A model generated the notes under the pieces. That model was not told where the DNA came from. It saw nothing but the letters and a program-made list of their open reading frames with translations, and ran no database searches. Of a stretch of 64,000 nt of DNA, positions 1 to 64,000 are shown in pieces. This DNA is from an uncultured bacterium (GTDB taxonomy: Bacteria; Planctomycetota; UBA1135): assembly GCA_937919925.1 (NCBI GenBank), contig CALFOT010000056.1, forward strand, positions 1 through 64,000, read 5' to 3'. Positions within the stretch are counted from its first letter, which is position 1. Every line of letters starts with the position of its first letter. The translations under genes and the position numbers were made by a program.

Positions 1-111
1 GGAGCACAAGCCGCACCCTTCTCACCCCAACGTTAACAGTCAGGAGCCCTTTTGGGTCAGGTTTTTTTGGAAGTTGCTTTTTCTGAGGAACCCCCAATCC
101 AACTTCGAAGG

Positions 112-1656
112 CTAGCGAGCTCCCAGGACTCTGGAATAGCGGTAGTAAACCTCCATCATTAAGGTGCAGATGGCCGTGGAGTAGACGCGGCCACCCTCTT
201 CTCCCCACGGACCGGCAGGATTCCACGAGCCGTAGAAGTTGTCTTTGGGGTTCTCGCGCCGTTGGTTCGGAAGCAAAGCGGCCTCAATCGCGTTCTGCCA
301 GTTTTTCCAATGCTTGCCGCCCCATTGGTTCATGGCGAAGGTTCCGTAGTACCAATAGTACAAATCAATGGAGCCATCGTTTTCATCCCAACGTGGAGGT
401 TTGGAAGCAATCAAATCAGCCTGCTTCTTCAGCATGGCGTAGTTCGGGTGATCGCTCCAACGTTTCACTTTGGCGCTATCCGTCATGAAGATGCGCGACA
501 GCAACGCAACAGCCGTGAGCGATTCGGAGTGGTAGGCGGGGAACTTTTCGATGTAGTTGGATGGGCGCGAAGGCAAAGAGCCCACACCACCACCATCACC
601 GCCCCAGGTATAACCAACCCGTCCGGTATTTTTGTCTTGCATCGAATCGAACCAAATTTCAGCGCCGTCGAATGCGCCTTTGTCGATGGCGATGCCGGTT
701 TCCTGCGCAGTCTTCAGCGCAAAAACCATCCAACCGGTAATCGAGGAATCACTGTCGCCATTCGGCTCCAATTCGTAGCGCCAAGCACCGTATGGATTAC
801 GCGCACGCACCAGCACATTGACCGCTTTCGTCATCGGCCTCTTGAGCATCGGCGCCTGCCCCGAGAAGTAGTAGGCTTCGCCCAGAGCCATGGTGGCAAT
901 CGCTTGGTTGTACAGCGTGGAGTTACCAGCTTCCTCACCGAACAGGCCACGATCTTGTTGCACATCGAGTAGCCAAGTGATTCCGTCGCGCACCACAGCT
1001 TGGTGCGCACCACTATTCAAAGTGTGGTTGTTACCAAGGAAGGCGAGCAGCGCAAGCCCAGTTAGGCCGACGTCATTGACGGGGTTGCCCGCGCCGTCGC
1101 TCGCTGCTTGATCAGCAAAGAGATCGTGGTGCATGAACCCATCCGCATCCCAAAAGCCACCCGGCGATTGATGGTCTTTGAGCCACTGCAAGCCACCTGC
1201 AACTGCGGCTTCGGTGGGTGAGGCGCCTCCTGCACCACCCGGGCCCCCACGGCTGCCCTGGTTGCCGCCGGCGCCGCCACCAAGGCCAACAACACCATTC
1301 CACTCGTGTGCTTCCAAAGGCTCCTTGGCCGTCATCTCTGGATCGCCGTCGTCTTCCAGCGTTGGTGATGGCTCCTCCGTTTCCACTGGAATATCGTTCA
1401 CAACGGGTTCCGGAATCAGCGGAGTTTCCACAATGGGTTCGACAATAGGATCCTCTTCTATCACCGGTGGCGGCTCGGCAGCGGCTGCAACGAATTGCGG
1501 CGGTGGCGTTTCTTGTTTCGCGGTGAGCACCAAAATGCCCATAACGAATAGGCCGATGAGAAAGTGCAAAAAGAGTGATGCGATTAAGTAAGGCGCGCGT
1601 TGTAGCTGCTCACCGAGGACTTCATTGAATGAGTGTTCTTCCATCGTGTCTTGCAT
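112..1656 (-). CDS. TonB-like membrane protein with prenyltransferase/squalene-oxidase-type repeats (copy 2)
   Basis: A cytoplasmic N-terminus is followed by one membrane helix (about residues 22-45), a Pro/Glu-rich stretch, a Gly-rich linker and a C-terminal alpha/alpha-toroid domain. The toroid begins near residue 150 with a QW-type motif (QSPGGFW). The front half resembles TonB/TolA-type envelope-spanning proteins; the toroid resembles squalene cyclase and prenyltransferase folds. No enzymatic role is proven. It is a close paralogue of the gene just upstream (1742-3325), and most toroid residues match by eye. The frame stays open upstream, but an ATG at 1710 lies in the loop of a terminator hairpin. 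I therefore prefer ATG 1656, or 1644, although neither has a clear ribosome binding site. Function unknown; envelope location inferred. Confidence 0.8.
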   Translation of the reverse strand: MQDTMEEHSFNEVLGEQLQRAPYLIASLFLHFLIGLFVMGILVLTAKQETPPPQFVAAAAEPPPVIEEDPIVEPIVETPLIPEPVVNDIPVETEEPSPTLEDDGDPEMTAKEPLEAHEWNGVVGLGGGAGGNQGSRGGPGGAGGASPTEAAVAGGLQWLKDHQSPGGFWDADGFMHHDLFADQAASDGAGNPVNDVGLTGLALLAFLGNNHTLNSGAHQAVVRDGITWLLDVQQDRGLFGEEAGNSTLYNQAIATMALGEAYYFSGQAPMLKRPMTKAVNVLVRARNPYGAWRYELEPNGDSDSSITGWMVFALKTAQETGIAIDKGAFDGAEIWFDSMQDKNTGRVGYTWGGDGGGVGSLPSRPSNYIEKFPAYHSESLTAVALLSRIFMTDSAKVKRWSDHPNYAMLKKQADLIASKPPRWDENDGSIDLYYWYYGTFAMNQWGGKHWKNWQNAIEAALLPNQRRENPKDNFYGSWNPAGPWGEEGGRVYSTAICTLMMEVYYRYSRVLGAR

Positions 1657-1689
1657 AACGTGACAATCGGTTGGCCGGTTCGATGAAAT

Positions 1690-1720
1690 AAAAAAAGGGA
1701 GATGACGCATGTCATCTCCC
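1690..1720 (-). terminator. Intrinsic terminator between the two toroid-protein genes
   Basis: Read on the minus strand, a perfect 10-bp stem (GGGAGATGAC paired with GTCATCTCCC) closes a 4-nt ATGC loop and runs straight into seven T residues. It starts 22 nt after the stop codon of the upstream gene. It should end most transcripts of that gene before the second copy. The loop contains an ATG with an AGGGAG-like sequence in the stem, which could mislead start-site prediction. Confidence 0.85.
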
Positions 1721-1741
1721 TGAAAGTAGAGAATGATTTCT

Positions 1742-3325
1742 CTAGCGAGCGCCGAGCACTTGAGCGTAACGGTAATACACTTCAAGCATCAGTGCACAGA
1801 TTGCAGTCGAATAAACACGACCGCCTTCATCGCCCCACGGGCCCGCCGGATCCCAAGAACCGAAGAAGTTGTCTTCGGCATCTTCACGCCGTTGGCTAGG
1901 AATCAAAGCAGTTTCAATCGCTTTCTTCCAATCCTTCCATTGGCTGCCGCCCCACTGGTTCATGGCGAAGGTGCCGTAGTACCAGTAGTACATATCAATC
2001 GAGCCATCGTTTTCATCCCAGCGCGGAGGCTTGGAAGAAATCAAATCGGCCTGCTTTTTCAGCATGTCGTAGTTCGGGTGATCCGACCATTTCTTGACCT
2101 TGTCATGATCGGTCATGAAGATGCGTGAGAGCAAAGCCACGGCGGTCAAAGACTCCGACTTTTCAGCCGGGAACTTGTCGAGGTACTGGGGTGGACGCGA
2201 AGGCAGCGAACCAGGTCCGCCACCGCCTTCACCCCAGGCATAACCAACACGACCGGTGTTTTTGTCTTGCATCGAATCGAACCAAACTTCCGCGCCATCA
2301 AAAGCGCCCTTATCGATTGCGATCTTGTTGTCTTCTGCAGTCTTCAGAGCGAAGACCATCCAGCCAGTGATGGAGGAGTCGCTGTCGCCGTTTGGCTCCA
2401 AGTCGTAGCGCCAGGCACCATAGGGATTACGTGCATTCACAATCACGTTGACGGCCTTCGTCATGGGCTTCTTGAACAGTGGCGACTGACCAGAGAAGTA
2501 GTAGGCTTCGCCTAAGGCCATGGTGGCAATCGACTGGTTGTATAGCGTGGAATTGCCGGCCTCATCGCCGAACAGACCACTATCTTGCTGTACATCGGTG
2601 AGCCAAGTAATCCCGTCTTTTACGACATTCTTATAGGTACCTTTGGTCAGCGTGTGGTTGTTCCCAAGGAAGGCCAGCAGCGCCAGACCAGTAAGGCCGA
2701 CGTCGTTGACCGGGTTGCCCGCGCCAGTGCTTGGCTCCTTGTCTTCATAGATGTCGTTGTACATGAACTGGTCTGCATCCCAGAAACCGCCAGGCGACTG
2801 GTGATCTTTGAGCCACTTCAGCGCATCGAGCACCGCTTTTTCCTGCGCAGTGCCCCCTTTACCGCCACCACGGCCTCCACGGCCACCGTATTTACCACCG
2901 GCACCGCCACCCAGGCCAACATCGTTGTTCCAGGCGTCGGAATCGAAAGCGGCATCCGCATTCATGTCCGGATCGCCGGTTTCTTCCAGGGTTTCCTGTT
3001 CGACAACCTCTTCGAGTTCCGTTTCCTGAATCACTGGCTCCTCGATGATTTCCTCAACGACTTCCTCGATGATTTCCTCCTCTTCTTCCACCTCAGGAGG
3101 TGGTTCTGCCTGCGCCGCAACAAACTGCGGCACTTCATGCTTGTTACTGCCCTTCAAAATCATGATGCCCGCCACGATTAAGAAAATCAGGGCGTGCAGG
3201 GCAATGGAGGCAATCACGTAAGGAGCACGGCGGAGCTGCTCGGCGAGCACATCGTTGAAGGAGGTTTCATGCTCCCACGGGCGGTGGTACTCGTAATCGG
3301 TGTAATCGTTTTGGAATTCAGTCAT
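1742..3325 (-). CDS. TonB-like membrane protein with prenyltransferase/squalene-oxidase-type repeats (copy 1)
   Basis: The predicted protein has 527 residues. One membrane helix lies at about 36-57. A very acidic Glu/Pro-rich stretch follows at about 71-117, then a Gly-rich linker at 137-158, then an alpha/alpha-toroid domain from about 165 to the end, with a QW motif at Q176-W182. A conserved GDSDSS segment is shared with the neighbouring copy. Such proteins are common in planctomycete-like genomes but have no settled function. ATG 3325 is chosen because AGGGAG lies 4 nt upstream; a longer frame adds ten residues without support. The TM-linker-domain order suggests inner-membrane anchoring with the toroid in the periplasm (inference). 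Confidence 0.83.
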   Translation of the reverse strand: MTEFQNDYTDYEYHRPWEHETSFNDVLAEQLRRAPYVIASIALHALIFLIVAGIMILKGSNKHEVPQFVAAQAEPPPEVEEEEEIIEEVVEEIIEEPVIQETELEEVVEQETLEETGDPDMNADAAFDSDAWNNDVGLGGGAGGKYGGRGGRGGGKGGTAQEKAVLDALKWLKDHQSPGGFWDADQFMYNDIYEDKEPSTGAGNPVNDVGLTGLALLAFLGNNHTLTKGTYKNVVKDGITWLTDVQQDSGLFGDEAGNSTLYNQSIATMALGEAYYFSGQSPLFKKPMTKAVNVIVNARNPYGAWRYDLEPNGDSDSSITGWMVFALKTAEDNKIAIDKGAFDGAEVWFDSMQDKNTGRVGYAWGEGGGGPGSLPSRPPQYLDKFPAEKSESLTAVALLSRIFMTDHDKVKKWSDHPNYDMLKKQADLISSKPPRWDENDGSIDMYYWYYGTFAMNQWGGSQWKDWKKAIETALIPSQRREDAEDNFFGSWDPAGPWGDEGGRVYSTAICALMLEVYYRYAQVLGAR

Positions 3326-3388
3326 GGGCTCCCTGGGACAACGCGGCACCAGCACAGTGGTTCGCGGAAAGGGCGGATTATTCTACAG

Positions 3389-4411
3389 CTAGAAGGATTC
3401 TTGGTCGGGCTTTTCGCCAAAGACTCCGTCAAGGTTCTCGCGCAGCCCGCGTAGCTCCGGAGAAAACCACGAATAGGAGCTGAGATACATTGCGGAAAGT
3501 TCCGCCCTTACGGAAGAGTTTTGAGCTTCCATCCTAAGATCATTCAATATAAGCAGTTGCGCTTCTTGAAAACTAAACTCGCGGCTTGGGGAACGTTTGG
3601 TGACGAGCACCAGCTGAAGGACGCCTGAAACACTGTTGGTGAGCTCCATGCAGTCGCCCGGGGCGGCAGTCTCCAAGAAATTCTTCAGGTTTTCTTTGGC
3701 GCCGGCCCTGATTTCGGTGAATAAGCTGACGCTATCGGCTTTCGCCAGCGCCTCAGGGATGCTCATGGTGTGTTTGCCAAGGCGGCTGAGCGTTTCCGCA
3801 GCGCGGTCGGCGGCGGGGGCAGTGGCTGGGTCATTGAGGAATTTCAGCGCCGCCCACTCAAATTCAGCAGGGCGTTGGCGGTAAATCTCGTTGTCCTGGT
3901 AAGCCGCACGTATTTGTGCTGGCGATGGATCGGAAATCGCGCGCTTGCCATCATTCGGCGACGGAATGGTGCCGCTGACGATGCCCGCCACGGTCCCTTC
4001 AATAAATTGGTGACGCAAGGCTTTCTGGAAATCCTCAATGCTGTGGTAGCCATCGCGCTTGACCTTATCCAAAAACCGCTGGCGTGAGCCATCTTCAAGA
4101 ATCAACGCTTGGATTCTCGCCTCGACTTGGGGATCCAGCATACTTTCATCGAGGCCCAGGCGGAGGAAGCTCTCACGATAGAGAATGCGGCGAATCGCTA
4201 TATTCAGCGCCTCTGGGCCGGCCTCCTCGATGGTGACATCGGCATTTGAGTTCATGATGCGCACGGCAATATCCTCAACCATCGAGCCGGTGAGGATTTG
4301 GTCATTGATGATGACCAAAATTTGATCCACGCTGGAATCATCGGAGCCTTGCGCGCAAACAGCGCTGCTGCCCATTGCGGAAAGTAGAAGTGCGAGTAGA
4401 AATGTTTTCAC
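3389..4411 (-). CDS. SurA-like periplasmic chaperone / peptidyl-prolyl isomerase-type protein
   Basis: The predicted protein has 340 residues with a signal peptide (hydrophobic core at about 4-18, likely cut after the VCA tripeptide near residue 20). A SurA_N-like chaperone region follows: a 'VNDxIL'-type start (ILVIINDQILTG), then helices rich in Glu, Arg and Leu. A possible degenerate parvulin-like segment lies in the C-terminal half. It would help outer-membrane proteins fold in the periplasm. The start is GTG 4411, whose last bases form the TGA stop of mfd (GTGA overlap), so the two are probably translationally coupled. The frame is open further upstream inside mfd, but that stretch carries no signal peptide. 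The family call rests on N-terminal pattern and context; the isomerase domain is not certain. Confidence 0.65.
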   Translation of the reverse strand: MKTFLLALLLSAMGSSAVCAQGSDDSSVDQILVIINDQILTGSMVEDIAVRIMNSNADVTIEEAGPEALNIAIRRILYRESFLRLGLDESMLDPQVEARIQALILEDGSRQRFLDKVKRDGYHSIEDFQKALRHQFIEGTVAGIVSGTIPSPNDGKRAISDPSPAQIRAAYQDNEIYRQRPAEFEWAALKFLNDPATAPAADRAAETLSRLGKHTMSIPEALAKADSVSLFTEIRAGAKENLKNFLETAAPGDCMELTNSVSGVLQLVLVTKRSPSREFSFQEAQLLILNDLRMEAQNSSVRAELSAMYLSSYSWFSPELRGLRENLDGVFGEKPDQESF

Positions 4412-7400
4412 TTGGATTTGCCTGGGGTGTATTTTCGCTGTTTCCGCGGCAAGGGGCAAGCGAGGGCTGTGGTGTAGACAAACTGAAGGACTTGCTCGGC
4501 GCTGGCAGCCGGATTCGGGAGCATCCAACGCGCTTTGCGGGCGGTCATGACCCGTAAATCCATGCCGCGACCATCCATTGCGGATACGAAAGTTCGTGCT
4601 TCACGCAAGGAGCAAGAGAGGTGGTCGTCCACTCGCTGCAGGCTATCCAGCCCAAGTAGGCCTAGACGGTGCTTCAAAAAGAACAGCTTGGCAAGATTAT
4701 GGAGCTCCTCGGGGGGTGGTCCGAAGCGGTCTCGGACAGCATCCAGTACCGCCGTGATTTGCTCAGGGGTGCGAATGCGATCCAGTTCCCGCAGCAACTG
4801 CAAGCGGGTTTCTTCCTCCGGCACAAACTCAGGGGAAAGCGCGGCGCTGAGACCGAGCGCCAAATCACACGCCGGTGGAATGCCGCTGGCAGCCACTTTG
4901 CCTTGGCGACGCATGCGGGTGACGGCTTCGCTCAGCAGGCGTCGGTAGGTTTCGTAGCCTACCGCATTGATGTGCCCGCTCTGTTCGGAGCCGAGCAAGT
5001 TGCCCGCGCCGCGGATTTCCAAATCTCGCACGGCGAGCTGAAAACCTGCACCAAGGTAGCGCATTTCTTCGATAGCCTTTAGCCGACGGCGCGCATCGAG
5101 AGGCAAGGGCTTACCGCGCGGAATCAGCAAGTAGCAGTAGCCGCGTTTTTCCGAGCGCCCTACCCGTCCGCGTAATTGGTGGAGATCAGAAAGTCCGTGG
5201 CGCTGTGCTTGGTCGACAAAAATCGTGTTGGCGTTGGGGATGTCGAGCCCGCTTTCAATGATCGTGGTGGCGACCAAAATATCGGCCTTGCCGGTGACAA
5301 AAGTGAGCATGGCTTTTTCGAGTTCACGCGGCTCCATCTGACCGTGGCCGACCACAATCCGTGCTTTCGGCACCAAGCGTCGAATTCGTTCAGCAGTTAA
5401 ATCCAGAGTCTTCACCCGATTGTGCAGGAAGAAGGCTTGGCCGCCGCGCGCTAGTTCCCGTTCGAGTGCATCTTGCAACAGCGCTTTTTCGTCGTCATAT
5501 CGTAGTTCCGTGTGCACTTCTTGGCGGCCGACTGGTGCAGTACTCAAAGAAGTGATGTCGCGAATGCCGGCCATCGCCATGTGCAAAGTACGCGGCACCG
5601 GGGTTGCAGTGAGCGTGAGGATGTCGACTTGCGCGCGTTTGCGTTTGAGCTCCTCTTTATGGCGCACGCCGAACCGTTGCTCTTCATCGATAATCACCAA
5701 GCCCAAGTTTTTGAACTTCACATCTTTTGATAACAGGCGGTGGGTGCCAATCACCAAATCAACGGTGCCACTTTCTAAACCCGCAAGGATTTCGCGCTTT
5801 TTGATTGGCTTCACCAAACGCGATAGCACCTCGATGACTACCGGCCAATCGGCGAAGCGTTGACGAAAAGAACGTACATGTTGTTCGGCCAGCACCGTAG
5901 TTGGCACGAGCATAGCAACTTGTTTGCCGCCGAGCACCGCACGAAAAGCCGCGCGCGCAGCAAGTTCGGTTTTGCCATAACCCACATCGCCACAGAGCAA
6001 CCGATCCATCGCGCGCGGCAAAGAAAGATCGGCATGAATTTCCACCATGCCTTGCGCTTGATCCGGCGTATCCTCCCAAGGAAAAGAGGCCTCAAACTCG
6101 CGTTGCTCTTCGCCGCCATCCGGGAAGGCGAAGCCAGGCACCGCTTCGCGCTCGGCTTGGATCTCAAGCATCTCCGCCGCCAAATCTTCGACCGCCGATT
6201 CCACCCTGAGACGACGCTTCGCAAAAGAACCCGAGCCGAGCCGATCCAGTTGGTGATTGGCGCCACCGGCACCAATAAAGCGCTCGACTAAATCCACCCG
6301 CGAGACGGGCACCTTCAGTTCCACAGCATCTTTAAATTCGAGCAGAATAAAATCCTGCGCAGCTTGGCTTTCCGCTCGATCCAACCCGCGAAAAAGCGCC
6401 AAGCCATGTACTGCGTGCACCACCAAGTCGCCTGGCTTGAGCGCCATGATCGTTTCAATCGGCGCCGTGGCATGATCACGCCGACGCCTTGGCTTCGGCC
6501 GATGGGCCCCGTGCCCAGGAATGAATTCGCGATGGTGGATGACGGTCAGCCGCGCTTCCGGAATGCGAAAGCCGCGCTCTAGTCCGCCCGCTTGTAGTTT
6601 CAGCAGGTGTTTTTCTTGACCGCTATCGTGCAGGATTTGCTGGAGGCGATCGGCTTCTGCATCGTTGGAGCACAACACGATTGCATGTTCACCCATGGCG
6701 GCGCGTTCGGCCAAAGCCCCGACACCGGGCGCCACTCCTTGGCAATATTCTTCCACACTGAGTGTGGTGAGCGTGCCATCTTCACCCGGCAAAGTGGCGA
6801 GCTCCAACACCGGGTGCTTGGTGCATAGGCGATCGAAGCGGTTAAGTGCGGCCACGGCAGCGGGGCCGAGGAAGCGCAATTGCTTGCGGCGGTCGTCGAT
6901 GGCGGCGGGTTCCCAAAACACCACGCGCGTATTGGCGGGGAAACGTTCCAGTGGCAACAGGTCGCTGGCGTCGGCAGCTTCTTTGAGGTCTTGTGCGAGC
7001 GGCACGGAAACCTTGCGCAACACATGGCGGGTGCGCTGGGTGGCTAGATCAAAAACGCGGATGCTTTCGAGTTCGTCATCGAAGAATTCCAGGCGCAGGG
7101 GCTCGCCAATCGCGGGGGCAAAAAAATCCAGAATATCGCCCCGCCGCGAAAACTCTCCTGCAGCGGAAATGGCCGGAACACGCTCGAATCCGGCATCTAC
7201 AAGGACTTTGGTCAGATGCTCCGGATCGAGCTTGGTTTTTTCAGAGAGTTCCAAAATTCCGCTGGCATCCTGTTCGGATGGGCAAGGTACTGGCTGAATC
7301 AGGGCAGCGAGCGGCGCGACCACGATGCCGCCGTAGCCTTCGCGCTCAATCAACATCAGTGCGTGATGACGTTCGCGCAGAACTTCCGCTTCCGCACCGA

Positions 7401-7716
7401 GCGAACTTTCGCGCGCCGGAAACGGGGTTGCGCCGGCACCAAAAACAATTAAATCGTCTACCGCGAGTTCGGCGGCGGCGGCATCGGCCGTGACCACCAA
7501 CAGTGGACCTTCTTGTTCCGCGTTTAACGCTGCGCTCATCAGCGCTTTCGCCGAGCCCCACAAGCCTCCCCAATGCAAACGCAAATCCGCCTGGCTGCTC
7601 CATTGGGCGGCCAGGTCGTGAAAGGATGGGGTGGCGCGCAGCAGCGCGACGGGTGCAAGATCTTCCGCAGAAGAACGTTTCCCGGCGCCGCCCCGCGAAG
7701 GTGGACGCGTCGCCAT
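4408..7716 (-). CDS. mfd: Transcription-repair coupling factor Mfd
   Basis: The protein has 1102 residues, close to the usual 1150 for Mfd. Mfd removes RNA polymerase stalled at DNA lesions and recruits UvrA. Visible parts: a UvrB-homology N-terminal region, a CarD-like RNA-polymerase-interaction domain starting with the 'LKPGDLVVHAVHGLALF' segment, the superfamily 2 helicase Walker A (GDVGYGKT, Lys582), a DEEQ motif II, the 'TLTATPVPRTLHMAM' motif III region, motif VI 'QLRGRVGRS', and a C-terminal TRCF domain. The start ATG 7716 has no strong ribosome binding site. The gene follows a small DCC-family gene by about 11 nt and overlaps the SurA-like gene by 4 nt. Confidence 0.97.
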   Translation of the reverse strand: MATRPPSRGGAGKRSSAEDLAPVALLRATPSFHDLAAQWSSQADLRLHWGGLWGSAKALMSAALNAEQEGPLLVVTADAAAAELAVDDLIVFGAGATPFPARESSLGAEAEVLRERHHALMLIEREGYGGIVVAPLAALIQPVPCPSEQDASGILELSEKTKLDPEHLTKVLVDAGFERVPAISAAGEFSRRGDILDFFAPAIGEPLRLEFFDDELESIRVFDLATQRTRHVLRKVSVPLAQDLKEAADASDLLPLERFPANTRVVFWEPAAIDDRRKQLRFLGPAAVAALNRFDRLCTKHPVLELATLPGEDGTLTTLSVEEYCQGVAPGVGALAERAAMGEHAIVLCSNDAEADRLQQILHDSGQEKHLLKLQAGGLERGFRIPEARLTVIHHREFIPGHGAHRPKPRRRRDHATAPIETIMALKPGDLVVHAVHGLALFRGLDRAESQAAQDFILLEFKDAVELKVPVSRVDLVERFIGAGGANHQLDRLGSGSFAKRRLRVESAVEDLAAEMLEIQAEREAVPGFAFPDGGEEQREFEASFPWEDTPDQAQGMVEIHADLSLPRAMDRLLCGDVGYGKTELAARAAFRAVLGGKQVAMLVPTTVLAEQHVRSFRQRFADWPVVIEVLSRLVKPIKKREILAGLESGTVDLVIGTHRLLSKDVKFKNLGLVIIDEEQRFGVRHKEELKRKRAQVDILTLTATPVPRTLHMAMAGIRDITSLSTAPVGRQEVHTELRYDDEKALLQDALERELARGGQAFFLHNRVKTLDLTAERIRRLVPKARIVVGHGQMEPRELEKAMLTFVTGKADILVATTIIESGLDIPNANTIFVDQAQRHGLSDLHQLRGRVGRSEKRGYCYLLIPRGKPLPLDARRRLKAIEEMRYLGAGFQLAVRDLEIRGAGNLLGSEQSGHINAVGYETYRRLLSEAVTRMRRQGKVAASGIPPACDLALGLSAALSPEFVPEEETRLQLLRELDRIRTPEQITAVLDAVRDRFGPPPEELHNLAKLFFLKHRLGLLGLDSLQRVDDHLSCSLREARTFVSAMDGRGMDLRVMTARKARWMLPNPAASAEQVLQFVYTTALACPLPRKQRKYTPGKSK

Positions 7717-7727
7717 AGGGGCGTAGT

Positions 7728-8126
7728 TTAGGGCAGGATGCGCGTGGCAAAGGAACTATCGGCCGCCCTTTTGCCTGAAGTCGGCACCAGGTGCCGGATC
7801 TTTGCCACGCCGCGGTAGAGAACATCGAGCAATGCTGCTGGAATCCAGCCAAAAACATGGGCCACGCCGCGCAGAAAGCCAGAATCCTGGTGCTTCATCA
7901 AGTACAGCACGGCTCTGCTACGGAAATAAATGCGGTTGCCATGCGCTTCGTCTTCCACCACCACCACCACGCTATCGGTTTCATCAATCCCGCATTGGCG
8001 CGCGGTAAGGCCGCCGAGGGGCGCGTAAAAAAAGCGTTCGGCACGGTCATTTGCGGCGGTGCGGATCACAAAGCCGTTGCACACCCCACACGCGCCGTCA
8101 AAAAAGACAATCTCTCGCATGCACAT
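7728..8126 (-). CDS. DCC-family thiol-disulfide oxidoreductase (DUF393)
   Basis: This small protein of about 132 residues begins with the family signature: a beta strand, then DGACGVCNG, the Asp-x-x-Cys motif with a CxxC-like pair that names the DCC family. Later conserved parts are a 'FYAPLGG' segment and 'SRAVLYLMKH'. Family members have a thioredoxin-like fold and are predicted redox proteins of unknown substrate. The start could be ATG 8126 or ATG 8120; the frame remains open further upstream without any family similarity. It sits just upstream of mfd on the same strand, and a GNAT gene diverges from it. Confidence 0.8.
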   Translation of the reverse strand: MCMREIVFFDGACGVCNGFVIRTAANDRAERFFYAPLGGLTARQCGIDETDSVVVVVEDEAHGNRIYFRSRAVLYLMKHQDSGFLRGVAHVFGWIPAALLDVLYRGVAKIRHLVPTSGKRAADSSFATRILP

Positions 8127-8235
8127 AGAATAGTGGATTGGTGCAGCCAGCGAGTGAATCTTGAGCAAGAGTGGCAGCGACGAATGACGACCGACTAGTC
8201 GCAGAAGCGCTGGCGGGGGATTAGGATAAGCCGCA

Positions 8236-8829
8236 ATGGCAACTTGGCTAACGGAAGTAGAACTGAGTGGGCATGGCGTCACGCTGGAGCCTTTGCGCAC
8301 CGAGCATGCTGAGGAGCTGCGCGTGGCGGTTCTGGATGGTGAGTTGTGGAAACTGTGGTTTACTTTGGTGCCGCGCGTGGAAGAAATGGGCAGCTACATT
8401 GCCAGTGCCTTACAAACCCAAGTAGAGGGGAGTGCGGTACCGTTTTTGATTCGCACCGCTTTGGATGGCAAAGCGGTGGGCACCACGCGATTTTGCAATA
8501 TTGATCACGCCCATCAACGTGCCGAAATCGGCTACACCTGGTTGGCGAAAAGTATCCAGCGTACGTCGGCCAATAGTGCGTGCAAGTTACTGCTGCTACA
8601 ACATCTATTCGAAGACCGCGCGGCGATTGCGGTGGAGTTCCGTACGCATTGGCACAACGCCGCATCGCGCCAGGCGATTTTGCGCCTTGGGGCGAAACAG
8701 GATGGAGTGTTGCGTCAACATCGCCGTGAATCCTTTGGCGGCTTTCGCGATACCGTGGTGTACTCCATTCTCGATAACGAATGGCCTCCCGTGAAGTTGG
8801 GTTTGACGGCCTGCTTAACGCGCAGTTAA
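8236..8829 (+). CDS. GNAT-family N-acetyltransferase (RimJ/RimL type)
   Basis: The 197-residue protein has the layout of RimJ/RimL-type acetyltransferases: an N-terminal 'VTLEPLRTEHAEEL' opening, a central 'AVGTTRFCNI...AEIGYTWL' acetyl-CoA-fold core, and the late 'NAASRQAILRLGAKQDG' motif typical of the family. Such enzymes acetylate a protein N-terminus or a small molecule; the substrate cannot be read here. The ATG lies about 109 nt from the divergent DCC gene. Its TAA stop overlaps the TAA stop of the convergent cupin gene at the shared bases TTAA, so no terminator space exists between them. Confidence 0.85.
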   Translation: MATWLTEVELSGHGVTLEPLRTEHAEELRVAVLDGELWKLWFTLVPRVEEMGSYIASALQTQVEGSAVPFLIRTALDGKAVGTTRFCNIDHAHQRAEIGYTWLAKSIQRTSANSACKLLLLQHLFEDRAAIAVEFRTHWHNAASRQAILRLGAKQDGVLRQHRRESFGGFRDTVVYSILDNEWPPVKLGLTACLTRS

Positions 8830-9185
8830 ATCCATTCCTGATCAAGTACCGTGCGCTCTGAAACCACATCGCCGGTATGGCCAGTGCCCGCCGGTTCGAA
8901 CAGCAACACACTCGCTCCCTCGGGTGCATAGGGCATGTGTTCCACGCCGCGCGGCACAATCAGCATTTCGCCCACGCGGAGCGCAACATCCTGATCGCGG
9001 AACTTCATCACCAAGGAGCCCTCCAGCACCAGGAATAACTCATCCTCTGCGGCATGCGCGTGCCACACAAAGTCACCCTCGATTTTGGCCAGCTTGATTT
9101 CTTGGCCATTCAGCGCGCCAATGATTTTGGGGGTCCACTTTTCCTCGAACAGCCCGAGCTTTTCTAACAAGTTGATTTTTTCCAT
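8826..9185 (-). CDS. Small single-domain cupin protein
   Basis: The protein has 119 residues and one cupin barrel. Motif 1 reads 'HAHAAEDELFLVLEG' with the metal-binding His-x-His and Glu, and motif 2 is 'PRGVEHMPYA' with the final His. A divalent metal is probably bound, but no substrate can be assigned. It follows rnc by 3 nt on the same strand, so it is likely co-transcribed with it. The 3' end overlaps that of the convergent GNAT gene. Confidence 0.85.
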   Translation of the reverse strand: MEKINLLEKLGLFEEKWTPKIIGALNGQEIKLAKIEGDFVWHAHAAEDELFLVLEGSLVMKFRDQDVALRVGEMLIVPRGVEHMPYAPEGASVLLFEPAGTGHTGDVVSERTVLDQEWI

Positions 9186-9188
9186 AAG

Positions 9189-9896
9189 TTAACTGGCGAT
9201 GGACCCCTCGGCGCGCAGAATCAAAATCGCTTCCCAAGCAGCGCGACGCTCGGCTTCTTTTTTGCTCGCACCCCAAGCCGCAGGAAAGGAACGATTGCCC
9301 ACTTCGGCGCTTACCTGAAAGGCCTGCGTTTCCGGATGCTCGTGAAAATCGGTCAAGTGAAACACCGGAATCGAGCCGCGCACCGTTTGCGCCCAGTTCT
9401 GCAGTGTTTGTTTCGCCTGCATCCGGGCATGGTTCTCCGGCAACGCGGCCAAATCGTGGTGCAGCCACCGCACCGCAATCGTTCGGCAAGTGACGATGAC
9501 GGTTTCAGCTGGGCAATCTAGATAAACCGCACCCAACAAGGCCTCGATTGCATTTCCATAAACAGAACGCGGCAAACTAAAGCGCTTATCTAAATTGCCG
9601 CCACTGCGAATCCAGCGATCTAGCCCCAGGCGCTCACCTAAACGCGAAAGCGTTGCACGCGACACCAGCAGCGCTTTCCATTCCGTCAGCCGCCCCTCAC
9701 GCTCCTGTGGATACTCTGCAAATAGCAGCGCACTGACGACGAGGTCGAGGACCGCGTCGCCGAGGAATTCCAGCCGTTCATTGTGGTCTTCATCGATGCT
9801 GGCGTGGGTGAGCGCCAGTTCCAGCAGGCTGCGGTCGCGAAAACGATAGCCGATGAGGTCCTCAAGATGGCGCAGGGCAAGTGGAATGCCAGCCAT
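9189..9896 (-). CDS. rnc: Ribonuclease III
   Basis: RNase III cleaves double-stranded RNA in rRNA processing and mRNA decay. The signature NERLEFLGDAVL (residues 39-50) supplies catalytic Glu/Asp residues. A 'GRLTEWKALLVSRATL' segment and a C-terminal double-stranded-RNA-binding domain (about 160-230) complete the family architecture; 235 residues is normal. The residue aligned with E. coli Asp114 is Asn in 'YGNAIEALLGAVYLD', a substitution I recall from other lineages such as Bacteroidetes. The following Glu is kept. The ATG lies 108 nt from the divergent fabI start. A TAGAAT hexamer ends about 9 nt upstream of the ATG and could be a -10 element, implying a very short leader (weak). Confidence 0.96.
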   Translation of the reverse strand: MAGIPLALRHLEDLIGYRFRDRSLLELALTHASIDEDHNERLEFLGDAVLDLVVSALLFAEYPQEREGRLTEWKALLVSRATLSRLGERLGLDRWIRSGGNLDKRFSLPRSVYGNAIEALLGAVYLDCPAETVIVTCRTIAVRWLHHDLAALPENHARMQAKQTLQNWAQTVRGSIPVFHLTDFHEHPETQAFQVSAEVGNRSFPAAWGASKKEAERRAAWEAILILRAEGSIAS

Positions 9897-10004
9897 GAAG
9901 CCCAGATTCTATCCTCTCTTCCAATATTGACACCAATCGGCAACAATACCCCTTCGCCCACGCCAGGCGACCCCCGCATCTCACCTCGAAATAGTTAAAT
10001 ACGC

Positions 10005-10787
10005 ATGTTGCTCGAAGGAAAAAAGGGACTCATCTTCGGAGTCGCTAACCAATACAGTCTGGCTTGGCATATCGCCAAGGCTGCACATGAGCAAGGTGCG
10101 GAAGTGCTTTTGTCGGTTGGCGGCGAGCGTTTTTTGCGCAAAGTGGCACCACTTGCGGCGGAGCTAGATTCTCCCACGCCCATCATTTGCGATGTTTCCA
10201 CGGATGAAAACATCAAAGTCGCCTTTGCGGAAATCGAGAAGATTATGCCGGAGGTGGATTTCGTGGTGCACGCGATTGCCACCGCCAAGCGCGAGGAATT
10301 GCAAGGCCGTTACTTGGATACTAGCCGCGATGGTTTTAGCCTCGCGAACGATGTCTCCACTTACTCACTCGTGGCGATTTGCCGTGAAGCCGAGCGCCTG
10401 CTCACCAAGAATGCTTCCATTCTCACGCTGAGTTACCTCGGCGCGGTGCGTGCTGTGCCGTCTTACAACGTGATGGGTGTGGCCAAAGCAGGGTTGGAAG
10501 CCAGTGTGCGGTACTTGGCGAATGATTTGGGCCCAACCGGCATTCGTGTGAATGCGATTAGTGCTGGCCCGGTTAAGACCATGTCGGCCTCTGCGGTCAA
10601 AGGCTTCAAAGATAAGGTCGATATTCAGCAGGTAGCAGCACCGCTGCGCCGCAACGTGACAGGTGAAGATGTTGGCAAAGCCGGCATGTTCTTGCTCAGT
10701 GATTGGGCCTCTGGTGTGACTGGCGAAGTCCTGTATGTGGACTGTGGCTACAGCATCATGGCAGACTTCATCACTCGCGAGGTGTAA
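10005..10787 (+). CDS. fabI: Enoyl-[acyl-carrier-protein] reductase (NADH) FabI
   Basis: This is the last reductive step of fatty-acid elongation in the cytoplasm. The 260-residue protein has the FabI-type nucleotide-binding start 'GLIFGVANQYSLAWHIAKA', the catalytic pair Tyr144/Tyr154 with Lys161 (SYLGAVRAVPSYNVMGVAK), and the 'VNAISAGPVKTMSASAVKGF' substrate loop that distinguishes FabI from other SDRs. The ATG at 10005 follows an AT-rich stretch but no obvious Shine-Dalgarno. thiD follows after 3 nt and is probably co-transcribed. Confidence 0.95.
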   Translation: MLLEGKKGLIFGVANQYSLAWHIAKAAHEQGAEVLLSVGGERFLRKVAPLAAELDSPTPIICDVSTDENIKVAFAEIEKIMPEVDFVVHAIATAKREELQGRYLDTSRDGFSLANDVSTYSLVAICREAERLLTKNASILTLSYLGAVRAVPSYNVMGVAKAGLEASVRYLANDLGPTGIRVNAISAGPVKTMSASAVKGFKDKVDIQQVAAPLRRNVTGEDVGKAGMFLLSDWASGVTGEVLYVDCGYSIMADFITREV

Positions 10788-10790
10788 CGT

Positions 10791-11633
10791 ATGGCTGGGG
10801 TGCTTTGTTTAGGCGGAAGCGACCCTCAAGAAGGTGCCGGTGTGCAAATGGACGCTGCCGTCTGTCAGGCTTTGGGCCAGCATCCGCAGATGGTGGTGTG
10901 CGTTGATACGGTGCAAAGTATTGTCGGTTTAGAATCCGCCACGCCGCGTCAGCAAACCGCTGTGGCGCATGAAATTTTGTTTGCGCTCGATGCCGGTGTC
11001 GACGCGATCAAGATTGGCGCGCTCGGTAACGAGGATGTGGTTGCTGCGGTGGTTGCGGCGCTCGAACCCTGGCATAAAGATGTTCCCATTGTGCTCGATC
11101 CCGTTTGCGCCGCCACGCGTACGCTGGGCGCCGAGCGTTTGAACTCGGTGGCGGGCGCGCGCTTGATGGAAATGGAGCTGTTTCCGTTATGCCGTTTGGT
11201 CACGCCCAATGCCTTTGAATACGGTACGGGTGAACGTTATCAGGATTGCCGGGCAGTGTTGCTAAAAGGTGGACACGCGGCGGATTATGCCGAATTGGAA
11301 GGCGGTACGCCCTTGCCCTGGATTGCCGACGTGCTCACGGATTTGTTGCAGGATCCCATCGAGTTTCGGCATCCGCGTATTGAGGGTGCCGAGAATTTGC
11401 ATGGCACGGGTTGTGCGCTATCCACAGCGATCGCGTGTTTCCTTGCGAAGGGGTACGAACCCTGGGCAGCATGTCAGTGCGCAATCGAAGTGATGCAGGA
11501 ATGGTTACGCACCGCAGTAGCGCAAGGCACAGGATTGCTCCCCTTTGCACCGCACAAAATGCCCAAGCCGCGCACTTTACCCGCCGCCGCAGAAGGCGCG
11601 CGCGTGGTGTGGCTGAGTGGCGCGAAGCCTTAA
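10791..11633 (+). CDS. thiD: Hydroxymethylpyrimidine/phosphomethylpyrimidine kinase
   Basis: The enzyme phosphorylates HMP and HMP-P for thiamine pyrophosphate synthesis. The 280-residue ribokinase-fold protein opens with 'GGSDPQEGAGVQMD', the ThiD substrate loop. It has 'VLDPVCAATRTLG' where the family has VxDPVM, 'VTPNAFE' for VTPN.E, and the 'GTGCALSTAIACFLA' anion-hole motif with catalytic Cys/Asp-equivalent surroundings. Length is normal. It lies 3 nt after fabI. No TPP riboswitch is seen upstream. The substitution of the usual PVM by PVC is mild and does not change the call. Confidence 0.88.
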   Translation: MAGVLCLGGSDPQEGAGVQMDAAVCQALGQHPQMVVCVDTVQSIVGLESATPRQQTAVAHEILFALDAGVDAIKIGALGNEDVVAAVVAALEPWHKDVPIVLDPVCAATRTLGAERLNSVAGARLMEMELFPLCRLVTPNAFEYGTGERYQDCRAVLLKGGHAADYAELEGGTPLPWIADVLTDLLQDPIEFRHPRIEGAENLHGTGCALSTAIACFLAKGYEPWAACQCAIEVMQEWLRTAVAQGTGLLPFAPHKMPKPRTLPAAAEGARVVWLSGAKP

Positions 11634-11645
11634 ATTAGAGCTTCC

Positions 11646-12464
11646 TTAAGTAAACTGACGGCTAATGCGGCTCAAAATGCCCTTTACGGTAGCATCCAGC
11701 AAGCTGTCTTCGTTGTAATCACCCGAAGTCACATAGCTCACCCGGTCTTCGGAAATCAGCTTGTGGACTTTCTCCTTGGTAACGCGCAGCTGCCATTTGG
11801 AGGGGTCAAAAACGGCAAGAGAGTAACCGCCTTGTTCGCGCGTCATCTTCATTGCGGGGATATCGGTATCACCATCGCCAAAGAAAATCATCCGCTCAAA
11901 TGGCACCGGGCGGGTCGGCTTTTCCATCCAGGCATTCAAGGAGCGATCATTCCAGAAGTTCTCGATGCCCTTGTTGATGCGGAAGAGGAACTGCGTTTTG
12001 GTGGTGTAGTTGACCACCACACTCGGCCAGCAGGCTTCGCCGTTTTCATCAAAGAGGTACTTGCAGGCGAAGATGTATTGGAAACGCTGGGCGATGGCGG
12101 TGCCGCGGATCATTTCTTCATTGCCTGAGGAAACAATGTAATGCATTGGATCTAAACCCAGACCCCTGGCAAAAACATCAATGCGATCAAACCAGCTTTC
12201 CACCCCCGGCAATAACGGCGTGGCCTGTCCATGTTGCTCGAGCAAATCTCGCGTGAGTTTGATGCCCTTGCGCTTGGCGGAGGCAAGAATCTCAAACAGG
12301 TACATCAAAATCTGATCGGCATTGGCGTCGCGCGCGCGTGCTTCGACCCGATCCCAAAACGGCCCAATCTCTTCATCCAATAACCCCAATAAGGAGTGCT
12401 CCTGGATGTTGTCACGGGCCAGGGTGCCGTCAAAATCGTAGATGAGCGCAACTTTAGGCAACAT
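11646..12464 (-). CDS. HAD-superfamily hydrolase
   Basis: A 272-residue haloacid-dehalogenase-like phosphatase. Motif I is 'YDFDGTLARDN' (Asp10 and Asp12, nucleophile and acid/base), motif II is 'IVSSGNEEM', and motif III/IV is 'FFGDGDTDIPAMKM'. A sizeable cap lies between motifs I and II. The physiological substrate is unknown. The ATG at 12464 begins at motif I; the frame remains open upstream inside dgt but that part has no similarity. It starts 5 nt after the dgt stop and is likely expressed with it. Confidence 0.85.
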   Translation of the reverse strand: MLPKVALIYDFDGTLARDNIQEHSLLGLLDEEIGPFWDRVEARARDANADQILMYLFEILASAKRKGIKLTRDLLEQHGQATPLLPGVESWFDRIDVFARGLGLDPMHYIVSSGNEEMIRGTAIAQRFQYIFACKYLFDENGEACWPSVVVNYTTKTQFLFRINKGIENFWNDRSLNAWMEKPTRPVPFERMIFFGDGDTDIPAMKMTREQGGYSLAVFDPSKWQLRVTKEKVHKLISEDRVSYVTSGDYNEDSLLDATVKGILSRISRQFT

Positions 12465-12469
12465 GATGA

Positions 12470-13606
12470 TTAATAGGCTGGGAGCACGCCGAGTTCTTTG
12501 GCGATTGCATCGACATAACGATCGGTCATGCCTTGCACAAAGTCGCACACGGCACGGTGGGGTGATTCTGCATTTTCGAGGAATTGTTCGGGCACCCGCT
12601 CGGGGCGCTGCAGCAACGCATCAAAAACTTTGCCGAGCAACTCGGTGGCGCGACGCACATGCCAGTTCACTTCCTCTTTCAAGTACATATTGGCGTACAA
12701 GTACGCGTGTAGGCCAGCCACCATCGAGCCGAAACTTTCTGAATGGCCCAATAAGCGCTGCTCGCAACTTTGGGCTGCGACGGCCGAGCGCGCAGCGGTC
12801 GCGAGCAAACGGCGCGCAGATTCTTCGCGCACATCGGCAATCGCTAAACCCAATAATTCGTTCGCCGCGCGTCGCCATAACAAAGTCCCATGGGCTTCTT
12901 CTGGATGACGTTTTTGCGCCGCGGCTACAGCCATTTCCCAGAGGGGCAACTCGGTGCGCATTTGAACTGGATCCAAAATGCCTTCGCGAATCCCATCATC
13001 CACATCGTGATAGTGATAGGCCGTGGAATCGGCAAGATCCACAAGTTGTCCTTCGAGCCGTGGAAAACGTAACTGTGTGCCGCTTGCCGGATCAAAAACC
13101 TTCTCGTGTTTTTTTAAACAATCCTGGGTTTCCATGGTCAAATTTAAACCACGATATTCCGGGCTGCGTTGCTCCAGCAAATTCACAATCCGCAGTGACT
13201 GACGGTTATGCGCGAAGCCGCCGTGCGCAGCCATTTTTTCATTCAGCAAGACTTCCCCGCTATGCCCATAAGGCGGGTGGCCCAAATCGTGCGCCAGCGC
13301 AATCGCTTCGCACAACGGCTCATTCAGATTCAGCGCGCTCGCCAGCGACCGCGAAACTTGCAACACTTCCAGCGAATGGGTCAGGCGCGTGCGTTGGTTG
13401 TCGCCGACGTGGTTCACAAACACCTGGGTTTTGTACATCAAGCGTCGAAACGCCGAGCAGTGAATGATGCGATCGCGGTCGCGTTCGTAACGGGTGCGCC
13501 ACTCATCGGGGATTTCTTCAAAGCTACGGCCAGCCGATTCTGCCGAGCGGCTGGCGGCGGGATGGAGCCGTTCCAGCTCCAGGGTTTCCTTCTCGATGCG
13601 GTTCAC
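12470..13606 (-). CDS. dgt: Deoxyguanosinetriphosphate triphosphohydrolase-like protein
   Basis: An HD-domain dNTPase of 378 residues that would hydrolyse dNTPs to deoxynucleoside and triphosphate. The 'DRDRIIHCSAFRRLMYKTQVF' opening is diagnostic of the family. Metal ligands are His77 (RTRLTHS), His106-Asp107 (AHDLGHPPYGH) and a later Asp in 'DLADSTAYHYHDVDD'. The C-terminal helical domain is present. Members of this size are commonly called dGTPase-like because their preferred dNTP varies. The gene opens a two-gene unit with the HAD hydrolase. Confidence 0.93.
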   Translation of the reverse strand: MNRIEKETLELERLHPAASRSAESAGRSFEEIPDEWRTRYERDRDRIIHCSAFRRLMYKTQVFVNHVGDNQRTRLTHSLEVLQVSRSLASALNLNEPLCEAIALAHDLGHPPYGHSGEVLLNEKMAAHGGFAHNRQSLRIVNLLEQRSPEYRGLNLTMETQDCLKKHEKVFDPASGTQLRFPRLEGQLVDLADSTAYHYHDVDDGIREGILDPVQMRTELPLWEMAVAAAQKRHPEEAHGTLLWRRAANELLGLAIADVREESARRLLATAARSAVAAQSCEQRLLGHSESFGSMVAGLHAYLYANMYLKEEVNWHVRRATELLGKVFDALLQRPERVPEQFLENAESPHRAVCDFVQGMTDRYVDAIAKELGVLPAY

Positions 13607-13647
13607 GGGGCACAGGATAGGCGGCGCGGGTAGAATCGGGGTGAGGA

Positions 13648-14793
13648 TTGACCATTTTTGCGCGGAAACCTATAGTTTCCAGCCGTTTTTTGCGTCACCC
13701 CCCCTACGCAAACGGCGCTTTGCTCAGCCTTCTCACTCGCGATCACCAGGTGTTTCAAATCCGACTCAAACAGCAAGCTCCCCTTGAGGTGGCGGCGTTG
13801 CGCGCGCGCCTGCAGGTTTGGGCTGAAGAGCGCGGTTGGTCGGTGGCTGGATCGCTAGAAAATGCGGCAATCTTGTACATCAAGGGCGCAAAACAAGTCT
13901 CTGAACTTGATTCTCTGCGCAGTTGGGAGGGCGTCGACGCCGTGTTGGCTGAAAACGCGCCCGTTTCCGCAGCCCTTCAGCGTCTGCCACAAGCGGTTCA
14001 GGTCGGTGCGGCCAAGTTCGGAGCTGGTTATGCCAGCTTCATTGCCGGCCCTTGCTCCGTCGAAGATTACGATTCCATGTTGCAACTGGCGGAACATCTG
14101 GTCACAGCGGGTGCTACCGCTTTGCGTGCCGGAGCATTCAAGCCGCGCACTTCGCCCTACGCTTTCCAAGGCCTTGGCGTGCCGGGTCTCGAAATTCTTT
14201 CCGCAGTCAGCCGCGCCACCGGGCTGCCAGTCGTTACCGAGGTCCTCGATATTCGCGATTTAGACCACGTCGCCGCACACGCGGATGTGCTGCAAATCGG
14301 TTCGCGCAGCATGAGCAATGCGCCGTTGTTGAAAGAAGTCGGACGCGTCGGCAAGCCGGTGTTATTGAAGCGCGGTATGAGCGCCACTTTGAAGGAATTT
14401 CTCTACGCAGCCGAATACGTCGCTCTGGGCAATGCGCCCTCCGTGTTGCTGTGTGAACGCGGCCTACGTCACTTTGATCCTGCCGTGCGCAACCTGCTCG
14501 ATTTGTCGGCGGTAGCGGCGCTCAAACAAGAAACCGGCCTGCCGGTCATCGTGGATCCGTCGCACGGCACTGGCCGCGCGGATTTGGTTCCACCCATGCT
14601 CTTGGCCGCCGCCGCCGCCGGCGCGGATGGCTTCCTTGTGGAAGTCCATACCAACCCTTGTGCAGCTTGGTCGGATGCCGATCAAGCTCTACCACTGTCG
14701 GCTTTCCGCGAGGTCGTCCCCCGCGTCGCCAAAGTGCTTGCCGCCTGTGACCGTGAGCTTTGCTACGCGATGTCCCACCAACCCAAAGTCTGA
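13648..14793 (+). CDS. aroF: 3-deoxy-7-phosphoheptulonate (DAHP) synthase, type I-beta with N-terminal regulatory domain
   Basis: The enzyme condenses phosphoenolpyruvate and erythrose-4-phosphate, the first step of the shikimate pathway. The catalytic TIM barrel shows 'FIAGPCSVEDYDSM', 'GAFKPRTSPYAFQGLG', 'LLKRGMSATLKEF', 'DPSHGTGRADLV' and 'FLVEVHTNP'. This pattern marks the Bacillus/Thermotoga-like I-beta group rather than KDO8P synthase. A ferredoxin-like regulatory domain occupies about residues 35-105. The ATG at 13648 has GAGG about 7 nt upstream, but the first 34 residues are atypical; a GTG at 13750 beginning 'VFQIRLKQ' would start exactly at the domain. It opens a long plus-strand gene run. 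Confidence 0.92.
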   Translation: MTIFARKPIVSSRFLRHPPYANGALLSLLTRDHQVFQIRLKQQAPLEVAALRARLQVWAEERGWSVAGSLENAAILYIKGAKQVSELDSLRSWEGVDAVLAENAPVSAALQRLPQAVQVGAAKFGAGYASFIAGPCSVEDYDSMLQLAEHLVTAGATALRAGAFKPRTSPYAFQGLGVPGLEILSAVSRATGLPVVTEVLDIRDLDHVAAHADVLQIGSRSMSNAPLLKEVGRVGKPVLLKRGMSATLKEFLYAAEYVALGNAPSVLLCERGLRHFDPAVRNLLDLSAVAALKQETGLPVIVDPSHGTGRADLVPPMLLAAAAAGADGFLVEVHTNPCAAWSDADQALPLSAFREVVPRVAKVLAACDRELCYAMSHQPKV

Positions 14794-14802
14794 GCCGAAT
14801 CA

Positions 14803-15561
14803 ATGTCCCGCACTCCCTATATTGCCGGCAACTGGAAAATGCACCTCACCAAGCGCAAGGCTTCGTCCTTAGCGCGTGATGTTGCCGAATTCCAAGGCGA
14901 AAATCCCGCCTGCAAAGTTGCGGTTTTCCCAACGTTCTTACACCTCGATTATGTTCGTCGTAATCTGAAAGGCAGCAACGTCATCCTCGGCGCGCAAAAT
15001 TGCTACGGCAAAAAAGAGGGTGCTTACACCGGCGAAATTTCTCCTTATATGCTGCGCGATATGGGGGTGAAAGTGGTGCTGATTGGCCACTCGGAGCGGC
15101 GCCACATTTTCGGTGAAACCGATACCATGATGAGCGACAAGGTCAAAATTACCTTACGCGCGAAATTGGATGTCATGTTGTGCGTCGGCGAAACTCTAGA
15201 GGAGCGCGAGTCCGGCAAAACTTTTGCGGTTTTGGCGCGCCAGTTACGCGCTTTGAAAGTGGTGAAGACCTCTCAAGCGGAGCGCGTAAGCGTTGCTTAT
15301 GAGCCAGTCTGGGCGATTGGCACCGGCAAAACGGCTACCCCGGCGATGGCCCAAGAAGCCCACGCTGAATGCCGTCGCCTACTTGGCGATATCCTGGGTG
15401 CCCAGGCAGCGGCCACCATTCCCATCCTCTACGGCGGATCGGTCAAAGCTGGCAATGCCGCCGAGCTTCTTTCCCAAACAGATGTTGACGGCGCCCTAGT
15501 TGGCGGCGCATCTCTTTCGATTCACGATTTCGGTCCCATCATCGACGCAGCTACGGCTTAA
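14803..15561 (+). CDS. tpiA: Triosephosphate isomerase
   Basis: Interconverts dihydroxyacetone phosphate and glyceraldehyde-3-phosphate in central metabolism. The 252-residue TIM barrel has Lys12 in 'AGNWKM', electrophile His96 in 'IGHSERR', catalytic base Glu167 in 'AYEPVWAIGTGK', and the phosphate-binding 'ILYGGSVK' and 'DGALVGGASL' loops. It starts 9 nt after the DAHP synthase stop and is followed by secG after 27 nt. The tpiA-secG order is widespread in bacteria and supports both calls. Confidence 0.97.
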   Translation: MSRTPYIAGNWKMHLTKRKASSLARDVAEFQGENPACKVAVFPTFLHLDYVRRNLKGSNVILGAQNCYGKKEGAYTGEISPYMLRDMGVKVVLIGHSERRHIFGETDTMMSDKVKITLRAKLDVMLCVGETLEERESGKTFAVLARQLRALKVVKTSQAERVSVAYEPVWAIGTGKTATPAMAQEAHAECRRLLGDILGAQAAATIPILYGGSVKAGNAAELLSQTDVDGALVGGASLSIHDFGPIIDAATA

Positions 15562-15588
15562 ACGGCGGCGTCGCCAAGCACTACTACC

Positions 15589-15915
15589 ATGCTTACAGTA
15601 CTTCTTTACTTACTTTTCTTCGCTTCGGCGCTGCTCATCATCCTGGTCGTTTTGGTTCAGGAAGGGAAAGGCGGCGGACTCGGTGGCGCTCTTGGTGGTG
15701 CGGGTGCCGAAACGTTCGGCGTGCGCGCTGGGGGTGTAAACCGCGTGACCTTCATCCTGTTTGGGGTGTTTTGTGTGTCCGCGTTGGCTCTGCACTGGGT
15801 TTCCGGCGACGCCAACGATGGCTCCGCACTGGAATTCCCTGCCGGTATTGAAGGCAGTCAAGATAGTGGTGATGGCGCAGGTGCTGGCAACCCTGTGGTT
15901 CCAGTAACCCAGTAG
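15589..15915 (+). CDS. secG: Preprotein translocase subunit SecG
   Basis: A small membrane protein of the SecYEG channel. Two transmembrane helices are visible (about residues 3-22 and 50-67). They are separated by the conserved 'VLVQEGKGGGLGGALGG' loop and a 'GAETFGVRAGGVNRVTFILFGVF' segment typical of SecG. A low-complexity Gly/Asp tail of about 35 residues ends the protein. It sits between tpiA and pyrE. Confidence 0.93.
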   Translation: MLTVLLYLLFFASALLIILVVLVQEGKGGGLGGALGGAGAETFGVRAGGVNRVTFILFGVFCVSALALHWVSGDANDGSALEFPAGIEGSQDSGDGAGAGNPVVPVTQ

Positions 15916-15922
15916 TCCGGTG

Positions 15923-16549
15923 ATGACAGCCTCCTCGATAGAAGCGCTCGCTGAAAATACGGCGTCTGCTTTGCGCACAGCAGAGGCACTCTTAGAGGGG
16001 CATTTTCTGCTGTCGTCGGGCCGTCATGCAGGGCGTTATGTGCAGTGCGCAAAGCTGCTGCAATACCCTGAACTCGCTGCCCAAGTTTGTGCACAATTGG
16101 CCGCTGCCGTGCGTCAAGCGCGGGCGGAAGAGCAACCATTTGATGTCGTGATTGGCCCTGCAATGGGTGCGGTTACTTTCGGTTATGAATTGGCACGCGC
16201 CTTTGGTGTGCGCGGTTTGTTCGCCGAGCGCGCGGCGGAAGGTGGCTTCGTGTTGCGCCGCGGATTCCAAGTAGAGGCAGGCGAGCGCGTGCTGGTTGCA
16301 GAAGATGTGGTGACCACCGGCAAGAGTGCCGGTGAAGTGGTCCATATGTTGCGCGCGATGGGTGTGCAAAATATTTCTGCCGCTGCAATCGTGAATCGCA
16401 GTGGTTCGGCGAATCCTTTCGGTGACATCCCGTTCTATCGTGCGATGGATCTGGAAGTTCCATCATGGCCGGCTGCACAATGCCCGCTATGTGCTGATCC
16501 TCAAGTTGGCCCGGCCATCAAGCCTGGCTCACGCCCTGGTTTAAACTAG
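15923..16549 (+). CDS. pyrE: Orotate phosphoribosyltransferase
   Basis: Converts orotate and PRPP to orotidine monophosphate in pyrimidine synthesis. The 208-residue protein carries the PRPP-binding signature 'VLVAEDVVTTGKSAGE', an N-terminal 'ALLEGHFLLSSGRHAGRYVQC' segment characteristic of the PyrE family, and the 'FDVVIGPAMGAVTFGYELA' strand-loop. The ATG at 15923 is preceded in frame by a GTG at 15920; ATG is preferred. It follows secG by 7 nt. A C-terminal 'PSWPAAQCPLCADP' stretch is also usual for this subgroup. Confidence 0.95.
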   Translation: MTASSIEALAENTASALRTAEALLEGHFLLSSGRHAGRYVQCAKLLQYPELAAQVCAQLAAAVRQARAEEQPFDVVIGPAMGAVTFGYELARAFGVRGLFAERAAEGGFVLRRGFQVEAGERVLVAEDVVTTGKSAGEVVHMLRAMGVQNISAAAIVNRSGSANPFGDIPFYRAMDLEVPSWPAAQCPLCADPQVGPAIKPGSRPGLN

Positions 16550-16580
16550 GCTGCGCAAGCGGCCCTGCCTGGAGTTCCTG

Positions 16581-17486
16581 ATGGCAACAGCCCCAACATC
16601 TGAATCCCTGCACAGCATGACCGGCTACGGTCGTGGCAGTTGCGAAAACCAACATGCTTCTGCTTCCGTCGAACTTCGCTCGGTCAATGGCAAGGGCTTG
16701 ATTTTGAAGCTGCGGCTGCCCGGTGACCGTTTAGAGTTAGAGTCTAAAATCGAGGCGATTTTGCGTGGCGGTTTGGAACGGGGCAGCGTGAATGGCAACG
16801 TGCGCGTAAAAATCCTTGATGCCGGCGCGGTGGAATTGGATTTGGCGGTGCTCCAGCGTTATCTTGCCGCGTGGCGCAAGGCCGAAAAGAAGTTGGGTTT
16901 AGAGGCGCATGATCCATCGATGGCGGAACTGTTGGCTTTGCCTGGCGCTTATCAAGGTTCGGAAGAATCAGCCGCGGTCACCAAGGCGGTGGCGAAGGCG
17001 GTGGAAGATGCTGCAACTCAAGCTCTGGCCGCATTGGTGGAAGCGCGGCAGCAAGAAGGAGTGCGCCTCGGTCGCGAAATTGAGCGCTTGTGCAAAAACT
17101 TAGCTACCTTATTGAGCAAGATTGAGAAGCGGCTGCCGAAAGCGCAAGAAGTGTTGGCGGGGCGTTTAAAAGAGCGCGTGGAATTGGCTTTGAGTAAAAT
17201 CGAACGTACCGAACCAATCGATTTAGCACGTGAGTTGGTGTTGCTCGCCGAGCGCGCCGATGTGCAAGAAGAGGTCGCGCGCTTGCATATTCACTTGGAT
17301 CGTTTGGCTGACAAGTTGCGGCTCGGCGGAGCCTTGGGCCGCGAGTTGGAGTTCCTGGTGCAGGAATGCCATCGTGAGGTCACCACTCTAGGCAATAAAT
17401 CTTCCGACAGCGTATTGTCGGAGTTTGTGGTGGCTCAAAAATTGGTGCTGCAGCAAATGAAGGAGCAGCTGGCCAATGTCGAATAA
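16581..17486 (+). CDS. yicC: YicC-family endoribonuclease
   Basis: A 301-residue protein with the complete YicC pattern: 'LHSMTGYGRG' near the start, 'VELRSVNGKGL', an N-terminal mixed domain and a C-terminal helical domain ending 'LEFLVQECHREVTTLGNKSSD'. YicC proteins are endoribonucleases implicated in small-RNA decay and stress responses. GGAG lies 6 nt before the ATG. The 3' end overlaps gmk by 11 nt, matching the widespread yicC-gmk pairing. Confidence 0.94.
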   Translation: MATAPTSESLHSMTGYGRGSCENQHASASVELRSVNGKGLILKLRLPGDRLELESKIEAILRGGLERGSVNGNVRVKILDAGAVELDLAVLQRYLAAWRKAEKKLGLEAHDPSMAELLALPGAYQGSEESAAVTKAVAKAVEDAATQALAALVEARQQEGVRLGREIERLCKNLATLLSKIEKRLPKAQEVLAGRLKERVELALSKIERTEPIDLARELVLLAERADVQEEVARLHIHLDRLADKLRLGGALGRELEFLVQECHREVTTLGNKSSDSVLSEFVVAQKLVLQQMKEQLANVE

Positions 17487-18045
17487 GCGTGGCCGTTTGA
17501 TCATCGTTTCCGGGCCGACGGCTTCCGGGAAATCCACTTTATGGCGCCGTTTAGTGCAGCGCGAGGGCGTGGATTTTTCCGTCAGCGCTACCACGCGGGC
17601 GGCGCGGCAAGGAGAGATGGATGGCCGCGATTATCATTTTGTGAGCGCCGAACAATTTCAGTCATGGATTGATGCCGGAGCGTTTTTGGAATGGGCTGAG
17701 GTGCATGGTCAACGTTATGGCACTTTGCGTGAGCATGTTTTGCAGTCGATTGACCGCGGCCACGACATCGTTTTAGAAATAGATGTGCAAGGTGCGCGAC
17801 AACTCCACAAATGCGGTCTGCCTTTGGTCAGTTTGTTTGTCATGCCGCCGTCGCGCGAGATTCTGGAACAACGTTTGCGCGGTCGTGGTACCGAAAGCGA
17901 GGAACAAATCCAACAGCGTCTCTCCATTGTTGCGGAGGAAATGTCTTACGCTGCTGATTATCAATACCAAGTCTTGAACGATAATTTTGAACGTATGGAG
18001 GCTGAGGTCGAACAAATCCTCGGTTACCGCAAGGAGGTACTCTGA
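17476..18045 (+). CDS. gmk: Guanylate kinase
   Basis: Phosphorylates GMP to GDP. The 189-residue protein has a P-loop 'SGPTASGKST' (Lys19; the usual form is GPSGAGKST), the GMP-binding 'VSATTRAARQGEMDGRDYHFVS' region, 'FLEWAEVHGQRYGT' and 'IVLEIDVQGARQL'. It overlaps yicC by 11 nt and coaC by 1 nt (TGATG). In many bacteria rpoZ lies between gmk and coaBC; here it does not. Confidence 0.96.
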   Translation: MSNKRGRLIIVSGPTASGKSTLWRRLVQREGVDFSVSATTRAARQGEMDGRDYHFVSAEQFQSWIDAGAFLEWAEVHGQRYGTLREHVLQSIDRGHDIVLEIDVQGARQLHKCGLPLVSLFVMPPSREILEQRLRGRGTESEEQIQQRLSIVAEEMSYAADYQYQVLNDNFERMEAEVEQILGYRKEVL

Positions 18046-18587
18046 TGGCTGCGATTTTGCTTGGCGTTTCTGGTTCTGCGGCGTGTTTTAAGGCCGCGGC
18101 TTTGGCTTCGGCATTAACCCAACAGGGTCACGAGGTACAAGTCGTGATGACGGCTGCCGCCACCGAATTTGTTGGCCCCTTGCAGTTTTCTTGTCTCACC
18201 GGGAAAGCCACGCTGGTAGATGAATTCCACCCTGAAGATCCTTCTGGTATGGATCACATCAGCTTGGCGCGAGCCAGTGATTTGTTGGTTATCGTGCCCA
18301 CTACCGCCAACACCTTGGGTTTGCTCGCTGCCGGACTCGCCCCCAACTTACTTGGCAGCTTGGCGTTGGCCTTTGGCGCAACCAAGCCACGTTTATGGGT
18401 GCCGGCGATGAATCCCGAAATGTGGAACAACCCCGCCGTGCAACGCAATGTCCAAATTTTGCGTGCCGACGGTTGGCAGCAAGTGGGTCCCACCTGTGGC
18501 CTAACCGCCTGCGGTGAAATGGGTGATGGTCGTATGGTGGAGGTGGAGCAAGTAATTGCTGCAATCACCGCCGCCCTGCAATCCTGA
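18045..18587 (+). CDS. coaC: Phosphopantothenoylcysteine decarboxylase, stand-alone CoaC
   Basis: This flavoprotein decarboxylates phosphopantothenoylcysteine to 4'-phosphopantetheine in coenzyme A synthesis. The 180-residue chain has the FMN-binding 'GVSGSAACFKAAALAS' start, active-site His71 (MDHISLARASDL), a PASANT-like 'VPTTANT', the PxMNxxMW motif 'PAMNPEMWNNP' and the flexible-lid Cys156 (GLTACGEMGDGRM). In most bacteria it is fused to CoaB. Here CoaB is a separate gene at 20393, with a sulfatase-fold gene between. The 1-nt TGATG overlap with gmk fixes the start. Confidence 0.92.
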   Translation: MAAILLGVSGSAACFKAAALASALTQQGHEVQVVMTAAATEFVGPLQFSCLTGKATLVDEFHPEDPSGMDHISLARASDLLVIVPTTANTLGLLAAGLAPNLLGSLALAFGATKPRLWVPAMNPEMWNNPAVQRNVQILRADGWQQVGPTCGLTACGEMGDGRMVEVEQVIAAITAALQS

Positions 18588-18599
18588 TATCCTGTTTTT

Positions 18600-20393
18600 A
18601 TGGCCGCACAGGATTCTTCCGTATTGCGCGTCGCTTTGGCGTTGAGCATGTTCGACTTCGTGCAAATGTCGACCGCACGTGAGATCTCCATGGTCCACTC
18701 GCCGCTGCTGTTATGGCTTACGGTGCTTTTTACTCCTGTAGCTTTTTATTGGTTGCTGTGCCTGCCAACGGTTCTGCTGCCTAGCGCGAAACTGCAAAAG
18801 GTCTATGCGCTGCTTTTATTTGGCGGGCGCATGGCATTGTGTGCTTTTATGTACACCCATTGGGCACTGCTCGCCGACGCTTGGCCGCGGTTGTCGATTG
18901 GATTGTTGATTGCTGGCGTCTTTGCGTTTGCGCCTTCCGCTTACTGGGATCGTATTGCGCGCCAATACATGAATATCGCAGTCGTGCCCGGTGTTGTTTT
19001 TCTACTCGCCTTTTTGTTTGTCGATGGCAAGCCGCAGCGCAGTGCCGTCACTACTGCGGTGGCTGCTGAAAACGCACCGAACTTGGTGTTGATCACCTGG
19101 GATACCGTGCGCGCCGACGTCCTCAGTGAGTACGGCGGCACGGGTTTAAGCATGCCGAACCTCGCCGCTTTCGCTGCCGATTCAATGCTCTTTGAGGATG
19201 CGTGTGCGAGCACTCCGATTACGGCACCATCGCACGCCACCATGCTTACTGGGGTGTTGCCGCCATCCCACGGGGTGCGCTCGAATGTCTTCGATGCAAT
19301 GGCGCCGGGCACTCTAACTCTGCCAACCATCCTGGCAGAAAATGGTTATCGCACCGGTGGATTTGTTGCCGCCTATCCTTTGCTTGGCCGCTTCGGCTTC
19401 CAAAATGGATTCGAAATTTATGACGATCGCCTTGAAGAAGTGCGGTTGATGCGCTTGCGTCAATTAGATTACTTCGACGCCCTTTGGATGTTGTGTTTCC
19501 GCCCGTTTATTCCTGCAGGTCCTGTTGCTGCGAGCCCCGGCGAAGTGGTGCAAAAGCGCGTTTTTGATTGGCTCGAAGAAGTGCCAACAACGCAGCCTAT
19601 TTTCCTTTTCGAGCACTTATATGATGCTCACGCACCCAACAATCCTAGCGAACCTCGCCGTTCCAAAGCGCTGGCTGCCATTGGTACTGCTACTCCACCA
19701 GCTTTTGCATCGTTCGATAATGAGAATATGGCGTTGTATCGCGCGCAGATTGAACGCCTCGATGAACTGCTTGGAGAAATGCTTGCGCAGCTTGAGCGCC
19801 GCGATCCTGGTTTGCGCAACACGCTGATTGTGCTTACGGCAGACCACGGCGATTGTTTCGGCGAAGGTGGCTACTCGAACAATCACATTGCGTCACTTTA
19901 CGAAGCCACTCAGCATGTGCCGATGTTGGTGCGTTTGCCGGGTGCTAAGGGCGCTGGCACACGTGTACCGCAAACGGTCACCCATTACGATCTCATGCCA
20001 ACCTTTCTGGCGCAGGCTGGGATTCCCTTGCCTCCAAGCGTGGAGTATATGCATGGGGTTGTGTTGCAACTGGCAGCCACCCCCGAAGGCTTGTCTTCCA
20101 CTGCGCGTGCGGTTTACCTGGAAGCCATGAGTTCGAATATTCGTGGTGAGCGGAAGCGTGGCTGGCGCACGCCGGAGTGGAAGTTCTTGCTTTGGGAAGA
20201 TGGCCACACCAATTTGTGGAGTTATCGCCAGCAGGAGAGTGTTGATTTTGTGGAACAAGAACCGGCACGCAAAAAAAAGATGCAGGCTGACTTGCTCGAA
20301 TATTTTGAGAGCTTGCCGAAAGGCAGCGGAGAACGTGGCGAAATCAGCTCGCTGGATTTGGAGGCTTTGAAGGCTCTGGGGTACGCGGACTGA
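18600..20393 (+). CDS. Membrane-anchored sulfatase/alkaline-phosphatase-fold protein
   Basis: Four or five hydrophobic segments occupy about residues 30-145. A sulfatase-fold domain follows, beginning 'NLVLITWDTVRADVLSEYGG' (metal-binding Asp), with 'LTADHGDCFGEGGYSNN' as a later metal site and His in 'FLFEHLYDAHAP'. The nucleophile region reads T208-A-P-S-H, then ATMLTG, where true sulfatases have (C/S)xPxR. No formylglycine can form here; Thr would be the nucleophile, as in phosphoethanolamine- or glycerophosphotransferases of the same superfamily. The reaction is therefore probably a transferase or phosphodiesterase on an envelope component (inference). The stop overlaps coaB by 1 nt. Confidence 0.85.
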   Translation: MAAQDSSVLRVALALSMFDFVQMSTAREISMVHSPLLLWLTVLFTPVAFYWLLCLPTVLLPSAKLQKVYALLLFGGRMALCAFMYTHWALLADAWPRLSIGLLIAGVFAFAPSAYWDRIARQYMNIAVVPGVVFLLAFLFVDGKPQRSAVTTAVAAENAPNLVLITWDTVRADVLSEYGGTGLSMPNLAAFAADSMLFEDACASTPITAPSHATMLTGVLPPSHGVRSNVFDAMAPGTLTLPTILAENGYRTGGFVAAYPLLGRFGFQNGFEIYDDRLEEVRLMRLRQLDYFDALWMLCFRPFIPAGPVAASPGEVVQKRVFDWLEEVPTTQPIFLFEHLYDAHAPNNPSEPRRSKALAAIGTATPPAFASFDNENMALYRAQIERLDELLGEMLAQLERRDPGLRNTLIVLTADHGDCFGEGGYSNNHIASLYEATQHVPMLVRLPGAKGAGTRVPQTVTHYDLMPTFLAQAGIPLPPSVEYMHGVVLQLAATPEGLSSTARAVYLEAMSSNIRGERKRGWRTPEWKFLLWEDGHTNLWSYRQQESVDFVEQEPARKKKMQADLLEYFESLPKGSGERGEISSLDLEALKALGYAD

Positions 20394-21025
20394 TGGCGCG
20401 TTTTTTGGTTACAGCCGGACCCACGCGCGAGGCCATTGATCCAGTGCGTTATCTTTCTAATCGCTCCAGCGGCCGTATGGGTTACGCGCTTGCTGCTGCG
20501 CTGCTCGAGCTCGGGCATGCAGTGGACTTGATTTCTGGTCCGGTGAACTTGCAGCCTCCAGCAGGCGCACAATTCACTTCCGTGGAATCTGCCGCGGAGA
20601 TGCTGGCTGCGGCAATTGCTTGCTGGCCTCTCTGTGCTGGCGTTTTTGGTGTTGCGGCCGTTGCAGATTACCGTCCCGCAGTGGTTTCCAAGGCTAAATT
20701 GAAACGCGCGGCGGGGGAGCACCTCACTTTGGAATTGCTCCCTAATCCCGACATTCTCGCCATTTTGGCGGCGCAAAAAGGAACCCGTTTGGCCGTTGGC
20801 TTTGCCCTGGAAACCGATTCTATGGAGCAAGAGGCGCTACGCAAGTTGCAGGTCAAGAACCTAGATTTTGTGGCCTTAAACGGAATTGCGGCACAAGGGG
20901 CGGTGCAGGCAGCGATCACTCTGCTCGATGGTTGCGGCGGGCGTCGGCAGCTGGGGCCGGCAGAGAAAAGCGAACTTGCACGCCAGCTGGTGCTGGCGGT
21001 AGGAATCACGGCTGCCAGCACTTAG
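20393..21025 (+). CDS. coaB: Phosphopantothenate-cysteine ligase, stand-alone CoaB
   Basis: The enzyme joins cysteine to 4'-phosphopantothenate, the step before CoaC. The 210-residue Rossmann protein begins 'LVTAGPTREAIDPVRYLSNRSSGRMGYALA', which is the CoaB signature. It also has the 'GVAAVADYRPAVVSKAKLKR' loop with catalytic Lys residues, 'LELLPNPDIL', and 'AVGFALETDSMEQEALRKLQVKNLDFVALN'. The chain is at the short end for CoaB. The TGATG overlap with the sulfatase-fold gene fixes the start. Together with coaC it restores the usual CoaBC function from two genes. Confidence 0.92.
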   Translation: MARFLVTAGPTREAIDPVRYLSNRSSGRMGYALAAALLELGHAVDLISGPVNLQPPAGAQFTSVESAAEMLAAAIACWPLCAGVFGVAAVADYRPAVVSKAKLKRAAGEHLTLELLPNPDILAILAAQKGTRLAVGFALETDSMEQEALRKLQVKNLDFVALNGIAAQGAVQAAITLLDGCGGRRQLGPAEKSELARQLVLAVGITAAST

Positions 21026-21040
21026 GATAGTAGGCGTACA

Positions 21041-23698
21041 GTGGCTGCATCCCGCAAGAAAACGAAGGTGAGTAAGAGCAAAACTGCGGCGAAGAAATCT
21101 TCGGCGCGGAAGAGCACCCCTAAACGCAACCAGGCTGGAACTCAATTGAGTTTTCTTGGCACCGGTTTACGTGTGGTGACGACTTGGGCAGGTACCGCGA
21201 TTTTGGCGTTGCTCGTGGCATTGCGTTGGTGCGGCGCGTTGGCGTTGGCAGCTTTACAGGGCAAACGAGGCCGCCAGCCCTTCGGCATGGTTTTGGCCGC
21301 AGCGTCTTTGTTCCTTTTGGTTGCTTTGCTCGATTACGGAAGCGGCCGCCCGAACTTGTGTGGTGCCCTCGGCTACAACCTTGCCGAGGGCATGCTGGTT
21401 TTTCTTGGCGTCGGTGCTTTTATCATGCCGGCGTTCGGTGCGTTCTGGGGCGTGGCGCGTTTGCTGCGCGAACAAAGCAGTGGTTATGCCGAGTTCAAGC
21501 TGGTCGGGATTGTCTTGTTGGCTTTCACGACATCGTTAATCGCCCATGGTCTCGGTGATCCCGGACCAACGAATACTTTTCAAAATGGTCAAGGCGGTTT
21601 TATTGGCTCCACCGTCACGCCGCCATTAACCGAGGCTTTCGGTCCTTTCGGCATGATTGTGGTGCTTTCTCTGCTGGGTGCGCTTTCGATGTTTATGGCC
21701 ACGGAATGGGCTTTTGTGCCGCTGGTACGTGATCTTCTTAAGCGCAGTGCAGGTTCGTTGCGCCAGCAGGATTTGCCATGGGGTGGTAAAGAGCGCAAAC
21801 CCATCTTGGAAGAGGCGGTGGAAAATCGCGTCAAAGCGGCCACGGGTTTACGTCGGTTTTGGCAAATGTTTACTGGCCAGTTCAGCAGCTTCGAGCATAA
21901 AGGCGAAGCTGGCGCTACCCAAACTTCGGCGGCTTCGCCTGAGCCAGAACTGGAGATGGAGTTGCGTTTTGGTGGCAAGGATCTCAAAGAGGTGGCAGCG
22001 GAGTCTGCGCAACCGAGCGAAGTTGCTGTAGAGCCGGCGGCGGCCGCGGCACCGGCTGCGGAACCGGCTCCAATCACCCACAAAGTGCCGCCAGCGGTGA
22101 TTCCGGTAGATGCGCCGGATTCAGAAGAGTTCTCGCTGCCGGGGATTTCTGAATCGCCCGCGATGCGTTCTGCGCGTCTGGAAAACGAGGAAGCCGTGTT
22201 GGCAAAACGCAGGACCAGGGCGAAGCGACCACGCCTCGATTCTTTGCCGCCGATGGAAATTTTGAGTATCAGCGAGAAGTCCAACTACGAGAATCAGCGT
22301 GGTGAGATCAATGAGTTGGGCCGCAAACTTCAGGGTGTTTTCGATGCCTTCCAGCTTAACGGCAAAGTGATTGGCGCTGAGCGCGGCCCTACGCTCACCA
22401 TGTTCGAAGTGAAGTTGGCGGCCGGCGTTTCGGTGAAAAAGTTGAAGAGTCAACGCGAAGACTTGGGCATTGCCTTAGGTACGTATGGTGTGCGGATCGT
22501 GTTCCCGTTGCCGGGTCGCTCAACGGTGGGTGTGGAAGTGCCGAACTTGGTGCGCGAATCGGTGCGTTTGCGCGATGTTTTCGAAGGAATGGATCTGAGT
22601 TTCAACAAGAACAGCCTGCCGATGGTCCTCGGTTGCGATACCCTCGGCAACCCAGCGGTCGAAGATTTGGCCAAGATGCCGCACATGCTGATAGCAGGCA
22701 CTACCGGTTCGGGCAAGTCGGTGTGTTTGAACAGCATTCTGGTCACCATGCTGCTCACTCGCACGCCGGATCAAGTGCGCTTTGTGCTCATCGATCCCAA
22801 ACAGGTGGAGCTACAAGTGTTCGCGGATATTCCGCACTTGTTGTGCCCGGTGGTCACCGATATGAAACGTGCACCGTTTGTGCTGGAGTGGGCGGTACGC
22901 CAAATGGAAGATCGTTTGCACACCTTCAAGATGACTGGAGTGCGCAATATTTCCGATTACAACGCGCTGGGTGAAGCTGGCCTGAAGAAGCACTTAGGCG
23001 ACGCCTACGACGCAGATGAATATCCAACCACCGTGCCGTTCTTTGTGGTGGTGATTGATGAGTTGGCAGATCTGATGATGACTGCGAAGAAAGAAGTCGA
23101 AACTTCGATTACCAGGATTGCCGCGAAGGCGCGCGCCGCAGGCATTCACTTGTTGGTTGCCACCCAGCGCCCCAGCACCGATGTCGTCACCGGTTTGATC
23201 AAGGCGAACTTGCCAGTGCGCGTTTCTTTCCGCGTCAACACCGGCATCGATAGCCGCGTGGTGCTCGATGAAATGGGCGCAGAAAGCTTGCTCGGTAATG
23301 GCGACTTCCTCTACCGCTCTCCCGGCAGTGGCACTCTAACGCGCGGCCAAGGTGCATTCGTCAGCACCAAGGAAGTCAATCTCATCTGTGATCACCTGCG
23401 CGAGCATGGCAAGCCGGAGTTCCTTGAGGACCTCGTGCAGATGAAAGGGAGTGCCACTGCCGGTGGCACGGATGTCGATGACCCGCTGTACGATGATGCT
23501 GTGCGCGTTATTTTGCAAAGTGGTCGTGGTTCGGCGTCTTTAATTCAGCGCGCGTTGAGTGTCGGTTACACTCGTGCGAGTCGCTTGATTGACATCATGA
23601 CCGAGCAAGGCGTGCTCGGCCCCTTTGTCGGCTCCAAGGCCCGTGAAGTTCTTCTCACTGTGGAAGACTGGGAGCAACGCAACAACCAACCGCAGTAA
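21041..23698 (+). CDS. ftsK: FtsK/SpoIIIE-family DNA translocase
   Basis: The 885-residue septal DNA pump moves chromosome ends during division. A basic N-terminus (about 1-35) precedes four membrane helices (to about residue 185), then a linker rich in Ala, Glu and Pro (about 250-385), then the motor. Motor landmarks: 'LKSQREDLGIALGTYGVRI', Walker A 'GTTGSGKS' (Lys559), Walker B 'FFVVVIDELADLMM' and 'LVATQRPSTDVVTGLIKANLPVRVSFRV'. The C-terminal winged-helix gamma domain (about 805-885) reads 'SLIQRALSVGYTRASRLIDIM'. The start is GTG 21041. The TAATG overlap couples it to rimO. Confidence 0.96.
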   Translation: MAASRKKTKVSKSKTAAKKSSARKSTPKRNQAGTQLSFLGTGLRVVTTWAGTAILALLVALRWCGALALAALQGKRGRQPFGMVLAAASLFLLVALLDYGSGRPNLCGALGYNLAEGMLVFLGVGAFIMPAFGAFWGVARLLREQSSGYAEFKLVGIVLLAFTTSLIAHGLGDPGPTNTFQNGQGGFIGSTVTPPLTEAFGPFGMIVVLSLLGALSMFMATEWAFVPLVRDLLKRSAGSLRQQDLPWGGKERKPILEEAVENRVKAATGLRRFWQMFTGQFSSFEHKGEAGATQTSAASPEPELEMELRFGGKDLKEVAAESAQPSEVAVEPAAAAAPAAEPAPITHKVPPAVIPVDAPDSEEFSLPGISESPAMRSARLENEEAVLAKRRTRAKRPRLDSLPPMEILSISEKSNYENQRGEINELGRKLQGVFDAFQLNGKVIGAERGPTLTMFEVKLAAGVSVKKLKSQREDLGIALGTYGVRIVFPLPGRSTVGVEVPNLVRESVRLRDVFEGMDLSFNKNSLPMVLGCDTLGNPAVEDLAKMPHMLIAGTTGSGKSVCLNSILVTMLLTRTPDQVRFVLIDPKQVELQVFADIPHLLCPVVTDMKRAPFVLEWAVRQMEDRLHTFKMTGVRNISDYNALGEAGLKKHLGDAYDADEYPTTVPFFVVVIDELADLMMTAKKEVETSITRIAAKARAAGIHLLVATQRPSTDVVTGLIKANLPVRVSFRVNTGIDSRVVLDEMGAESLLGNGDFLYRSPGSGTLTRGQGAFVSTKEVNLICDHLREHGKPEFLEDLVQMKGSATAGGTDVDDPLYDDAVRVILQSGRGSASLIQRALSVGYTRASRLIDIMTEQGVLGPFVGSKAREVLLTVEDWEQRNNQPQ

Positions 23699-25068
23699 TG
23701 ACATCGGACTTACGAACTTCAGCGCGGGACATCCGTGTGGCTTTGGTGCATTTGGGTTGCGCGCGCAACTTGATTGATTCGGAGAATATTCTCGGCCATC
23801 TTGGTGCCGAGGGTTACTCCCTGACTGGGTCGGTGGAAGAAGCCGATGTCGCGATTTTGAATACGTGCAGCTTTATCGGCCCTGCACGCGAAGAATCCGA
23901 GGGCGTTATCCAAGATTTGCTGCAAGCAAAGGCGGCTGGAAATCTGCGTGGCGTGATTGTGGCGGGTTGTTTGCCCGAGAAATTCCGCCCGGAAGTGGAA
24001 GCGAAGTTCCCGCAAGTAGATGCCTTCCTTGGATTAAGTGATTACTCCAATGTTGCGCGCATCGTCGAAACGGTACTCAAGGGCGGCAAGGTGCGTGAAG
24101 ATTCTGGAGGGCGTGCCCCGCAAGGCCAAGGTGAGTTCTTGCGCTTGCTCCAAACTCCCCGTAGCTATGCCTACTTGCGCCCTAGTCACGGTTGTGATCA
24201 TGACTGCGGTTTCTGCATCATCCCGCAAATCCGCGGCAAGCAAATTAGCAAGCCGGTCGCGGCGGTCGTCGCCGAAGTCGAAGCGCTGGTTGCAAAGGGC
24301 GTTTGCGAAGTGGTGATGGTTGCCGAAGACAGCACCGGGTATGGCCGCGATTTTGCGCAAGGCGAAGCGCGTTTGCCCGAGTTGGTGGATGCGATGGCAT
24401 CTGTGGCGGGTTTGAAATGGCTGCGCGTGATGTACGCCTACCCGAACAACTTCCCGTGGGCGCTGACGGATGTTTTCAACCGCCACGCCAATATCGTGCC
24501 CTACCTCGATATTCCCACGCAGCATATTTCTAGCAAAGTTTTGAAGAATATGCGCCGCGGTGGCAGCTCCGCGAGTGTGCGGCGCATCATGCAACGCCTG
24601 CGCGAGGAAGTGCCCGATATGGTTTTGCGTACCACGGTGTTAGTCGGGCATCCCGGCGAAGGCGAGCAAGAATTCAATGAGTTGCTTGATTGGTTGGAAG
24701 AATTTCGCTTCGAGCGTTTGGGCGCATTTGCGTTTTCACCCGAAGCCACTGCACCTTCCGGCGCCGATGAAGACCGTTGCTCCCATGAAGAGGCCTTGGA
24801 GCGCCAGGGTCGCGTGATGCAACTGCAGGCACAAATTCACGCCGATTTCCAACAAACCTTAGTTGGCCGACGTCTGCCGGTACTTGTCGACGAATCAGCG
24901 GGTGAATGGGCTATTGCACGCACTTGGGCCGATGCCCCGGAAGTGGATGGCGTGGTGCGGATCCATGACCCGGCCCACAATTTGAGCACCGGCGCCATGC
25001 CGGAGGTTCTCGTTACGGCTGCGGATGGCTACGATTTAGAAGCCGAAGTTCTTCCTAGCCCTAACTGA
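23698..25068 (+). CDS. rimO: Ribosomal protein S12 methylthiotransferase RimO
   Basis: This radical-SAM enzyme methylthiolates an Asp of ribosomal protein uS12. The N-terminal UPF0004 domain has iron-sulfur Cys21, Cys57 and Cys91. The radical-SAM cluster is Cys166, Cys170 and Cys173 in 'SHGCDHDCGFCIIPQIRG'. A C-terminal TRAM domain ends the 456 residues. The 'LGCARNLIDSENILGHL' opening and 'YAYPNNFPWALTDVF' favour RimO over MiaB. It overlaps ftsK by 1 nt and pgsA by 1 nt. Confidence 0.95.
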   Translation: MTSDLRTSARDIRVALVHLGCARNLIDSENILGHLGAEGYSLTGSVEEADVAILNTCSFIGPAREESEGVIQDLLQAKAAGNLRGVIVAGCLPEKFRPEVEAKFPQVDAFLGLSDYSNVARIVETVLKGGKVREDSGGRAPQGQGEFLRLLQTPRSYAYLRPSHGCDHDCGFCIIPQIRGKQISKPVAAVVAEVEALVAKGVCEVVMVAEDSTGYGRDFAQGEARLPELVDAMASVAGLKWLRVMYAYPNNFPWALTDVFNRHANIVPYLDIPTQHISSKVLKNMRRGGSSASVRRIMQRLREEVPDMVLRTTVLVGHPGEGEQEFNELLDWLEEFRFERLGAFAFSPEATAPSGADEDRCSHEEALERQGRVMQLQAQIHADFQQTLVGRRLPVLVDESAGEWAIARTWADAPEVDGVVRIHDPAHNLSTGAMPEVLVTAADGYDLEAEVLPSPN

Positions 25069-25712
25069 TGCTTACCCGCCAAGTCCCGAACCTAGTAACC
25101 GCAGCGCGCCTTGTTTTTGGCGTTGGCGCGTTTATTTTTATGGCGCGGATTTTGGAAGCGGAAGCGGATTCGGCCGCGCTGGAGCGCGATGCGTTCTGGG
25201 CTTTTTGGCTTTTTCTCATCGCTTCGATTACAGATTTCGTCGATGGTTATCTGGCGCGGAAATATAATTGGGTTACAGCACTTGGCCGCGTTGCCGATCC
25301 GGTTGTCGATAAAGTACTTACTCTGGGCGCCATGATTTATTTGGCGGTGGATGACAAAATCTATGCATTCGATGGTGATTTGTGTGCCGTCATGCCGGTG
25401 TGGGTTGTCGTTCTGATGATTGGCCGCGAGTTTTTGGTAACCGCATTGCGCGGGGTAGTGGAAAGCAACGGCATGCAGTTTGGTGCGGATTGGTTCGGCA
25501 AAGTGAAGCTGATTCTGCAAACCACATATATTTCGATTGCCCTTGGTATGGTGGGCGGCATTCCAGATTTCTTGTTTATCCCGTGGCTAGACTTCACGCG
25601 CAACCCATGGCTATTTGCGGGGATGTTCTGGGCGATGGTGCTGCTAACCGTCTTTTCCGGCGTCCACTATTGTGTAAAGGGCGTGCGCTTGATGGCTAAC
25701 CGAGCAGCATGA
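25068..25712 (+). CDS. pgsA: CDP-diacylglycerol-glycerol-3-phosphate 3-phosphatidyltransferase
   Basis: This inner-membrane enzyme makes phosphatidylglycerol phosphate. The CDP-alcohol phosphotransferase signature D-G-x2-A-R-x8-G-x3-D-x3-D is complete in 'DGYLARKYNWVTALGRVADPVVDK'. Several membrane helices flank it over the 214 residues. The rimO-pgsA order is seen in other bacteria. It overlaps rimO by 1 nt (TGATG) and the AAA+ gene by 4 nt (ATGA). The exact lipid acceptor is inferred from length and context. Confidence 0.92.
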   Translation: MLTRQVPNLVTAARLVFGVGAFIFMARILEAEADSAALERDAFWAFWLFLIASITDFVDGYLARKYNWVTALGRVADPVVDKVLTLGAMIYLAVDDKIYAFDGDLCAVMPVWVVVLMIGREFLVTALRGVVESNGMQFGADWFGKVKLILQTTYISIALGMVGGIPDFLFIPWLDFTRNPWLFAGMFWAMVLLTVFSGVHYCVKGVRLMANRAA

Positions 25713-26617
25713 AAGATGCCTTCGATGATTTGCAACTCGCTCTCGACAGGCTGGATTCCTTGCCTAGTTCCGAGCGCGCGGCCGCCGTGCAACTGTTGCG
25801 CGGCTGGCTCTTAACGCAAGTCCAGATTGAACCCATCGCAGCGGGCGAGTTGCCGAGTGAGTTCGGCATGATTGGTGCTGCGCCGGTGATGCAACAAGTG
25901 TTCAAGTTGCTTGGTCGCATCATGCGCACCGATATTCCGGTATTGGTGTTGGGCGAAAGTGGCACTGGCAAAGAGTTGGTGGCCTCGGCTTTACACAACT
26001 ACGGCCCACGCCGACGCAAAGCTTTGATCTCAGTGAACTGCGCGGCAATCCCAGCGAATTTGTTGGAGTCGGAAATTTTCGGCCACGTGAAAGGATCCTT
26101 TACCGGCGCACATAAAGACCGTAAGGGCTTCGCCGATGCCGCGCATGGGGGAACTTTGTTTCTGGATGAGATTGGCGAAATAGAATTCGATCTGCAGGCC
26201 AAGCTATTGCGCTTTTTGCAGGATGGCGAAATCCGCCCCGTTGGTGCCAACGCTACGCATCATGTCAATGTGCGCATTGTTGCAGCAACCAATCGTGATT
26301 TGCTGGACCGTGTGCGTAAAGGAAAGTTCCGCGAAGACCTTTACTATCGCTTGGCGGTCATGACTCTCGAACTACCTGCCTTGCGGGAACGCAGCGGCGA
26401 CATCGAACATCTGGTGCGTTTCCTATTGGTAGCTCAGGGCAAAGATGGCATGCCCACTGCGCAGGTCAGCGCTGCGGCTCTGGAATTACTTTGTGCCTAT
26501 TCTTGGCCGGGCAATATCCGTCAATTACAAAACGAATTGGTGCGCTCCGCTACGTTCTGCGAAGACGGAGTAATTCAGCCCGCAGATTTATCTGCCGACG
26601 TACGCGCCAGCATTTAG
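25709..26617 (+). CDS. Sigma-54-interacting AAA+ activator lacking receiver and DNA-binding domains
   Basis: A short helical N-terminus (about 1-45) precedes a full sigma-54-activator AAA+ domain: Walker A 'GESGTGKE' (Lys88), 'GSFTGA' loop at 129-134 (usual form GAFTGA), Walker B 'GGTLFLDEIGEI', and 'REDLYYRLAVMTLELPALRER'. The C-terminal lid reads 'YSWPGNIRQLQNELVR'. The 302-residue chain then stops at the point where most family members carry a Fis-type helix-turn-helix. No receiver, GAF or PAS domain is present. The stop overlaps the stop of the convergent glycosyltransferase. It would activate RNA polymerase holding RpoN, but how it finds a promoter is unclear. Confidence 0.9.
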   Translation: MKDAFDDLQLALDRLDSLPSSERAAAVQLLRGWLLTQVQIEPIAAGELPSEFGMIGAAPVMQQVFKLLGRIMRTDIPVLVLGESGTGKELVASALHNYGPRRRKALISVNCAAIPANLLESEIFGHVKGSFTGAHKDRKGFADAAHGGTLFLDEIGEIEFDLQAKLLRFLQDGEIRPVGANATHHVNVRIVAATNRDLLDRVRKGKFREDLYYRLAVMTLELPALRERSGDIEHLVRFLLVAQGKDGMPTAQVSAAALELLCAYSWPGNIRQLQNELVRSATFCEDGVIQPADLSADVRASI

Positions 26618-27615
26618 CTCGTTATTGCGGCAGCAGCGTTTTGGCTGCGCTGTCTGCGCCAACTTCGCGCCATACGTAAACCTTCCAAGCGGCCGCGCCA
26701 AGCAGGTCCAATCGCCGTGAAGCCAAATAAGTTGCGGTTGTTCCAGAATAAACGCAAGATGCCGCCACCGATTCCCCAGGCGAGGCCAGGATTCGGAAAG
26801 TTGCCAATAAGGAAAGCAAATAGCACGTGGCAGTAGCGCCCAATCATGCCATAGTTTTTGAGCAAGACGTATGTTTCATTCGCGGCGTTATTGTAAATCG
26901 CCTCTGGGTTGAAGCGCTCGGTGTTCATCACCCGCGCCGCTTCGTGATGATCAGCTTCCACTTCTGGATCAAAGAGTAGGCGGTAACCTTGGCGCGCAAC
27001 TCCGAGGCACGCATCCATTTCAAAACGGAAACAATCGCCGCGTAGATTTTGATCAAAGCCGCCCTGCTTGCGCAATGGCATCAGGCGCAAGCTCATGTTG
27101 GCGCCGCGGTAATGATCTACCTTGACGGTGCGCTGCGTATGCCGCGTACTTTGATCCAAAACGATTCCAGGAAAGAGCACCCGATTCCGAAAACGGGCAC
27201 GGCGTTGCCGAGGAATGCCATCCATGACATCAATTGCTGGGCCGGCCACCCCACCAACGCCAGCATCTTTTTCATAATGCCGCGCCAGGTTTTCGAGCCA
27301 AAAGGGTCGTGCGATGGCGTCATCATCGAGCAAGCAACCTACATCGCCGGTGGCTGCGTTCAAGATGGCATTCTCCGCCACCACAATGCCAGGTTGGGTG
27401 AGCAAAACTTTAACGATATGGAGTTTGGGATGATGCTCAATAAAAGCATCCACCACGGCCACGCCCTCGGGATCCAAATCTGCGCGCAACGAGATTAGAA
27501 TTTCATCTGGCAACCGCGATTGCCTGGCCAGTGCATCTAGGTTGCGACGCAGCAAATCCGGCCGCTTTAGGGTTGGCACGAAAATGGAGAAGCGCAACTG
27601 CTGTTTGGTAGTCAT
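26614..27615 (-). CDS. Family 2 glycosyltransferase
   Basis: The 333-residue GT-A-fold enzyme opens 'FSIFVPTLKRPDLLRRNLDAL' and has a nucleotide/metal-binding 'GCLLDDDAIARPFWL' segment (DDD in place of DxD), followed by 'GGVAGPAID' and a C-terminal region without several obvious membrane helices. It would add a sugar to a growing glycan; donor and acceptor are unknown. The ATG at 27615 overlaps the TGA of the upstream glycosyltransferase by ATGA. It is the last gene of a four-gene glycosyltransferase unit. Confidence 0.88.
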   Translation of the reverse strand: MTTKQQLRFSIFVPTLKRPDLLRRNLDALARQSRLPDEILISLRADLDPEGVAVVDAFIEHHPKLHIVKVLLTQPGIVVAENAILNAATGDVGCLLDDDAIARPFWLENLARHYEKDAGVGGVAGPAIDVMDGIPRQRRARFRNRVLFPGIVLDQSTRHTQRTVKVDHYRGANMSLRLMPLRKQGGFDQNLRGDCFRFEMDACLGVARQGYRLLFDPEVEADHHEAARVMNTERFNPEAIYNNAANETYVLLKNYGMIGRYCHVLFAFLIGNFPNPGLAWGIGGGILRLFWNNRNLFGFTAIGPAWRGRLEGLRMARSWRRQRSQNAAAAITS

Positions 27616-28763
27616 GAGCTGGCCACCTCAAGCGCAACTTGGTAGGCAGCAACATGATCACGTGCCGAATTCGCCCATGTGAATTGGGCCGCGTGGGCAA
27701 AACCACGGCGAATCAAATCATCGCGCTCGGGACCCGGGCTGCTCGCCTGCATGAGGGCATCTGCGATGCCTTCAGGATCATTGGGGTTCACCAATAGGCC
27801 AGCGTTCGCAGTGACTTCCGTGAGGGAACATGCGTCTGCGGCCACCACTGGTGCGCCACACGCCATCGCTTCGATCACGGGAATACCAAATCCTTCGAGA
27901 AACGAAACTAAGGCGAATGCAGCGCAACAGCCATAGAGCCGTGGAATATCCTCTTCGTCGACAAAACCAGTTTGCAAAACTCCTACATCATGTTGGCGTT
28001 GGACAATGCGCTGCCACATTTCATCGTAGAGCCAACCTTTAGCTCCGGCTAAAACTAATTGCCCATCAAAACCACGCGCACGCATTCGTTGGAAAGCCGC
28101 ACACAAACCTTCGATATTTTTGTTGGGCTGTAGCGTGCCGAGGTACAGCACGAAATTGGGGCGGATTGCATACCGTTGCGCTAGGCGGTGTAAATCGGCT
28201 TCTAGATCGCTTGGAGCTTGCAGACCGGGTGAAATTCCGTGATAGATGGCTTGCACGCGACTAGGGTCCACTTGCAGTCTTTCCACGATATCCCGTCTGG
28301 AAAATTCCGAAACAGTAATCACACGGTGGGCGCGTTGTGCTGAGGCTGGCACGGTTGCTGTGCGTTCGCGAATCCAGGCTGCGGGCAGGCCCTCGGGTGC
28401 GCGCAAAAAAGCGAGGTCATGAATGGTGACCACACGTGCCGATCGCCGACTCGGGGGAACAAGGTCAAAAGGACCGTGAAACAAATCGTGCTTACCAGCG
28501 GTAATTTCAATGGGCACCCGTAATGCGCGCAGAAGTTGCGGCGGGAAACGCGAAACCGTGGAACTTTTCGCGCCCGCCAGCCGGCAGGTTTCGCGCATTT
28601 TTGCCAAGTGATGGCCGCGCAAAAAATTAAAGTACAGACCAATCTCCCAATCTGCCGGCATGACTGCCGGCAGATTGTGCAAAATTTCCATGCCATAACG
28701 ATAAGCCCCACCTTTGTGGTAGCCGGAAAGGGCCATCGCGGTTGCGTCGAAAAGAATTTTCAT
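27612..28763 (-). CDS. Family 4 glycosyltransferase
   Basis: The 383-residue GT-B enzyme begins 'MKILFDATAMALSGYHKGGAYRYGMEIL'-like, with a Gly-rich acceptor-site loop. The C-terminal donor site has 'FVLYLGTLQPNKNIEGLC' and the 'SFLEGFGIPVIEAMACGAPVV' E-x7-E motif. ATG 28763 is preferred: it forms an ATGA overlap with the preceding gene's stop. The frame is open for 17 more codons upstream without similarity. The second and third genes of the unit also belong to GT4 and probably act on the same polysaccharide. Confidence 0.9.
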   Translation of the reverse strand: MKILFDATAMALSGYHKGGAYRYGMEILHNLPAVMPADWEIGLYFNFLRGHHLAKMRETCRLAGAKSSTVSRFPPQLLRALRVPIEITAGKHDLFHGPFDLVPPSRRSARVVTIHDLAFLRAPEGLPAAWIRERTATVPASAQRAHRVITVSEFSRRDIVERLQVDPSRVQAIYHGISPGLQAPSDLEADLHRLAQRYAIRPNFVLYLGTLQPNKNIEGLCAAFQRMRARGFDGQLVLAGAKGWLYDEMWQRIVQRQHDVGVLQTGFVDEEDIPRLYGCCAAFALVSFLEGFGIPVIEAMACGAPVVAADACSLTEVTANAGLLVNPNDPEGIADALMQASSPGPERDDLIRRGFAHAAQFTWANSARDHVAAYQVALEVASS

Positions 28764-29914
28764 CGGCTTATCGTTGCGGCGTTGCGGTAAGCGGCGAGGG
28801 TTTGCTGCGCGCATTTGGTCCAGGAGAAATCAGCGGCGCGCTGCAAACCGCGGGCGCGTAAATTTTCACCCAGCGCCAAGTCGCCTTCGATGCGGAGCAA
28901 GAGTTGCGCGAGTCCATCGATATCATCAGGATCAAAAAACTGCGCGGCATCGCCTCCAACTTCTGGCAACGCACCGCGATTCGAACTCAACACCACTGTA
29001 CCGGCGGCCATGGCTTCAATCAGCGGCATGCCGAATCCTTCATAACGCGATGGCGTCACCATGGCTTTTGCACCACCGAGTAGCGGCGGCAAATCTTCTT
29101 GATCAATGAAACCTAGAAAGTGCAAGTGCTCACGCAAAATCGGCAAGCTCGCGGCGACCTCACTCACTTCTGCAGCTTGCCAACCGGCGCGACCAGCAAC
29201 CGCTAAATCGGCCTGTAGTCCAGATTCCAGAGCTAATCCGAAGGCGCGCAACAACATGGGTAAATTCTTTTTTGGCTCCACCGAACCGACAAACAAGAAG
29301 TAAGGTCGTTTGGTTAATCCCAATTTGCTACGCACGCGCTGCACCGCCGACTCATCCTGTCCGGCATGGCGAAAGCGTTCCTCAATGCCATGGTGCACCA
29401 CGCAAGTGCGCCCGTGCGGTACGCCGTAGTGCTTTACTAAATCCGTGCGCGTATGTTCGGAAACACAAATCCAGTAGCTTGCGCGGTGGGCAAGACTTTG
29501 CGTACCCCGTTGCAGGCGCGCTACCCAGGCCGGGTTGAGAAACTGCGGATAATGCAAGTACATCAAATCATGCGAGGTCACCACCAGCCGCCCTTGCGTA
29601 GGCAGATCAAATACCGGCTCCGGCACATGGACCAAATCATGTTTCCCGGTGAACCATTCCAAATGCGCACCCCAACGCGCGGTGGCTTGAATCCAGTCTG
29701 GCGACAGCCACCAATGTTGCGGGTTTGCACCCTGGCGGCGCAGGCGTTCCACAAAGGCCACGTTCTTGGGGTTCAAAAAAGCGGTGAATAGCGAGAACTG
29801 CATATCCTCAGGGCAGACACGCAGCAACTCGGGCACCAAATTGTGCCAGTAGGAGTCGATGCCACCAAAGTTGGTGGTGCGGGCCAAGCGGTGGCCTTCC
29901 AGAAGAATCTTCAT
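28760..29914 (-). CDS. Family 4 glycosyltransferase
   Basis: The 384-residue GT-B enzyme starts 'MKILLEGHRLARTTNFGGIDSYW'-like, with the acceptor loop in the first 20 residues. The donor-site half has 'YFLFVGSVEPKKNLPMLLRAF' and 'SRYEGFGMPLIEAMAAGTVVLSS', carrying the retaining-GT4 E-x7-E pattern. ATG 29914 gives an ATGA overlap with the upstream gene. Sequence landmarks are close to those of the neighbouring 27612-28763 enzyme, so the two may have arisen by duplication (inference). Confidence 0.9.
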   Translation of the reverse strand: MKILLEGHRLARTTNFGGIDSYWHNLVPELLRVCPEDMQFSLFTAFLNPKNVAFVERLRRQGANPQHWWLSPDWIQATARWGAHLEWFTGKHDLVHVPEPVFDLPTQGRLVVTSHDLMYLHYPQFLNPAWVARLQRGTQSLAHRASYWICVSEHTRTDLVKHYGVPHGRTCVVHHGIEERFRHAGQDESAVQRVRSKLGLTKRPYFLFVGSVEPKKNLPMLLRAFGLALESGLQADLAVAGRAGWQAAEVSEVAASLPILREHLHFLGFIDQEDLPPLLGGAKAMVTPSRYEGFGMPLIEAMAAGTVVLSSNRGALPEVGGDAAQFFDPDDIDGLAQLLLRIEGDLALGENLRARGLQRAADFSWTKCAQQTLAAYRNAATISR

Positions 29915-31059
29915 GGGCAAAGTTCGTGGTAGCAAAAATCGACGTCATCCCAGTGGCGCTGGGGAGCGAACTCCGTACGCACCCATTCTCGCATGGCGGC
30001 ACCATGACTTGCTAACGTGGCTAAGTCACCAGCGAGATTCTCTAGCTGACGGCGCAAACTGGCAACATCTTCGGAAACAAAAGTCCAGCCGCGGTTCGGG
30101 GGCAACAATTCCGGCACGCCACCTGCGTGCGAAGCTAGTGACGGCCGCCCGCGGGCTCCGGCTTCGAGCACGGTAAGCGGTGAGTTTTCAGGAACCCGGG
30201 AAGGCAGTACCTGCAAATTGGAGGCGGCATAAGCAGCAGCCATTTGCTCTTCGTTGCAGAAGCCAAGAAACTTGACGCGCGCAGTTAGCCCCGCGCGTGC
30301 CACTTGTTGACGGAGCTCCACCTCGCAATCTCCTGAGCCCGCAATCTGCAAAGTTGCCTGCTGCAACGCCGCATGGCTACTCGTAGAAAGTGCCTCAATC
30401 AGCAAATCAACGCCTTTGGAGCGGAATAAGGTCCCGGCGAAAAAGATCCGCAGGTGATCCGTCGGCAACGGCAAAAGCTCTGCCGGCTGAATGGGTAGGC
30501 GTTGTAAGCGACTCCGTTCAGATGGAAACCCGATCCCATCGCGCAAAGCTAAGGTGGGGCATAAGAACAGCTTGGTGCATGCGAAAACGAGTTTTCGATC
30601 TGCTTTTAACGAGCGCCGATCGAGCAGCGTGCGCAAGCCACCGGTGATTCCGGAGCGATCTAGCCCAAATGGATTCGGGTCGATGAGGGTGAAATCATGC
30701 ACGGTCATCAAAATCGGGAGACCCAATTTATAGATAGTAGGAAAAACGGTAGATCGGAAGGCTGCGCAGTTTTGGATATGGACAACATCAGGGGACTGTG
30801 CCACGAGCCATTTCTCCAGATGCTCTGCGAGTGGGGCGTGGAAATAATGGAAATCAAGTCTCCGCCGCAGGGCTGAAGTGGGCCGCTGATATTGGAAATG
30901 TGTGCTGGCGATCGTATCAGGCAAACCTTCAGCGGCCTCATCTAGGCCATAAACAAGGTTCTCGTGGCCACGGAGTACCATTTGCGGCAAGAGCTGCTTG
31001 AGGTAAGCGGTAGCCCCACCATGGATGCGGGGGGCGTCGTGGAAGTGGAGGACGCGCAC
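29911..31059 (-). CDS. Family 4 glycosyltransferase
   Basis: The first gene of the four-gene glycosyltransferase unit, 382 residues, GTG start at 31059. The N-terminal half has the acceptor loop 'APRIHGGATAYLKQLLPQM' and 'DVVHIQNCAAFRSTVFPTIY'. The C-terminal donor half has 'FAGTLFRSKGVDLLIEAL' and 'VPENSPLTVLEAGARGRPSLAS', the SPLTVLEA form of the GT4 E-x7-E motif. It is divergent from the porin-like gene across a 419-nt gap, which must hold its promoter. Confidence 0.88.
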   Translation of the reverse strand: MRVLHFHDAPRIHGGATAYLKQLLPQMVLRGHENLVYGLDEAAEGLPDTIASTHFQYQRPTSALRRRLDFHYFHAPLAEHLEKWLVAQSPDVVHIQNCAAFRSTVFPTIYKLGLPILMTVHDFTLIDPNPFGLDRSGITGGLRTLLDRRSLKADRKLVFACTKLFLCPTLALRDGIGFPSERSRLQRLPIQPAELLPLPTDHLRIFFAGTLFRSKGVDLLIEALSTSSHAALQQATLQIAGSGDCEVELRQQVARAGLTARVKFLGFCNEEQMAAAYAASNLQVLPSRVPENSPLTVLEAGARGRPSLASHAGGVPELLPPNRGWTFVSEDVASLRRQLENLAGDLATLASHGAAMREWVRTEFAPQRHWDDVDFCYHELCP

Positions 31060-31478
31060 GTTGTGTTTTCGGGTTCAGGGATTCTATCGCCTAGAAGCAA
31101 AGACGTAAGTCGTTTACTCAACAGGATTTGCGAATGCAGGTCAACACAGGGCCAGGAAACCTCAGGAAATCAAATCCGTAAAGTGTTATCTGGAAAGAGT
31201 TTACGGACGCAGCTCGGTATTCGCCAGAAATTGTGGTCAAATGATGAGTCTAGCTTCCGATGTAACCCCCATGGGCGTGAGTCCTGGGAAGGAAGAATTC
31301 TGGAAAATGACTTGCTCCATCTCGCCGCATCGGCACAATGTTTCGCCATCTTCTGCATAAGGCTCCCAAGCTTGCAGAAGGTGACAAAAAACAATCCATC
31401 TCTCGCCGACTAAGGCCTGCTTGGCCCGTCAGCAGAAACAACCCATCCGCCCAATAGGGCCCAATAAGGAAGTTTCGA
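31060..31478. other. 419-nt non-coding region between divergent glycosyltransferase and porin-like genes
   Basis: No convincing gene is seen. The region holds an inverted repeat (31175-31207), a short direct repeat CAGGAAA (31153 and 31163), and two copies of CCCAATA flanking GGG just before the porin-like gene. AAGGAAG about 6 nt before ATG 31479 is a good ribosome binding site. A long 5' leader for the porin-like gene is likely. No clear -35/-10 pair could be fixed by eye on either strand. Confidence 0.6.
31175..31207. promoter_or_regulatory. Perfect 8-bp inverted repeat (candidate operator or hairpin)
   Basis: The arms TCCGTAAA (31175-31182) and TTTACGGA (31200-31207) are exact reverse complements separated by 17 nt, placing their centres about 25 nt apart. 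This fits either a dimeric regulator binding site or an RNA stem with a large loop. It lies in the only long non-coding gap, about 270 nt upstream of the porin-like start and 116 nt from the glycosyltransferase start. Confidence 0.4.
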
Positions 31479-32753
31479 ATGAAGGTTCGCCTGTTCAATC
31501 TAGTGGCAATTGCCGCGATCACCCTGAGTGCTCAGGGTGTTGCTCAACAAAACGATAGCCTCGAGCGTGCTCTGGCTGATCTCAATTCCGGTCTCGCTGC
31601 GCCTATGGGCAACGCAGGCTACACAATCTCTGGTGATTTCCGTGCCCGCAACCGCTGGTACAAAGATGACAGCGCTACTGGTATCACCAACAACCGTGAC
31701 GTCGATACTCGCGTACGCCTGAACTTCTTGTTCAACGTGACTGAGTCTTCCCAAGCATTCGTTGGCTTTAATGGCAGCGAGTCCTGGGGCGATGCTGGCA
31801 CCGGCACCACGCCTGGTCAGTACGATGATCCTTACAGCGTCGCTGGTTCGCCACGCGATTTCCAGCTCCTGCGTAGCTGGGTTGCTGTAGATAGCCTTCT
31901 GGGAGAAGGTGGCCGCGCCAAGATTGGTCGTGACTACTACACTCCAGTTAGCGGTCGTATTATTGGATCGGATGAGTGGGATAACACTCCTGCTTCCCAG
32001 TCCGGCATCTGGTACGACTACGCAATGGATAGCGTTGCACTGCACTTCTCGATGCTAAACGGCCTCGAAAACGGCTACTTCGCACCCTCTTTGACCACCT
32101 CTCTTGGTGATGGCGACGACATGGTCTACATTGCAGCCCTTAACTGGACCTGCGATTACGTAGAGCAGCTCGGCCCTATCGCTGTGGTTCCTTACTGGAT
32201 CCGCAATGAGGTTTCCTTGGCTGATGCAGATAGTGACACCTGGATGGGAGTTCTTCTCACCGGTGAAGCCATGGGCATTGGTTACGAAGTGGAGTACTCC
32301 GATTACGAGCACGGCACTACCGACGGCAACGCTTGGTACATTCGTGGCGTTATCGACCTTGATGCTCTTGCTGAGCTTCCTGGTGTGGAAGACGGTGGCT
32401 TGTCCGTCGCTTTCTCGGATTCTGATAAGAACTACGCTACCACTGGTGTCACCAAGTACCACAATGCAGTTGGCTTCAGCGACAAGCTGGGCGCTGGCGG
32501 CATCTGGACTACGGATACCAACACCTGGAACATCGGTCTGGACATTAGCCCTGCAGAGGGTTGGAATGGCAACATTTCCGTCATGGATGTTGAGATGGGC
32601 ACTGCGCAGTGGAGTGAGATTGACCTTTCGGTTAGTCACACCCTCGGTGGCAACGTTGAAGGTTGGTTTGGCTACGCCATGGTTGACAACACGGGCTCGT
32701 CCCGTAACGAAGACACCTTCTGGGCTGTCCTCGATCTGTCTTTCGGCAACTAG
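31479..32753 (+). CDS. Porin-like outer-membrane beta-barrel protein
   Basis: The 424-residue protein has a signal peptide (about 1-22, ending near 'AQGVAQ'). Many alternating hydrophobic/polar strands follow, rich in Gly, Asp, Tyr and Trp, with 'FRARNRWYKDD', 'VRLNFLFNVTESSQAFVGFNG' and a final strand 'FWAVLDLSFGN'. The pattern matches Gram-negative porins, although the very last residue is Asn rather than Phe. The long leader, the strong ribosome binding site and the strong terminator after the stop suggest a highly expressed single-gene unit. Substrate unknown. Confidence 0.78.
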   Translation: MKVRLFNLVAIAAITLSAQGVAQQNDSLERALADLNSGLAAPMGNAGYTISGDFRARNRWYKDDSATGITNNRDVDTRVRLNFLFNVTESSQAFVGFNGSESWGDAGTGTTPGQYDDPYSVAGSPRDFQLLRSWVAVDSLLGEGGRAKIGRDYYTPVSGRIIGSDEWDNTPASQSGIWYDYAMDSVALHFSMLNGLENGYFAPSLTTSLGDGDDMVYIAALNWTCDYVEQLGPIAVVPYWIRNEVSLADADSDTWMGVLLTGEAMGIGYEVEYSDYEHGTTDGNAWYIRGVIDLDALAELPGVEDGGLSVAFSDSDKNYATTGVTKYHNAVGFSDKLGAGGIWTTDTNTWNIGLDISPAEGWNGNISVMDVEMGTAQWSEIDLSVSHTLGGNVEGWFGYAMVDNTGSSRNEDTFWAVLDLSFGN

Positions 32754-32774
32754 TCTTAACGATTACGAAGCTAC

Positions 32775-32815
32775 AAGACGGGCATCCTTCGGGGTGCCCG
32801 TCTTCTTTTGTTTTC
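32775..32815 (+). terminator. Strong intrinsic terminator of the porin-like gene
   Basis: A perfect 10-bp stem (AAGACGGGCA paired with TGCCCGTCTT) encloses a 10-nt loop containing the stable TTCG core, followed by CTTTTGTTTT. It begins 21 nt after the stop codon. It also covers the in-frame upstream extension of the next gene, so that gene must start further down, at ATG 32847. Confidence 0.92.
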
Positions 32816-32846
32816 CCACCTTCCCGTCGTGCTAAAATCTCGAGCA

Positions 32847-33830
32847 ATGGGAATCCTCCTGCAGCCCCTCCCAGATGGTCCCCTCGATATTCTTGGCGAT
32901 GTGCATGGTGAACTCGGGGCTCTACAGGAATTACTCCAGCACCTTGGCTACGACCGCTGTGGCTACCACCCAGATGGGCGGCACCTCGTTTTTGTCGGTG
33001 ACCTGGTGGATCGTGGCCCCGATAGCCTGGGCGTGATTCGCCTAGTGGCTCCTTTAGTGGAGTCCGGCGCGGCCTCCTGCATCCTAGGCAATCACGAGCT
33101 GAACCTGCTGTTGGGCAAACGTCGCCCTGGCAATGAATGGTTTTTTGGCGAACAGCAGCAGGTGGGTGATCACCGCACCACCATGGGGCAAGTCCTCGCT
33201 ACCCATGAAACCCGCACGGAGATTCTGCTGTTCCTGCTGCGCTTGCCGCTAGCTCTCCAGCGTCATGGCTTGCGGGTGGTGCATGCCTGTTGGGATCCCC
33301 ATGCGATTGCCGCCCTAGAGAGCGCGCACTGTGGTCTGGTGGAGTTGTTCTATGCTTCGGAGCAAGCCATCACGCAGGCTTGCTTAGCGGCGGGGTACGA
33401 AAAGAACTCGAGATGCGCCGATTTAGCCCGCCAGAACGACAATCCTGTGACTGTTTTGACTTCCGGCCAAGAACGGCGCACCACTACGCCATTCCACGCC
33501 GGCGGGCGGGTTCGCCACACCGAGCGGGTGCCGTGGTGGGGGGACTACCATGACGATAGCGAAGTCATTTTTGGCCATTACTGGCGTGCCATCGATCCGG
33601 ATTGCCGCACGGCGAAAGGTGGACCGTACTTATTCGACGTCGTGCCTTATGAGCAAGCACTTGGCCCCAAGCAGAATGCTTTTTGCATCGATTTCTCAGT
33701 AGGCTATCGCAATGTGGCGCGCGCCAAGGGAGATCTCAACCCAGGCGCCACGGCTCTTGCAGCATTGCGTTTCCCAGAACGCGAATTGATGCTCGACGAC
33801 GGCCGGTGCGTGCGCGTGACAAAGCCTTAG
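32847..33830 (+). CDS. Metallophosphoesterase, calcineurin-like (ApaH/PrpE type)
   Basis: The 327-residue protein has all dinuclear-metal motifs: 'LDILGDVHGELGALQELL' (Asp, His), 'FVGDLVDRGPDSLG' (Asp, Arg), 'ILGNHELNLLLGK' (Asn-His-Glu) and a distal 'FGHYWRAI' His. The opening and spacing recall diadenosine tetraphosphatase and PrpE-type protein/nucleotide phosphatases. The substrate cannot be decided. ATG 32847 is chosen because the frame upstream lies inside the terminator. It is convergent with rsfS. Confidence 0.88.
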   Translation: MGILLQPLPDGPLDILGDVHGELGALQELLQHLGYDRCGYHPDGRHLVFVGDLVDRGPDSLGVIRLVAPLVESGAASCILGNHELNLLLGKRRPGNEWFFGEQQQVGDHRTTMGQVLATHETRTEILLFLLRLPLALQRHGLRVVHACWDPHAIAALESAHCGLVELFYASEQAITQACLAAGYEKNSRCADLARQNDNPVTVLTSGQERRTTTPFHAGGRVRHTERVPWWGDYHDDSEVIFGHYWRAIDPDCRTAKGGPYLFDVVPYEQALGPKQNAFCIDFSVGYRNVARAKGDLNPGATALAALRFPERELMLDDGRCVRVTKP

Positions 33831-33898
33831 AACGCAACAGCGAAGCCGTGGAACAACTCAAGCCATGACCCCGCCGAGCCATGGCGCGTTATTCCAGT

Positions 33899-34270
33899 TT
33901 ATGCCGCTGGGTCGGCGCTGATTTCTTCAGCGTCGGCCCAAAGATCATCCATGTCGTAGAAGTCGCGCGCTTCTTGCGTAAGGATGTGGACAATCACACT
34001 ATCGAAGTCACACAGCATCCAGCTGGAAGTGGCTGCGCCTTCGACCTTACCCTTCGAACCAGTTAGTTCCTTGGCGGCAAGCTGGATGGATTCGGCCATC
34101 GCTTTGGTTTGCCGATTACTTTGTGTGGTGATCAAAACAAAGTAATCTGTCAGGTACAAAAACTCGCCCACCGCAAGGATGCGGATGTTCTCGCCCTTCA
34201 AGACGTCAGCTTCGTGCGCCAGCCTTAGGGCCAGCGCACGAGCTTCTACTAAATCGCTACTTTTTTCCAA
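33899..34270 (-). CDS. rsfS: Ribosome silencing factor RsfS (iojap/YbeB)
   Basis: RsfS binds ribosomal protein uL14 and blocks subunit joining in starvation. The 123-residue chain has the iojap-domain landmarks 'NIRILAVGEFLYLTDYFVLITTQSNRQTKAMAESI' and 'SSWMLCDFDSVIVHILTQEARDFYDMDDLWADA', nearly complete for the family. The start is TTG 34270, 11 nt after the hppA stop; no ATG precedes the domain in frame. It is probably transcribed with hppA. The usual nadD neighbour is not present. Confidence 0.95.
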   Translation of the reverse strand: MEKSSDLVEARALALRLAHEADVLKGENIRILAVGEFLYLTDYFVLITTQSNRQTKAMAESIQLAAKELTGSKGKVEGAATSSWMLCDFDSVIVHILTQEARDFYDMDDLWADAEEISADPAA

Positions 34271-34281
34271 CAGCGTATGAC

Positions 34282-36345
34282 CTAGCTGACAAAGAACGGC
34301 AGGAGCAAGAGGCTTACTACCGACATCAGCTTCAGAAGAATGTTGAGCGAAGGACCGGAAGTATCTTTGAATGGATCGCCAACGGTATCGCCAACTACAG
34401 CCGCCTTGTGAGGGTCGCTGCCTTTGCCGCCATGGTGGCCTTTCTCAATGTACTTCTTAGCGTTATCCCATGCGCCGCCTGCGTTGGCCATAAACAAGGC
34501 CATCATCACGCCGGAAGCAAGTGAGCCAGCGAGTAAGCCGCCAAGCATTTGCACGCTGAACAAACCAACCAGGATTGGAGCCGCAATCGCAAGTAGGCCA
34601 GGCAGCACCATTTCCTTCAACGATCCTTTGGTGGAAATCGCCACACAGGCAGCGTAATCGGGCTTGCCGGTGCCCTCGAGGATTCCAGGAATCTCGCGGA
34701 ATTGACGACGCACTTCTTCAATCATTGAGAAGGCTGCGCGGCCCACGGCTTCCATGGTCATGGCGCCGAACAAGAACGGCAACATGGCACCAATCAGCAT
34801 GCCAATCACCACGTTGGGCTCGGTAATCGCCAAAGTGAAGGGATCCATCACAGCACCCTCAGCAATTTTTTCGCCGATGAGTTTTTCCGCAAGCGTTCCG
34901 TAGGCTGAGAAGAACGCCAAAGCAGTTAGCGTTGCCGAACCAATCGCGAAGCCTTTGCCAACTGCAGCAGTGGTGTTACCAACCGCATCCAGTGCATCGG
35001 TGCGCTCGCGAACTTCTGCAGGCAGACCGGCCATTTCCGCCATGCCACCCGCGTTATCTGCGACGGGGCCATAAGCATCGACACCGAGAGAAATTCCCAA
35101 AGTGGAAAGCATGCCGACGGCCGCCAACGCGATGCCGTAAATGCCGCCATAGTTGTAGGCGACGCCGATCGTTGCACAAATCACCAAGACTGGGAGAGCA
35201 GTCGACTTCATGCCGACACCAAGGCCAGCGATGATGTTGGTCGCTTCACCCGTTTCGGATTGCTGCGCAATATTTTGCACCGGCTTGTATTCAAAGGCGG
35301 TGTAGTACTCGGTGATTTTGCCGATGATCACGCCCGAAGCAAGACCAGCGAAAATCGCCCAGAACAATCCCATGCCAGTGTAGCCAGCGCCAAAATCGAG
35401 CCCCGCTTTGTTGGTGAGGAACCAAGCGAAAGCAAGCAAGATGATCGAAGCAATGATCAAGCCGTTGAACAGTGCGGAGTGAATCTTAGATTCATCATTG
35501 GTTTTCACAAACAGTGTGCCGATGATCGAAGCAAAGATGCCGCAACCCGATAAAGCCAACGGCAGCGCGATCAAGCCATCCGCGCCGTCACTTAACATGG
35601 CGGCAGCGCCCAAAGTCATGGCGGCGATAATTGAACCTACATAGGACTCAAACAAGTCTGCGCCCATGCCGGCAACATCGCCGACGTTATCGCCAACGTT
35701 GTCTGCAATGGTGGCAGGGTTGCGCGGATCGTCTTCTGGAATACCGGCTTCCACTTTACCAACCAAGTCTGCGCCCACATCGGCGGCTTTGGTGTAGATG
35801 CCGCCACCAACGCGTGCGAACAATGCGATGGAAGATGCGCCGAAGCTAAAGCCGAGCACGTGTTGCAGGCCGACTTCGCTGGTGCCGTTGAGGTATACGA
35901 ACAAGGAAATACCAAGCACGCCTAAACCCACCACGGTCATGCCCATGACGGTTCCAGAACCAAAGGCGATTTTTAGCGCCGGGCCAAGACCAATCCGAGC
36001 GGCTTCCGTCGTGCGCACTGCGGCGCGCGTAGCGGTGTACATGCCAGCCCAACCAGCCGTAGCGGATGCAATCGCACCAGCGAGGAAGGCCGTAACCGTG
36101 TGAATGCCACCACCCATTTCATCGCCAAGTGCGTAGAGGGCACCCGCAACCACCACTACAAAGATGGCAAGGAGTTTGTATTCGGTGACCAAGAAGGCTT
36201 TTGCACCTTCTTGAATGGCTCGGGCCAGTTCGGCCATGCGCTCGTTGCCGGCAGGTGCCGCCATCACGTTGCGAAAGACCACTAGGGCCATCACAAGTGC
36301 AGCAATACCACCAGCAAGGGGTAGGTAAGTGATTAATTGTTCCAT
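34282..36345 (-). CDS. hppA: Membrane-bound, potassium-stimulated ion-pumping pyrophosphatase
   Basis: The enzyme uses pyrophosphate hydrolysis to pump H+ and/or Na+ out of the cytoplasm. The 687-residue chain has about 16 membrane helices. PPi/Mg sites are '[19 protein letters not shown]' and '[19 protein letters not shown]', with a late '[18 protein letters not shown]'. The K+-dependence position is Ala460 in '[10 protein letters not shown]', the form of potassium-requiring enzymes; potassium-independent ones have Lys. Glu233 in '[11 protein letters not shown]' sits where Na+-pumping members have their gate Glu. The transported ion is therefore not certain. The ATG lies near a CTAAAAT element in the 122-nt upstream gap. 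Confidence 0.95.
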
Positions 36346-36467
36346 CGACGTCTTCGGCTGGAAGGGGGAGTCCTGGGCTCACCACCGCCAATTACGGGGT
36401 TCAGCCAGGATGAAGAAGCGCGCATTTTAGCGATTCCCCGCCGCAGCGGTGGGGCGAAAAACGGCGA

Positions 36468-37109
36468 TTAACCCTGCTCGTCTCGCTGTTTCCGTCGACG
36501 AATCAGCGCCAGAAATCGATTCTTCCGCGCCATACTCAGGCGGTACACCAACAGGGCCACTCCAACGCAGGCAAGAATCAGCAGCGGCACGCGGAACAGG
36601 TGCATGATTTCGAGCACATAATCCAAGTTCGCGGCGAATTTCCAACCCAGGAAAACCGAAACCGGCACCGTGAGAGCGGCTCCTAAGGAATCGAGTGCGA
36701 CGAACTTGAGGTAGGGCATCCGCAAGGTGCCCGCAACCAGATAGGCCACCGTGCGTACACCGGGCACAAAGCGAGCGGCAAACACCACCTTGGTGCCATT
36801 TTTGAGGAAGCTGGCATTAAAACGCTGACGTCGGGCTGGCTTGAGGTGCCGGCGCAAAATCGGCCAGCCATAAACCCGCTCCCCAAAAAAACGGCCGAGT
36901 AAATAGATGATGGAATCGCCGGCCAAAATGCCGCCCCAGCACCAAAAAACTGCAGCCAGGAAACCAAGATCGCCGGTCGAGACAAAATAGCCGGAACCCA
37001 GAATCACCAACTCTTCCGACCACGGCGGTAGGCAGAGTCCGCACGCCAGCAGCAGCATAAACGCCCATAAATCGGGGTTCTGCGCCATGTGCTCGAGGAC
37101 TGCATCCAT
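36468..37109 (-). CDS. DedA/VTT-family membrane protein
   Basis: A 213-residue polytopic protein with the VTT-domain pattern: 'SEELVILGSGYFVS', a glycine-rich 'GILAGDSIIYLLGRFFGERVYG' re-entrant segment and the conserved 'VFAARFVPGVRTVAYLVAGTLRMPYLKFV' motif. DedA proteins are proposed lipid flippases or scramblases of undecaprenyl phosphate or phospholipid type. ATG 37109 is 20 nt after the preceding gene; the frame is open upstream without similarity. It could belong to the same transcription unit as the ABC-type cluster. Confidence 0.88.
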   Translation of the reverse strand: MDAVLEHMAQNPDLWAFMLLLACGLCLPPWSEELVILGSGYFVSTGDLGFLAAVFWCWGGILAGDSIIYLLGRFFGERVYGWPILRRHLKPARRQRFNASFLKNGTKVVFAARFVPGVRTVAYLVAGTLRMPYLKFVALDSLGAALTVPVSVFLGWKFAANLDYVLEIMHLFRVPLLILACVGVALLVYRLSMARKNRFLALIRRRKQRDEQG

Positions 37110-37128
37110 AGTGGAGCATTGTAGCTCT

Positions 37129-37752
37129 TTAGCGGTCTGATTCGTGGCTTTCCAGCGCCGATTCGCCGGATAAACGCAGCAGTAAATAGGTCGGCCGGTC
37201 GTCAAGCGCTGTGGCGAGGAACTCACGATAACCTGCAGAAGTCAGGCTCGAAGCTTGGTTCGGGCCACCGCCACTGGCCATCCACTGGGAGAGGGCCTCA
37301 AGGCCGTTCGCTAAGTGGGCAGGGTTGTGAGAGAGTGGGAAAGCGCGTTCCACAAGGATATGGGCTTGTGTTTGTAGGGTGGGCCATGGCGCAGGGAGCA
37401 CAGAAAGGTAGCTGTCCCCAGCCTCAGAACCGATGAGGGCCCAATCCAGCGCGTCGCTGGGATGGCGAAACATCGACGGCCCAGATGCGGAAAAGCCAAT
37501 TTGATAGATCGCAAAATCTAATAGGGTGCCGTCGCCAGTGCGGCTCAAATAGGCGGCGCCAAAATCGCGGAGGCCAAGCAAATCTTGTTCGGCGTCGGCT
37601 TGTTGAAAGCGGCGCGCTGTCCACCAAGAGCGTGCGCTGTTGGTGGCCTCGGAGCCCAGCGGAGTGAAGGTTTGGAGCAGCAAACACAGGCTTACAAAGC
37701 CCACCCAAATAGCAACCACCAGTGTGAAAATGTGGGGTTTGATGGCATTCAA
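37129..37752 (-). CDS. Hypothetical protein with N-terminal membrane anchor
   Basis: A 207-residue protein starting at TTG 37752, which forms a TTGA overlap with the preceding gene's stop. One hydrophobic helix at about residues 7-30 is followed by a soluble domain (presumably periplasmic) with no motif I recognise. Notable segments: 'LLDFAIYQIGFSASGPSMFRHP', 'GDSYLSVLPAP' and 'LSGESALESHESDR'. The tight coupling to the ABC-type pair suggests a shared complex or substrate. I cannot assign a function. Confidence 0.72.
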   Translation of the reverse strand: MNAIKPHIFTLVVAIWVGFVSLCLLLQTFTPLGSEATNSARSWWTARRFQQADAEQDLLGLRDFGAAYLSRTGDGTLLDFAIYQIGFSASGPSMFRHPSDALDWALIGSEAGDSYLSVLPAPWPTLQTQAHILVERAFPLSHNPAHLANGLEALSQWMASGGGPNQASSLTSAGYREFLATALDDRPTYLLLRLSGESALESHESDR

Positions 37753-38780
37753 CGCGGTTTTCTCCGCTTACAAGCCAAGAGTAAGGCCAGCGTTCCAAGC
37801 ATCAGCCACAGGGCGATGGCGGGGAGGGTGGTGGTGCCCACGAGCCGCTCAAAACGATGGCCGCTGGTGGCTAAGCCTTCGACCGCCGGCAGAGCTTGCT
37901 TGCACAGCAGCACCGTTTTGGCGAGGAGACCTAGGCCGGCGTCGGCAAGACGGGGCGGCGGGCGATAGGCAACCAGACTGCCCAGGCAGAACACTGCCCA
38001 CGCGGCGAGGCTGGCGTGAATACGGCCGAAGCGTGCGAGCGCGAGTAACAGAGCCAAGAGCGGCAGAAAAAACAGCAGCTGCGCGCCGAGCAAGCGGAGG
38101 AGTAAATGCACTCCGGGGCGCGGAACCTGGAGGCGGGCGAGGGGCTGGAAAACACGCAGCCCGGCACCCATCGGAGGACTCAAACTTACGCGACCAGCGG
38201 CAAGCTCGGCGGGGCTCAACGGCCAGTGAAAGATTTCACCCGCCGTGGCGTTATGCGCGTTGCCAGCATGATTGGTGATTGGTAGCTCCTGCTTGGCGGG
38301 GGAGCCCGCGCTCCAATCGATGGTCAGCAGCAGCTCACTTCCCGACGGCACTCTTCCCTCCAGTTCGAAAACCCAAGTCTGGTCATTTTCAATTTGGCAG
38401 CGCACGGGATACAGCGCGACGTCATCCTGCGGCAGCTCCAAAGGCAGAGTGCCCAGCGGCACGAGCGCGGCCAGGAAGCCGAAAGCCATCAGCAGCGCAC
38501 AGGCAAGGAATTCAGCCAGAGGCGCGCGGTAGCCGTGGGGATCGCGCAACTGTTCTTCGAGCGGCCACCCAGCGGCGCGCCGACGTTGCAGCACCCAGCC
38601 GCAGCGAAAGAGCAGAACTACTGCCCAAAGGCTGATGTAAGCCAAGTAGCTGCCAAGGCTTGCATCACCTAACTGGGCATCGAAACTAAGTTGGGCGGCA
38701 GTGAAAATTGCGGCCGTCAGCAGCAGCAGCCCCCAGCGGCCGAGCATTTCACGCGCAAAACCGAGCACTAAAAACTTCAA
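37749..38780 (-). CDS. Uncharacterised polytopic membrane protein, putative ABC partner
   Basis: A 343-residue protein with TTG start at 38780 (TTGA overlap with the ABC-ATPase stop). Hydrophobic helices lie near 12-30, 42-60, 85-110, about 240-270, 275-300 and 318-336. A stretch of about 115 residues without membrane helices, with beta-like sequence, lies between them ('CQIENDQTWVFELEGRVPSGSELLLTIDW'). The alternating layout fits a permease with a periplasmic insert. No ABC-permease signature is recognised. It ends 'KRRKPR', a basic cytoplasmic tail. Role as transmembrane partner of the ATPase is inferred from gene coupling. Confidence 0.7.
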   Translation of the reverse strand: MKFLVLGFAREMLGRWGLLLLTAAIFTAAQLSFDAQLGDASLGSYLAYISLWAVVLLFRCGWVLQRRRAAGWPLEEQLRDPHGYRAPLAEFLACALLMAFGFLAALVPLGTLPLELPQDDVALYPVRCQIENDQTWVFELEGRVPSGSELLLTIDWSAGSPAKQELPITNHAGNAHNATAGEIFHWPLSPAELAAGRVSLSPPMGAGLRVFQPLARLQVPRPGVHLLLRLLGAQLLFFLPLLALLLALARFGRIHASLAAWAVFCLGSLVAYRPPPRLADAGLGLLAKTVLLCKQALPAVEGLATSGHRFERLVGTTTLPAIALWLMLGTLALLLACKRRKPR

Positions 38781-39409
38781 ACCCGGCCTCCCGAGAGATC
38801 CAGGACTAGAGGTGCCAAGTTCTGGCAGCCCACACCTGCGGGGGCCACGATCAGCACCGCAGTTTGGCGAAGGCTGGCCAGGGCGGCGGTAAGGGCGGCC
38901 ATGCCATCCGGGTCGAGGGCGGTTTGCGGTTCGTCCAAGATCAGCAAGCTTGGTTCAGACAGCCAACCGCGCGCTAAGTTCAGACGTTGACGCCATCCGC
39001 GCGAGAGTTCGCCAATCGGCCGCTTCGCTACGTCTTCCAGACCAAAGAGCTGCAGGGCTTGGCTCAGCTGCTGGTTGCTGCTGGTTGATTTGTTGGTGGT
39101 GCTGCCGCTGGAATGATCGCGCCCACCCAGGCCAAGCAGCTGTTGAAAATAGCTGTGGCAACTCAAATGTAGCGGGAAGTCCGGCTCCTGTGGCACCAAG
39201 CCAATCCGCGCGGGGCGCTCGAGCCGGCCGGAGGTTGGCTTGATCAAACCGGCGATAGCGAGCACCAAAGTTGTTTTACCACTGCCGTTTGCCCCACTCA
39301 CCAAGCCACGCTCACCAGCCATCAAACTCAAATCCAACGGCCCAGCAACACGCTGCTTACCGCGGCTGAGAACCAGCTGCTCGAATTGCAGGATGGGATT
39401 TGCAGACAT
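38777..39409 (-). CDS. ABC-type ATP-binding protein with atypical H-loop
   Basis: A 210-residue nucleotide-binding domain of the small, CcmA-like type. Walker A is 'GANGSGKTT' (39-47), Q-loop 'LVPQEPDFPLHL', signature 'LSRGWRQRLNLARG' (135 on; canonical LSGGQ), Walker B 'LLILDEP' (Asp159, Glu160) and D-loop 'TALD'. Where the switch His normally lies ('xxxTH') the sequence is 'VLIVAPAG', with no His. A low-complexity Ser/Thr/Asn insert occupies 98-114. ATG 39409 is the likely start; the longer frame overlaps the divergent FHA gene. It leads an operon with two uncharacterised proteins. Confidence 0.85.
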   Translation of the reverse strand: MSANPILQFEQLVLSRGKQRVAGPLDLSLMAGERGLVSGANGSGKTTLVLAIAGLIKPTSGRLERPARIGLVPQEPDFPLHLSCHSYFQQLLGLGGRDHSSGSTTNKSTSSNQQLSQALQLFGLEDVAKRPIGELSRGWRQRLNLARGWLSEPSLLILDEPQTALDPDGMAALTAALASLRQTAVLIVAPAGVGCQNLAPLVLDLSGGRV

Positions 39410-39469
39410 AGGGCAAGTGCGGCTATTTGAGCCGCGAGCATGCATATTACCGCTGCTAAAGTATGAGCC

Positions 39470-40018
39470 ATGCAACTGCGTAGTCGTGGAACCCAGGAAC
39501 TGTTCGAGCTTGCCGACGGAATGACCGTTGGGCGGATGGCGGATTGTGCGGTCCGCGTGGAAGACGGCAGTATTTCGCGCCATCATGCGAGCTTCGAAGA
39601 AGTAGGCGGCGTGCTGTTCTTAGTCGACAACGGCTCTTCGAATGGTTGCTTCCGCAACGGCGAACGCGTGTCGCGTTGTGTACTGCGTGTTGGTGATTTA
39701 CTTACTTTGGGTGCTGTGGCCTTTGATGTGCTTGGCGCAGATGCTTCGCCATCCGTGCCGCTACCCCCTTCTGCAGCGGCTGCGCCCATTGCGTATGCGG
39801 CAGCGGAATCTGCCGCGCCCTCAGTACCCAGCCGCGCCGCGGAAGCAGCCGCCACCCGCGCGCACTTGCGCCGTGAAATGACCGGCAATCATCGCTCCCG
39901 AGGTTTGGGGGATCTAGGCCAGCAACCCTTGGGCGTCAAAATATTGCTTGGTATCTTTGGCGTGGCCGTGATGTATGGAGTCATCCTCGGCATCCGCTTG
40001 TTGGCCGCTGCGCTGTAG
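39470..40018 (+). CDS. FHA-domain protein with C-terminal membrane anchor
   Basis: An N-terminal forkhead-associated domain (about residues 5-92) has the core motifs 'GRMADCAVRV', 'SISRHHASFEEVGG' and 'LVDNGSSNGCFRNGERV', all needed for phosphothreonine binding. An Ala/Pro-rich linker follows, then one helix at about 158-178 at the C-terminus. It probably scaffolds phosphorylated proteins at the inner membrane. The partner kinase is not in the window. The 182-residue gene is divergent from the ABC-type operon by 60 nt and convergent with a glycosyltransferase. Confidence 0.87.
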   Translation: MQLRSRGTQELFELADGMTVGRMADCAVRVEDGSISRHHASFEEVGGVLFLVDNGSSNGCFRNGERVSRCVLRVGDLLTLGAVAFDVLGADASPSVPLPPSAAAAPIAYAAAESAAPSVPSRAAEAAATRAHLRREMTGNHRSRGLGDLGQQPLGVKILLGIFGVAVMYGVILGIRLLAAAL

Positions 40019-40043
40019 TCGCTGTAGTCGCTGCAACCGCGCG

Positions 40044-41168
40044 TTAAACACCGACAGTTTGCTGAAACGCAAGCATGGCAGATTCGTAAACCTGCATGGT
40101 TTGGGCGGCCGAATTTCCCCAAGTAAAGCCACAGGCGCGTTGCCGGGCAACGGCGCCAGCTTGGCGTCGCCAATCCTTTTCACTCACCATGCGACCGATG
40201 CCGTCGGCGATAGAATCGATATCTTTGGGATCCACGCGCAGCCCAGAATGGCCAGCAACCCACGCCGGGGCTGTGTAGTTGCCAATGACAGAGGGTGTTC
40301 CGCAGGCCATGGCCTCCAGAACTACGAGACCGAAACCTTCATGCAACGATGGGAATACCAGCGCCATGGCGCCTTGGTAATAGCGCAGGAGTTCGGTATC
40401 AGTGATGTTTGGCACGAGACGGATACGCTTGTGATGACGCGAAGACGCAATCGCGGCGAGGAATTTTTCATGATCCCAACCGATGCGGCCAATGATGATC
40501 CAATCCGGTGCCGCATCTTTATCCCACAAGATTTCCAGCGCACGCAAAATCCGCATGTAGTTTTTGCGCGGCTCCAAAGTGCCGACGGTGAGTAGGTAGC
40601 CTGATTCCGCGAGCTCGCGCTCCGCTGGGCGAAAGTAAGGACTTACGCCGTGAGGCACAACGATGACTTTTTCACTATGGGCGCCCAATAACTCGGCATC
40701 ATGGCGGCTCGGCTCGGAAACCACAATGATGCGGTCTGCAGCGTGTAGAGCGTGACGTACGCGGTCGAGTAACACGGAAGTATCCCAGCCGTGAAACTGG
40801 GGATCAGCAACAAATGCCGCATCATGTAGAGTCATGACCTTGGCACAGTTGCGCACAAAGGGATAGCTGTAATCCGTCCAGTGAAATAAATCGACCTTGG
40901 CCGGGAAGCGCGAGGCATCGAGGCCCGGTAACTTGTTCAACTGCTCCATCACGCGGCCCGGGAGAAAGCCGCGGTTCATTTTGTGGCGCATGGCATTCAG
41001 GCCAGGCGGAATCTGCCGGCCACCGCGCCATGAGGGCGCGAACATTTCTAAGAATGGTCCCTCACCTTCTGGCAACTTTGTTAAGGCAGTACCAAGTTCG
41101 CGCACATAACGACCAATGCCTGCATAATTGAATAACGCAGGGCGGATGTCGAAGCCTACAGTCAGCAT
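40044..41168 (-). CDS. Family 4 glycosyltransferase
   Basis: A 374-residue GT-B enzyme. The acceptor loop is 'FDIRPALFNYAGIGRYVREL', and 'VMTLHDAAFVADPQFHGW' marks the N-terminal domain. The donor half has 'YLLTVGTLEPRKNYMRILRAL' and 'SLHEGFGLVVLEAMACGTPSV'. This layout resembles mannosyltransferases of the WbaZ/PimB-like group, but the sugar cannot be assigned. It stands alone, about 9 kb from the four-gene cluster, and sits 2 nt after the dehydrogenase gene, so the two may be co-transcribed. Confidence 0.89.
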   Translation of the reverse strand: MLTVGFDIRPALFNYAGIGRYVRELGTALTKLPEGEGPFLEMFAPSWRGGRQIPPGLNAMRHKMNRGFLPGRVMEQLNKLPGLDASRFPAKVDLFHWTDYSYPFVRNCAKVMTLHDAAFVADPQFHGWDTSVLLDRVRHALHAADRIIVVSEPSRHDAELLGAHSEKVIVVPHGVSPYFRPAERELAESGYLLTVGTLEPRKNYMRILRALEILWDKDAAPDWIIIGRIGWDHEKFLAAIASSRHHKRIRLVPNITDTELLRYYQGAMALVFPSLHEGFGLVVLEAMACGTPSVIGNYTAPAWVAGHSGLRVDPKDIDSIADGIGRMVSEKDWRRQAGAVARQRACGFTWGNSAAQTMQVYESAMLAFQQTVGV

Positions 41169-41170
41169 GG

Positions 41171-42214
41171 CTATAGATTAACGCTGCCGGTGAGGCGCGC
41201 TTTCATGGCAAGACAGACTTCTTGGGTGAAGCCCATCGTGTTGAGGGACCCACCAAGATCGCCGGTGGTGTTGCCGGCGGAAATCGCATCGCGGACGGCG
41301 TCGTTCAAAGCCCCGCCGAGGGCGCGATAACCCTGGTGCTCGAGCAACATGCCGAATGCCAGTAAGGCGGCGGCCGGGTTGCATATTCCTTGTCCGGCAA
41401 TGTCGGGGGCGGTGCCGCCAGCGGGATCAAACATGGCCAGCTTCACGCGACCATCCCGATCAAAGGAGTAGGAGGCGCTGGCGCCGAGGCCAATCGAGCC
41501 AATCATGCCGCACGCCGCATCCGAAAGGAAATCGCCGTACTCGTTGGGAGTGACGATGACCTTGTAGGCTTCCGATTCCATGATGAGTTTGGCCAGCAGG
41601 GCGTCGAACAGTTCGGCGTGGTGCTGGACATCGGGATAAGTGGCGGCGACTTCCTCGGCAACTTCTTCAAACAAACCATCGGTGGCGCGCTGAATCGTGT
41701 ATTTGGAAGCGCTCACGACGTCGCACTTGAGTTTGCGCGCCAGATCAAAGGCGAACTTAGAGGCTTCGAAACTGGGGCGTCGCTCAATCACGCGCACGGA
41801 AACTGCGGCTTCCGTGCCGATGCGTCGCCCGGCATCCTCATAAGTACCGCCGACGGCAATCCGCACGATGTGGATATCCACTTTGCCGGCATAACGGGTG
41901 GGGACGCCCGGAATGGTCTGGACTGGCCGATGGATGACGGTGAAATCGAAGCGATCGCGCAACACTTTATTCGGGCTTTCGAGTTCGGTGGTGGTTGGAT
42001 ACTTGATCGCCACGCCCAATTTTCGAATAGCCGCCTCTGCATCTTGGTAGGAGCCTTCCGCATCCGTGCGGCGGCGCTCGATGCTTAAATCCACCGGGTG
42101 AAAATGCACCTCCATGGGCAGCTGCGCCGCGACATGGTGGACTGCTTCGGAGAGTTCGGCGGAGATGCCGTCGCCGTGGAATTCGGCAAGATCAAGGGTT
42201 TCTGCTGGGCTCAT
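41171..42214 (-). CDS. Isocitrate/isopropylmalate dehydrogenase-family protein
   Basis: A 347-residue beta-decarboxylating dehydrogenase by fold: 'EFHGDGISAEL' (family GDGI), 'SPNKVLRDRFDF', 'TRYAGKVDIHIVRIA', 'FDALLAKLI', 'VIVTPNEYGDFLSD' and 'DPAGGTAPDIAGQGICNPAAALLAFGMLL'. The last two are the catalytic and cofactor-binding regions. The usual RENTEG(x)Y phosphorylation-loop motif is replaced by 'VRIAVGGTYED', and 'SKYTIQRATDGLFEE' resembles eukaryotic-type NADP-isocitrate dehydrogenases. Substrate and cofactor are therefore open. The ATG at 42214 begins the domain; a longer frame starts at 42247. Confidence 0.82.
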   Translation of the reverse strand: MSPAETLDLAEFHGDGISAELSEAVHHVAAQLPMEVHFHPVDLSIERRRTDAEGSYQDAEAAIRKLGVAIKYPTTTELESPNKVLRDRFDFTVIHRPVQTIPGVPTRYAGKVDIHIVRIAVGGTYEDAGRRIGTEAAVSVRVIERRPSFEASKFAFDLARKLKCDVVSASKYTIQRATDGLFEEVAEEVAATYPDVQHHAELFDALLAKLIMESEAYKVIVTPNEYGDFLSDAACGMIGSIGLGASASYSFDRDGRVKLAMFDPAGGTAPDIAGQGICNPAAALLAFGMLLEHQGYRALGGALNDAVRDAISAGNTTGDLGGSLNTMGFTQEVCLAMKARLTGSVNL

Positions 42215-42291
42215 TTCAGTGGTTCTCAAGCGAGAATCACCGCGCATTTTAGCGCGTTCCGCAGCAGCCCCTTGCTGGAATGCCAGCTTCT

Positions 42292-43518
42292 TTAGGGATT
42301 GGCGTGGCGATCGAGTGCAACCGGTACCGCGAGGCCACTCACACCCGTGCCAGGATCACTGCTCAGCAACACCATGCGCGCCCCGTAGCCGCTAAGAAGA
42401 ATTTCATCCGTGTTGTTGCGCCCATCGATTTCCAACACGCTCAGCCAATGGCCGCGATCGCGGTCGGTGAAAAGCGTGGTTGTGGTCCATTTGCCGTTGT
42501 GCAGGGCGAGTTTTTCAACGCGTCCGCTGTAACCAAAAATGGCTACGGTCTCAATCGAAGGATCTGGATCGAATTGACCAACGACCAAACCGCGGGGGCC
42601 AAGTGGGCCCGCGTAAATGGTTTGGGTGTTCCATTTTTCCGCGACAAACTCATGGCGGAAAATACGCCCATTGTCACCCGTCGAATAAATCACCGGCCAA
42701 CCTCCAGTCTGCTGCTTGCTCACAGCAAGACGACCGCAACCGGCATCGTTTTGGTGAATGATTTGCCAATGTGGGCCATCGGCTTGCATTTGCAACAATG
42801 CCACTTTGCCATCACGGGATGCGGTCACAATCGTGTGTCCATCTGGCAGCACGATGGCATCGCGAATGCGGCCGGAAAGATCACTCAACCACTCCGTTTT
42901 AAAAGTGCCTCCGGCTTGTGGCGTGACACGATACAAAGCGCCCGGTCGGGTAAACACCAGCAGCTCGGCGCCGTCATGCGAAGGGTCTACATTGCCACCC
43001 ACGATGGTGTGGATTTCTTGGCCAGGGAAAGTGGCGATGCGGCGGCCATCGAGGCCACCATCGGCATAGGCACGCACTTGGTAAAGCACGCCCTTTTTGC
43101 CACCGACATACAACTCCTTGCCAGCGACCGCCGGATCGATGTCAGCGTGGGCAATGCCGCCGAGCCAGGCGCCATCGGCAAGCACGCGCACGGGAGTCCA
43201 TTTGCCGCTGTAAGAAACCATCACCCAGCAAGTGCCGTTGTCATCTAAGCCGACGACTTCCGGCGTGGCGTACTGCGGAAATATTTGCAGTGGCTCCATG
43301 CGCCAAATGCCGGTGGGTTGATTGTCGAGCACCAAACTGGCGCGCCAACCCGCAGCGGCGCCATCAAGTAGGACCAAACCTTTGGCCGGATCGCCGGAGC
43401 CAGTTGCTGCGGCAGTTTGCGGATGAGGGTGTGGCTTAGTTGCGGGGATGACGCATGAGGCGCACAGAAACACACCCATGACAGCGGCTTGAAAGAACGG
43501 CGAGGCGAAGTTTTTCAC
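42292..43518 (-). CDS. Secreted beta-propeller-like (VCBS/FG-GAP-type) protein
   Basis: A 408-residue protein starting at GTG 43518, which overlaps the receptor stop by GTGA. A hydrophobic signal (about 5-20) ends at a Cys at residue 22 that could be a lipoprotein site, although the -3 position is not canonical. Repeated blades such as 'IAHADIDPAVAGKELYVGGKKG', 'IVGGNVDPSHDGAELLVFT' and 'LVVGQFDPDPSIETVAIFGYSG' match FG-GAP/VCBS propeller repeats. Its coupling to a TonB-dependent receptor suggests a surface substrate-binding partner (inference). Confidence 0.75.
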   Translation of the reverse strand: MKNFASPFFQAAVMGVFLCASCVIPATKPHPHPQTAAATGSGDPAKGLVLLDGAAAGWRASLVLDNQPTGIWRMEPLQIFPQYATPEVVGLDDNGTCWVMVSYSGKWTPVRVLADGAWLGGIAHADIDPAVAGKELYVGGKKGVLYQVRAYADGGLDGRRIATFPGQEIHTIVGGNVDPSHDGAELLVFTRPGALYRVTPQAGGTFKTEWLSDLSGRIRDAIVLPDGHTIVTASRDGKVALLQMQADGPHWQIIHQNDAGCGRLAVSKQQTGGWPVIYSTGDNGRIFRHEFVAEKWNTQTIYAGPLGPRGLVVGQFDPDPSIETVAIFGYSGRVEKLALHNGKWTTTTLFTDRDRGHWLSVLEIDGRNNTDEILLSGYGARMVLLSSDPGTGVSGLAVPVALDRHANP

Positions 43519-45608
43519 AGGATTTCCAGCATGATGGAAGCGTAAGCTTGACGCGGCGCGCCGGCGACGAGCCCAGGACCGAAAAAGCCACCGCGTGAGT
43601 GTACATCCCATTCTTTATCAAAGAGGTTGGTAGCACCTACAGCAATTTGCAGCGTGATGCCGTCGGCAACTTGGTAATCATGGGCGATTTGGCCATCCCA
43701 CAGAGTGACCGCTTGATTCAAGCCAATGAGGCCATCGGCGCTTGCCGCTCGGGTGTTTGCTTCATCCGCAAAACTCTCGCCTACATGCACCCCGCCCATC
43801 GAAAAATAGTAGCCCGTAGGAAGAGAGTAAATGGCGCGCCAAGTCGCCTTGGTATCCCATGCGTAAGGCACATCATTACCTGCATCCACTCCCGTTTTCA
43901 GCTCCGCGTTTTGCAGCGTGAGGGAAGTGGTGAAGTGCAGGCCGTCTAGCGACCGAGCAATATGGCTCACATCGTAATCGACGCTAAGATCGATACCATT
44001 GGATTCGATTTTGCCGACGTTCTCATAAAACCCAGTATCAAATACAAGGTAGTCATCAAAATCCAAACGCCAGGCAGCCACACTGCCGGAGAAGCCGCCG
44101 AGATCGCGCAAACGTAGACCAGCTTCGGTAGAGCGTCCACTTTCAAATTTGAGAGCATCGGCAGGGTTGGCGGTGTAGGCAAACCCCCAAAACTGTGGCG
44201 CGCGGAATCCTTCGCCGTAGTTCATAAAGAGAGCGGCGTTTTCGCCGAGTTCATAGGAAAGGCCAAGCGCGGGCAGAACATCAAAGTACTGATCCTCGTA
44301 AGTGAAGCCACTGACAGAATCATTGCCGCTAGTAGAAGGAATCCATTCCATGCGCGCCCCGGCGGTCACGTTCAGGTTATCCGTTGGCGAGAAAGTGTCA
44401 TCCAAATGGGCGGATAACGACAGCATGCGGAAACTGGAATCTGTGGTTGGCACGAAGGACGTGCCGCCAAAGGAGGCGGTGCGGATGGAGTACGAAGGCA
44501 GCCACTCGCGGTGTGCCCGCATGCCGCCATGCAAAATGTGTTTGGTATCACCTAGGCGCACACCCTTTTCGCCGCGCACGCCGACGTTGGCGAAGTAAGT
44601 CTGATCGTGCCAATCATCCAGCACGCTCGACCCGCCTACGCCACTACGTGCATAGAGATTCCTTTCGGTCACGGAAGCAGCAGCAAAAGCTTCCACCCAG
44701 TCATCGCCGGAAGGCATATGCCAAACCATGTCGACCAAACCGCGGAACCCTTCAAAGCGGTTTTCCGGACGGCTGTTGGCCCAGCGGTTTGCGTTAAATT
44801 CTGCAACGGTGAGCCCGCCAGGAGCCGCGTGGTCATCATCAAAATAACTGAGTGAAGTAGCAAGCCACGAACCATCATCCATAGTTTGGCGTACTTCCGC
44901 ACTAAAATCCTTCTGGCTAAAATCACCGTCATCGCGATAACCATCACCGTGGCGGTCCAATAAGGAGAAGCGATATCCAGTGCCGTTGCTGGTAGTCGTG
45001 CCACCGGTGAGAAAACTGCTCGCAAAGCCCTGCGTGCCGAATGCTTGGCGCACTTCGAATTCGAGCTTCTCAGGAATCGGACGGGTCACGAAGTTGATGA
45101 CACCACCGACGGTGTTCGGGGAATAACGCACCGTGTGTCCACCACGGATACTATCGACGGCATACACACGTTCGGCAGCCAGTGGCATAAAAGAAAAAGC
45201 GGTCCAGCCATAAGGGCCGGCATTTGCGGGCACGCCATTGATCAAGACACTGATGTATTCGGTGAGGCCGTCATCAGGCAAACCGCGGGCGCTGAAACTT
45301 GGCGCAGATGCTTCGCCGCCGTTGTAGGGGCGCGTGGCCACTGTGGGCAAGTGCTGCACGAGATCGTTCAAGTCTCGTGCACCAATGGCACGTATCGTTT
45401 CGGGGCTGAGAATATCGCGCGAGCCTGGGAAGTTGAGGGGCACGACCGGCACCCCATCCGATTGGACACGTCCAATCACCAGGATTTCATCGGCGATGGG
45501 GATTTCTTTTTGAGACTTGTTCTCTTCTTGCTGTGCAAAAGTGTTGCTAGCAAGAATCAAAGTAACAGGTAGGGCGAACAGAAAAGTTCTGAGGGAGCAA
45601 TCAGACAT
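43515..45608 (-). CDS. TonB-dependent outer-membrane receptor (FecA-like)
   Basis: A 697-residue receptor with a signal peptide (1-26, cut near 'NTFA'). A TonB-box-like 'DEILVIG' follows at about 40-46, then a plug with 'LVQHLPTVATRPYNGG', 'FSARGLPDDGLTEYISVLINGVPA' and 'IRGGHTVRYSPNTVGGVINFVTRPIPE', then the 22-strand barrel. The plug motifs resemble FecA-type iron-citrate receptors, but the ligand is unproven. ATG 45608 is preferred, as the frame upstream lacks a signal. A promoter with an overlapping inverted repeat lies about 75-100 nt upstream. Confidence 0.92.
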   Translation of the reverse strand: MSDCSLRTFLFALPVTLILASNTFAQQEENKSQKEIPIADEILVIGRVQSDGVPVVPLNFPGSRDILSPETIRAIGARDLNDLVQHLPTVATRPYNGGEASAPSFSARGLPDDGLTEYISVLINGVPANAGPYGWTAFSFMPLAAERVYAVDSIRGGHTVRYSPNTVGGVINFVTRPIPEKLEFEVRQAFGTQGFASSFLTGGTTTSNGTGYRFSLLDRHGDGYRDDGDFSQKDFSAEVRQTMDDGSWLATSLSYFDDDHAAPGGLTVAEFNANRWANSRPENRFEGFRGLVDMVWHMPSGDDWVEAFAAASVTERNLYARSGVGGSSVLDDWHDQTYFANVGVRGEKGVRLGDTKHILHGGMRAHREWLPSYSIRTASFGGTSFVPTTDSSFRMLSLSAHLDDTFSPTDNLNVTAGARMEWIPSTSGNDSVSGFTYEDQYFDVLPALGLSYELGENAALFMNYGEGFRAPQFWGFAYTANPADALKFESGRSTEAGLRLRDLGGFSGSVAAWRLDFDDYLVFDTGFYENVGKIESNGIDLSVDYDVSHIARSLDGLHFTTSLTLQNAELKTGVDAGNDVPYAWDTKATWRAIYSLPTGYYFSMGGVHVGESFADEANTRAASADGLIGLNQAVTLWDGQIAHDYQVADGITLQIAVGATNLFDKEWDVHSRGGFFGPGLVAGAPRQAYASIMLEIL

Positions 45609-45677
45609 GCGGTGCTTTGAGCAAGCGGCGTGCCAACTTTCCAGCGAATGGGGTATCAATTTTTGTTCCGCAGCCGG

Positions 45678-45701
45678 AGCAAAATATGAAACGTTTTTGC
45701 T
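45678..45701. promoter_or_regulatory. Inverted repeat overlapping the receptor promoter (candidate operator)
   Basis: Perfect 7-bp arms AGCAAAA (45678-45684) and TTTTGCT (45695-45701) are separated by 10 nt. The repeat covers the spacer and the -10 element of the candidate minus-strand promoter of the TonB-dependent receptor. This is the usual position of a repressor site. It does not match the Fur box closely, so the ligand is open. Confidence 0.42.
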
Positions 45702-45710
45702 TTAATTCAA
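45681..45710 (-). promoter_or_regulatory. Candidate sigma-70-type promoter of the TonB-dependent receptor
   Basis: On the minus strand, TTGAAT (45710-45705) lies 18 nt from TATTTT (45686-45681). Each hexamer matches consensus at four of six positions. The A/T-rich stretch stands out in this GC-rich window. Transcription would begin about 65 nt upstream of the receptor ATG. Confidence 0.4.
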
Positions 45711-45879
45711 CATTCTTGAAATCGATGTTTTCCGGCCCCGGTTCCCTCTCTATTTTGTTTCCTCCCAACAAGCCAAGCTGCAGTGCACACTTTCGTTGCC
45801 GTGGCCAGTGCGACTTCAGCGGGCCCGCAAGAAAACAAGCGCCTGGAAGTTGGCGACGAAAAACTGTAAAACGAGCCTG

Positions 45880-46497
45880 ATGAAACTGTACTTAGTGCGC
45901 CATGGAGCCGTTACGCCCAAGAAGGAGGGCGTTTTCTATGGGGGCACCGAGGTTCCTCTTTCTGATTTCGGAATCATGCAGGCTCAGGCGGCGGGCGTGT
46001 TCTTGTCGGAACTGCCCATCCAGTCGGTACTCGCGAGTCCGTTGGCGCGGGCGCAGTTCGGGGCGCAGTGCCTGCTCGCGTCGCGCAAGGGGATGCTGCT
46101 CCAAACACGCGAGGACTTTATGGAAATTGATCGCGGGCGTTGGGTGGGTTTGCGTGGCGACGAAGTGCGCGAGCTTTTCCCTGGAGATTTGGAAGCGCAT
46201 CAAGCAGACCTCGAAGGCTGGCGGGGGCACGGTGGAGAATCGCTTGGCGCCCTCCGCGATCGCGTGTTGCGCGCGATTTATGCTTTGGAGTCGGAGTTTT
46301 CTAGCGACGCCGCGGTGGCCATCGTTTGCCACATGTTCCCAGTGAAAGCGGTGTTTGCTGCAGCGCTGGGTTTAGAATTATCGCAGTGGGCGGATCAAAG
46401 CGTTCCCACTGGGAGCGTTTCCGAATTTCAACTGGAAGCAGGGGTCCTCAGGTATTTGCGCGGCCCCATTTGCCCACCGTTGCTGGTTGTGCCGTGA
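45880..46497 (+). CDS. Histidine phosphatase-family protein (phosphoglycerate-mutase-like)
   Basis: The 205-residue protein begins 'MKLYLVRHGAVTPKKEGVF', with the catalytic RHG at residues 7-9. It continues with 'VLASPLARAQFGAQCLL' (second Arg), 'EIDRGRWVGLRGDEVRE' (Glu), and 'AIVCHMFPVKAV' (second His). This fits broad-specificity phosphatases such as CobC/PhoE more than true mutases. ATG 45880 starts at the motif; the upstream frame has no similarity. It is divergent from the TonB-dependent receptor and convergent with a CDF exporter. Confidence 0.87.
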   Translation: MKLYLVRHGAVTPKKEGVFYGGTEVPLSDFGIMQAQAAGVFLSELPIQSVLASPLARAQFGAQCLLASRKGMLLQTREDFMEIDRGRWVGLRGDEVRELFPGDLEAHQADLEGWRGHGGESLGALRDRVLRAIYALESEFSSDAAVAIVCHMFPVKAVFAAALGLELSQWADQSVPTGSVSEFQLEAGVLRYLRGPICPPLLVVP

Positions 46498-46498
46498 T

Positions 46499-47389
46499 TT
46501 ACAGCGGATCAGCATGCACGGTAACGGTGCAGTTTGGCAGCGCGGCTTCAATCGCAGCGCTGACATATTCGGATAAATCATGGGCTTCGACAAAACTCAT
46601 GTGGCGGTTGAGATCCAAATGCAGCTCCAAGAAAATATCAGCACCGGAACGTCGTGAGCGTAAGTCATGGAAGCCGGAAACCTGGGGTGTGAATTTGGAT
46701 ACCGCGTGCATGATGGCAGCGGCTTCACGCGGCCGTAAGCCGCGGTCCATCAAGCCTTCAATCGAGGACACAAAAACTTCACGGGCAGTGTTCAGAATCA
46801 CTAATGAGATTAGAATGCCAACCGCCAAGTCGGGCCACATCGCGCCATCCAATAACCACGCCAAAACTAAGCCCGCAACCACGCTGAAGTTCATCAGCAA
46901 ATCGCTGGTGTAATGATAAGAATCGGCTTTCAGCGCCGGGGATCCCGTTTCGAGCGCTACCTTACGCAAGCGACCAATCAGCCACCAAGTAACGACGCTC
47001 GAGATCGCCATCACCGCCACGCCGAGCCACGGTAATTTCAGTTCGTATTCATCCTGCCGCACAAAGCGATTGACGGAATGCACCGCCAAAGCGAGCCCGG
47101 AGAGTAGTATGAACAGCGATTGAAATAAGGCGGCAAGACCCTCGGCTTTACCGTGACCCCATTGATACTTGGCGTTTGCCGGGCGCTCCGCAGCCAAAAT
47201 CGCCCATAACACCAGCAGCGACGCCAACATATCGAATAACGAATCCAGCGCCGAACCTAATACTCCGGTGGAAGAAGTTGCCAAATACGTGCCACCTTTG
47301 AGCAGCACTAAGCCCATCGCGACCTTCACCGAGGTTTTCGCGGTCGATGATCTACGACGACCGTGTTGGTCGGAAGTTGGCAGCTCCAT
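46499..47389 (-). CDS. Cation diffusion facilitator (CDF) exporter
   Basis: The 296-residue protein has six membrane helices and a C-terminal cytoplasmic domain with 'FHDLRSRRSGADIFLELHLDLNRHMSFVEAHDLSEYV', which is typical of FieF/YiiP exporters. Metal-site motifs are 'GSALDSLFDM' (Asp) in helix 2, 'WGHGKAEGLAAL' and 'DSYHYTSDLLMN' (His-x3-Asp) in helix 5. The set fits Zn2+/Fe2+ or Mn2+ exporters of the FieF type. It is distinct from the second CDF gene at 56342. ATG 47389 is near the overlap with the plus-strand gene's upstream region. Confidence 0.9.
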   Translation of the reverse strand: MELPTSDQHGRRRSSTAKTSVKVAMGLVLLKGGTYLATSSTGVLGSALDSLFDMLASLLVLWAILAAERPANAKYQWGHGKAEGLAALFQSLFILLSGLALAVHSVNRFVRQDEYELKLPWLGVAVMAISSVVTWWLIGRLRKVALETGSPALKADSYHYTSDLLMNFSVVAGLVLAWLLDGAMWPDLAVGILISLVILNTAREVFVSSIEGLMDRGLRPREAAAIMHAVSKFTPQVSGFHDLRSRRSGADIFLELHLDLNRHMSFVEAHDLSEYVSAAIEAALPNCTVTVHADPL

Positions 47390-47434
47390 TACGTGGAAGA
47401 TACCCTGTCCTACCCTCATCTATATAGGAGAATC

Positions 47435-49090
47435 ATGTTCATGTCGCCGTCCTCTACCCATTTGCACCTCGATGCCCGTCAACAACGCGGCGCGATTGCC
47501 AAGGGTGCCCTGCTGCTTGCTGGTTTGGTGTTGGCCGCCGCCGCGGCGTGGGTGGTGCTTGCGAGTGGCCCTATGGCGCCCATCGAGGATCTGCCGAGTC
47601 CTACGGGGGTGGAACCGGCGGTGGCCACAACCGAAGACCCTGGGCTGGAAGAAGGGCCCAAACGCGCTTTGCCGGGCAGCGGAAATTTGCAGGTGGAGTT
47701 GGTTTATCTTGGCAGCAGAGCGGAGCAGCAACTACGCGTGCAGCGTCAGGGTTCGTTGGTTGGCGTGATTTATGGTTCGGCGGGCAATGGTGCCCCTGTG
47801 GATGATGCAATCATTCGCGTCGAGGGCGGTCCGCAAGATGGTTTGAGCACGCGGAGTGATCACGAAGGCAAGTTCGCACTTGAGGGATTGATCCCTGGCA
47901 CACATTTTTTCCGCATTGATTCCGCGCAAAATTTTTCCGTGGTGCGGATGCAACGGGTGGTGGAGCACAACCCCACCAAGCGTGATTTTTTCCTTGGCCA
48001 GCCGATGGATTTGGAAGTCTTGGTACGCGATGATAAGAATAAACCGCTCGAAAATGCTTTGGTCTTGGTTGATGGGGGGCTGCATCAAGGAACCACCAAC
48101 ACGGCCGGGATTGCTTTAATTGGCAATGTCGTGGGAGGACGTCGGGTGCTGGTCGATGTGCGCGCCGAAGGATTTGTGCCCGTGCGTTATGAAATGAATT
48201 TGTTTGCCGACGGCTTGGCGGAAGGTCCGTTGGAGTTGCCGCCGTTACCGCGCGGTGGCACCGTACGCGGGCGCATCAAATCTTGGCCCGGTGGTGCGCT
48301 GCCAACCATCACTTTGGTGCCGCGCGCCACACAACCCGGTGGTGCGCTGGTGGCCTGGGAAACTTGGCAAGACTTGGTGGTGGACCGCGAAGGGCGATTT
48401 TTGATTGAAAATGTGCCCACCACACACTTGCTTGATATTCGCGCTTTCCATCCGTGGGGTGTTTCCGATCCGCGGATGCGTGCCGTGACCCCAAGTGCCT
48501 TCACCGCAGCCAGCATCGAGTTTGTCATCCGCGAATCAAAAGCCAAGATTACCGGCACCGTGTTCGGTCCATCTGGCCGGCCCCAATCGGGCGTGGCGCT
48601 GAGTTTGTTGGCCTTGCATCCCGATCAAGTGTTAGCGGCGCTCTATCCGGGCTTGGAAAATTCTCCGGTTGGTGTGCGCTTGCCGGTGCCGGCACAAATG
48701 CAGCGCGATACCACGTCAGCGGCCGACGGCTCGTTTGTATTTGCGGTAGGTGACCACCTGCCCGGTACTGGTTCCTATGTGTTGCTAGCCTCTGCCGACG
48801 GCGTCCGCACGGCGCGTTATGAGGTGCAAACCGTCGGCCAAAATATCGAAGTGCATCTGCAGGCACAAGACACGCAAGCCTCTGTGGCGCTTGAACGCCT
48901 TGATGACGGCCCCCTGCCGGCTGGCGCGCACTGGATCCTGAATGGTACTGCTATGGAGGCGGCAGGTTTGTTGTTGGGTGATTTGCAGGAAGGCCTTTAT
49001 CGGGTGAAGGTGAGCCGTGCGCAGCAAACTTTGTGGCAACGTGATGACTTGTATATCGAGCGCGGTACGGTCATTGATTTATCGCTCTGA
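47435..49090 (+). CDS. Secreted/anchored protein with carboxypeptidase-regulatory-like repeats
   Basis: The 551-residue protein has an N-terminal membrane helix (about 25-47) followed by an acidic linker. At least three beta-sandwich domains of carboxypeptidase-regulatory type follow: 'GSAGNGAPVDDAIIRVEGGPQDGLSTRSDHEGKFALEGLIPGT'-like at about 110, a second at about 190, and 'GTVFGPSGRPQSGVALSLLAL' near 370. Such repeats are adhesion or scaffold units outside the cytoplasm. AGGAG four nt before ATG 47435 decides the start. The gene is flanked by a CDF gene and hutH, with which it shares no clear function. Confidence 0.8.
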   Translation: MFMSPSSTHLHLDARQQRGAIAKGALLLAGLVLAAAAAWVVLASGPMAPIEDLPSPTGVEPAVATTEDPGLEEGPKRALPGSGNLQVELVYLGSRAEQQLRVQRQGSLVGVIYGSAGNGAPVDDAIIRVEGGPQDGLSTRSDHEGKFALEGLIPGTHFFRIDSAQNFSVVRMQRVVEHNPTKRDFFLGQPMDLEVLVRDDKNKPLENALVLVDGGLHQGTTNTAGIALIGNVVGGRRVLVDVRAEGFVPVRYEMNLFADGLAEGPLELPPLPRGGTVRGRIKSWPGGALPTITLVPRATQPGGALVAWETWQDLVVDREGRFLIENVPTTHLLDIRAFHPWGVSDPRMRAVTPSAFTAASIEFVIRESKAKITGTVFGPSGRPQSGVALSLLALHPDQVLAALYPGLENSPVGVRLPVPAQMQRDTTSAADGSFVFAVGDHLPGTGSYVLLASADGVRTARYEVQTVGQNIEVHLQAQDTQASVALERLDDGPLPAGAHWILNGTAMEAAGLLLGDLQEGLYRVKVSRAQQTLWQRDDLYIERGTVIDLSL

Positions 49091-49168
49091 GAGTAGACGC
49101 CAAAAAGCATTTCTTGGCTACTCCAAGCGCAGCAAGCACGAGGGTTGCGGCCTGTTAGAATTCCTCCC

Positions 49169-50704
49169 ATGCTGCGAGTCCAATTGGGTGAAGACCTTTC
49201 CGCTGAAACTCTTGCTGCGCTTGCTCGCGGCGCACAAGTGAAGCTTATTTTAGGGCGTGATGCTTTAGCGCGCGTGAAGCGTGCGCGCGCAACGGTGGAA
49301 ACTATCGTCAAGCAGGGTAAACCAGTTTATGGAGTGAACACTGGTTTTGGTGCTCTAGCCAAGGTGAAAATTTCGCCGGCAGATACTGGCACGCTGCAAC
49401 GCAATTTACTCCTGTCGCACGCCGTAGGTGTGGGTGCTGATATGCCTGCGTTGGAAAAACGTTTGTCGTTATTGCTGCGCATTCATTCGCTTTGTCGTGG
49501 AGTGAGCGGCGTGCGCCCCGAGATGGTGCGCTGGTTTATGGATTTGTTCCACTCAGGCTGGCTACCGCACATGCCAGAGCAAGGCAGTGTGGGTGCATGT
49601 GGTGATTTAGCGCCATTGGCCCATCAAGCCTTGCCGGTAATTGGCGAAGGCAAGTTGGTTTCTCCAAGCGGCACCGTCATGGCCACACGCGTTGCCTTGA
49701 AGAAGATGGGCATGGCGCCGATGGTTCTTGCCGCCAAGGAAGGTATCGGCTTAATCAACGGCGTGCAGGTTTCAAATGCGATAGGATTAGTGGCGTGGGC
49801 ACGGCTGTGTGATTTATCCGTGACGGCAGATATCGCTGGGGCCATGTCGGTAGAAGCTTTGATGGGAAGTCATGCGCCGTTCGATAAGCGCGTGACCGAT
49901 GTACGCCCGCACCCGGGTGCACAGCGCACGTCTGCAAACTTGCGCCAACTGCTCAAGAATTCCGCAGTCCACAAGGCGCATGCTTCCTGTGACCGCGTGC
50001 AAGATCCTTATTCGTTTCGCTGTATGCCGCAGGTGCATGGCGCTGCCAAGGACGCGCTGGCTTTTGTTGGCGCGGCGCTGATTTGTGAGGCAAACTCGGC
50101 AACGGATAACCCACTTATTTTCCCGCTGCGCGGCGATTCCATTTCGGCGGGTAACTTTCATGGTCAACCGATTGCGCTGCCGATGGATTTTGCGGCGACT
50201 GCATTATGCGCGTGGGGCAATATCTCCGAGCGCCGCATTAGCACCTTGATTCATCCCGGGATGTCGGAGTTGCCGGCGTTCCTTACGCCCGAGCCAGGCT
50301 TGAGTTCTGGCCTGATGATTCCACAAGTGGTTGCAGCCGCGTTGGTGAGCGAGAACAAAACACATGCCCATCCGGCGAGTGCTGACAACGTCACAACTTC
50401 GGCAGATCAGGAAGACCATGTATCGATGGCCAATTTCGCAGCGCGTAAGTTGCGCTTGGCAACCGTTAACACCGAGCGCGTGTTAGGTATTGAGCTGTAC
50501 ACAGCAGCGCAAGGGCGCGAATTCCATAAGGATTTGCGCGCCGGTGATGGTGTGCAAGCTGCTTATGCATTCATTCGTAAACACATCAAGCCACTCAAAG
50601 CCGATCGCTTTATGGCTGATGAGCTCAACTTGATGACCGAGCTGGTGGCCAATGGCGCGCTGCGCCGCGCTGCGGAACAAGCTTGTGGCGTTTTGCGCGT
50701 TTAG
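49169..50704 (+). CDS. hutH: Histidine ammonia-lyase with Ala-Cys-Gly at the MIO site
   Basis: Converts L-histidine to urocanate. The 511-residue chain has 'YGVNTGFGALA' (active-site Tyr), 'LQRNLLLSHAVGVGADM' (His), 'LINGVQVSNA' (Asn), 'VQDPYSFR' (Gln, Tyr, Arg) and 'SADQEDHVSM' (Glu). The MIO prosthetic group forms from Ala-Ser-Gly; here codons 143-145 are GCA TGT GGT (Ala-Cys-Gly), in the 'GSVGACGDLAPLAH' motif. Site-directed Ser-to-Cys in Pseudomonas putida HutH was reported to still form an active enzyme, so function is plausible. Start is ATG 49169; a TTG at 49145 is in frame upstream. Confidence 0.9.
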   Translation: MLRVQLGEDLSAETLAALARGAQVKLILGRDALARVKRARATVETIVKQGKPVYGVNTGFGALAKVKISPADTGTLQRNLLLSHAVGVGADMPALEKRLSLLLRIHSLCRGVSGVRPEMVRWFMDLFHSGWLPHMPEQGSVGACGDLAPLAHQALPVIGEGKLVSPSGTVMATRVALKKMGMAPMVLAAKEGIGLINGVQVSNAIGLVAWARLCDLSVTADIAGAMSVEALMGSHAPFDKRVTDVRPHPGAQRTSANLRQLLKNSAVHKAHASCDRVQDPYSFRCMPQVHGAAKDALAFVGAALICEANSATDNPLIFPLRGDSISAGNFHGQPIALPMDFAATALCAWGNISERRISTLIHPGMSELPAFLTPEPGLSSGLMIPQVVAAALVSENKTHAHPASADNVTTSADQEDHVSMANFAARKLRLATVNTERVLGIELYTAAQGREFHKDLRAGDGVQAAYAFIRKHIKPLKADRFMADELNLMTELVANGALRRAAEQACGVLRV

Positions 50705-53094
50705 CGCGCCGCAGCAACCATTGCGGCGGTAAGGAAGTCGGTCGTGGTTGACCACTGCCAGCGCACCCAGTTCAGGGCGTCGGCAATTTGCCTATCGGTG
50801 AGCGTTGCAAGTGGTGGCATCGCTAAGTTGAAATCTTCTCCGGCTACTTGAATCGGGCCATTCAGCCCTTGTAAGACAATTGTGGCCAGTTGCTGCGGTT
50901 CTTTCTTCAGCCATTCGGAACCTTCGAGTGGTGGGGCTAATCCCGCTGCGCCGGCGCCGTTTGGAGCGTGGCAGGCGGAGCAAATATTCTTGTAAACCAG
51001 CGCTCCACGTTGAATGGAATCCTGGTGTGCTGTTGGTAACTCCGCCATGTCTGCTACCGACGGCAACTTGCCACGCGTGCCACTGCCTAAGCCAGTCAGA
51101 ATGGCGTTGCTCACCGCAGTGGGTTGTAGGGCGGCAAATGCAACCGTAGCAATGATGGCTTCTTGATTAGCACTTCGCGCAATCGTTTCCGCCAGCAGAG
51201 TGTAGGTCTTGAGCATACTCGCGGCGTCTGGCCAATCCACATTTGCTGCAGCACAGGCGCGCAAGAGTGACAGCTCGCGATCTGGAACTCCGCTCAAGGC
51301 AGCACTGGGCAGCAAACGGTCGTTGGCGTTTGCGCGTAAGAGAGCACCGAGTAAGGCGATGGCATCGTCACGCTGCAGATCTCCCAGACTGAGGGCAAGT
51401 TGGCGCAAAACGATTTTGGATGGGTGCTGGGCAAGGTCCTGCCACTGTTGCCAAATCGTGTCGACGTATTCCGCCAACACAGCACTCAACTGGATGGCGT
51501 GCGCCGTCAAAAAAGGATCAGCAGACTGCAAGGCGCTCATCAAAGTTGGGCCGAAACCGAGACCGTGCGCGTCGAGCACATATAAGGCATGCATGCGCGC
51601 CAACGCGTTTGGAGATTCCTGTGCGAGTAACTGCAGAGCATGTTGAGTTTCAGCATCGAGCAGGTCTTCTACCAACAGGCGTTGTGCAGTTTGTCGCCAC
51701 CAGCCATCGTCATGTGCAAGTGCCGCAACCAGTTCTAAGGGAGTGCATGCACCGAGGAGTTTGGAGGTTGGAGGCGTCGCGCTGGTGGTGCTCGCAGTTG
51801 CAGTTGTTGCAGCCGGCACGATCCGCCAGATGCGCCCGCGCCCGCCTGGATCTTCCAGTTTGCGCTCTTCAATTTGTTTGCGTAAGTAAGAAGTCAAAAA
51901 TACGCGGTGCTGCAAAATGCCGCGATAAAAGTCTGCGATATAAACCGCACCATCCGGACCACCACAAAGGTTGACTGGGCGGAAGCGTTCATCAGTGGAT
52001 GAGAGGAACTCACTACCCGGCGCAGGATTCCTGGCGACGAGCCAGCCGTCTCGTTCGCTGAGCTGCGTGAAGCGCACAAAGTTGCCGCAGGGCTCACAAA
52101 CAAAGGCGCTATTGCGCATGGATATTGGGAGCAAAGAACCGCGATAAATATGGGGTCCACATGCGCCCGTCCATTCCCGTAAAGTGCCGTCTGCGCGCAA
52201 AATACCGGGCTGATAGCCGCGATTGACGCCAGGCGTCGGCCGCGACGGCCACACCTCACTCGTATCGCCCAAGCCCACTGCAATGCCGACGGCATTTTTT
52301 AAGTTAGCGTTGCGTAACAAGCGTGAAGCCGGCAGCAAATTCCCATAGAGCGGATAACTGTTGGTGTTGTAGTAGATGCGCCCCACATCATCTTGAGTGA
52401 TTCCCCACTGACCATGGAAGCTAGTCGGTGATTTCTCCAGCTTGCCATGAAGGAAGCGATAACGCGTGCCATCTTTGGCGTTGTAAATCCAATTATCCAA
52501 GCCCCACATCAGCCCATTCGGCGCGTGTTCGGGATTGTTCAAGCCCGCCTCGAAGCCATCCGCCACCACCGTGCGGCGGTCGGCAATGAGATCGCCATCC
52601 GTGTCTTCGCAGTACCACAAAAATGGCGGCGACAGCACCAAGGCGCCGCCCTTGACCAAGCACAGTGCGCGTGGCAACACCAAGCCATCGGCGAAAACGT
52701 TGCGTTTATCCAACACGCCATCTCCATCGCTATCTTCAAGGATCACCACAAAACCGTCGGCCTCCAGTTCCTCGCTGCCGTCGGCATCCTGCATAAAACT
52801 GCTCATTTCCACCACCCACAAGCGCCCGTGTTCATCCCATTGCATCGCCACGGGATCGCGCACCAGCGGCTCGGCGGCCACGAACTCCACGCGGAAACCG
52901 GCCGCGATGCGAAAGCTCGCCAGCTCTTCGGAGGCGGACAAAGGTGCGCTGGAGGGCAGCTGCCACTGCGGCCAATTGGCGATTTGCTCCTCACCTGGTT
53001 TATCGCCGTTTTGCGGATAAATGGTGCTTGCGCTAGCGACGCTCGCGAGAGTCGCCAATAATGCGAGAGTTCGTGGCGCGACGGCAAGTCCCAT
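50701..53094 (-). CDS. Secreted PVC-type heme-binding CxxCH protein
   Basis: The 797-residue protein has a signal peptide (1-22, ending 'VASAS'). A large beta-propeller domain follows (about 60-425), with 'GFRVEFVAAEPLVRDPVAMQWDEHGRLWVVEM' and 'ILEDSDGDGVLDKRNVFADGL', the pattern of the PVC-type membrane-bound dehydrogenase family. A HEAT-like helical region runs to about 680. A C-terminal cytochrome c domain carries C705-S-A-C708-H709 and a downstream Met. The heme-binding dehydrogenase probably oxidises an extracellular substrate. Its stop overlaps hutH's stop (TTAG). This family is nearly restricted to PVC-group and allied phyla. Confidence 0.93.
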   Translation of the reverse strand: MGLAVAPRTLALLATLASVASASTIYPQNGDKPGEEQIANWPQWQLPSSAPLSASEELASFRIAAGFRVEFVAAEPLVRDPVAMQWDEHGRLWVVEMSSFMQDADGSEELEADGFVVILEDSDGDGVLDKRNVFADGLVLPRALCLVKGGALVLSPPFLWYCEDTDGDLIADRRTVVADGFEAGLNNPEHAPNGLMWGLDNWIYNAKDGTRYRFLHGKLEKSPTSFHGQWGITQDDVGRIYYNTNSYPLYGNLLPASRLLRNANLKNAVGIAVGLGDTSEVWPSRPTPGVNRGYQPGILRADGTLREWTGACGPHIYRGSLLPISMRNSAFVCEPCGNFVRFTQLSERDGWLVARNPAPGSEFLSSTDERFRPVNLCGGPDGAVYIADFYRGILQHRVFLTSYLRKQIEERKLEDPGGRGRIWRIVPAATTATASTTSATPPTSKLLGACTPLELVAALAHDDGWWRQTAQRLLVEDLLDAETQHALQLLAQESPNALARMHALYVLDAHGLGFGPTLMSALQSADPFLTAHAIQLSAVLAEYVDTIWQQWQDLAQHPSKIVLRQLALSLGDLQRDDAIALLGALLRANANDRLLPSAALSGVPDRELSLLRACAAANVDWPDAASMLKTYTLLAETIARSANQEAIIATVAFAALQPTAVSNAILTGLGSGTRGKLPSVADMAELPTAHQDSIQRGALVYKNICSACHAPNGAGAAGLAPPLEGSEWLKKEPQQLATIVLQGLNGPIQVAGEDFNLAMPPLATLTDRQIADALNWVRWQWSTTTDFLTAAMVAAAR

Positions 53095-53127
53095 GTCGAA
53101 AGGCTAACGGCGTTCTTCCCTTACAAC

Positions 53128-55875
53128 ATGGTTTCCTTCCTGATTTCCCTGATTTTGGTGCCTGCTCTCGCGCTCGCTCCGCAAGACCCTCCTTCCGTAG
53201 AGTTATTTCCCAATGGCTCACTTGACGCTTGGCGCATCGTCGGCGGCGATGGCAAGTTCGAATGGGACGCCGCTACGCAGGAACTCCATGGTTGGGGTGC
53301 TACCCAGCAAAATACATTTTTGTTGAGCAAGCAGCAGTGGTCTGATTTCGCTTTCGAGGTCGATTTGAAAATCAATGCGGAAGGCAACTCTGGTGTGCAG
53401 TTTCGCAGTCACTTGGATACTGCGGGGCGGGTCATGGGATACCAAGCGGAAGTGGATCCTAGTGCTCGTTCTTGGTCGGGAGGGATCTATGACGAGAGTC
53501 GCCGTGGTTGGATTGGTTCGCTAGAAAAAAATGAAGCCGGCCGCGCGGCGTTTCGTCACGGTGAGTGGAATCACTATCGCATCGAAGCGCGCGGACCGTG
53601 GCTGCGCACCTGGGTGAATGGGGTTTCTTGCGCGGATCTCATCGATGAAGTTGATTTGGCAGGACACATCGCCTTGCAAGTGCATAGTGGCGGCACCACC
53701 GATATGCGCTGGCGCAACGCCCGCATCCAGCACTTAGGCGGTGAAGCGGAAAGCGCTGCCGAGCGAGCATTATTGCTGCGTGGAATCGACAGCATTCCGG
53801 CAATGGGCACGCCTGGAACACTTGCTGTTTTTGGTCGCAGCGCTTTCGCGGTGGTCACCGGTGGGCAAAAAAATCCACTCGCGGTGGCTGCTGCGGCCCA
53901 ATATGGCAAGGGCCGCGTTTTTGCAATGGCGCATAACTCCTACTTTGGCGCCAACGTTGTTGCCGACGCGGAAAGTGCTGCAGGTAAATTGTTGCGCAAC
54001 GCCATAACCTGGTTAGCGCCCGGTGGAGAGGAACGTAGCGTGGCTTTTCTGGGTGAGGCCATCGCCGCAGAGTCTTTTGCGGAACTTGGCTTCCAGGTAG
54101 CAACCAAGGTTGACCTCCAGCATCTCGCGGCTCACAATTTGCTGGTTCTTAGTGGTGGCGTGCAACTCCGTGAGGAAGATGCTGCTTTGGTGCGTACTTT
54201 TGTTGCCCGTGGCGGCGGTTTGATGACTGCAATTTGTCCTTGGGGTTGGCAACAAGTGAACGCCAAACGCGGTTGGCGCTTGGCAACGGATCTGGGCGAT
54301 AACAAAGTATTGACACCCATGGGCTTGTGCTTTGCCGACGGTTATGCGTCGGGCGCTAACTTTGAAATTGCGGTCGTTGCCGCCCAAAATGCCCATGCTG
54401 GAACTGCTTTGGATGCGCTGTTGGCGGGTGAAAAAAACGTGTCAACGCACGGTTTGGAACTTGCCGTGAGCAGTTTGCCAGAAGATGACATGGCATTTAT
54501 GTGGCCATTGCAGGATGCCTTACCAACAATTGATGCACACAACGCGCCGTCTCCTAATCAGCGATTATCCAGCAAAGAACATGGCTTAGAGCGGTTGGCG
54601 GTGCTGCTAGAGAGCCGTAAGTGGGGCGGCCTTCAGGCTGAGTCCATGACTGCCGCGCCAGGATCGGATCAGTTTCCGGGTGCCGTCGCCGCCAACGCCC
54701 CACGCGTCACGCGGCATTTCCAGTTTGCCGCGGGCTTACAAGGTTGGCAATCCACTGGCCTCTACCTTGCGCCCGGAGAAGCTTTGCAAGTTGAGGTTAC
54801 CGAGGGAAGCAGTTTGGCAGGTTGGTCGATACGGGTGGGTTGCCACACCGATCAACTTTGGCATAAAGATGTTTGGCAACGTTGGCCGGAGATTTCAGCA
54901 AGTTGGCCGCTGCGAAACGGTGCCACTTATGCTTCACCCTATGGTGGCGCGGTGTATGTGATTCCGGAGCAATCCTGCGGCGCTTTGGATCTTCAAATCA
55001 AAGGCGCGGTCGAAGCACCGCTTTACGCTCGCAACCATCCAGTCAGTGCGGAAGAATGGCAAAGGAGGAAGAAAATGCCTGGGCCGTGGGCGGAATTGGT
55101 TGGCCACTACATTGTGTTATCGGTGCCCACCTACGCAATTCAAGATTTGGACAATCCGGAAGCATTACTCAACTATTGGGATACGCTGGTGCAGTCGCAT
55201 TATGAATTCGGCGCGGAACCACTGCCCACGCGCCCGGAACGCTTTGTGGCCGACGCGCAAATCAGCGCGGGCTACATGCACTCTGGCTACCCCATCATGA
55301 CTTGGCTGGATGTTGTGACCCCGCGCCCGGGGAAACTTCCGGTATTGTTGGATCTCGAAGAGTTGCGTCAGCAGGGTAACTGGGGTTATTTCCATGAAGC
55401 CGGGCACAACCGTCAAAAGGGGGATTGGACTTTCAGCGGCACGGGGGAAGTCACCAACAATCTTTTCTCCCTGCATGGTGGTGAAGTCATGGCGGGTATC
55501 GAACCTTGGAAGAACCCGTGGCTGCAGGGCCAAAAAAAATCGGCGGCGCAATATTTAGCCGAGGGCGCGGACTTCCGTCAGTGGCAAAGCAAGCCCGGTG
55601 TGGCCCTAGTCTGTTACGCGCAAATCCAAAAACAATTCGGTTGGCAGGTTTTCACCCAAGTTTTTGCTGAGTATCGCGATTTGCCCAACGACCAACGGCC
55701 CCAAAATGATGCTGAAAAAATCAATCAATGGGTGTTGCGGATGTCTCTGGCGTGCGGCCGAGATTTACGTCCTTTTCACCAGAAGTGGGGCTGGCCGCTT
55801 CGTGCAGCCTTGCTGAATGATCCATGTTTGGCAGGTTTAAAAGTTTGGATGCCAGAGTTTGTTGAGCTAGAATAG
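53128..55875 (+). CDS. Secreted M60-like metallopeptidase with N-terminal DUF1080-type domain
   Basis: The 915-residue secreted protein begins with a signal peptide (1-17). Residues about 25-195 form a DUF1080/3-keto-disaccharide-hydrolase-like jelly-roll with 'NSGVQFRSHLD', 'GYQAEVDPSARSWSGGIYDE' and 'HIALQVHSGG'. Residues about 590-880 are an M60-like enhancin domain. The zinc motif is His756-Glu-x-x-His760 ('FHEAGHNRQ') with Glu774 as third ligand, matching HExxHx(8,28)E. M60 enzymes degrade mucin-like glycoproteins. The middle (about 205-540) has a glutamine-amidotransferase-like segment 'YGKGRVFAMAHNSYF'. The jelly-roll may bind the glycan. Confidence 0.88.
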   Translation: MVSFLISLILVPALALAPQDPPSVELFPNGSLDAWRIVGGDGKFEWDAATQELHGWGATQQNTFLLSKQQWSDFAFEVDLKINAEGNSGVQFRSHLDTAGRVMGYQAEVDPSARSWSGGIYDESRRGWIGSLEKNEAGRAAFRHGEWNHYRIEARGPWLRTWVNGVSCADLIDEVDLAGHIALQVHSGGTTDMRWRNARIQHLGGEAESAAERALLLRGIDSIPAMGTPGTLAVFGRSAFAVVTGGQKNPLAVAAAAQYGKGRVFAMAHNSYFGANVVADAESAAGKLLRNAITWLAPGGEERSVAFLGEAIAAESFAELGFQVATKVDLQHLAAHNLLVLSGGVQLREEDAALVRTFVARGGGLMTAICPWGWQQVNAKRGWRLATDLGDNKVLTPMGLCFADGYASGANFEIAVVAAQNAHAGTALDALLAGEKNVSTHGLELAVSSLPEDDMAFMWPLQDALPTIDAHNAPSPNQRLSSKEHGLERLAVLLESRKWGGLQAESMTAAPGSDQFPGAVAANAPRVTRHFQFAAGLQGWQSTGLYLAPGEALQVEVTEGSSLAGWSIRVGCHTDQLWHKDVWQRWPEISASWPLRNGATYASPYGGAVYVIPEQSCGALDLQIKGAVEAPLYARNHPVSAEEWQRRKKMPGPWAELVGHYIVLSVPTYAIQDLDNPEALLNYWDTLVQSHYEFGAEPLPTRPERFVADAQISAGYMHSGYPIMTWLDVVTPRPGKLPVLLDLEELRQQGNWGYFHEAGHNRQKGDWTFSGTGEVTNNLFSLHGGEVMAGIEPWKNPWLQGQKKSAAQYLAEGADFRQWQSKPGVALVCYAQIQKQFGWQVFTQVFAEYRDLPNDQRPQNDAEKINQWVLRMSLACGRDLRPFHQKWGWPLRAALLNDPCLAGLKVWMPEFVELE

Positions 55876-55882
55876 CGCCCCT

Positions 55883-55898
55883 AGGAATCAACATTCCT
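55883..55898. promoter_or_regulatory. Short hairpin in the intergenic gap
   Basis: AGGAAT and ATTCCT pair around a CAAC loop, 9 nt upstream of ATG 55908. There is no T-run, so it is not an intrinsic terminator. It could hide or present the AGGA ribosome binding site of the next gene. Confidence 0.25.
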
Positions 55899-55907
55899 GG
55901 TAGCCCC

Positions 55908-56315
55908 ATGGATTCTAGCTCGCAATTTTTCGAGCAGGCCAGGAAAAAAATCTTGGCTAAGGCAGAGGTGTATTACGGCCGCAGTTTTGATAACTGGGGG
56001 CAGTTTTACGCTTGGTTATTGGCAATCGATCGCAATCGATTACTCGACTGGGAGTATCAACGCATTGATTTGTGGAACCAAATGGTGCGCAAATCCACTG
56101 TTGCTGAAGGTGGTCTGGATGTTGCAGGCCTCAAGCGCAATGCTGAACGCGCATTAGAAATCTTTGGTGTCGATACCAATCCAATTCGTGATTCTGCTTT
56201 TGATTTCCCACGCGGCGGAGAGATCCAGACACGCGTTGCCCACCAGATGCATGATCCCGATAGCCCGCTCAACCGCGGCGATGAAGATTGGGAGCAATAC
56301 GACATGGCACCCTGA
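55908..56315 (+). CDS. Hypothetical protein
   Basis: A 135-residue soluble protein without recognised domains. It is rich in charged and aromatic residues: 'QFFEQARKKILAKAEVYYGRSFDNWGQFYAWLLAIDRNRLL' predicts helices, 'EYQRIDLWNQMVRKS' continues them, and 'AERALEIFGVDTNPIRDSAFDFPRGGEI' looks less ordered. No membrane helix or signal peptide is visible. It lies between the M60 peptidase and a CDF exporter with small gaps (32 and 26 nt). No function can be suggested. Confidence 0.7.
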   Translation: MDSSSQFFEQARKKILAKAEVYYGRSFDNWGQFYAWLLAIDRNRLLDWEYQRIDLWNQMVRKSTVAEGGLDVAGLKRNAERALEIFGVDTNPIRDSAFDFPRGGEIQTRVAHQMHDPDSPLNRGDEDWEQYDMAP

Positions 56316-56341
56316 GTGCCGTCGAAACACAGGAAACCTTG

Positions 56342-57322
56342 ATGTCTGCGTCTGGCTCGAAGCTTGTTATCGTTGCTGCTTTTATTGGCAACGCACTGGT
56401 CGCAGTGACCAAGTTCGCCGCGGCACTGGTCACAGGGAGTTCGGCGATGATGTCCGAGGGCATTCACTCGCTGGTTGATTGCGGTAACCAGGCCTTACTG
56501 CTCTACGGCATGAAGCGTGCGGCGATACCAGCTGATGAGGCCTTTCCTTTTGGCCACGGCAAAGAAGTTTACTTCTGGAGCTTTGTGGTGGCGATTTTGA
56601 TTTTTGCTGTGGGTGCGGCGGTTTCGATTTATGAAGGCATCCTGCACCTGCGCCACCCGGCCGAGTTGACGAACGTGCTCGTCAACTACATCGTACTGTT
56701 GTTGGCCATCGTTTTTGAAGGTGTTTGTTGGCTGCTGGCCCTGCGTGAGTTCACTCGCGCCAAGGGTAAGTGGGGTTATGTCGAGGCCGTCAAAAAGAGC
56801 AAGGATCCCTCTCTCTTCGTGGTGCTGTTCGAAGATTCTGCAGCCATCATCGGCTTGCTTGTTGCCTTGTGCGGAGTGCTCTGCGGGCACCTGCTCGGCA
56901 TCACTTGGGCTGACGGCGCCGCTTCGGTCATCATTGGCACGATTCTTGGCGGAACAGCGATTTGGCTCGCTTATGAAACAAAGAGCCTGTTAATCGGCGA
57001 AGCCGCCGACCCCGAATTGGTACAAGGCATTCGCGCCATTGTGGCCAGCAGCCCTGCGGTGACGAGGGTGAATGAGGTACTCACTATGCACATGGGGCCG
57101 AATTTTGTGCTCGCGAATCTGAGTGTAGATTTTTGCGATGACGGTCATACCCAGGAAATCGAAAACGCAGTGGCTGCGCTGGATGCACGCATCAAACAGG
57201 AGTACCCAACCGTCAAGCGCATATTTATTGAGGCGGAATCGTGGCGTGTGCCGCCCGTTTCCGCAAGCCGTAGACCTACGGCTGCCGACTTAACTTCAGA
57301 ACCGATGGCCGATCAGGGGTAG
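56342..57322 (+). CDS. Cation diffusion facilitator exporter, ZnT9-like
   Basis: A second CDF transporter of 326 residues with six helices and a cytoplasmic C-terminal region. Motif 'SSAMMSEGIHSLVDCGNQALLLYG' (His/Asp site) marks helix 2, followed by 'FPFGHGKEVYFWSFVVAILIF' and 'DPSLFVVLFEDSAAIIGLLVA' (Asp, Asp). The pattern is of the ZnT9/CzcD-like branch and differs from the FieF-like gene at 46499. AGGAAA lies 5 nt upstream of the ATG. The 3' end overlaps the convergent DoxX gene by 27 nt. Confidence 0.9.
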   Translation: MSASGSKLVIVAAFIGNALVAVTKFAAALVTGSSAMMSEGIHSLVDCGNQALLLYGMKRAAIPADEAFPFGHGKEVYFWSFVVAILIFAVGAAVSIYEGILHLRHPAELTNVLVNYIVLLLAIVFEGVCWLLALREFTRAKGKWGYVEAVKKSKDPSLFVVLFEDSAAIIGLLVALCGVLCGHLLGITWADGAASVIIGTILGGTAIWLAYETKSLLIGEAADPELVQGIRAIVASSPAVTRVNEVLTMHMGPNFVLANLSVDFCDDGHTQEIENAVAALDARIKQEYPTVKRIFIEAESWRVPPVSASRRPTAADLTSEPMADQG

Positions 57323-57691
57323 TTCGCGGCGGCGGCTCCAAGTGACAAAAGTTGCCGCCGCAAAAGTGACGAGCGCCATGCCAAACAGCGTGCCGCCATC
57401 ATCCAGTACCACAATGCCAAGTTTGGTGAAGTGTGCTCCGAGAGCGCCAGCCATCAAGCCCATGGTGAGCGCGCCGCCAAGTGCGGCGCACCGCGGAATC
57501 AGCAGCAGGAGCACGGCAATCGCTTCGAGTACGCCACTGCCATAGCGGCCCCAGGGTTCGGCGCCCAGAGTTTCAAAAATATAAATCGGTTCGGGCGCGC
57601 CGCTGAACTTGAAATAAAGTGTTTGACCCATCACCGCGGCAGCTAGAATTTGCGCTGCCCACATTGCTCTTCGTTTTGCGTTGCTATTCAT
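57296..57691 (-). CDS. DoxX-family membrane protein
   Basis: The 131-residue protein has four hydrophobic helices (about 8-26, 48-66, 68-88, 98-117). It carries DoxX landmarks 'YFKFSGAPEPIYIFETLGAEPWGRYGSGVLEAIAVLLLLIPR' and 'LGAHFTKLG'. DoxX proteins are small membrane subunits, often linked to redox or respiratory functions. It is convergent with, and overlaps, the CDF gene by 27 nt. An 87-nt gap separates it from the divergent SatD-like gene. Confidence 0.85.
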   Translation of the reverse strand: MNSNAKRRAMWAAQILAAAVMGQTLYFKFSGAPEPIYIFETLGAEPWGRYGSGVLEAIAVLLLLIPRCAALGGALTMGLMAGALGAHFTKLGIVVLDDGGTLFGMALVTFAAATFVTWSRRRELPLIGHRF

Positions 57692-57778
57692 GTTGACTTC
57701 CGATTCCTTGGATTCGACATTCTAGGCGAATTGTGACAGCAAACTTGAAAAGCGCTCCAAACAGGTCATCATGCAGGG

Positions 57779-58465
57779 ATGAGCGCGATTGCCACTGCTA
57801 CTGGTCTCCTCTCCTTGCAAGCGCGGGTGGTCAACCCTGGCGGCACCACCCCTGCAGTTTTACAACGCCGCTTGGAGCTGGTCGCCGACGCCGTCAGCGA
57901 GCGCTACCGTGGAATCCTCAATGCACCTTTGATGGTTCACGAAGGCGGCAGTTTCAGTTTCCAGGTGACTTTGGAGAATGCGCCTGCCGGTGGCCTGGAA
58001 GGCTCCGCGCGTTTGGTGGAGATGATTTGCGAGCTCACTTTGCGCCTCACTCCGGTGCGTTGTCATTTTGCCCTGTTGCGCGGCGCGGGCAGCGATTTTG
58101 AGCCGGCGTTCAAGGAAGCGCGCGAGCAACGCTTATTTTTGGTTGGCAGCGGATTTCGCGGCATTGATAATCACAGCATCACCGGTGCTTTTGCCGGGAT
58201 TGGTGTTTTGTTATGGGGTTGGACGGAGCGGCAATCTCAATTCGTGCGCGCCCTACTACGCGAAGGTGTGGTGGCAGTGGAAGCTGGTTCAGGCAATCAG
58301 CTAAGGTTTGTCGCCGAACGCAAGCGCCGTGAAATCGCCGCAGCATTCAAAGTGAGTCCGTCGGTGGTTACCGAGTGTTTGCAGGCCGCCCAGGTGAAGC
58401 GCTTTCGTTATCAAGTATGGGCTGCCACGGATTTGCTTCACCGCATTGTCTGCGGTGATGCGTGA
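57779..58465 (+). CDS. SatD-like protein with C-terminal helix-turn-helix
   Basis: The 228-residue protein has an N-terminal mixed domain ('VHEGGSFSFQVTLENAPAGGLEGSARLVEMI', 'CHFALLRGAG', 'EPAFKEAREQRLFLVG') and a likely C-terminal helix-turn-helix at about 180-205 ('KRREIAAAFKVSPSVVTECLQAA'). 'GWTERQSQFVRALL' sits just before it. This order resembles SatD proteins, a poorly understood family. It directly precedes hutU by 19 nt and could be co-transcribed, possibly regulating histidine use (inference). Confidence 0.55.
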   Translation: MSAIATATGLLSLQARVVNPGGTTPAVLQRRLELVADAVSERYRGILNAPLMVHEGGSFSFQVTLENAPAGGLEGSARLVEMICELTLRLTPVRCHFALLRGAGSDFEPAFKEAREQRLFLVGSGFRGIDNHSITGAFAGIGVLLWGWTERQSQFVRALLREGVVAVEAGSGNQLRFVAERKRREIAAAFKVSPSVVTECLQAAQVKRFRYQVWAATDLLHRIVCGDA

Positions 58466-58484
58466 ACCGCAGTAAAATCGGCGC

Positions 58485-60173
58485 ATGGCTCCGGCTTCCA
58501 CACCTGCAACCCGCCCGCGTATCGTTTTAGTTCCCGGCCCACAAAAAGCGCCTACTGGCACCACCTTGAATTGCAAGGATTGGCATGCAGAAGCGGCTTT
58601 GCGGATGTTTCTGAATAACTTGGATGGCGAAGTGGCCGAGCGGCCCGAGGATTTGGTGGTGTATGGCGGCACCGGCAAAGCTGCGCGCGACTGGGAATCG
58701 GCACAGAAGATTGTCGATACTTTGCAGCGCTTGGAACTGGATGAAACTTTGATTGTGCAATCGGGCAAACCGGTGGCGGTGTTTCGTACCCACAAATGGG
58801 CGCCGAAAGTGTTGATTGCGAATTCCAACTTGGTGGGCAAGTGGGCCACCTGGGAGCACTTCCGCGAACTCGAAGATCGTGGTTTGATGATGTATGGGCA
58901 GATGACGGCGGGCTCGTGGATTTACATCGGTACCCAGGGCATTTTGCAGGGCACTTATGAAACCCTCGCCACAATCGCTCAGAAATCTTTCGGCGGCACG
59001 TTAAAAAATACACTCACCGTCACGGCTGGTTTGGGTGGCATGGGCGGCGCGCAGCCGCTAGCCGTGGTGATGAATGAAGGCACTTGCTTGATTGCCGATG
59101 TCGAACAAGCGCGTATCGATTTCCGTCTGCGTACCCGGTATCTCGATGAAACCGCCGTTTCGATTGAGGCTGCGATTGATCGTGCGCTTACGGCGAAAGA
59201 AGATGGCGAAGCCGTTTCGATTGGTGTGTGCTGTCACGCTACGGATCTTCTGCAAGCTTTACTGGAGCGCGATGTCACACCCGACATCCTCACCGATCAA
59301 ACCTCTGCGCATGATCCGCTCAACGGCTACGTGCCCGATGGCATGGGTTTTGAAAAGGCGGTGGCTCTGCGCGCGGTGGATCCGGCGGCTTATCAGCAGG
59401 AATCCTTCCGTACGATGGGGCGGCATGTGAAGTTGATGCTCGAACACCAATCGCATGGTGCGGAAACTTTTGATTACGGCAATAACTTGCGTGCTTTTGC
59501 CAAAGAAGAAGCCGGCGTCGAAAATGCCTTCGACTTTCCTGGATTCGTGCCCGCCTACATTCGCCCGTTATTCTGCGCGGGGCAGGGCCCTTTTCGCTGG
59601 GCAGCTCTCAGCGGTGATCCCGAAGACATTCGCAAAACCGATGAAGCCATCTTGCGCCTTTTCCCAGAGAAAAAAGCACTCGCGCGTTGGATCAAGATGG
59701 CACAGGAACGCGTCGCGTTTCAAGGCCTACCCTGCCGCATCTGTTGGTTAGGTTACGGCGAGCGTCACATAGCTGGATTAGAGTTCAACCGGATGGTGCG
59801 CGATGGTGAACTCCGCGCACCGCTTGCCGTCGGCCGCGATCATCTGGATTGCGGTTCGGTTGCTAGCCCGAACCGCGAAACCGAAGGGATGAAAGATGGC
59901 ACGGATGCGGTTGCTGATTGGCCACTTTTAAACGGCATGCTCGCAGTGGCTAGCGGGGCGAGTTGGGTTTCGATGCATCACGGTGGCGGCGTGGGCATTG
60001 GGTATAGCCAACATTCCGGTCAAGTTGTGGTCTGCGATGGCAGCCTGGAGATGGAGGAACGGATTCGCGCGGTGATGACCAACGACCCCGGCATCGGCGT
60101 GGTGCGGCATGTGGATGCCGGTTACGAACTCGCTGAGTTATGCCGCCAACAGCGCGGCATTGATATTCCGTAG
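58485..60173 (+). CDS. hutU: Urocanate hydratase
   Basis: The second step of histidine degradation, urocanate to imidazolonepropionate. The 562-residue protein begins with the family '[38 protein letters not shown]' segment. It has '[21 protein letters not shown]', the NAD+-binding '[15 protein letters not shown]', '[19 protein letters not shown]' and '[15 protein letters not shown]' with the conserved Cys. The final '[19 protein letters not shown]' is diagnostic. hutH is 7.8 kb upstream; hutI and hutG are not in the window. It is likely transcribed with the SatD-like gene. Confidence 0.97.
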
Positions 60174-60611
60174 TTACTCAGGAATATCGCTGGAACCAGT
60201 TTCGCCCGATTTCATGGCCGGAGCTCCGTCTTCGGCGCCAAGCTGATCGGCTTGTGCCGGACTGGATTCTGGCCGTGAGTTACTCTGGCTTAAGCTATTT
60301 TGGCCACGCAGCCAAGTGGATTTTGGAGCAACCAACCCAACGATTTGTGGGGATGCGGCCACAATGCCAAGCAACAACAGCGCAAGCACTGCAGTATCAA
60401 CCAAGAAGCGGCGATCCCACCGACGACGCTCTTTGTATAGCGCCATGATTTCATCTCGAGAACGAAATGCTCCCTTCCAAGCAAAGCGATCGTTCTCCAC
60501 TTCTACCGCCGCTTCTGCGCGCTTTTCTTCGAGCATTTCATCGAGTAGCGCAGTACGGTAACGATCCAACAATGCGATTTTACGGTCGGCGATGTTTTTG
60601 ATGGTGACCAT
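60174..60611 (-). CDS. Hypothetical membrane protein
   Basis: The 145-residue protein has an N-terminal charged, helical region ('IALLDRYRTALLDEMLEEKRAEAAVEVENDRF'), a single membrane helix at about 72-91 ('FLVDTAVLALLLLGIVAAS'), and an Asp/Ser/Glu-rich tail. ATG 60611 starts 4 nt after the stop of the small membrane gene. No domain is recognised. It is the last of three genes downstream of the Wzz-like start, and probably works at the membrane with them. Confidence 0.68.
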   Translation of the reverse strand: MVTIKNIADRKIALLDRYRTALLDEMLEEKRAEAAVEVENDRFAWKGAFRSRDEIMALYKERRRWDRRFLVDTAVLALLLLGIVAASPQIVGLVAPKSTWLRGQNSLSQSNSRPESSPAQADQLGAEDGAPAMKSGETGSSDIPE

Positions 60612-60615
60612 AAGA

Positions 60616-60891
60616 CTAAGGTAGCACAGTGACGAGTAGGCGCATGACGAAGACGACGATGACCGTTGTAAGCGTACCGATTGTTCCACCAATGGCGATA
60701 TAGAGCAGCAGGGTGACGATGCGCCCGGGCAGAGCGTCAAAACGCGTCACCGGGGCAGCAGCGAGATCCTTGCGTGCTACGGCTTCTGCGTGCAAGATCT
60801 GGAAAGTGGTGAGCACGACTTCCCTGCGGATGTCATTGCGCACGCTGGCAGGAATCTCCGCAAACTCCGGTCTTTGGTCAACACTTACCAC
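60616..60891 (-). CDS. Small hypothetical membrane protein
   Basis: The 91-residue protein has a GTG start at 60891, overlapping the Wzz-like gene by 7 nt. A soluble helical N-terminus ('VRNDIRREVVLTTFQILHAEAVARKDL') precedes a C-terminal hydrophobic helix pair at about 57-90 ('IVTLLLYIAIGGTIGTLTTVIVVFVMRLLV'). No family is recognised. The tight coupling suggests a role next to the Wzz-like protein. Confidence 0.62.
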   Translation of the reverse strand: MVSVDQRPEFAEIPASVRNDIRREVVLTTFQILHAEAVARKDLAAAPVTRFDALPGRIVTLLLYIAIGGTIGTLTTVIVVFVMRLLVTVLP

Positions 60892-62318
60892 AGTACCGCC
60901 TCCCGGTAGCTACGCACGTTGGTGATGACAATGACTAGGCCAACGCCAACAGTGATGCCCAAAATTCCGGCAACTAACAGGTTCACCCACAGGATAGGGA
61001 AGTAAGGCTCTGTGGCCTCTACGGGAAGCTCGGGTATTTGCAGGAAGGTCGAGGTTCTCGACATATAAACATCCAGCTCCGCCATGCGCTCGCGGTAGTT
61101 GCTGAGGTTGGTGCGTACGGCGCGAATTTCCGCATCCAAGGCATCTAGTTCGGCCTTCTTCAAACTTAGCTCGAGGCGTCGCTCCTTCACGATGGCTAGC
61201 TCCGCCTCGGCCATTTGTTGCTTAATCACGAAGCCCTTTTCATCCAGTTCTAAATTTAGGAGCTGACTTTCAAGATCGTTACTGAGAGCATCCAGCGTGG
61301 TGGTGGTTGTGCCAAGAATACGCGCGTCTTCGGATGCGATTTCGGCTTCTAAGACAGCCACATCCTGCAACTTGGCAAGGATTAAGGGATGTTCATCCAT
61401 ATAAGTCAAGCGCAGCGAGGCAAGCTCACGTTTGACTTCACCTAGATTCCGCTGCAGTTGTTCTGCGGCAGGGTTATTGACCGTCGTGGAGGCACTTTCG
61501 ATGGTGCTTGGCCGCACTTCAATTTGTTTGGCAAGCTCTACCTTCCTGCTCGCAGCGGTTGCAATGCTGGTGGCAAATTGGATGAGGTTGCTTTCGAGCT
61601 GACTCTGACGAGTGCCAACTTCGTTTAGTTCGGCGTCGAAATCAATTGAACCATTGGCGCGCAGAAATGCAACGCGCTGGTTTTGCTGATCTTGCAGAGT
61701 GATGTCAGCTTTTTTAATGCCAGTGGCGAAGGTTGTGCGGCGTTCTCGAGCCTGATCCCGGGTGGTGACATCTAGTTTCTCTTGAAAGGCCCGCAAGTAC
61801 TCATTGGCCATGAGTAGCGCCATCTTCGAATCAGGGTCGAACGCGGAAATCACCACCAAGTTGAAGCGATCGATACCAAACTCAACATTCTTCTCTAGCC
61901 ACTTGCTATCGCGGCCCTCGATGCGTGTAGCCACTAAGGCACGGGTGTCGGCACCCTGCAGAATACCGAGCATGGAATCCTGGAAATCCGCGTTGGGGGT
62001 GGGCAGGAGCGGGCTAGTTGGAATGTTGCCCTCTTCCGTGGTCAGTGAAACCGTGTTGCTTTGCGCGGCAACATAGCATCGCGCCTGCGAGCGGTAGGCC
62101 GGCTCCATAGAGGCTGTTACGAAAAACGCGGCAACCACCGAAACGGCAGTAACCACTGCGATGACGTAAATGTGCTCGTAGAAGAGCAAAAACGGGCCTT
62201 TAACCTTGTTGATGCGATGAGTCCGGTTGGGGGAGTCGCCTCCCAGGAAAGAGCTAGTATATAAAATCGACGGCTCTCTAAGAGCCTTGTATCTTGTTTT
62301 AGGCCATAGTCGCCACAC
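60885..62318 (-). CDS. Wzz/GNVR-type polysaccharide chain-length or co-polymerase protein
   Basis: A long coiled-coil protein with an N-terminal helix (about 52-70, 'YVIAVVTAVSVVAAFFVTAS') and a C-terminal helix pair (about 441-468). The middle is periplasmic, with the Wzz-type 'YRSQARCYVAAQ' start and a Leu/Glu/Gln/Arg-rich coiled coil at about 195-425 ('QLQRNLGEVKRELASLRLTYMDEHPLI' pattern). No Walker motifs are present, so it is not a fused BY-kinase. It would set chain length of an exported polysaccharide. The start is uncertain; the GTG at 62318 has little support and the true start may lie up to about 40 codons later. Confidence 0.8.
   Translation of the reverse strand: MWRLWPKTRYKALREPSILYTSSFLGGDSPNRTHRINKVKGPFLLFYEHIYVIAVVTAVSVVAAFFVTASMEPAYRSQARCYVAAQSNTVSLTTEEGNIPTSPLLPTPNADFQDSMLGILQGADTRALVATRIEGRDSKWLEKNVEFGIDRFNLVVISAFDPDSKMALLMANEYLRAFQEKLDVTTRDQARERRTTFATGIKKADITLQDQQNQRVAFLRANGSIDFDAELNEVGTRQSQLESNLIQFATSIATAASRKVELAKQIEVRPSTIESASTTVNNPAAEQLQRNLGEVKRELASLRLTYMDEHPLILAKLQDVAVLEAEIASEDARILGTTTTTLDALSNDLESQLLNLELDEKGFVIKQQMAEAELAIVKERRLELSLKKAELDALDAEIRAVRTNLSNYRERMAELDVYMSRTSTFLQIPELPVEATEPYFPILWVNLLVAGILGITVGVGLVIVITNVRSYREAVLW
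62272..62286. promoter_or_regulatory. Inverted repeat near the divergent Wzz-like/GH39-like starts
   Basis: GGCTCT (62272-62277) and AGAGCC (62281-62286) are perfect complements with a 3-nt CTA gap. A TATATAAAA stretch (62258-62266), unusual in this GC-rich window, lies just beside it and could be a -10 region for the plus-strand gene. The repeat may be an operator. No -35 match is convincing. Confidence 0.28.
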
Positions 62319-62320
62319 CC

Positions 62321-64000
62321 ATGAAGCTCCTCCTCATTCTGCTCACTCTCGTAACCGCCTGTTCCAGTGGCGGTCGCCGCAACGGTGGCTGGGCCACCAA
62401 AGATCGGTCTCCTCAGGATTCCTCCGGTACCGAAGCGCCCGATATTCCAGCGCAGCCGCATGAAGAAGCTAGCGCCCCACATGTGCCTTCTTACGAATCG
62501 AACGCGCCGCTGCCGAACGTCGGCGCCGCCCCCGCGGACCCACTCTATGCCTACGGAATTCCGGCTGGGAATACCGAGTTCACGCTGGATTACGGAGCCG
62601 AGGGCCACTTGATTCGAGGCGGTTTGCTGCATGGAATGAATGACTTACGCCACGCTTCCGATGGCGCTTGGGAGAGTTGGGCCGACGCCGTCACGCCGCG
62701 CGGCGGTGTTTTGCGGCTGTGGGTGCGCTATGAGATGGATGGTTTTGAGCAAGATCACATCACTGCCGCAAGGCGTGCGGTCGACGCCGGCCTGACTGTG
62801 ATGGTGACTGCTGTGGGAACTTCCGAGCAAACTCGCGCCAACATCCATGGGGAACGCTATGCGCTTGATGCGCCTTCGAATCCAGTTGCTTGGGCGGATC
62901 AGGTGGCTCGAGATGTGGAACGTTTGCGTGCGGCAAATATCCCGGTGACTCACATTGAAATTTGGAATGAACCGAATCTAGGCCAGGCTTGGGATGGTAC
63001 TCCTGAGAGTTTTGGAACCTTCTTTGCAACGGTTGGCAAGCGTTTGCGTGAGAAGTTTGGGACCAGCCTAAAAATCGGTGGACCAGGTTTAGCCGGCACC
63101 CTCGGGGACAAGTCACTGTGGGTAAATACAATATTCCAAGCTTGTAAAAGAATCGGTTTCCAGCCAGACTTTTACTCGTTTCACCGTTATGGCAGCTACC
63201 CTAGCGACCATGACATGCTCGATGTGCCGGAATCACTCATGCGCCTCGCACTTGCAGCCGGCATTCAAGCGCCGGAAATCATTCTGTCGGAGTGGAATAT
63301 TGGCCTCCCAGAGCCAACTTTGCCGGCTCTCGAAGATCAACGCGCCGCCAATTATTATATGGCCACGGTGATCGCCTTGGCACAAACTCCATGCACCGAC
63401 GCGCAGTTTTTCTTCATGCAAGATGCACCCTGGGATACGCATAAGGAGTTTGCGGGTGAATCGGTAGGGGTGTTTTCCTTGGCAGGGGCGCCCAAGGCGA
63501 TTTTATCTGGCATGCGCATGATGGCTACGGCAGCCGATTTGCCGATGGTGCCGATGGAGCGTACCGGAGGCAGCTCGAATCTCAGCGTGTTTGGGTCGCG
63601 CCAAGGGAGTGGTGGGTACCTGTTGGCGGTGAATACCTTTGGCAGTGGTACCGAAGATCACATTAATATCATGTTGCGTGCGGCAGGAGTTGATTTGTCA
63701 CAGCTGAAGAAGAACGTCAAACCCATCAAGAACTATGTCGCCGGTAGGGGCCAGCGCTCCGCGGTCGAGCGGCTCGGTTTGGAGGACTTTGTGCTCCATG
63801 CATTAGATGTTGTACGCACAGAGACTGGAGTGCAAATGGTGGAGCAAAAGAAGGCGGACCGCCACGTTCGTATTTTGCTGAAAGATAGCCCGAAGAAGAT
63901 TGTTTCGGTGCAACTACTCAGCGCCAAAGCAGGCAACCCAATTGTGGATGCGGCCTTTCTCCAGGCGTACAAGCCTTATGCCAAGGGCCTGAACTCTGCT
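62321..64000 (+). CDS. GH39-like glycoside hydrolase lipoprotein (partial, runs off the window)
   Basis: The frame begins at ATG 62321 and stays open through 560 codons to the right edge, so the 3' end is missing. The first residues 'MKLLLILLTLVTACSSGG' form a lipoprotein signal with lipobox V-T-A-Cys14. A Ser/Pro/Glu-rich linker follows, then a TIM-barrel-like hydrolase. 'THIEIWNEPNLGQAW' places the acid/base Glu at 217, and 'EIILSEWNIGLPEP' places the nucleophile Glu at 324, the clan GH-A pattern closest to GH39. It lies head-to-head with the Wzz-like gene and may trim the same polysaccharide. Confidence 0.85.
   Translation, partial: MKLLLILLTLVTACSSGGRRNGGWATKDRSPQDSSGTEAPDIPAQPHEEASAPHVPSYESNAPLPNVGAAPADPLYAYGIPAGNTEFTLDYGAEGHLIRGGLLHGMNDLRHASDGAWESWADAVTPRGGVLRLWVRYEMDGFEQDHITAARRAVDAGLTVMVTAVGTSEQTRANIHGERYALDAPSNPVAWADQVARDVERLRAANIPVTHIEIWNEPNLGQAWDGTPESFGTFFATVGKRLREKFGTSLKIGGPGLAGTLGDKSLWVNTIFQACKRIGFQPDFYSFHRYGSYPSDHDMLDVPESLMRLALAAGIQAPEIILSEWNIGLPEPTLPALEDQRAANYYMATVIALAQTPCTDAQFFFMQDAPWDTHKEFAGESVGVFSLAGAPKAILSGMRMMATAADLPMVPMERTGGSSNLSVFGSRQGSGGYLLAVNTFGSGTEDHINIMLRAAGVDLSQLKKNVKPIKNYVAGRGQRSAVERLGLEDFVLHALDVVRTETGVQMVEQKKADRHVRILLKDSPKKIVSVQLLSAKAGNPIVDAAFLQAYKPYAKGLNSA

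Follow-up and report, generated by a model that had tools for sequence, protein, structure and literature searches.

ExbB/TolQ-type motors classically transmit force through TonB and TolA. In Escherichia coli, the SHLS motif in the transmembrane (TM) helix of both proteins binds the motor (PMC12204202). In 2025, vWA heads were also proposed for such motors: Williams-Jones et al. (PMC12204202) described vWA-headed transducers of PVC bacteria, which carry an SHLS helix and a domain II of approx. 100 residues and whose genes are neighboured by TPR and tolQ-like genes and by tolR-like genes in pairs. The word squalene is absent from the main text of that paper, and no title or abstract listed in searches of the openly licensed PMC literature describes a toroid-headed transducer.

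The gene pair considered here lies in the window (the whole 64,000-nucleotide stretch analysed), which opens contig C56 of a planctomycete assembly (2.9 Mb, 87.4% complete). Its products, A and B, are probably (at roughly 0.77) PMF-driven, TonB/TolA-like inner-membrane force transducers that use a toroid as the output binding head. Like TonB and TolA, they exhibit a type II topology, as predicted from sequence, a Ser-x3-His pair, an extended spacer, and relatives clustered with ExbB/ExbD; unlike TonB and TolA, they have a toroid head, lack TonB_C, and do not retain the second half of SHLS. As far as the relevant sections of PMC12204202 describe the vWA transducers, A and B share with them a TM helix with a docking His, a disordered/proline-rich spacer of approx. 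100 residues, and a globular C-terminal domain unrelated to that of TonB, but they differ in that the head is a toroid and not a vWA domain and in that the window's genes lie apart from the motor. With squalene-hopene cyclase (SHC) and other single-barrel class II terpene cyclases, the toroid shares an alpha/alpha barrel and detectable sequence homology; unlike in these enzymes, DXDD is not conserved and a TonB-like front is present. Because the vWA systems have the same plan and no toroid head was found among the papers listed, A and B are, by analogy, best filed among the motor-driven transducers, as proteins that would work like TonB but are not TonB by their C-terminal domain.

The Gene Pair and Its Neighbourhood

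Genes A (3325-1742, 527 aa) and B (1656-112, 514 aa) are arranged in tandem on the minus strand and end near the contig edge. The ORF of gene B extends upstream to TTG 1785 and would encode 532 aa from ATG 1710 (1710-112). A predicted intrinsic terminator (1690..1721, minus strand; MFE -19.4 kcal/mol, z -7.4), formed by a hairpin with an 11-pair stem and a T tract, lies between the two genes; since ATG 1710 is located inside this hairpin, ATG 1656 is the more likely start and was chosen here. A chance pair of ORFs is ruled out because all 101 genomes of the window's order (its own included; toroids with and without a TM front pooled) match at E<=0.001 and because the differences between A and B concentrate at third codon positions (51.7% of third and 15.0% of second positions differ).

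The sequence-only reading had described tandem proteins with a TM helix, a Glu/Pro-rich spacer, and a Gly-rich linker, all of which are evident in a 25-row alignment, with the toroid following from a structure model. The parts of both proteins are ordered as cytoplasmic tail, TM helix, spacer, Gly-rich module, and toroid. The TM helix of A (residues 35-57; 3155..3223, minus strand) contains Ser40 and His44, and that of B (1525..1593, minus strand) contains the same Ser-x3-His pair in the form SLFLH; the borders of both helices were set by eye on the alignment. The spacer is acidic and proline-containing in A (residues 58-126; 2948..3154, minus strand) and rich in proline and acidic residues in B (1336..1524, minus strand). 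It is followed by the Gly-rich module (A, residues 127-157, 2855..2947; B, a weaker match, 1231..1335; both minus strand) and the toroid domain (A, residues 158-527, 1745..2854; B, 115..1230; both minus strand).

A and B are 71% identical overall in a genome search; by region, their identity is 79% in the toroid, 61% in the TM helix, 58% in the Gly-rich linker, 46% in the spacer, and 44% in the tail. The toroids are thus nearly the same and the acidic spacers divergent, as had been noticed from the sequence. The accompanying suggestion of a variable reach does not hold: the spacer sequence varies, but the distance from the end of the TM helix to the toroid, taken over 195 proteins, is 101.5 +/- 7.1 residues, and the reach is hence almost constant. 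In the same 195 proteins, Asp and Glu account on average for 26% of the spacer, and the median net charge is -21.

The Gly-rich module of A reads WNNxVGLGGGAGGKYGGRGGRGG. A2M-like proteins of the window's genome (G000) and of G007 also contain the pattern in its strict form, as does a vWA protein (YfbK-like) of G032; looser forms occur in G011 (A2M) and G012 (vWA). Because the module is present in three unrelated families, it suggests a putative partner common to them.

Upstream of A, on the minus strand, lie a SurA-like gene (3389..4528, given as the ORF extent, with the start not set) and an mfd-like gene (4408..7716), the latter named from its sequence and not by a family search; mfd, def, and ribF are the names that we take the neighbouring genes to bear. 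The SurA-like protein of the window has no Pfam match itself. Its counterparts in two other loci (L040 and L289) match SurA_N and rotamase domains, and the window protein finds the L289 counterpart at 5e-6.

The Membrane Front

When A was aligned with 123 relatives, 119 of the 124 rows had a residue in each of two key columns: His is present in 115 of these at the position of His44, and at the position of Ser40, 110 have Ser and 8 have Ala. The remaining TM columns are mainly hydrophobic. The other half of SHLS, at the spacing of E. coli TonB, is not kept: column 51 holds Leu in 60 of the 124 rows, and column 55, which would correspond to the second Ser, holds Pro in 84 of 124, with Ser outside the eight commonest residues.

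A TM front is present in 199 of 211 distinct near-complete toroid ORFs, which rules out a soluble cytoplasmic enzyme for the toroid family; the 12 ORFs without it comprise six cut-off loci and six with a short leader only. The predicted type II inner-membrane topology of the toroid proteins fits an envelope location. [S/A]xxxH is found in 196 of the 199 TM-fronted ORFs (187 SxxxH and 9 AxxxH), the exceptions being L271, L258 (which has a signal-like leader), and L117 (an extra copy). As a control, the pattern was counted in other ORFs with a comparable TM window and was found in 40 of 804, some of these positives being TonB_C proteins and cut-off toroid proteins. Of the ORFs of at least 100 aa in the window, only A and B match, within their first 200 residues, a strict hydrophobic version of the [S/A]xxxH pattern. 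Together with the conserved spacer length, the control on the 804 ORFs rules out the front as a product of chance composition. The likeness to TonB/TolA, first drawn from composition, extends further: the Ser-x3-His pair is near-invariant, and homologues are clustered with ExbB/ExbD genes in 11 genomes.

A D-box-like strand pattern has been described after the TonB helix (PMC10907165). Short hydrophobic stretches before PPP, noticed after the TM helix by eye, were compared with the D-box as that source presents it.

The Toroid Fold

The structure model of the toroid, which was built on 79 sequences (from the window and from the best loci of the named-genome scan), is an alpha/alpha barrel with pLDDT 94.8 and pTM 0.93. 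Foldseek ranks AprG, GH76, and other barrels highest and places SHC ninth. In VIA-align, a second comparison over the Foldseek matches, the best chain is SHC (2sqc; Z 26.5, rmsd 3.0, 287 aligned, 18% identity), and a search of PDB sequences with the family profile yields SHC at E 3e-11 and the thioester protein TEP1 at 0.0011. These results bear out the squalene-cyclase type that had been assigned to the toroid from sequence. In Pfam, SQHop_cyclase_C scores 25.1 for A and 22.6 for B, just under the gathering score of 26.1, and is the only match up to E 1; thus, neither a TonB_C nor a TolA C-terminal domain was detected in A and B. A vWA C-terminal domain was likewise not found in either protein by Pfam, in the toroid model, or by structural match. 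A single-sequence PDB search was set aside, its top matches being to the low-complexity part.

Polar or aromatic residues are conserved in at least 95% of rows at 38 positions, 19 of which are situated close to the N-ends of alternating helices. These N-ends make up 114 of 373 residues, and the enrichment of conserved positions is significant (permutation p 0.006); the N-ends of the other helices (107 residues) contain 7 of the 38 (p 0.96). The conserved, aromatic-rich N-end set may form a putative cavity for a ligand at one of the ring's mouths.

Motor Genes

The search for ExbB/ExbD partners to which the sequence-only reading pointed was negative beside the toroids, both at the window locus and in the first 20 neighbourhoods retrieved from the window's order, but positive elsewhere in the genome and, in clustered form, in other genomes. 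In the window's genome, ExbB is matched once and ExbD twice, and the three matches belong to a single operon on contig C10 that encodes a secretin-domain protein, a 944-aa protein, a 359-aa protein, ExbB, ExbD, ExbD, and a second secretin-domain protein, and that has no TonB gene. The toroid genes, which adjoin the SurA-like gene and mfd, lie apart from this sole ExbB-ExbD-ExbD operon found. G034, G261, and G156 have the same layout: a toroid adjoins mfd (L051, L258, and L294), and the motor cluster, of secretin type, is at another site (L327, L323, and L328).

TonB_C was not found in the window's genome, which is weak evidence because the genome is 87% complete; a TonB_C gene is present in 93 of the 101 order genomes. 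In two of these (G001 and G005), ExbB and TonB_C are each matched once, and the TonB_C genes adjoin TonB-dependent-receptor-like ORFs (the G001 receptor and the G005 TonB_C were confirmed). The window's genome itself has three TonB-dependent-receptor matches. The possibility that the toroid protein is the genome's only TonB is weakened by all three observations. Since TonB_C is present in 93 of 101 genomes and G001 and G005 have one ExbB each, one motor may serve two kinds of transducer, toroid and TonB_C.

In 11 genomes of 8 families, a toroid gene is co-directional with ExbB and ExbD genes (loci L269, L271, L277, L309-L314, L316, and L326); two of these genomes, G051 and G031, belong to the window's own order. 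In L269 (G157), L277 (G207), and L271 (G137), the genes for the toroid, a ~965-aa TPR protein, a ~375-aa protein, ExbB, ExbD, and ExbD run in one direction, and in L309, L311, and L316, the ExbB/ExbD genes precede the toroid. ExbB of the window's genome is 33% and 30% identical to ExbB of L269 and L271 (7e-38 and 1e-31); the TPR match between that genome's operon and these two is weak (BLAST, 1.7e-4 and 0.11). Among the 11 linked genomes, the helix contains His in nine, Asn in G031, and neither in G137. Asn is able to replace the docking His in TonB, a point for which a literature search found no support.

Without TPR selection, linkage was observed in 3 of 60 neighbourhoods fetched around toroids; the other eight linked loci come from a biased sample of 20 places in 19 genomes, mostly strong ones among the listed matches to a TPR profile built from the TPR proteins of the three linked loci. 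This profile matches 58 of 294 genomes, including G048, G045, and G010 of the window's order (in G048, the match is the ORF upstream of ExbB in L187), and has no match in the window's genome. Toroid genes are found in 11 of the 20 places (L309-L317, L321, and L326) and are clustered with both ExbB and ExbD in 8 (L309-L314, L316, and L326), and secretin-type genes are found in 8 (L318, L319, L322-L325, L327, and L328). One place (L320) has neither a toroid nor a secretin, and the two occur together in none of the 20. In a midpoint-rooted tree built by a quick method from 112 toroids, the 18 rows labelled linked, which include four loci with a toroid beside TPR and no ExbB in the stretch, need 3 changes compared with a shuffled mean of 16; two of the three linked groups lie among mfd-linked rows.

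Alternative Explanations

SHC is the closest solved fold and a sequence relative of the toroid, the Foldseek matches include sugar enzymes with this barrel, and the conserved aromatic-rich set is located near one barrel mouth, as might be expected of a membrane-anchored class II terpene/squalene cyclase, or another toroid enzyme, for which the front would be an anchor. However, DxDD, the acid motif of class II terpene/squalene cyclases, is not conserved, since it occurs in 12 of 79 toroids and in nine of those belongs to a WDxDD repeat near the N-terminus, a finding that bears on cyclase chemistry only. The earlier description of the toroid as lipid-cyclase-like is thus upheld for the fold and not for the chemistry, and an anchored enzyme is considered very improbable. 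Complement C3/C5 TED chains also appear among the Foldseek matches; these, the TEP1 profile match, and the Gly-rich module common to A2M-like proteins would suit an A2M/complement-like thioester toroid that traps its targets covalently. Such a protein is scarcely credible here, as C[GA]EQ, the thioester motif of A2M/complement TED domains, is found in 0 of the 79 toroids.

A and B could instead be static, inner-membrane-anchored periplasmic binding or scaffold proteins (e.g., helpers of the neighbouring SurA-like protein) that work without a motor and use the Ser-His pair for helix packing. This would agree with the adjacent SurA-like gene, with the mfd neighbourhood (of 71 examined loci with a toroid, 28 also have a homologue of the mfd-like gene nearby), and with the absence of motor genes from mfd/SurA neighbourhoods. 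It does not account for a [S/A]xxxH pair kept in nearly all TM-fronted ORFs or for the co-directional ExbB/ExbD/TPR clusters of 11 genomes, and is regarded as unlikely. Against the transducer reading itself stand the lack of a motor beside the toroid genes in the window's genome and the 20 order loci, the low rate of linkage without TPR selection (3 of 60) and the biased choice of the other eight linked loci, the missing TPR profile match in the window's genome and the weak TPR match between operons, the helices of G137 and G031 without His, the retention of only half of SHLS, and the TonB_C genes of 93 of 101 order genomes, with whose products a toroid protein might have to share its motor.

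Possible Mechanism and Implications

Under the transducer reading, the TM helix would dock on an ExbB-type ring through its Ser40/His44 face, and proton flow through ExbB/ExbD would move the helix. The spacer, near-fixed in length, would carry the pull across the periplasm to the toroid, which would act as a binding head, not as a cyclase, and grip a partner further out. The window copies would presumably use the single detected ExbB-ExbD-ExbD set of their genome. Candidate partners are secretin/TPR proteins of the motor gene clusters, clients of the SurA-like protein, or A2M-like/vWA proteins with the Gly-rich module.

A broader and rather doubtful proposal is that Planctomycetota possess a widespread, undescribed class of PMF-driven trans-envelope machines in which the toroid is a mechanical gripper, toroid and secretin are swapped at the motor operon, and clients common to the machine are marked by the Gly-rich module found also in A2M-like and vWA (YfbK-like) envelope proteins. 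If the transducer reading is true, a toroid head across most sampled Planctomycetota would imply that motor heads are exchanged more freely than thought and would provide a concrete, testable envelope machine for planctomycetes. Moreover, it suggests that many proteins with only a weak squalene-cyclase family match are transducers rather than hopanoid enzymes; a toroid-headed transducer may exert force on the cell envelope in a manner not yet described.

Distribution and Copy Number

Across the phylum, 252 of the 294 Planctomycetota genomes sampled have matches at E<=1e-20, again with toroids with and without a TM front pooled. The 79 highest-ranking loci in the named-genome scan carry titles such as Planctomycetota or Planctomycetes, or plain bacterium, and include Poly30, Pla86, and UBA1135. 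Of the first 20 loci retrieved from the window's order, 15 contain at least two TM-type toroids, and paired toroids from one locus often fall together in the tree; thus, tandem duplication of the toroid gene recurs.

Toroid genes of the window

The tandem toroid genes A and B are separated by a strong intrinsic terminator on the reverse strand (1690-1721), and gene B may therefore be transcribed separately from A or at a lower level. Both genes encode a Gly-rich module (2855-2947 in A and 1231-1335 in B), which is also carried by A2M-like and YfbK-like vWA proteins (loci L059, L213, L215, L219, and L224). The window also contains a TonB-dependent receptor gene on the reverse strand (43518-45659; PF00593, 3e-32, and PF07715); no TonB_C domain was found in the window's genome, the assembly of which is incomplete.

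Toroid genes and motor operons

Secretin-domain genes are frequent in ExbB-ExbD-ExbD operons (loci L318, L319, L322-L325, L327, and L328, as well as L057 of the window's genome). Toroid and secretin genes occur together in none of the 20 loci selected by the TPR profile, a sample biased by the construction of that profile from motor-linked loci. In genome G312 (locus L310), the pair of toroid and TPR genes is present twice consecutively, and the ORFs called in the fetched stretch include one ExbB and three ExbD.

The docking His of the TonB-like Ser-x3-His pair is missing from two toroid proteins encoded in motor clusters: Asn replaces it in one (L326, 6104-8056), and neither His nor Asn occupies that position in the other (L271, 6955-8697). 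Toroid proteins of this same type encoded at L058 (6313-7386), L046 (9183-10343), and L261 (9970-11130) have only a short leader instead of the TonB-like front and are probably exported.
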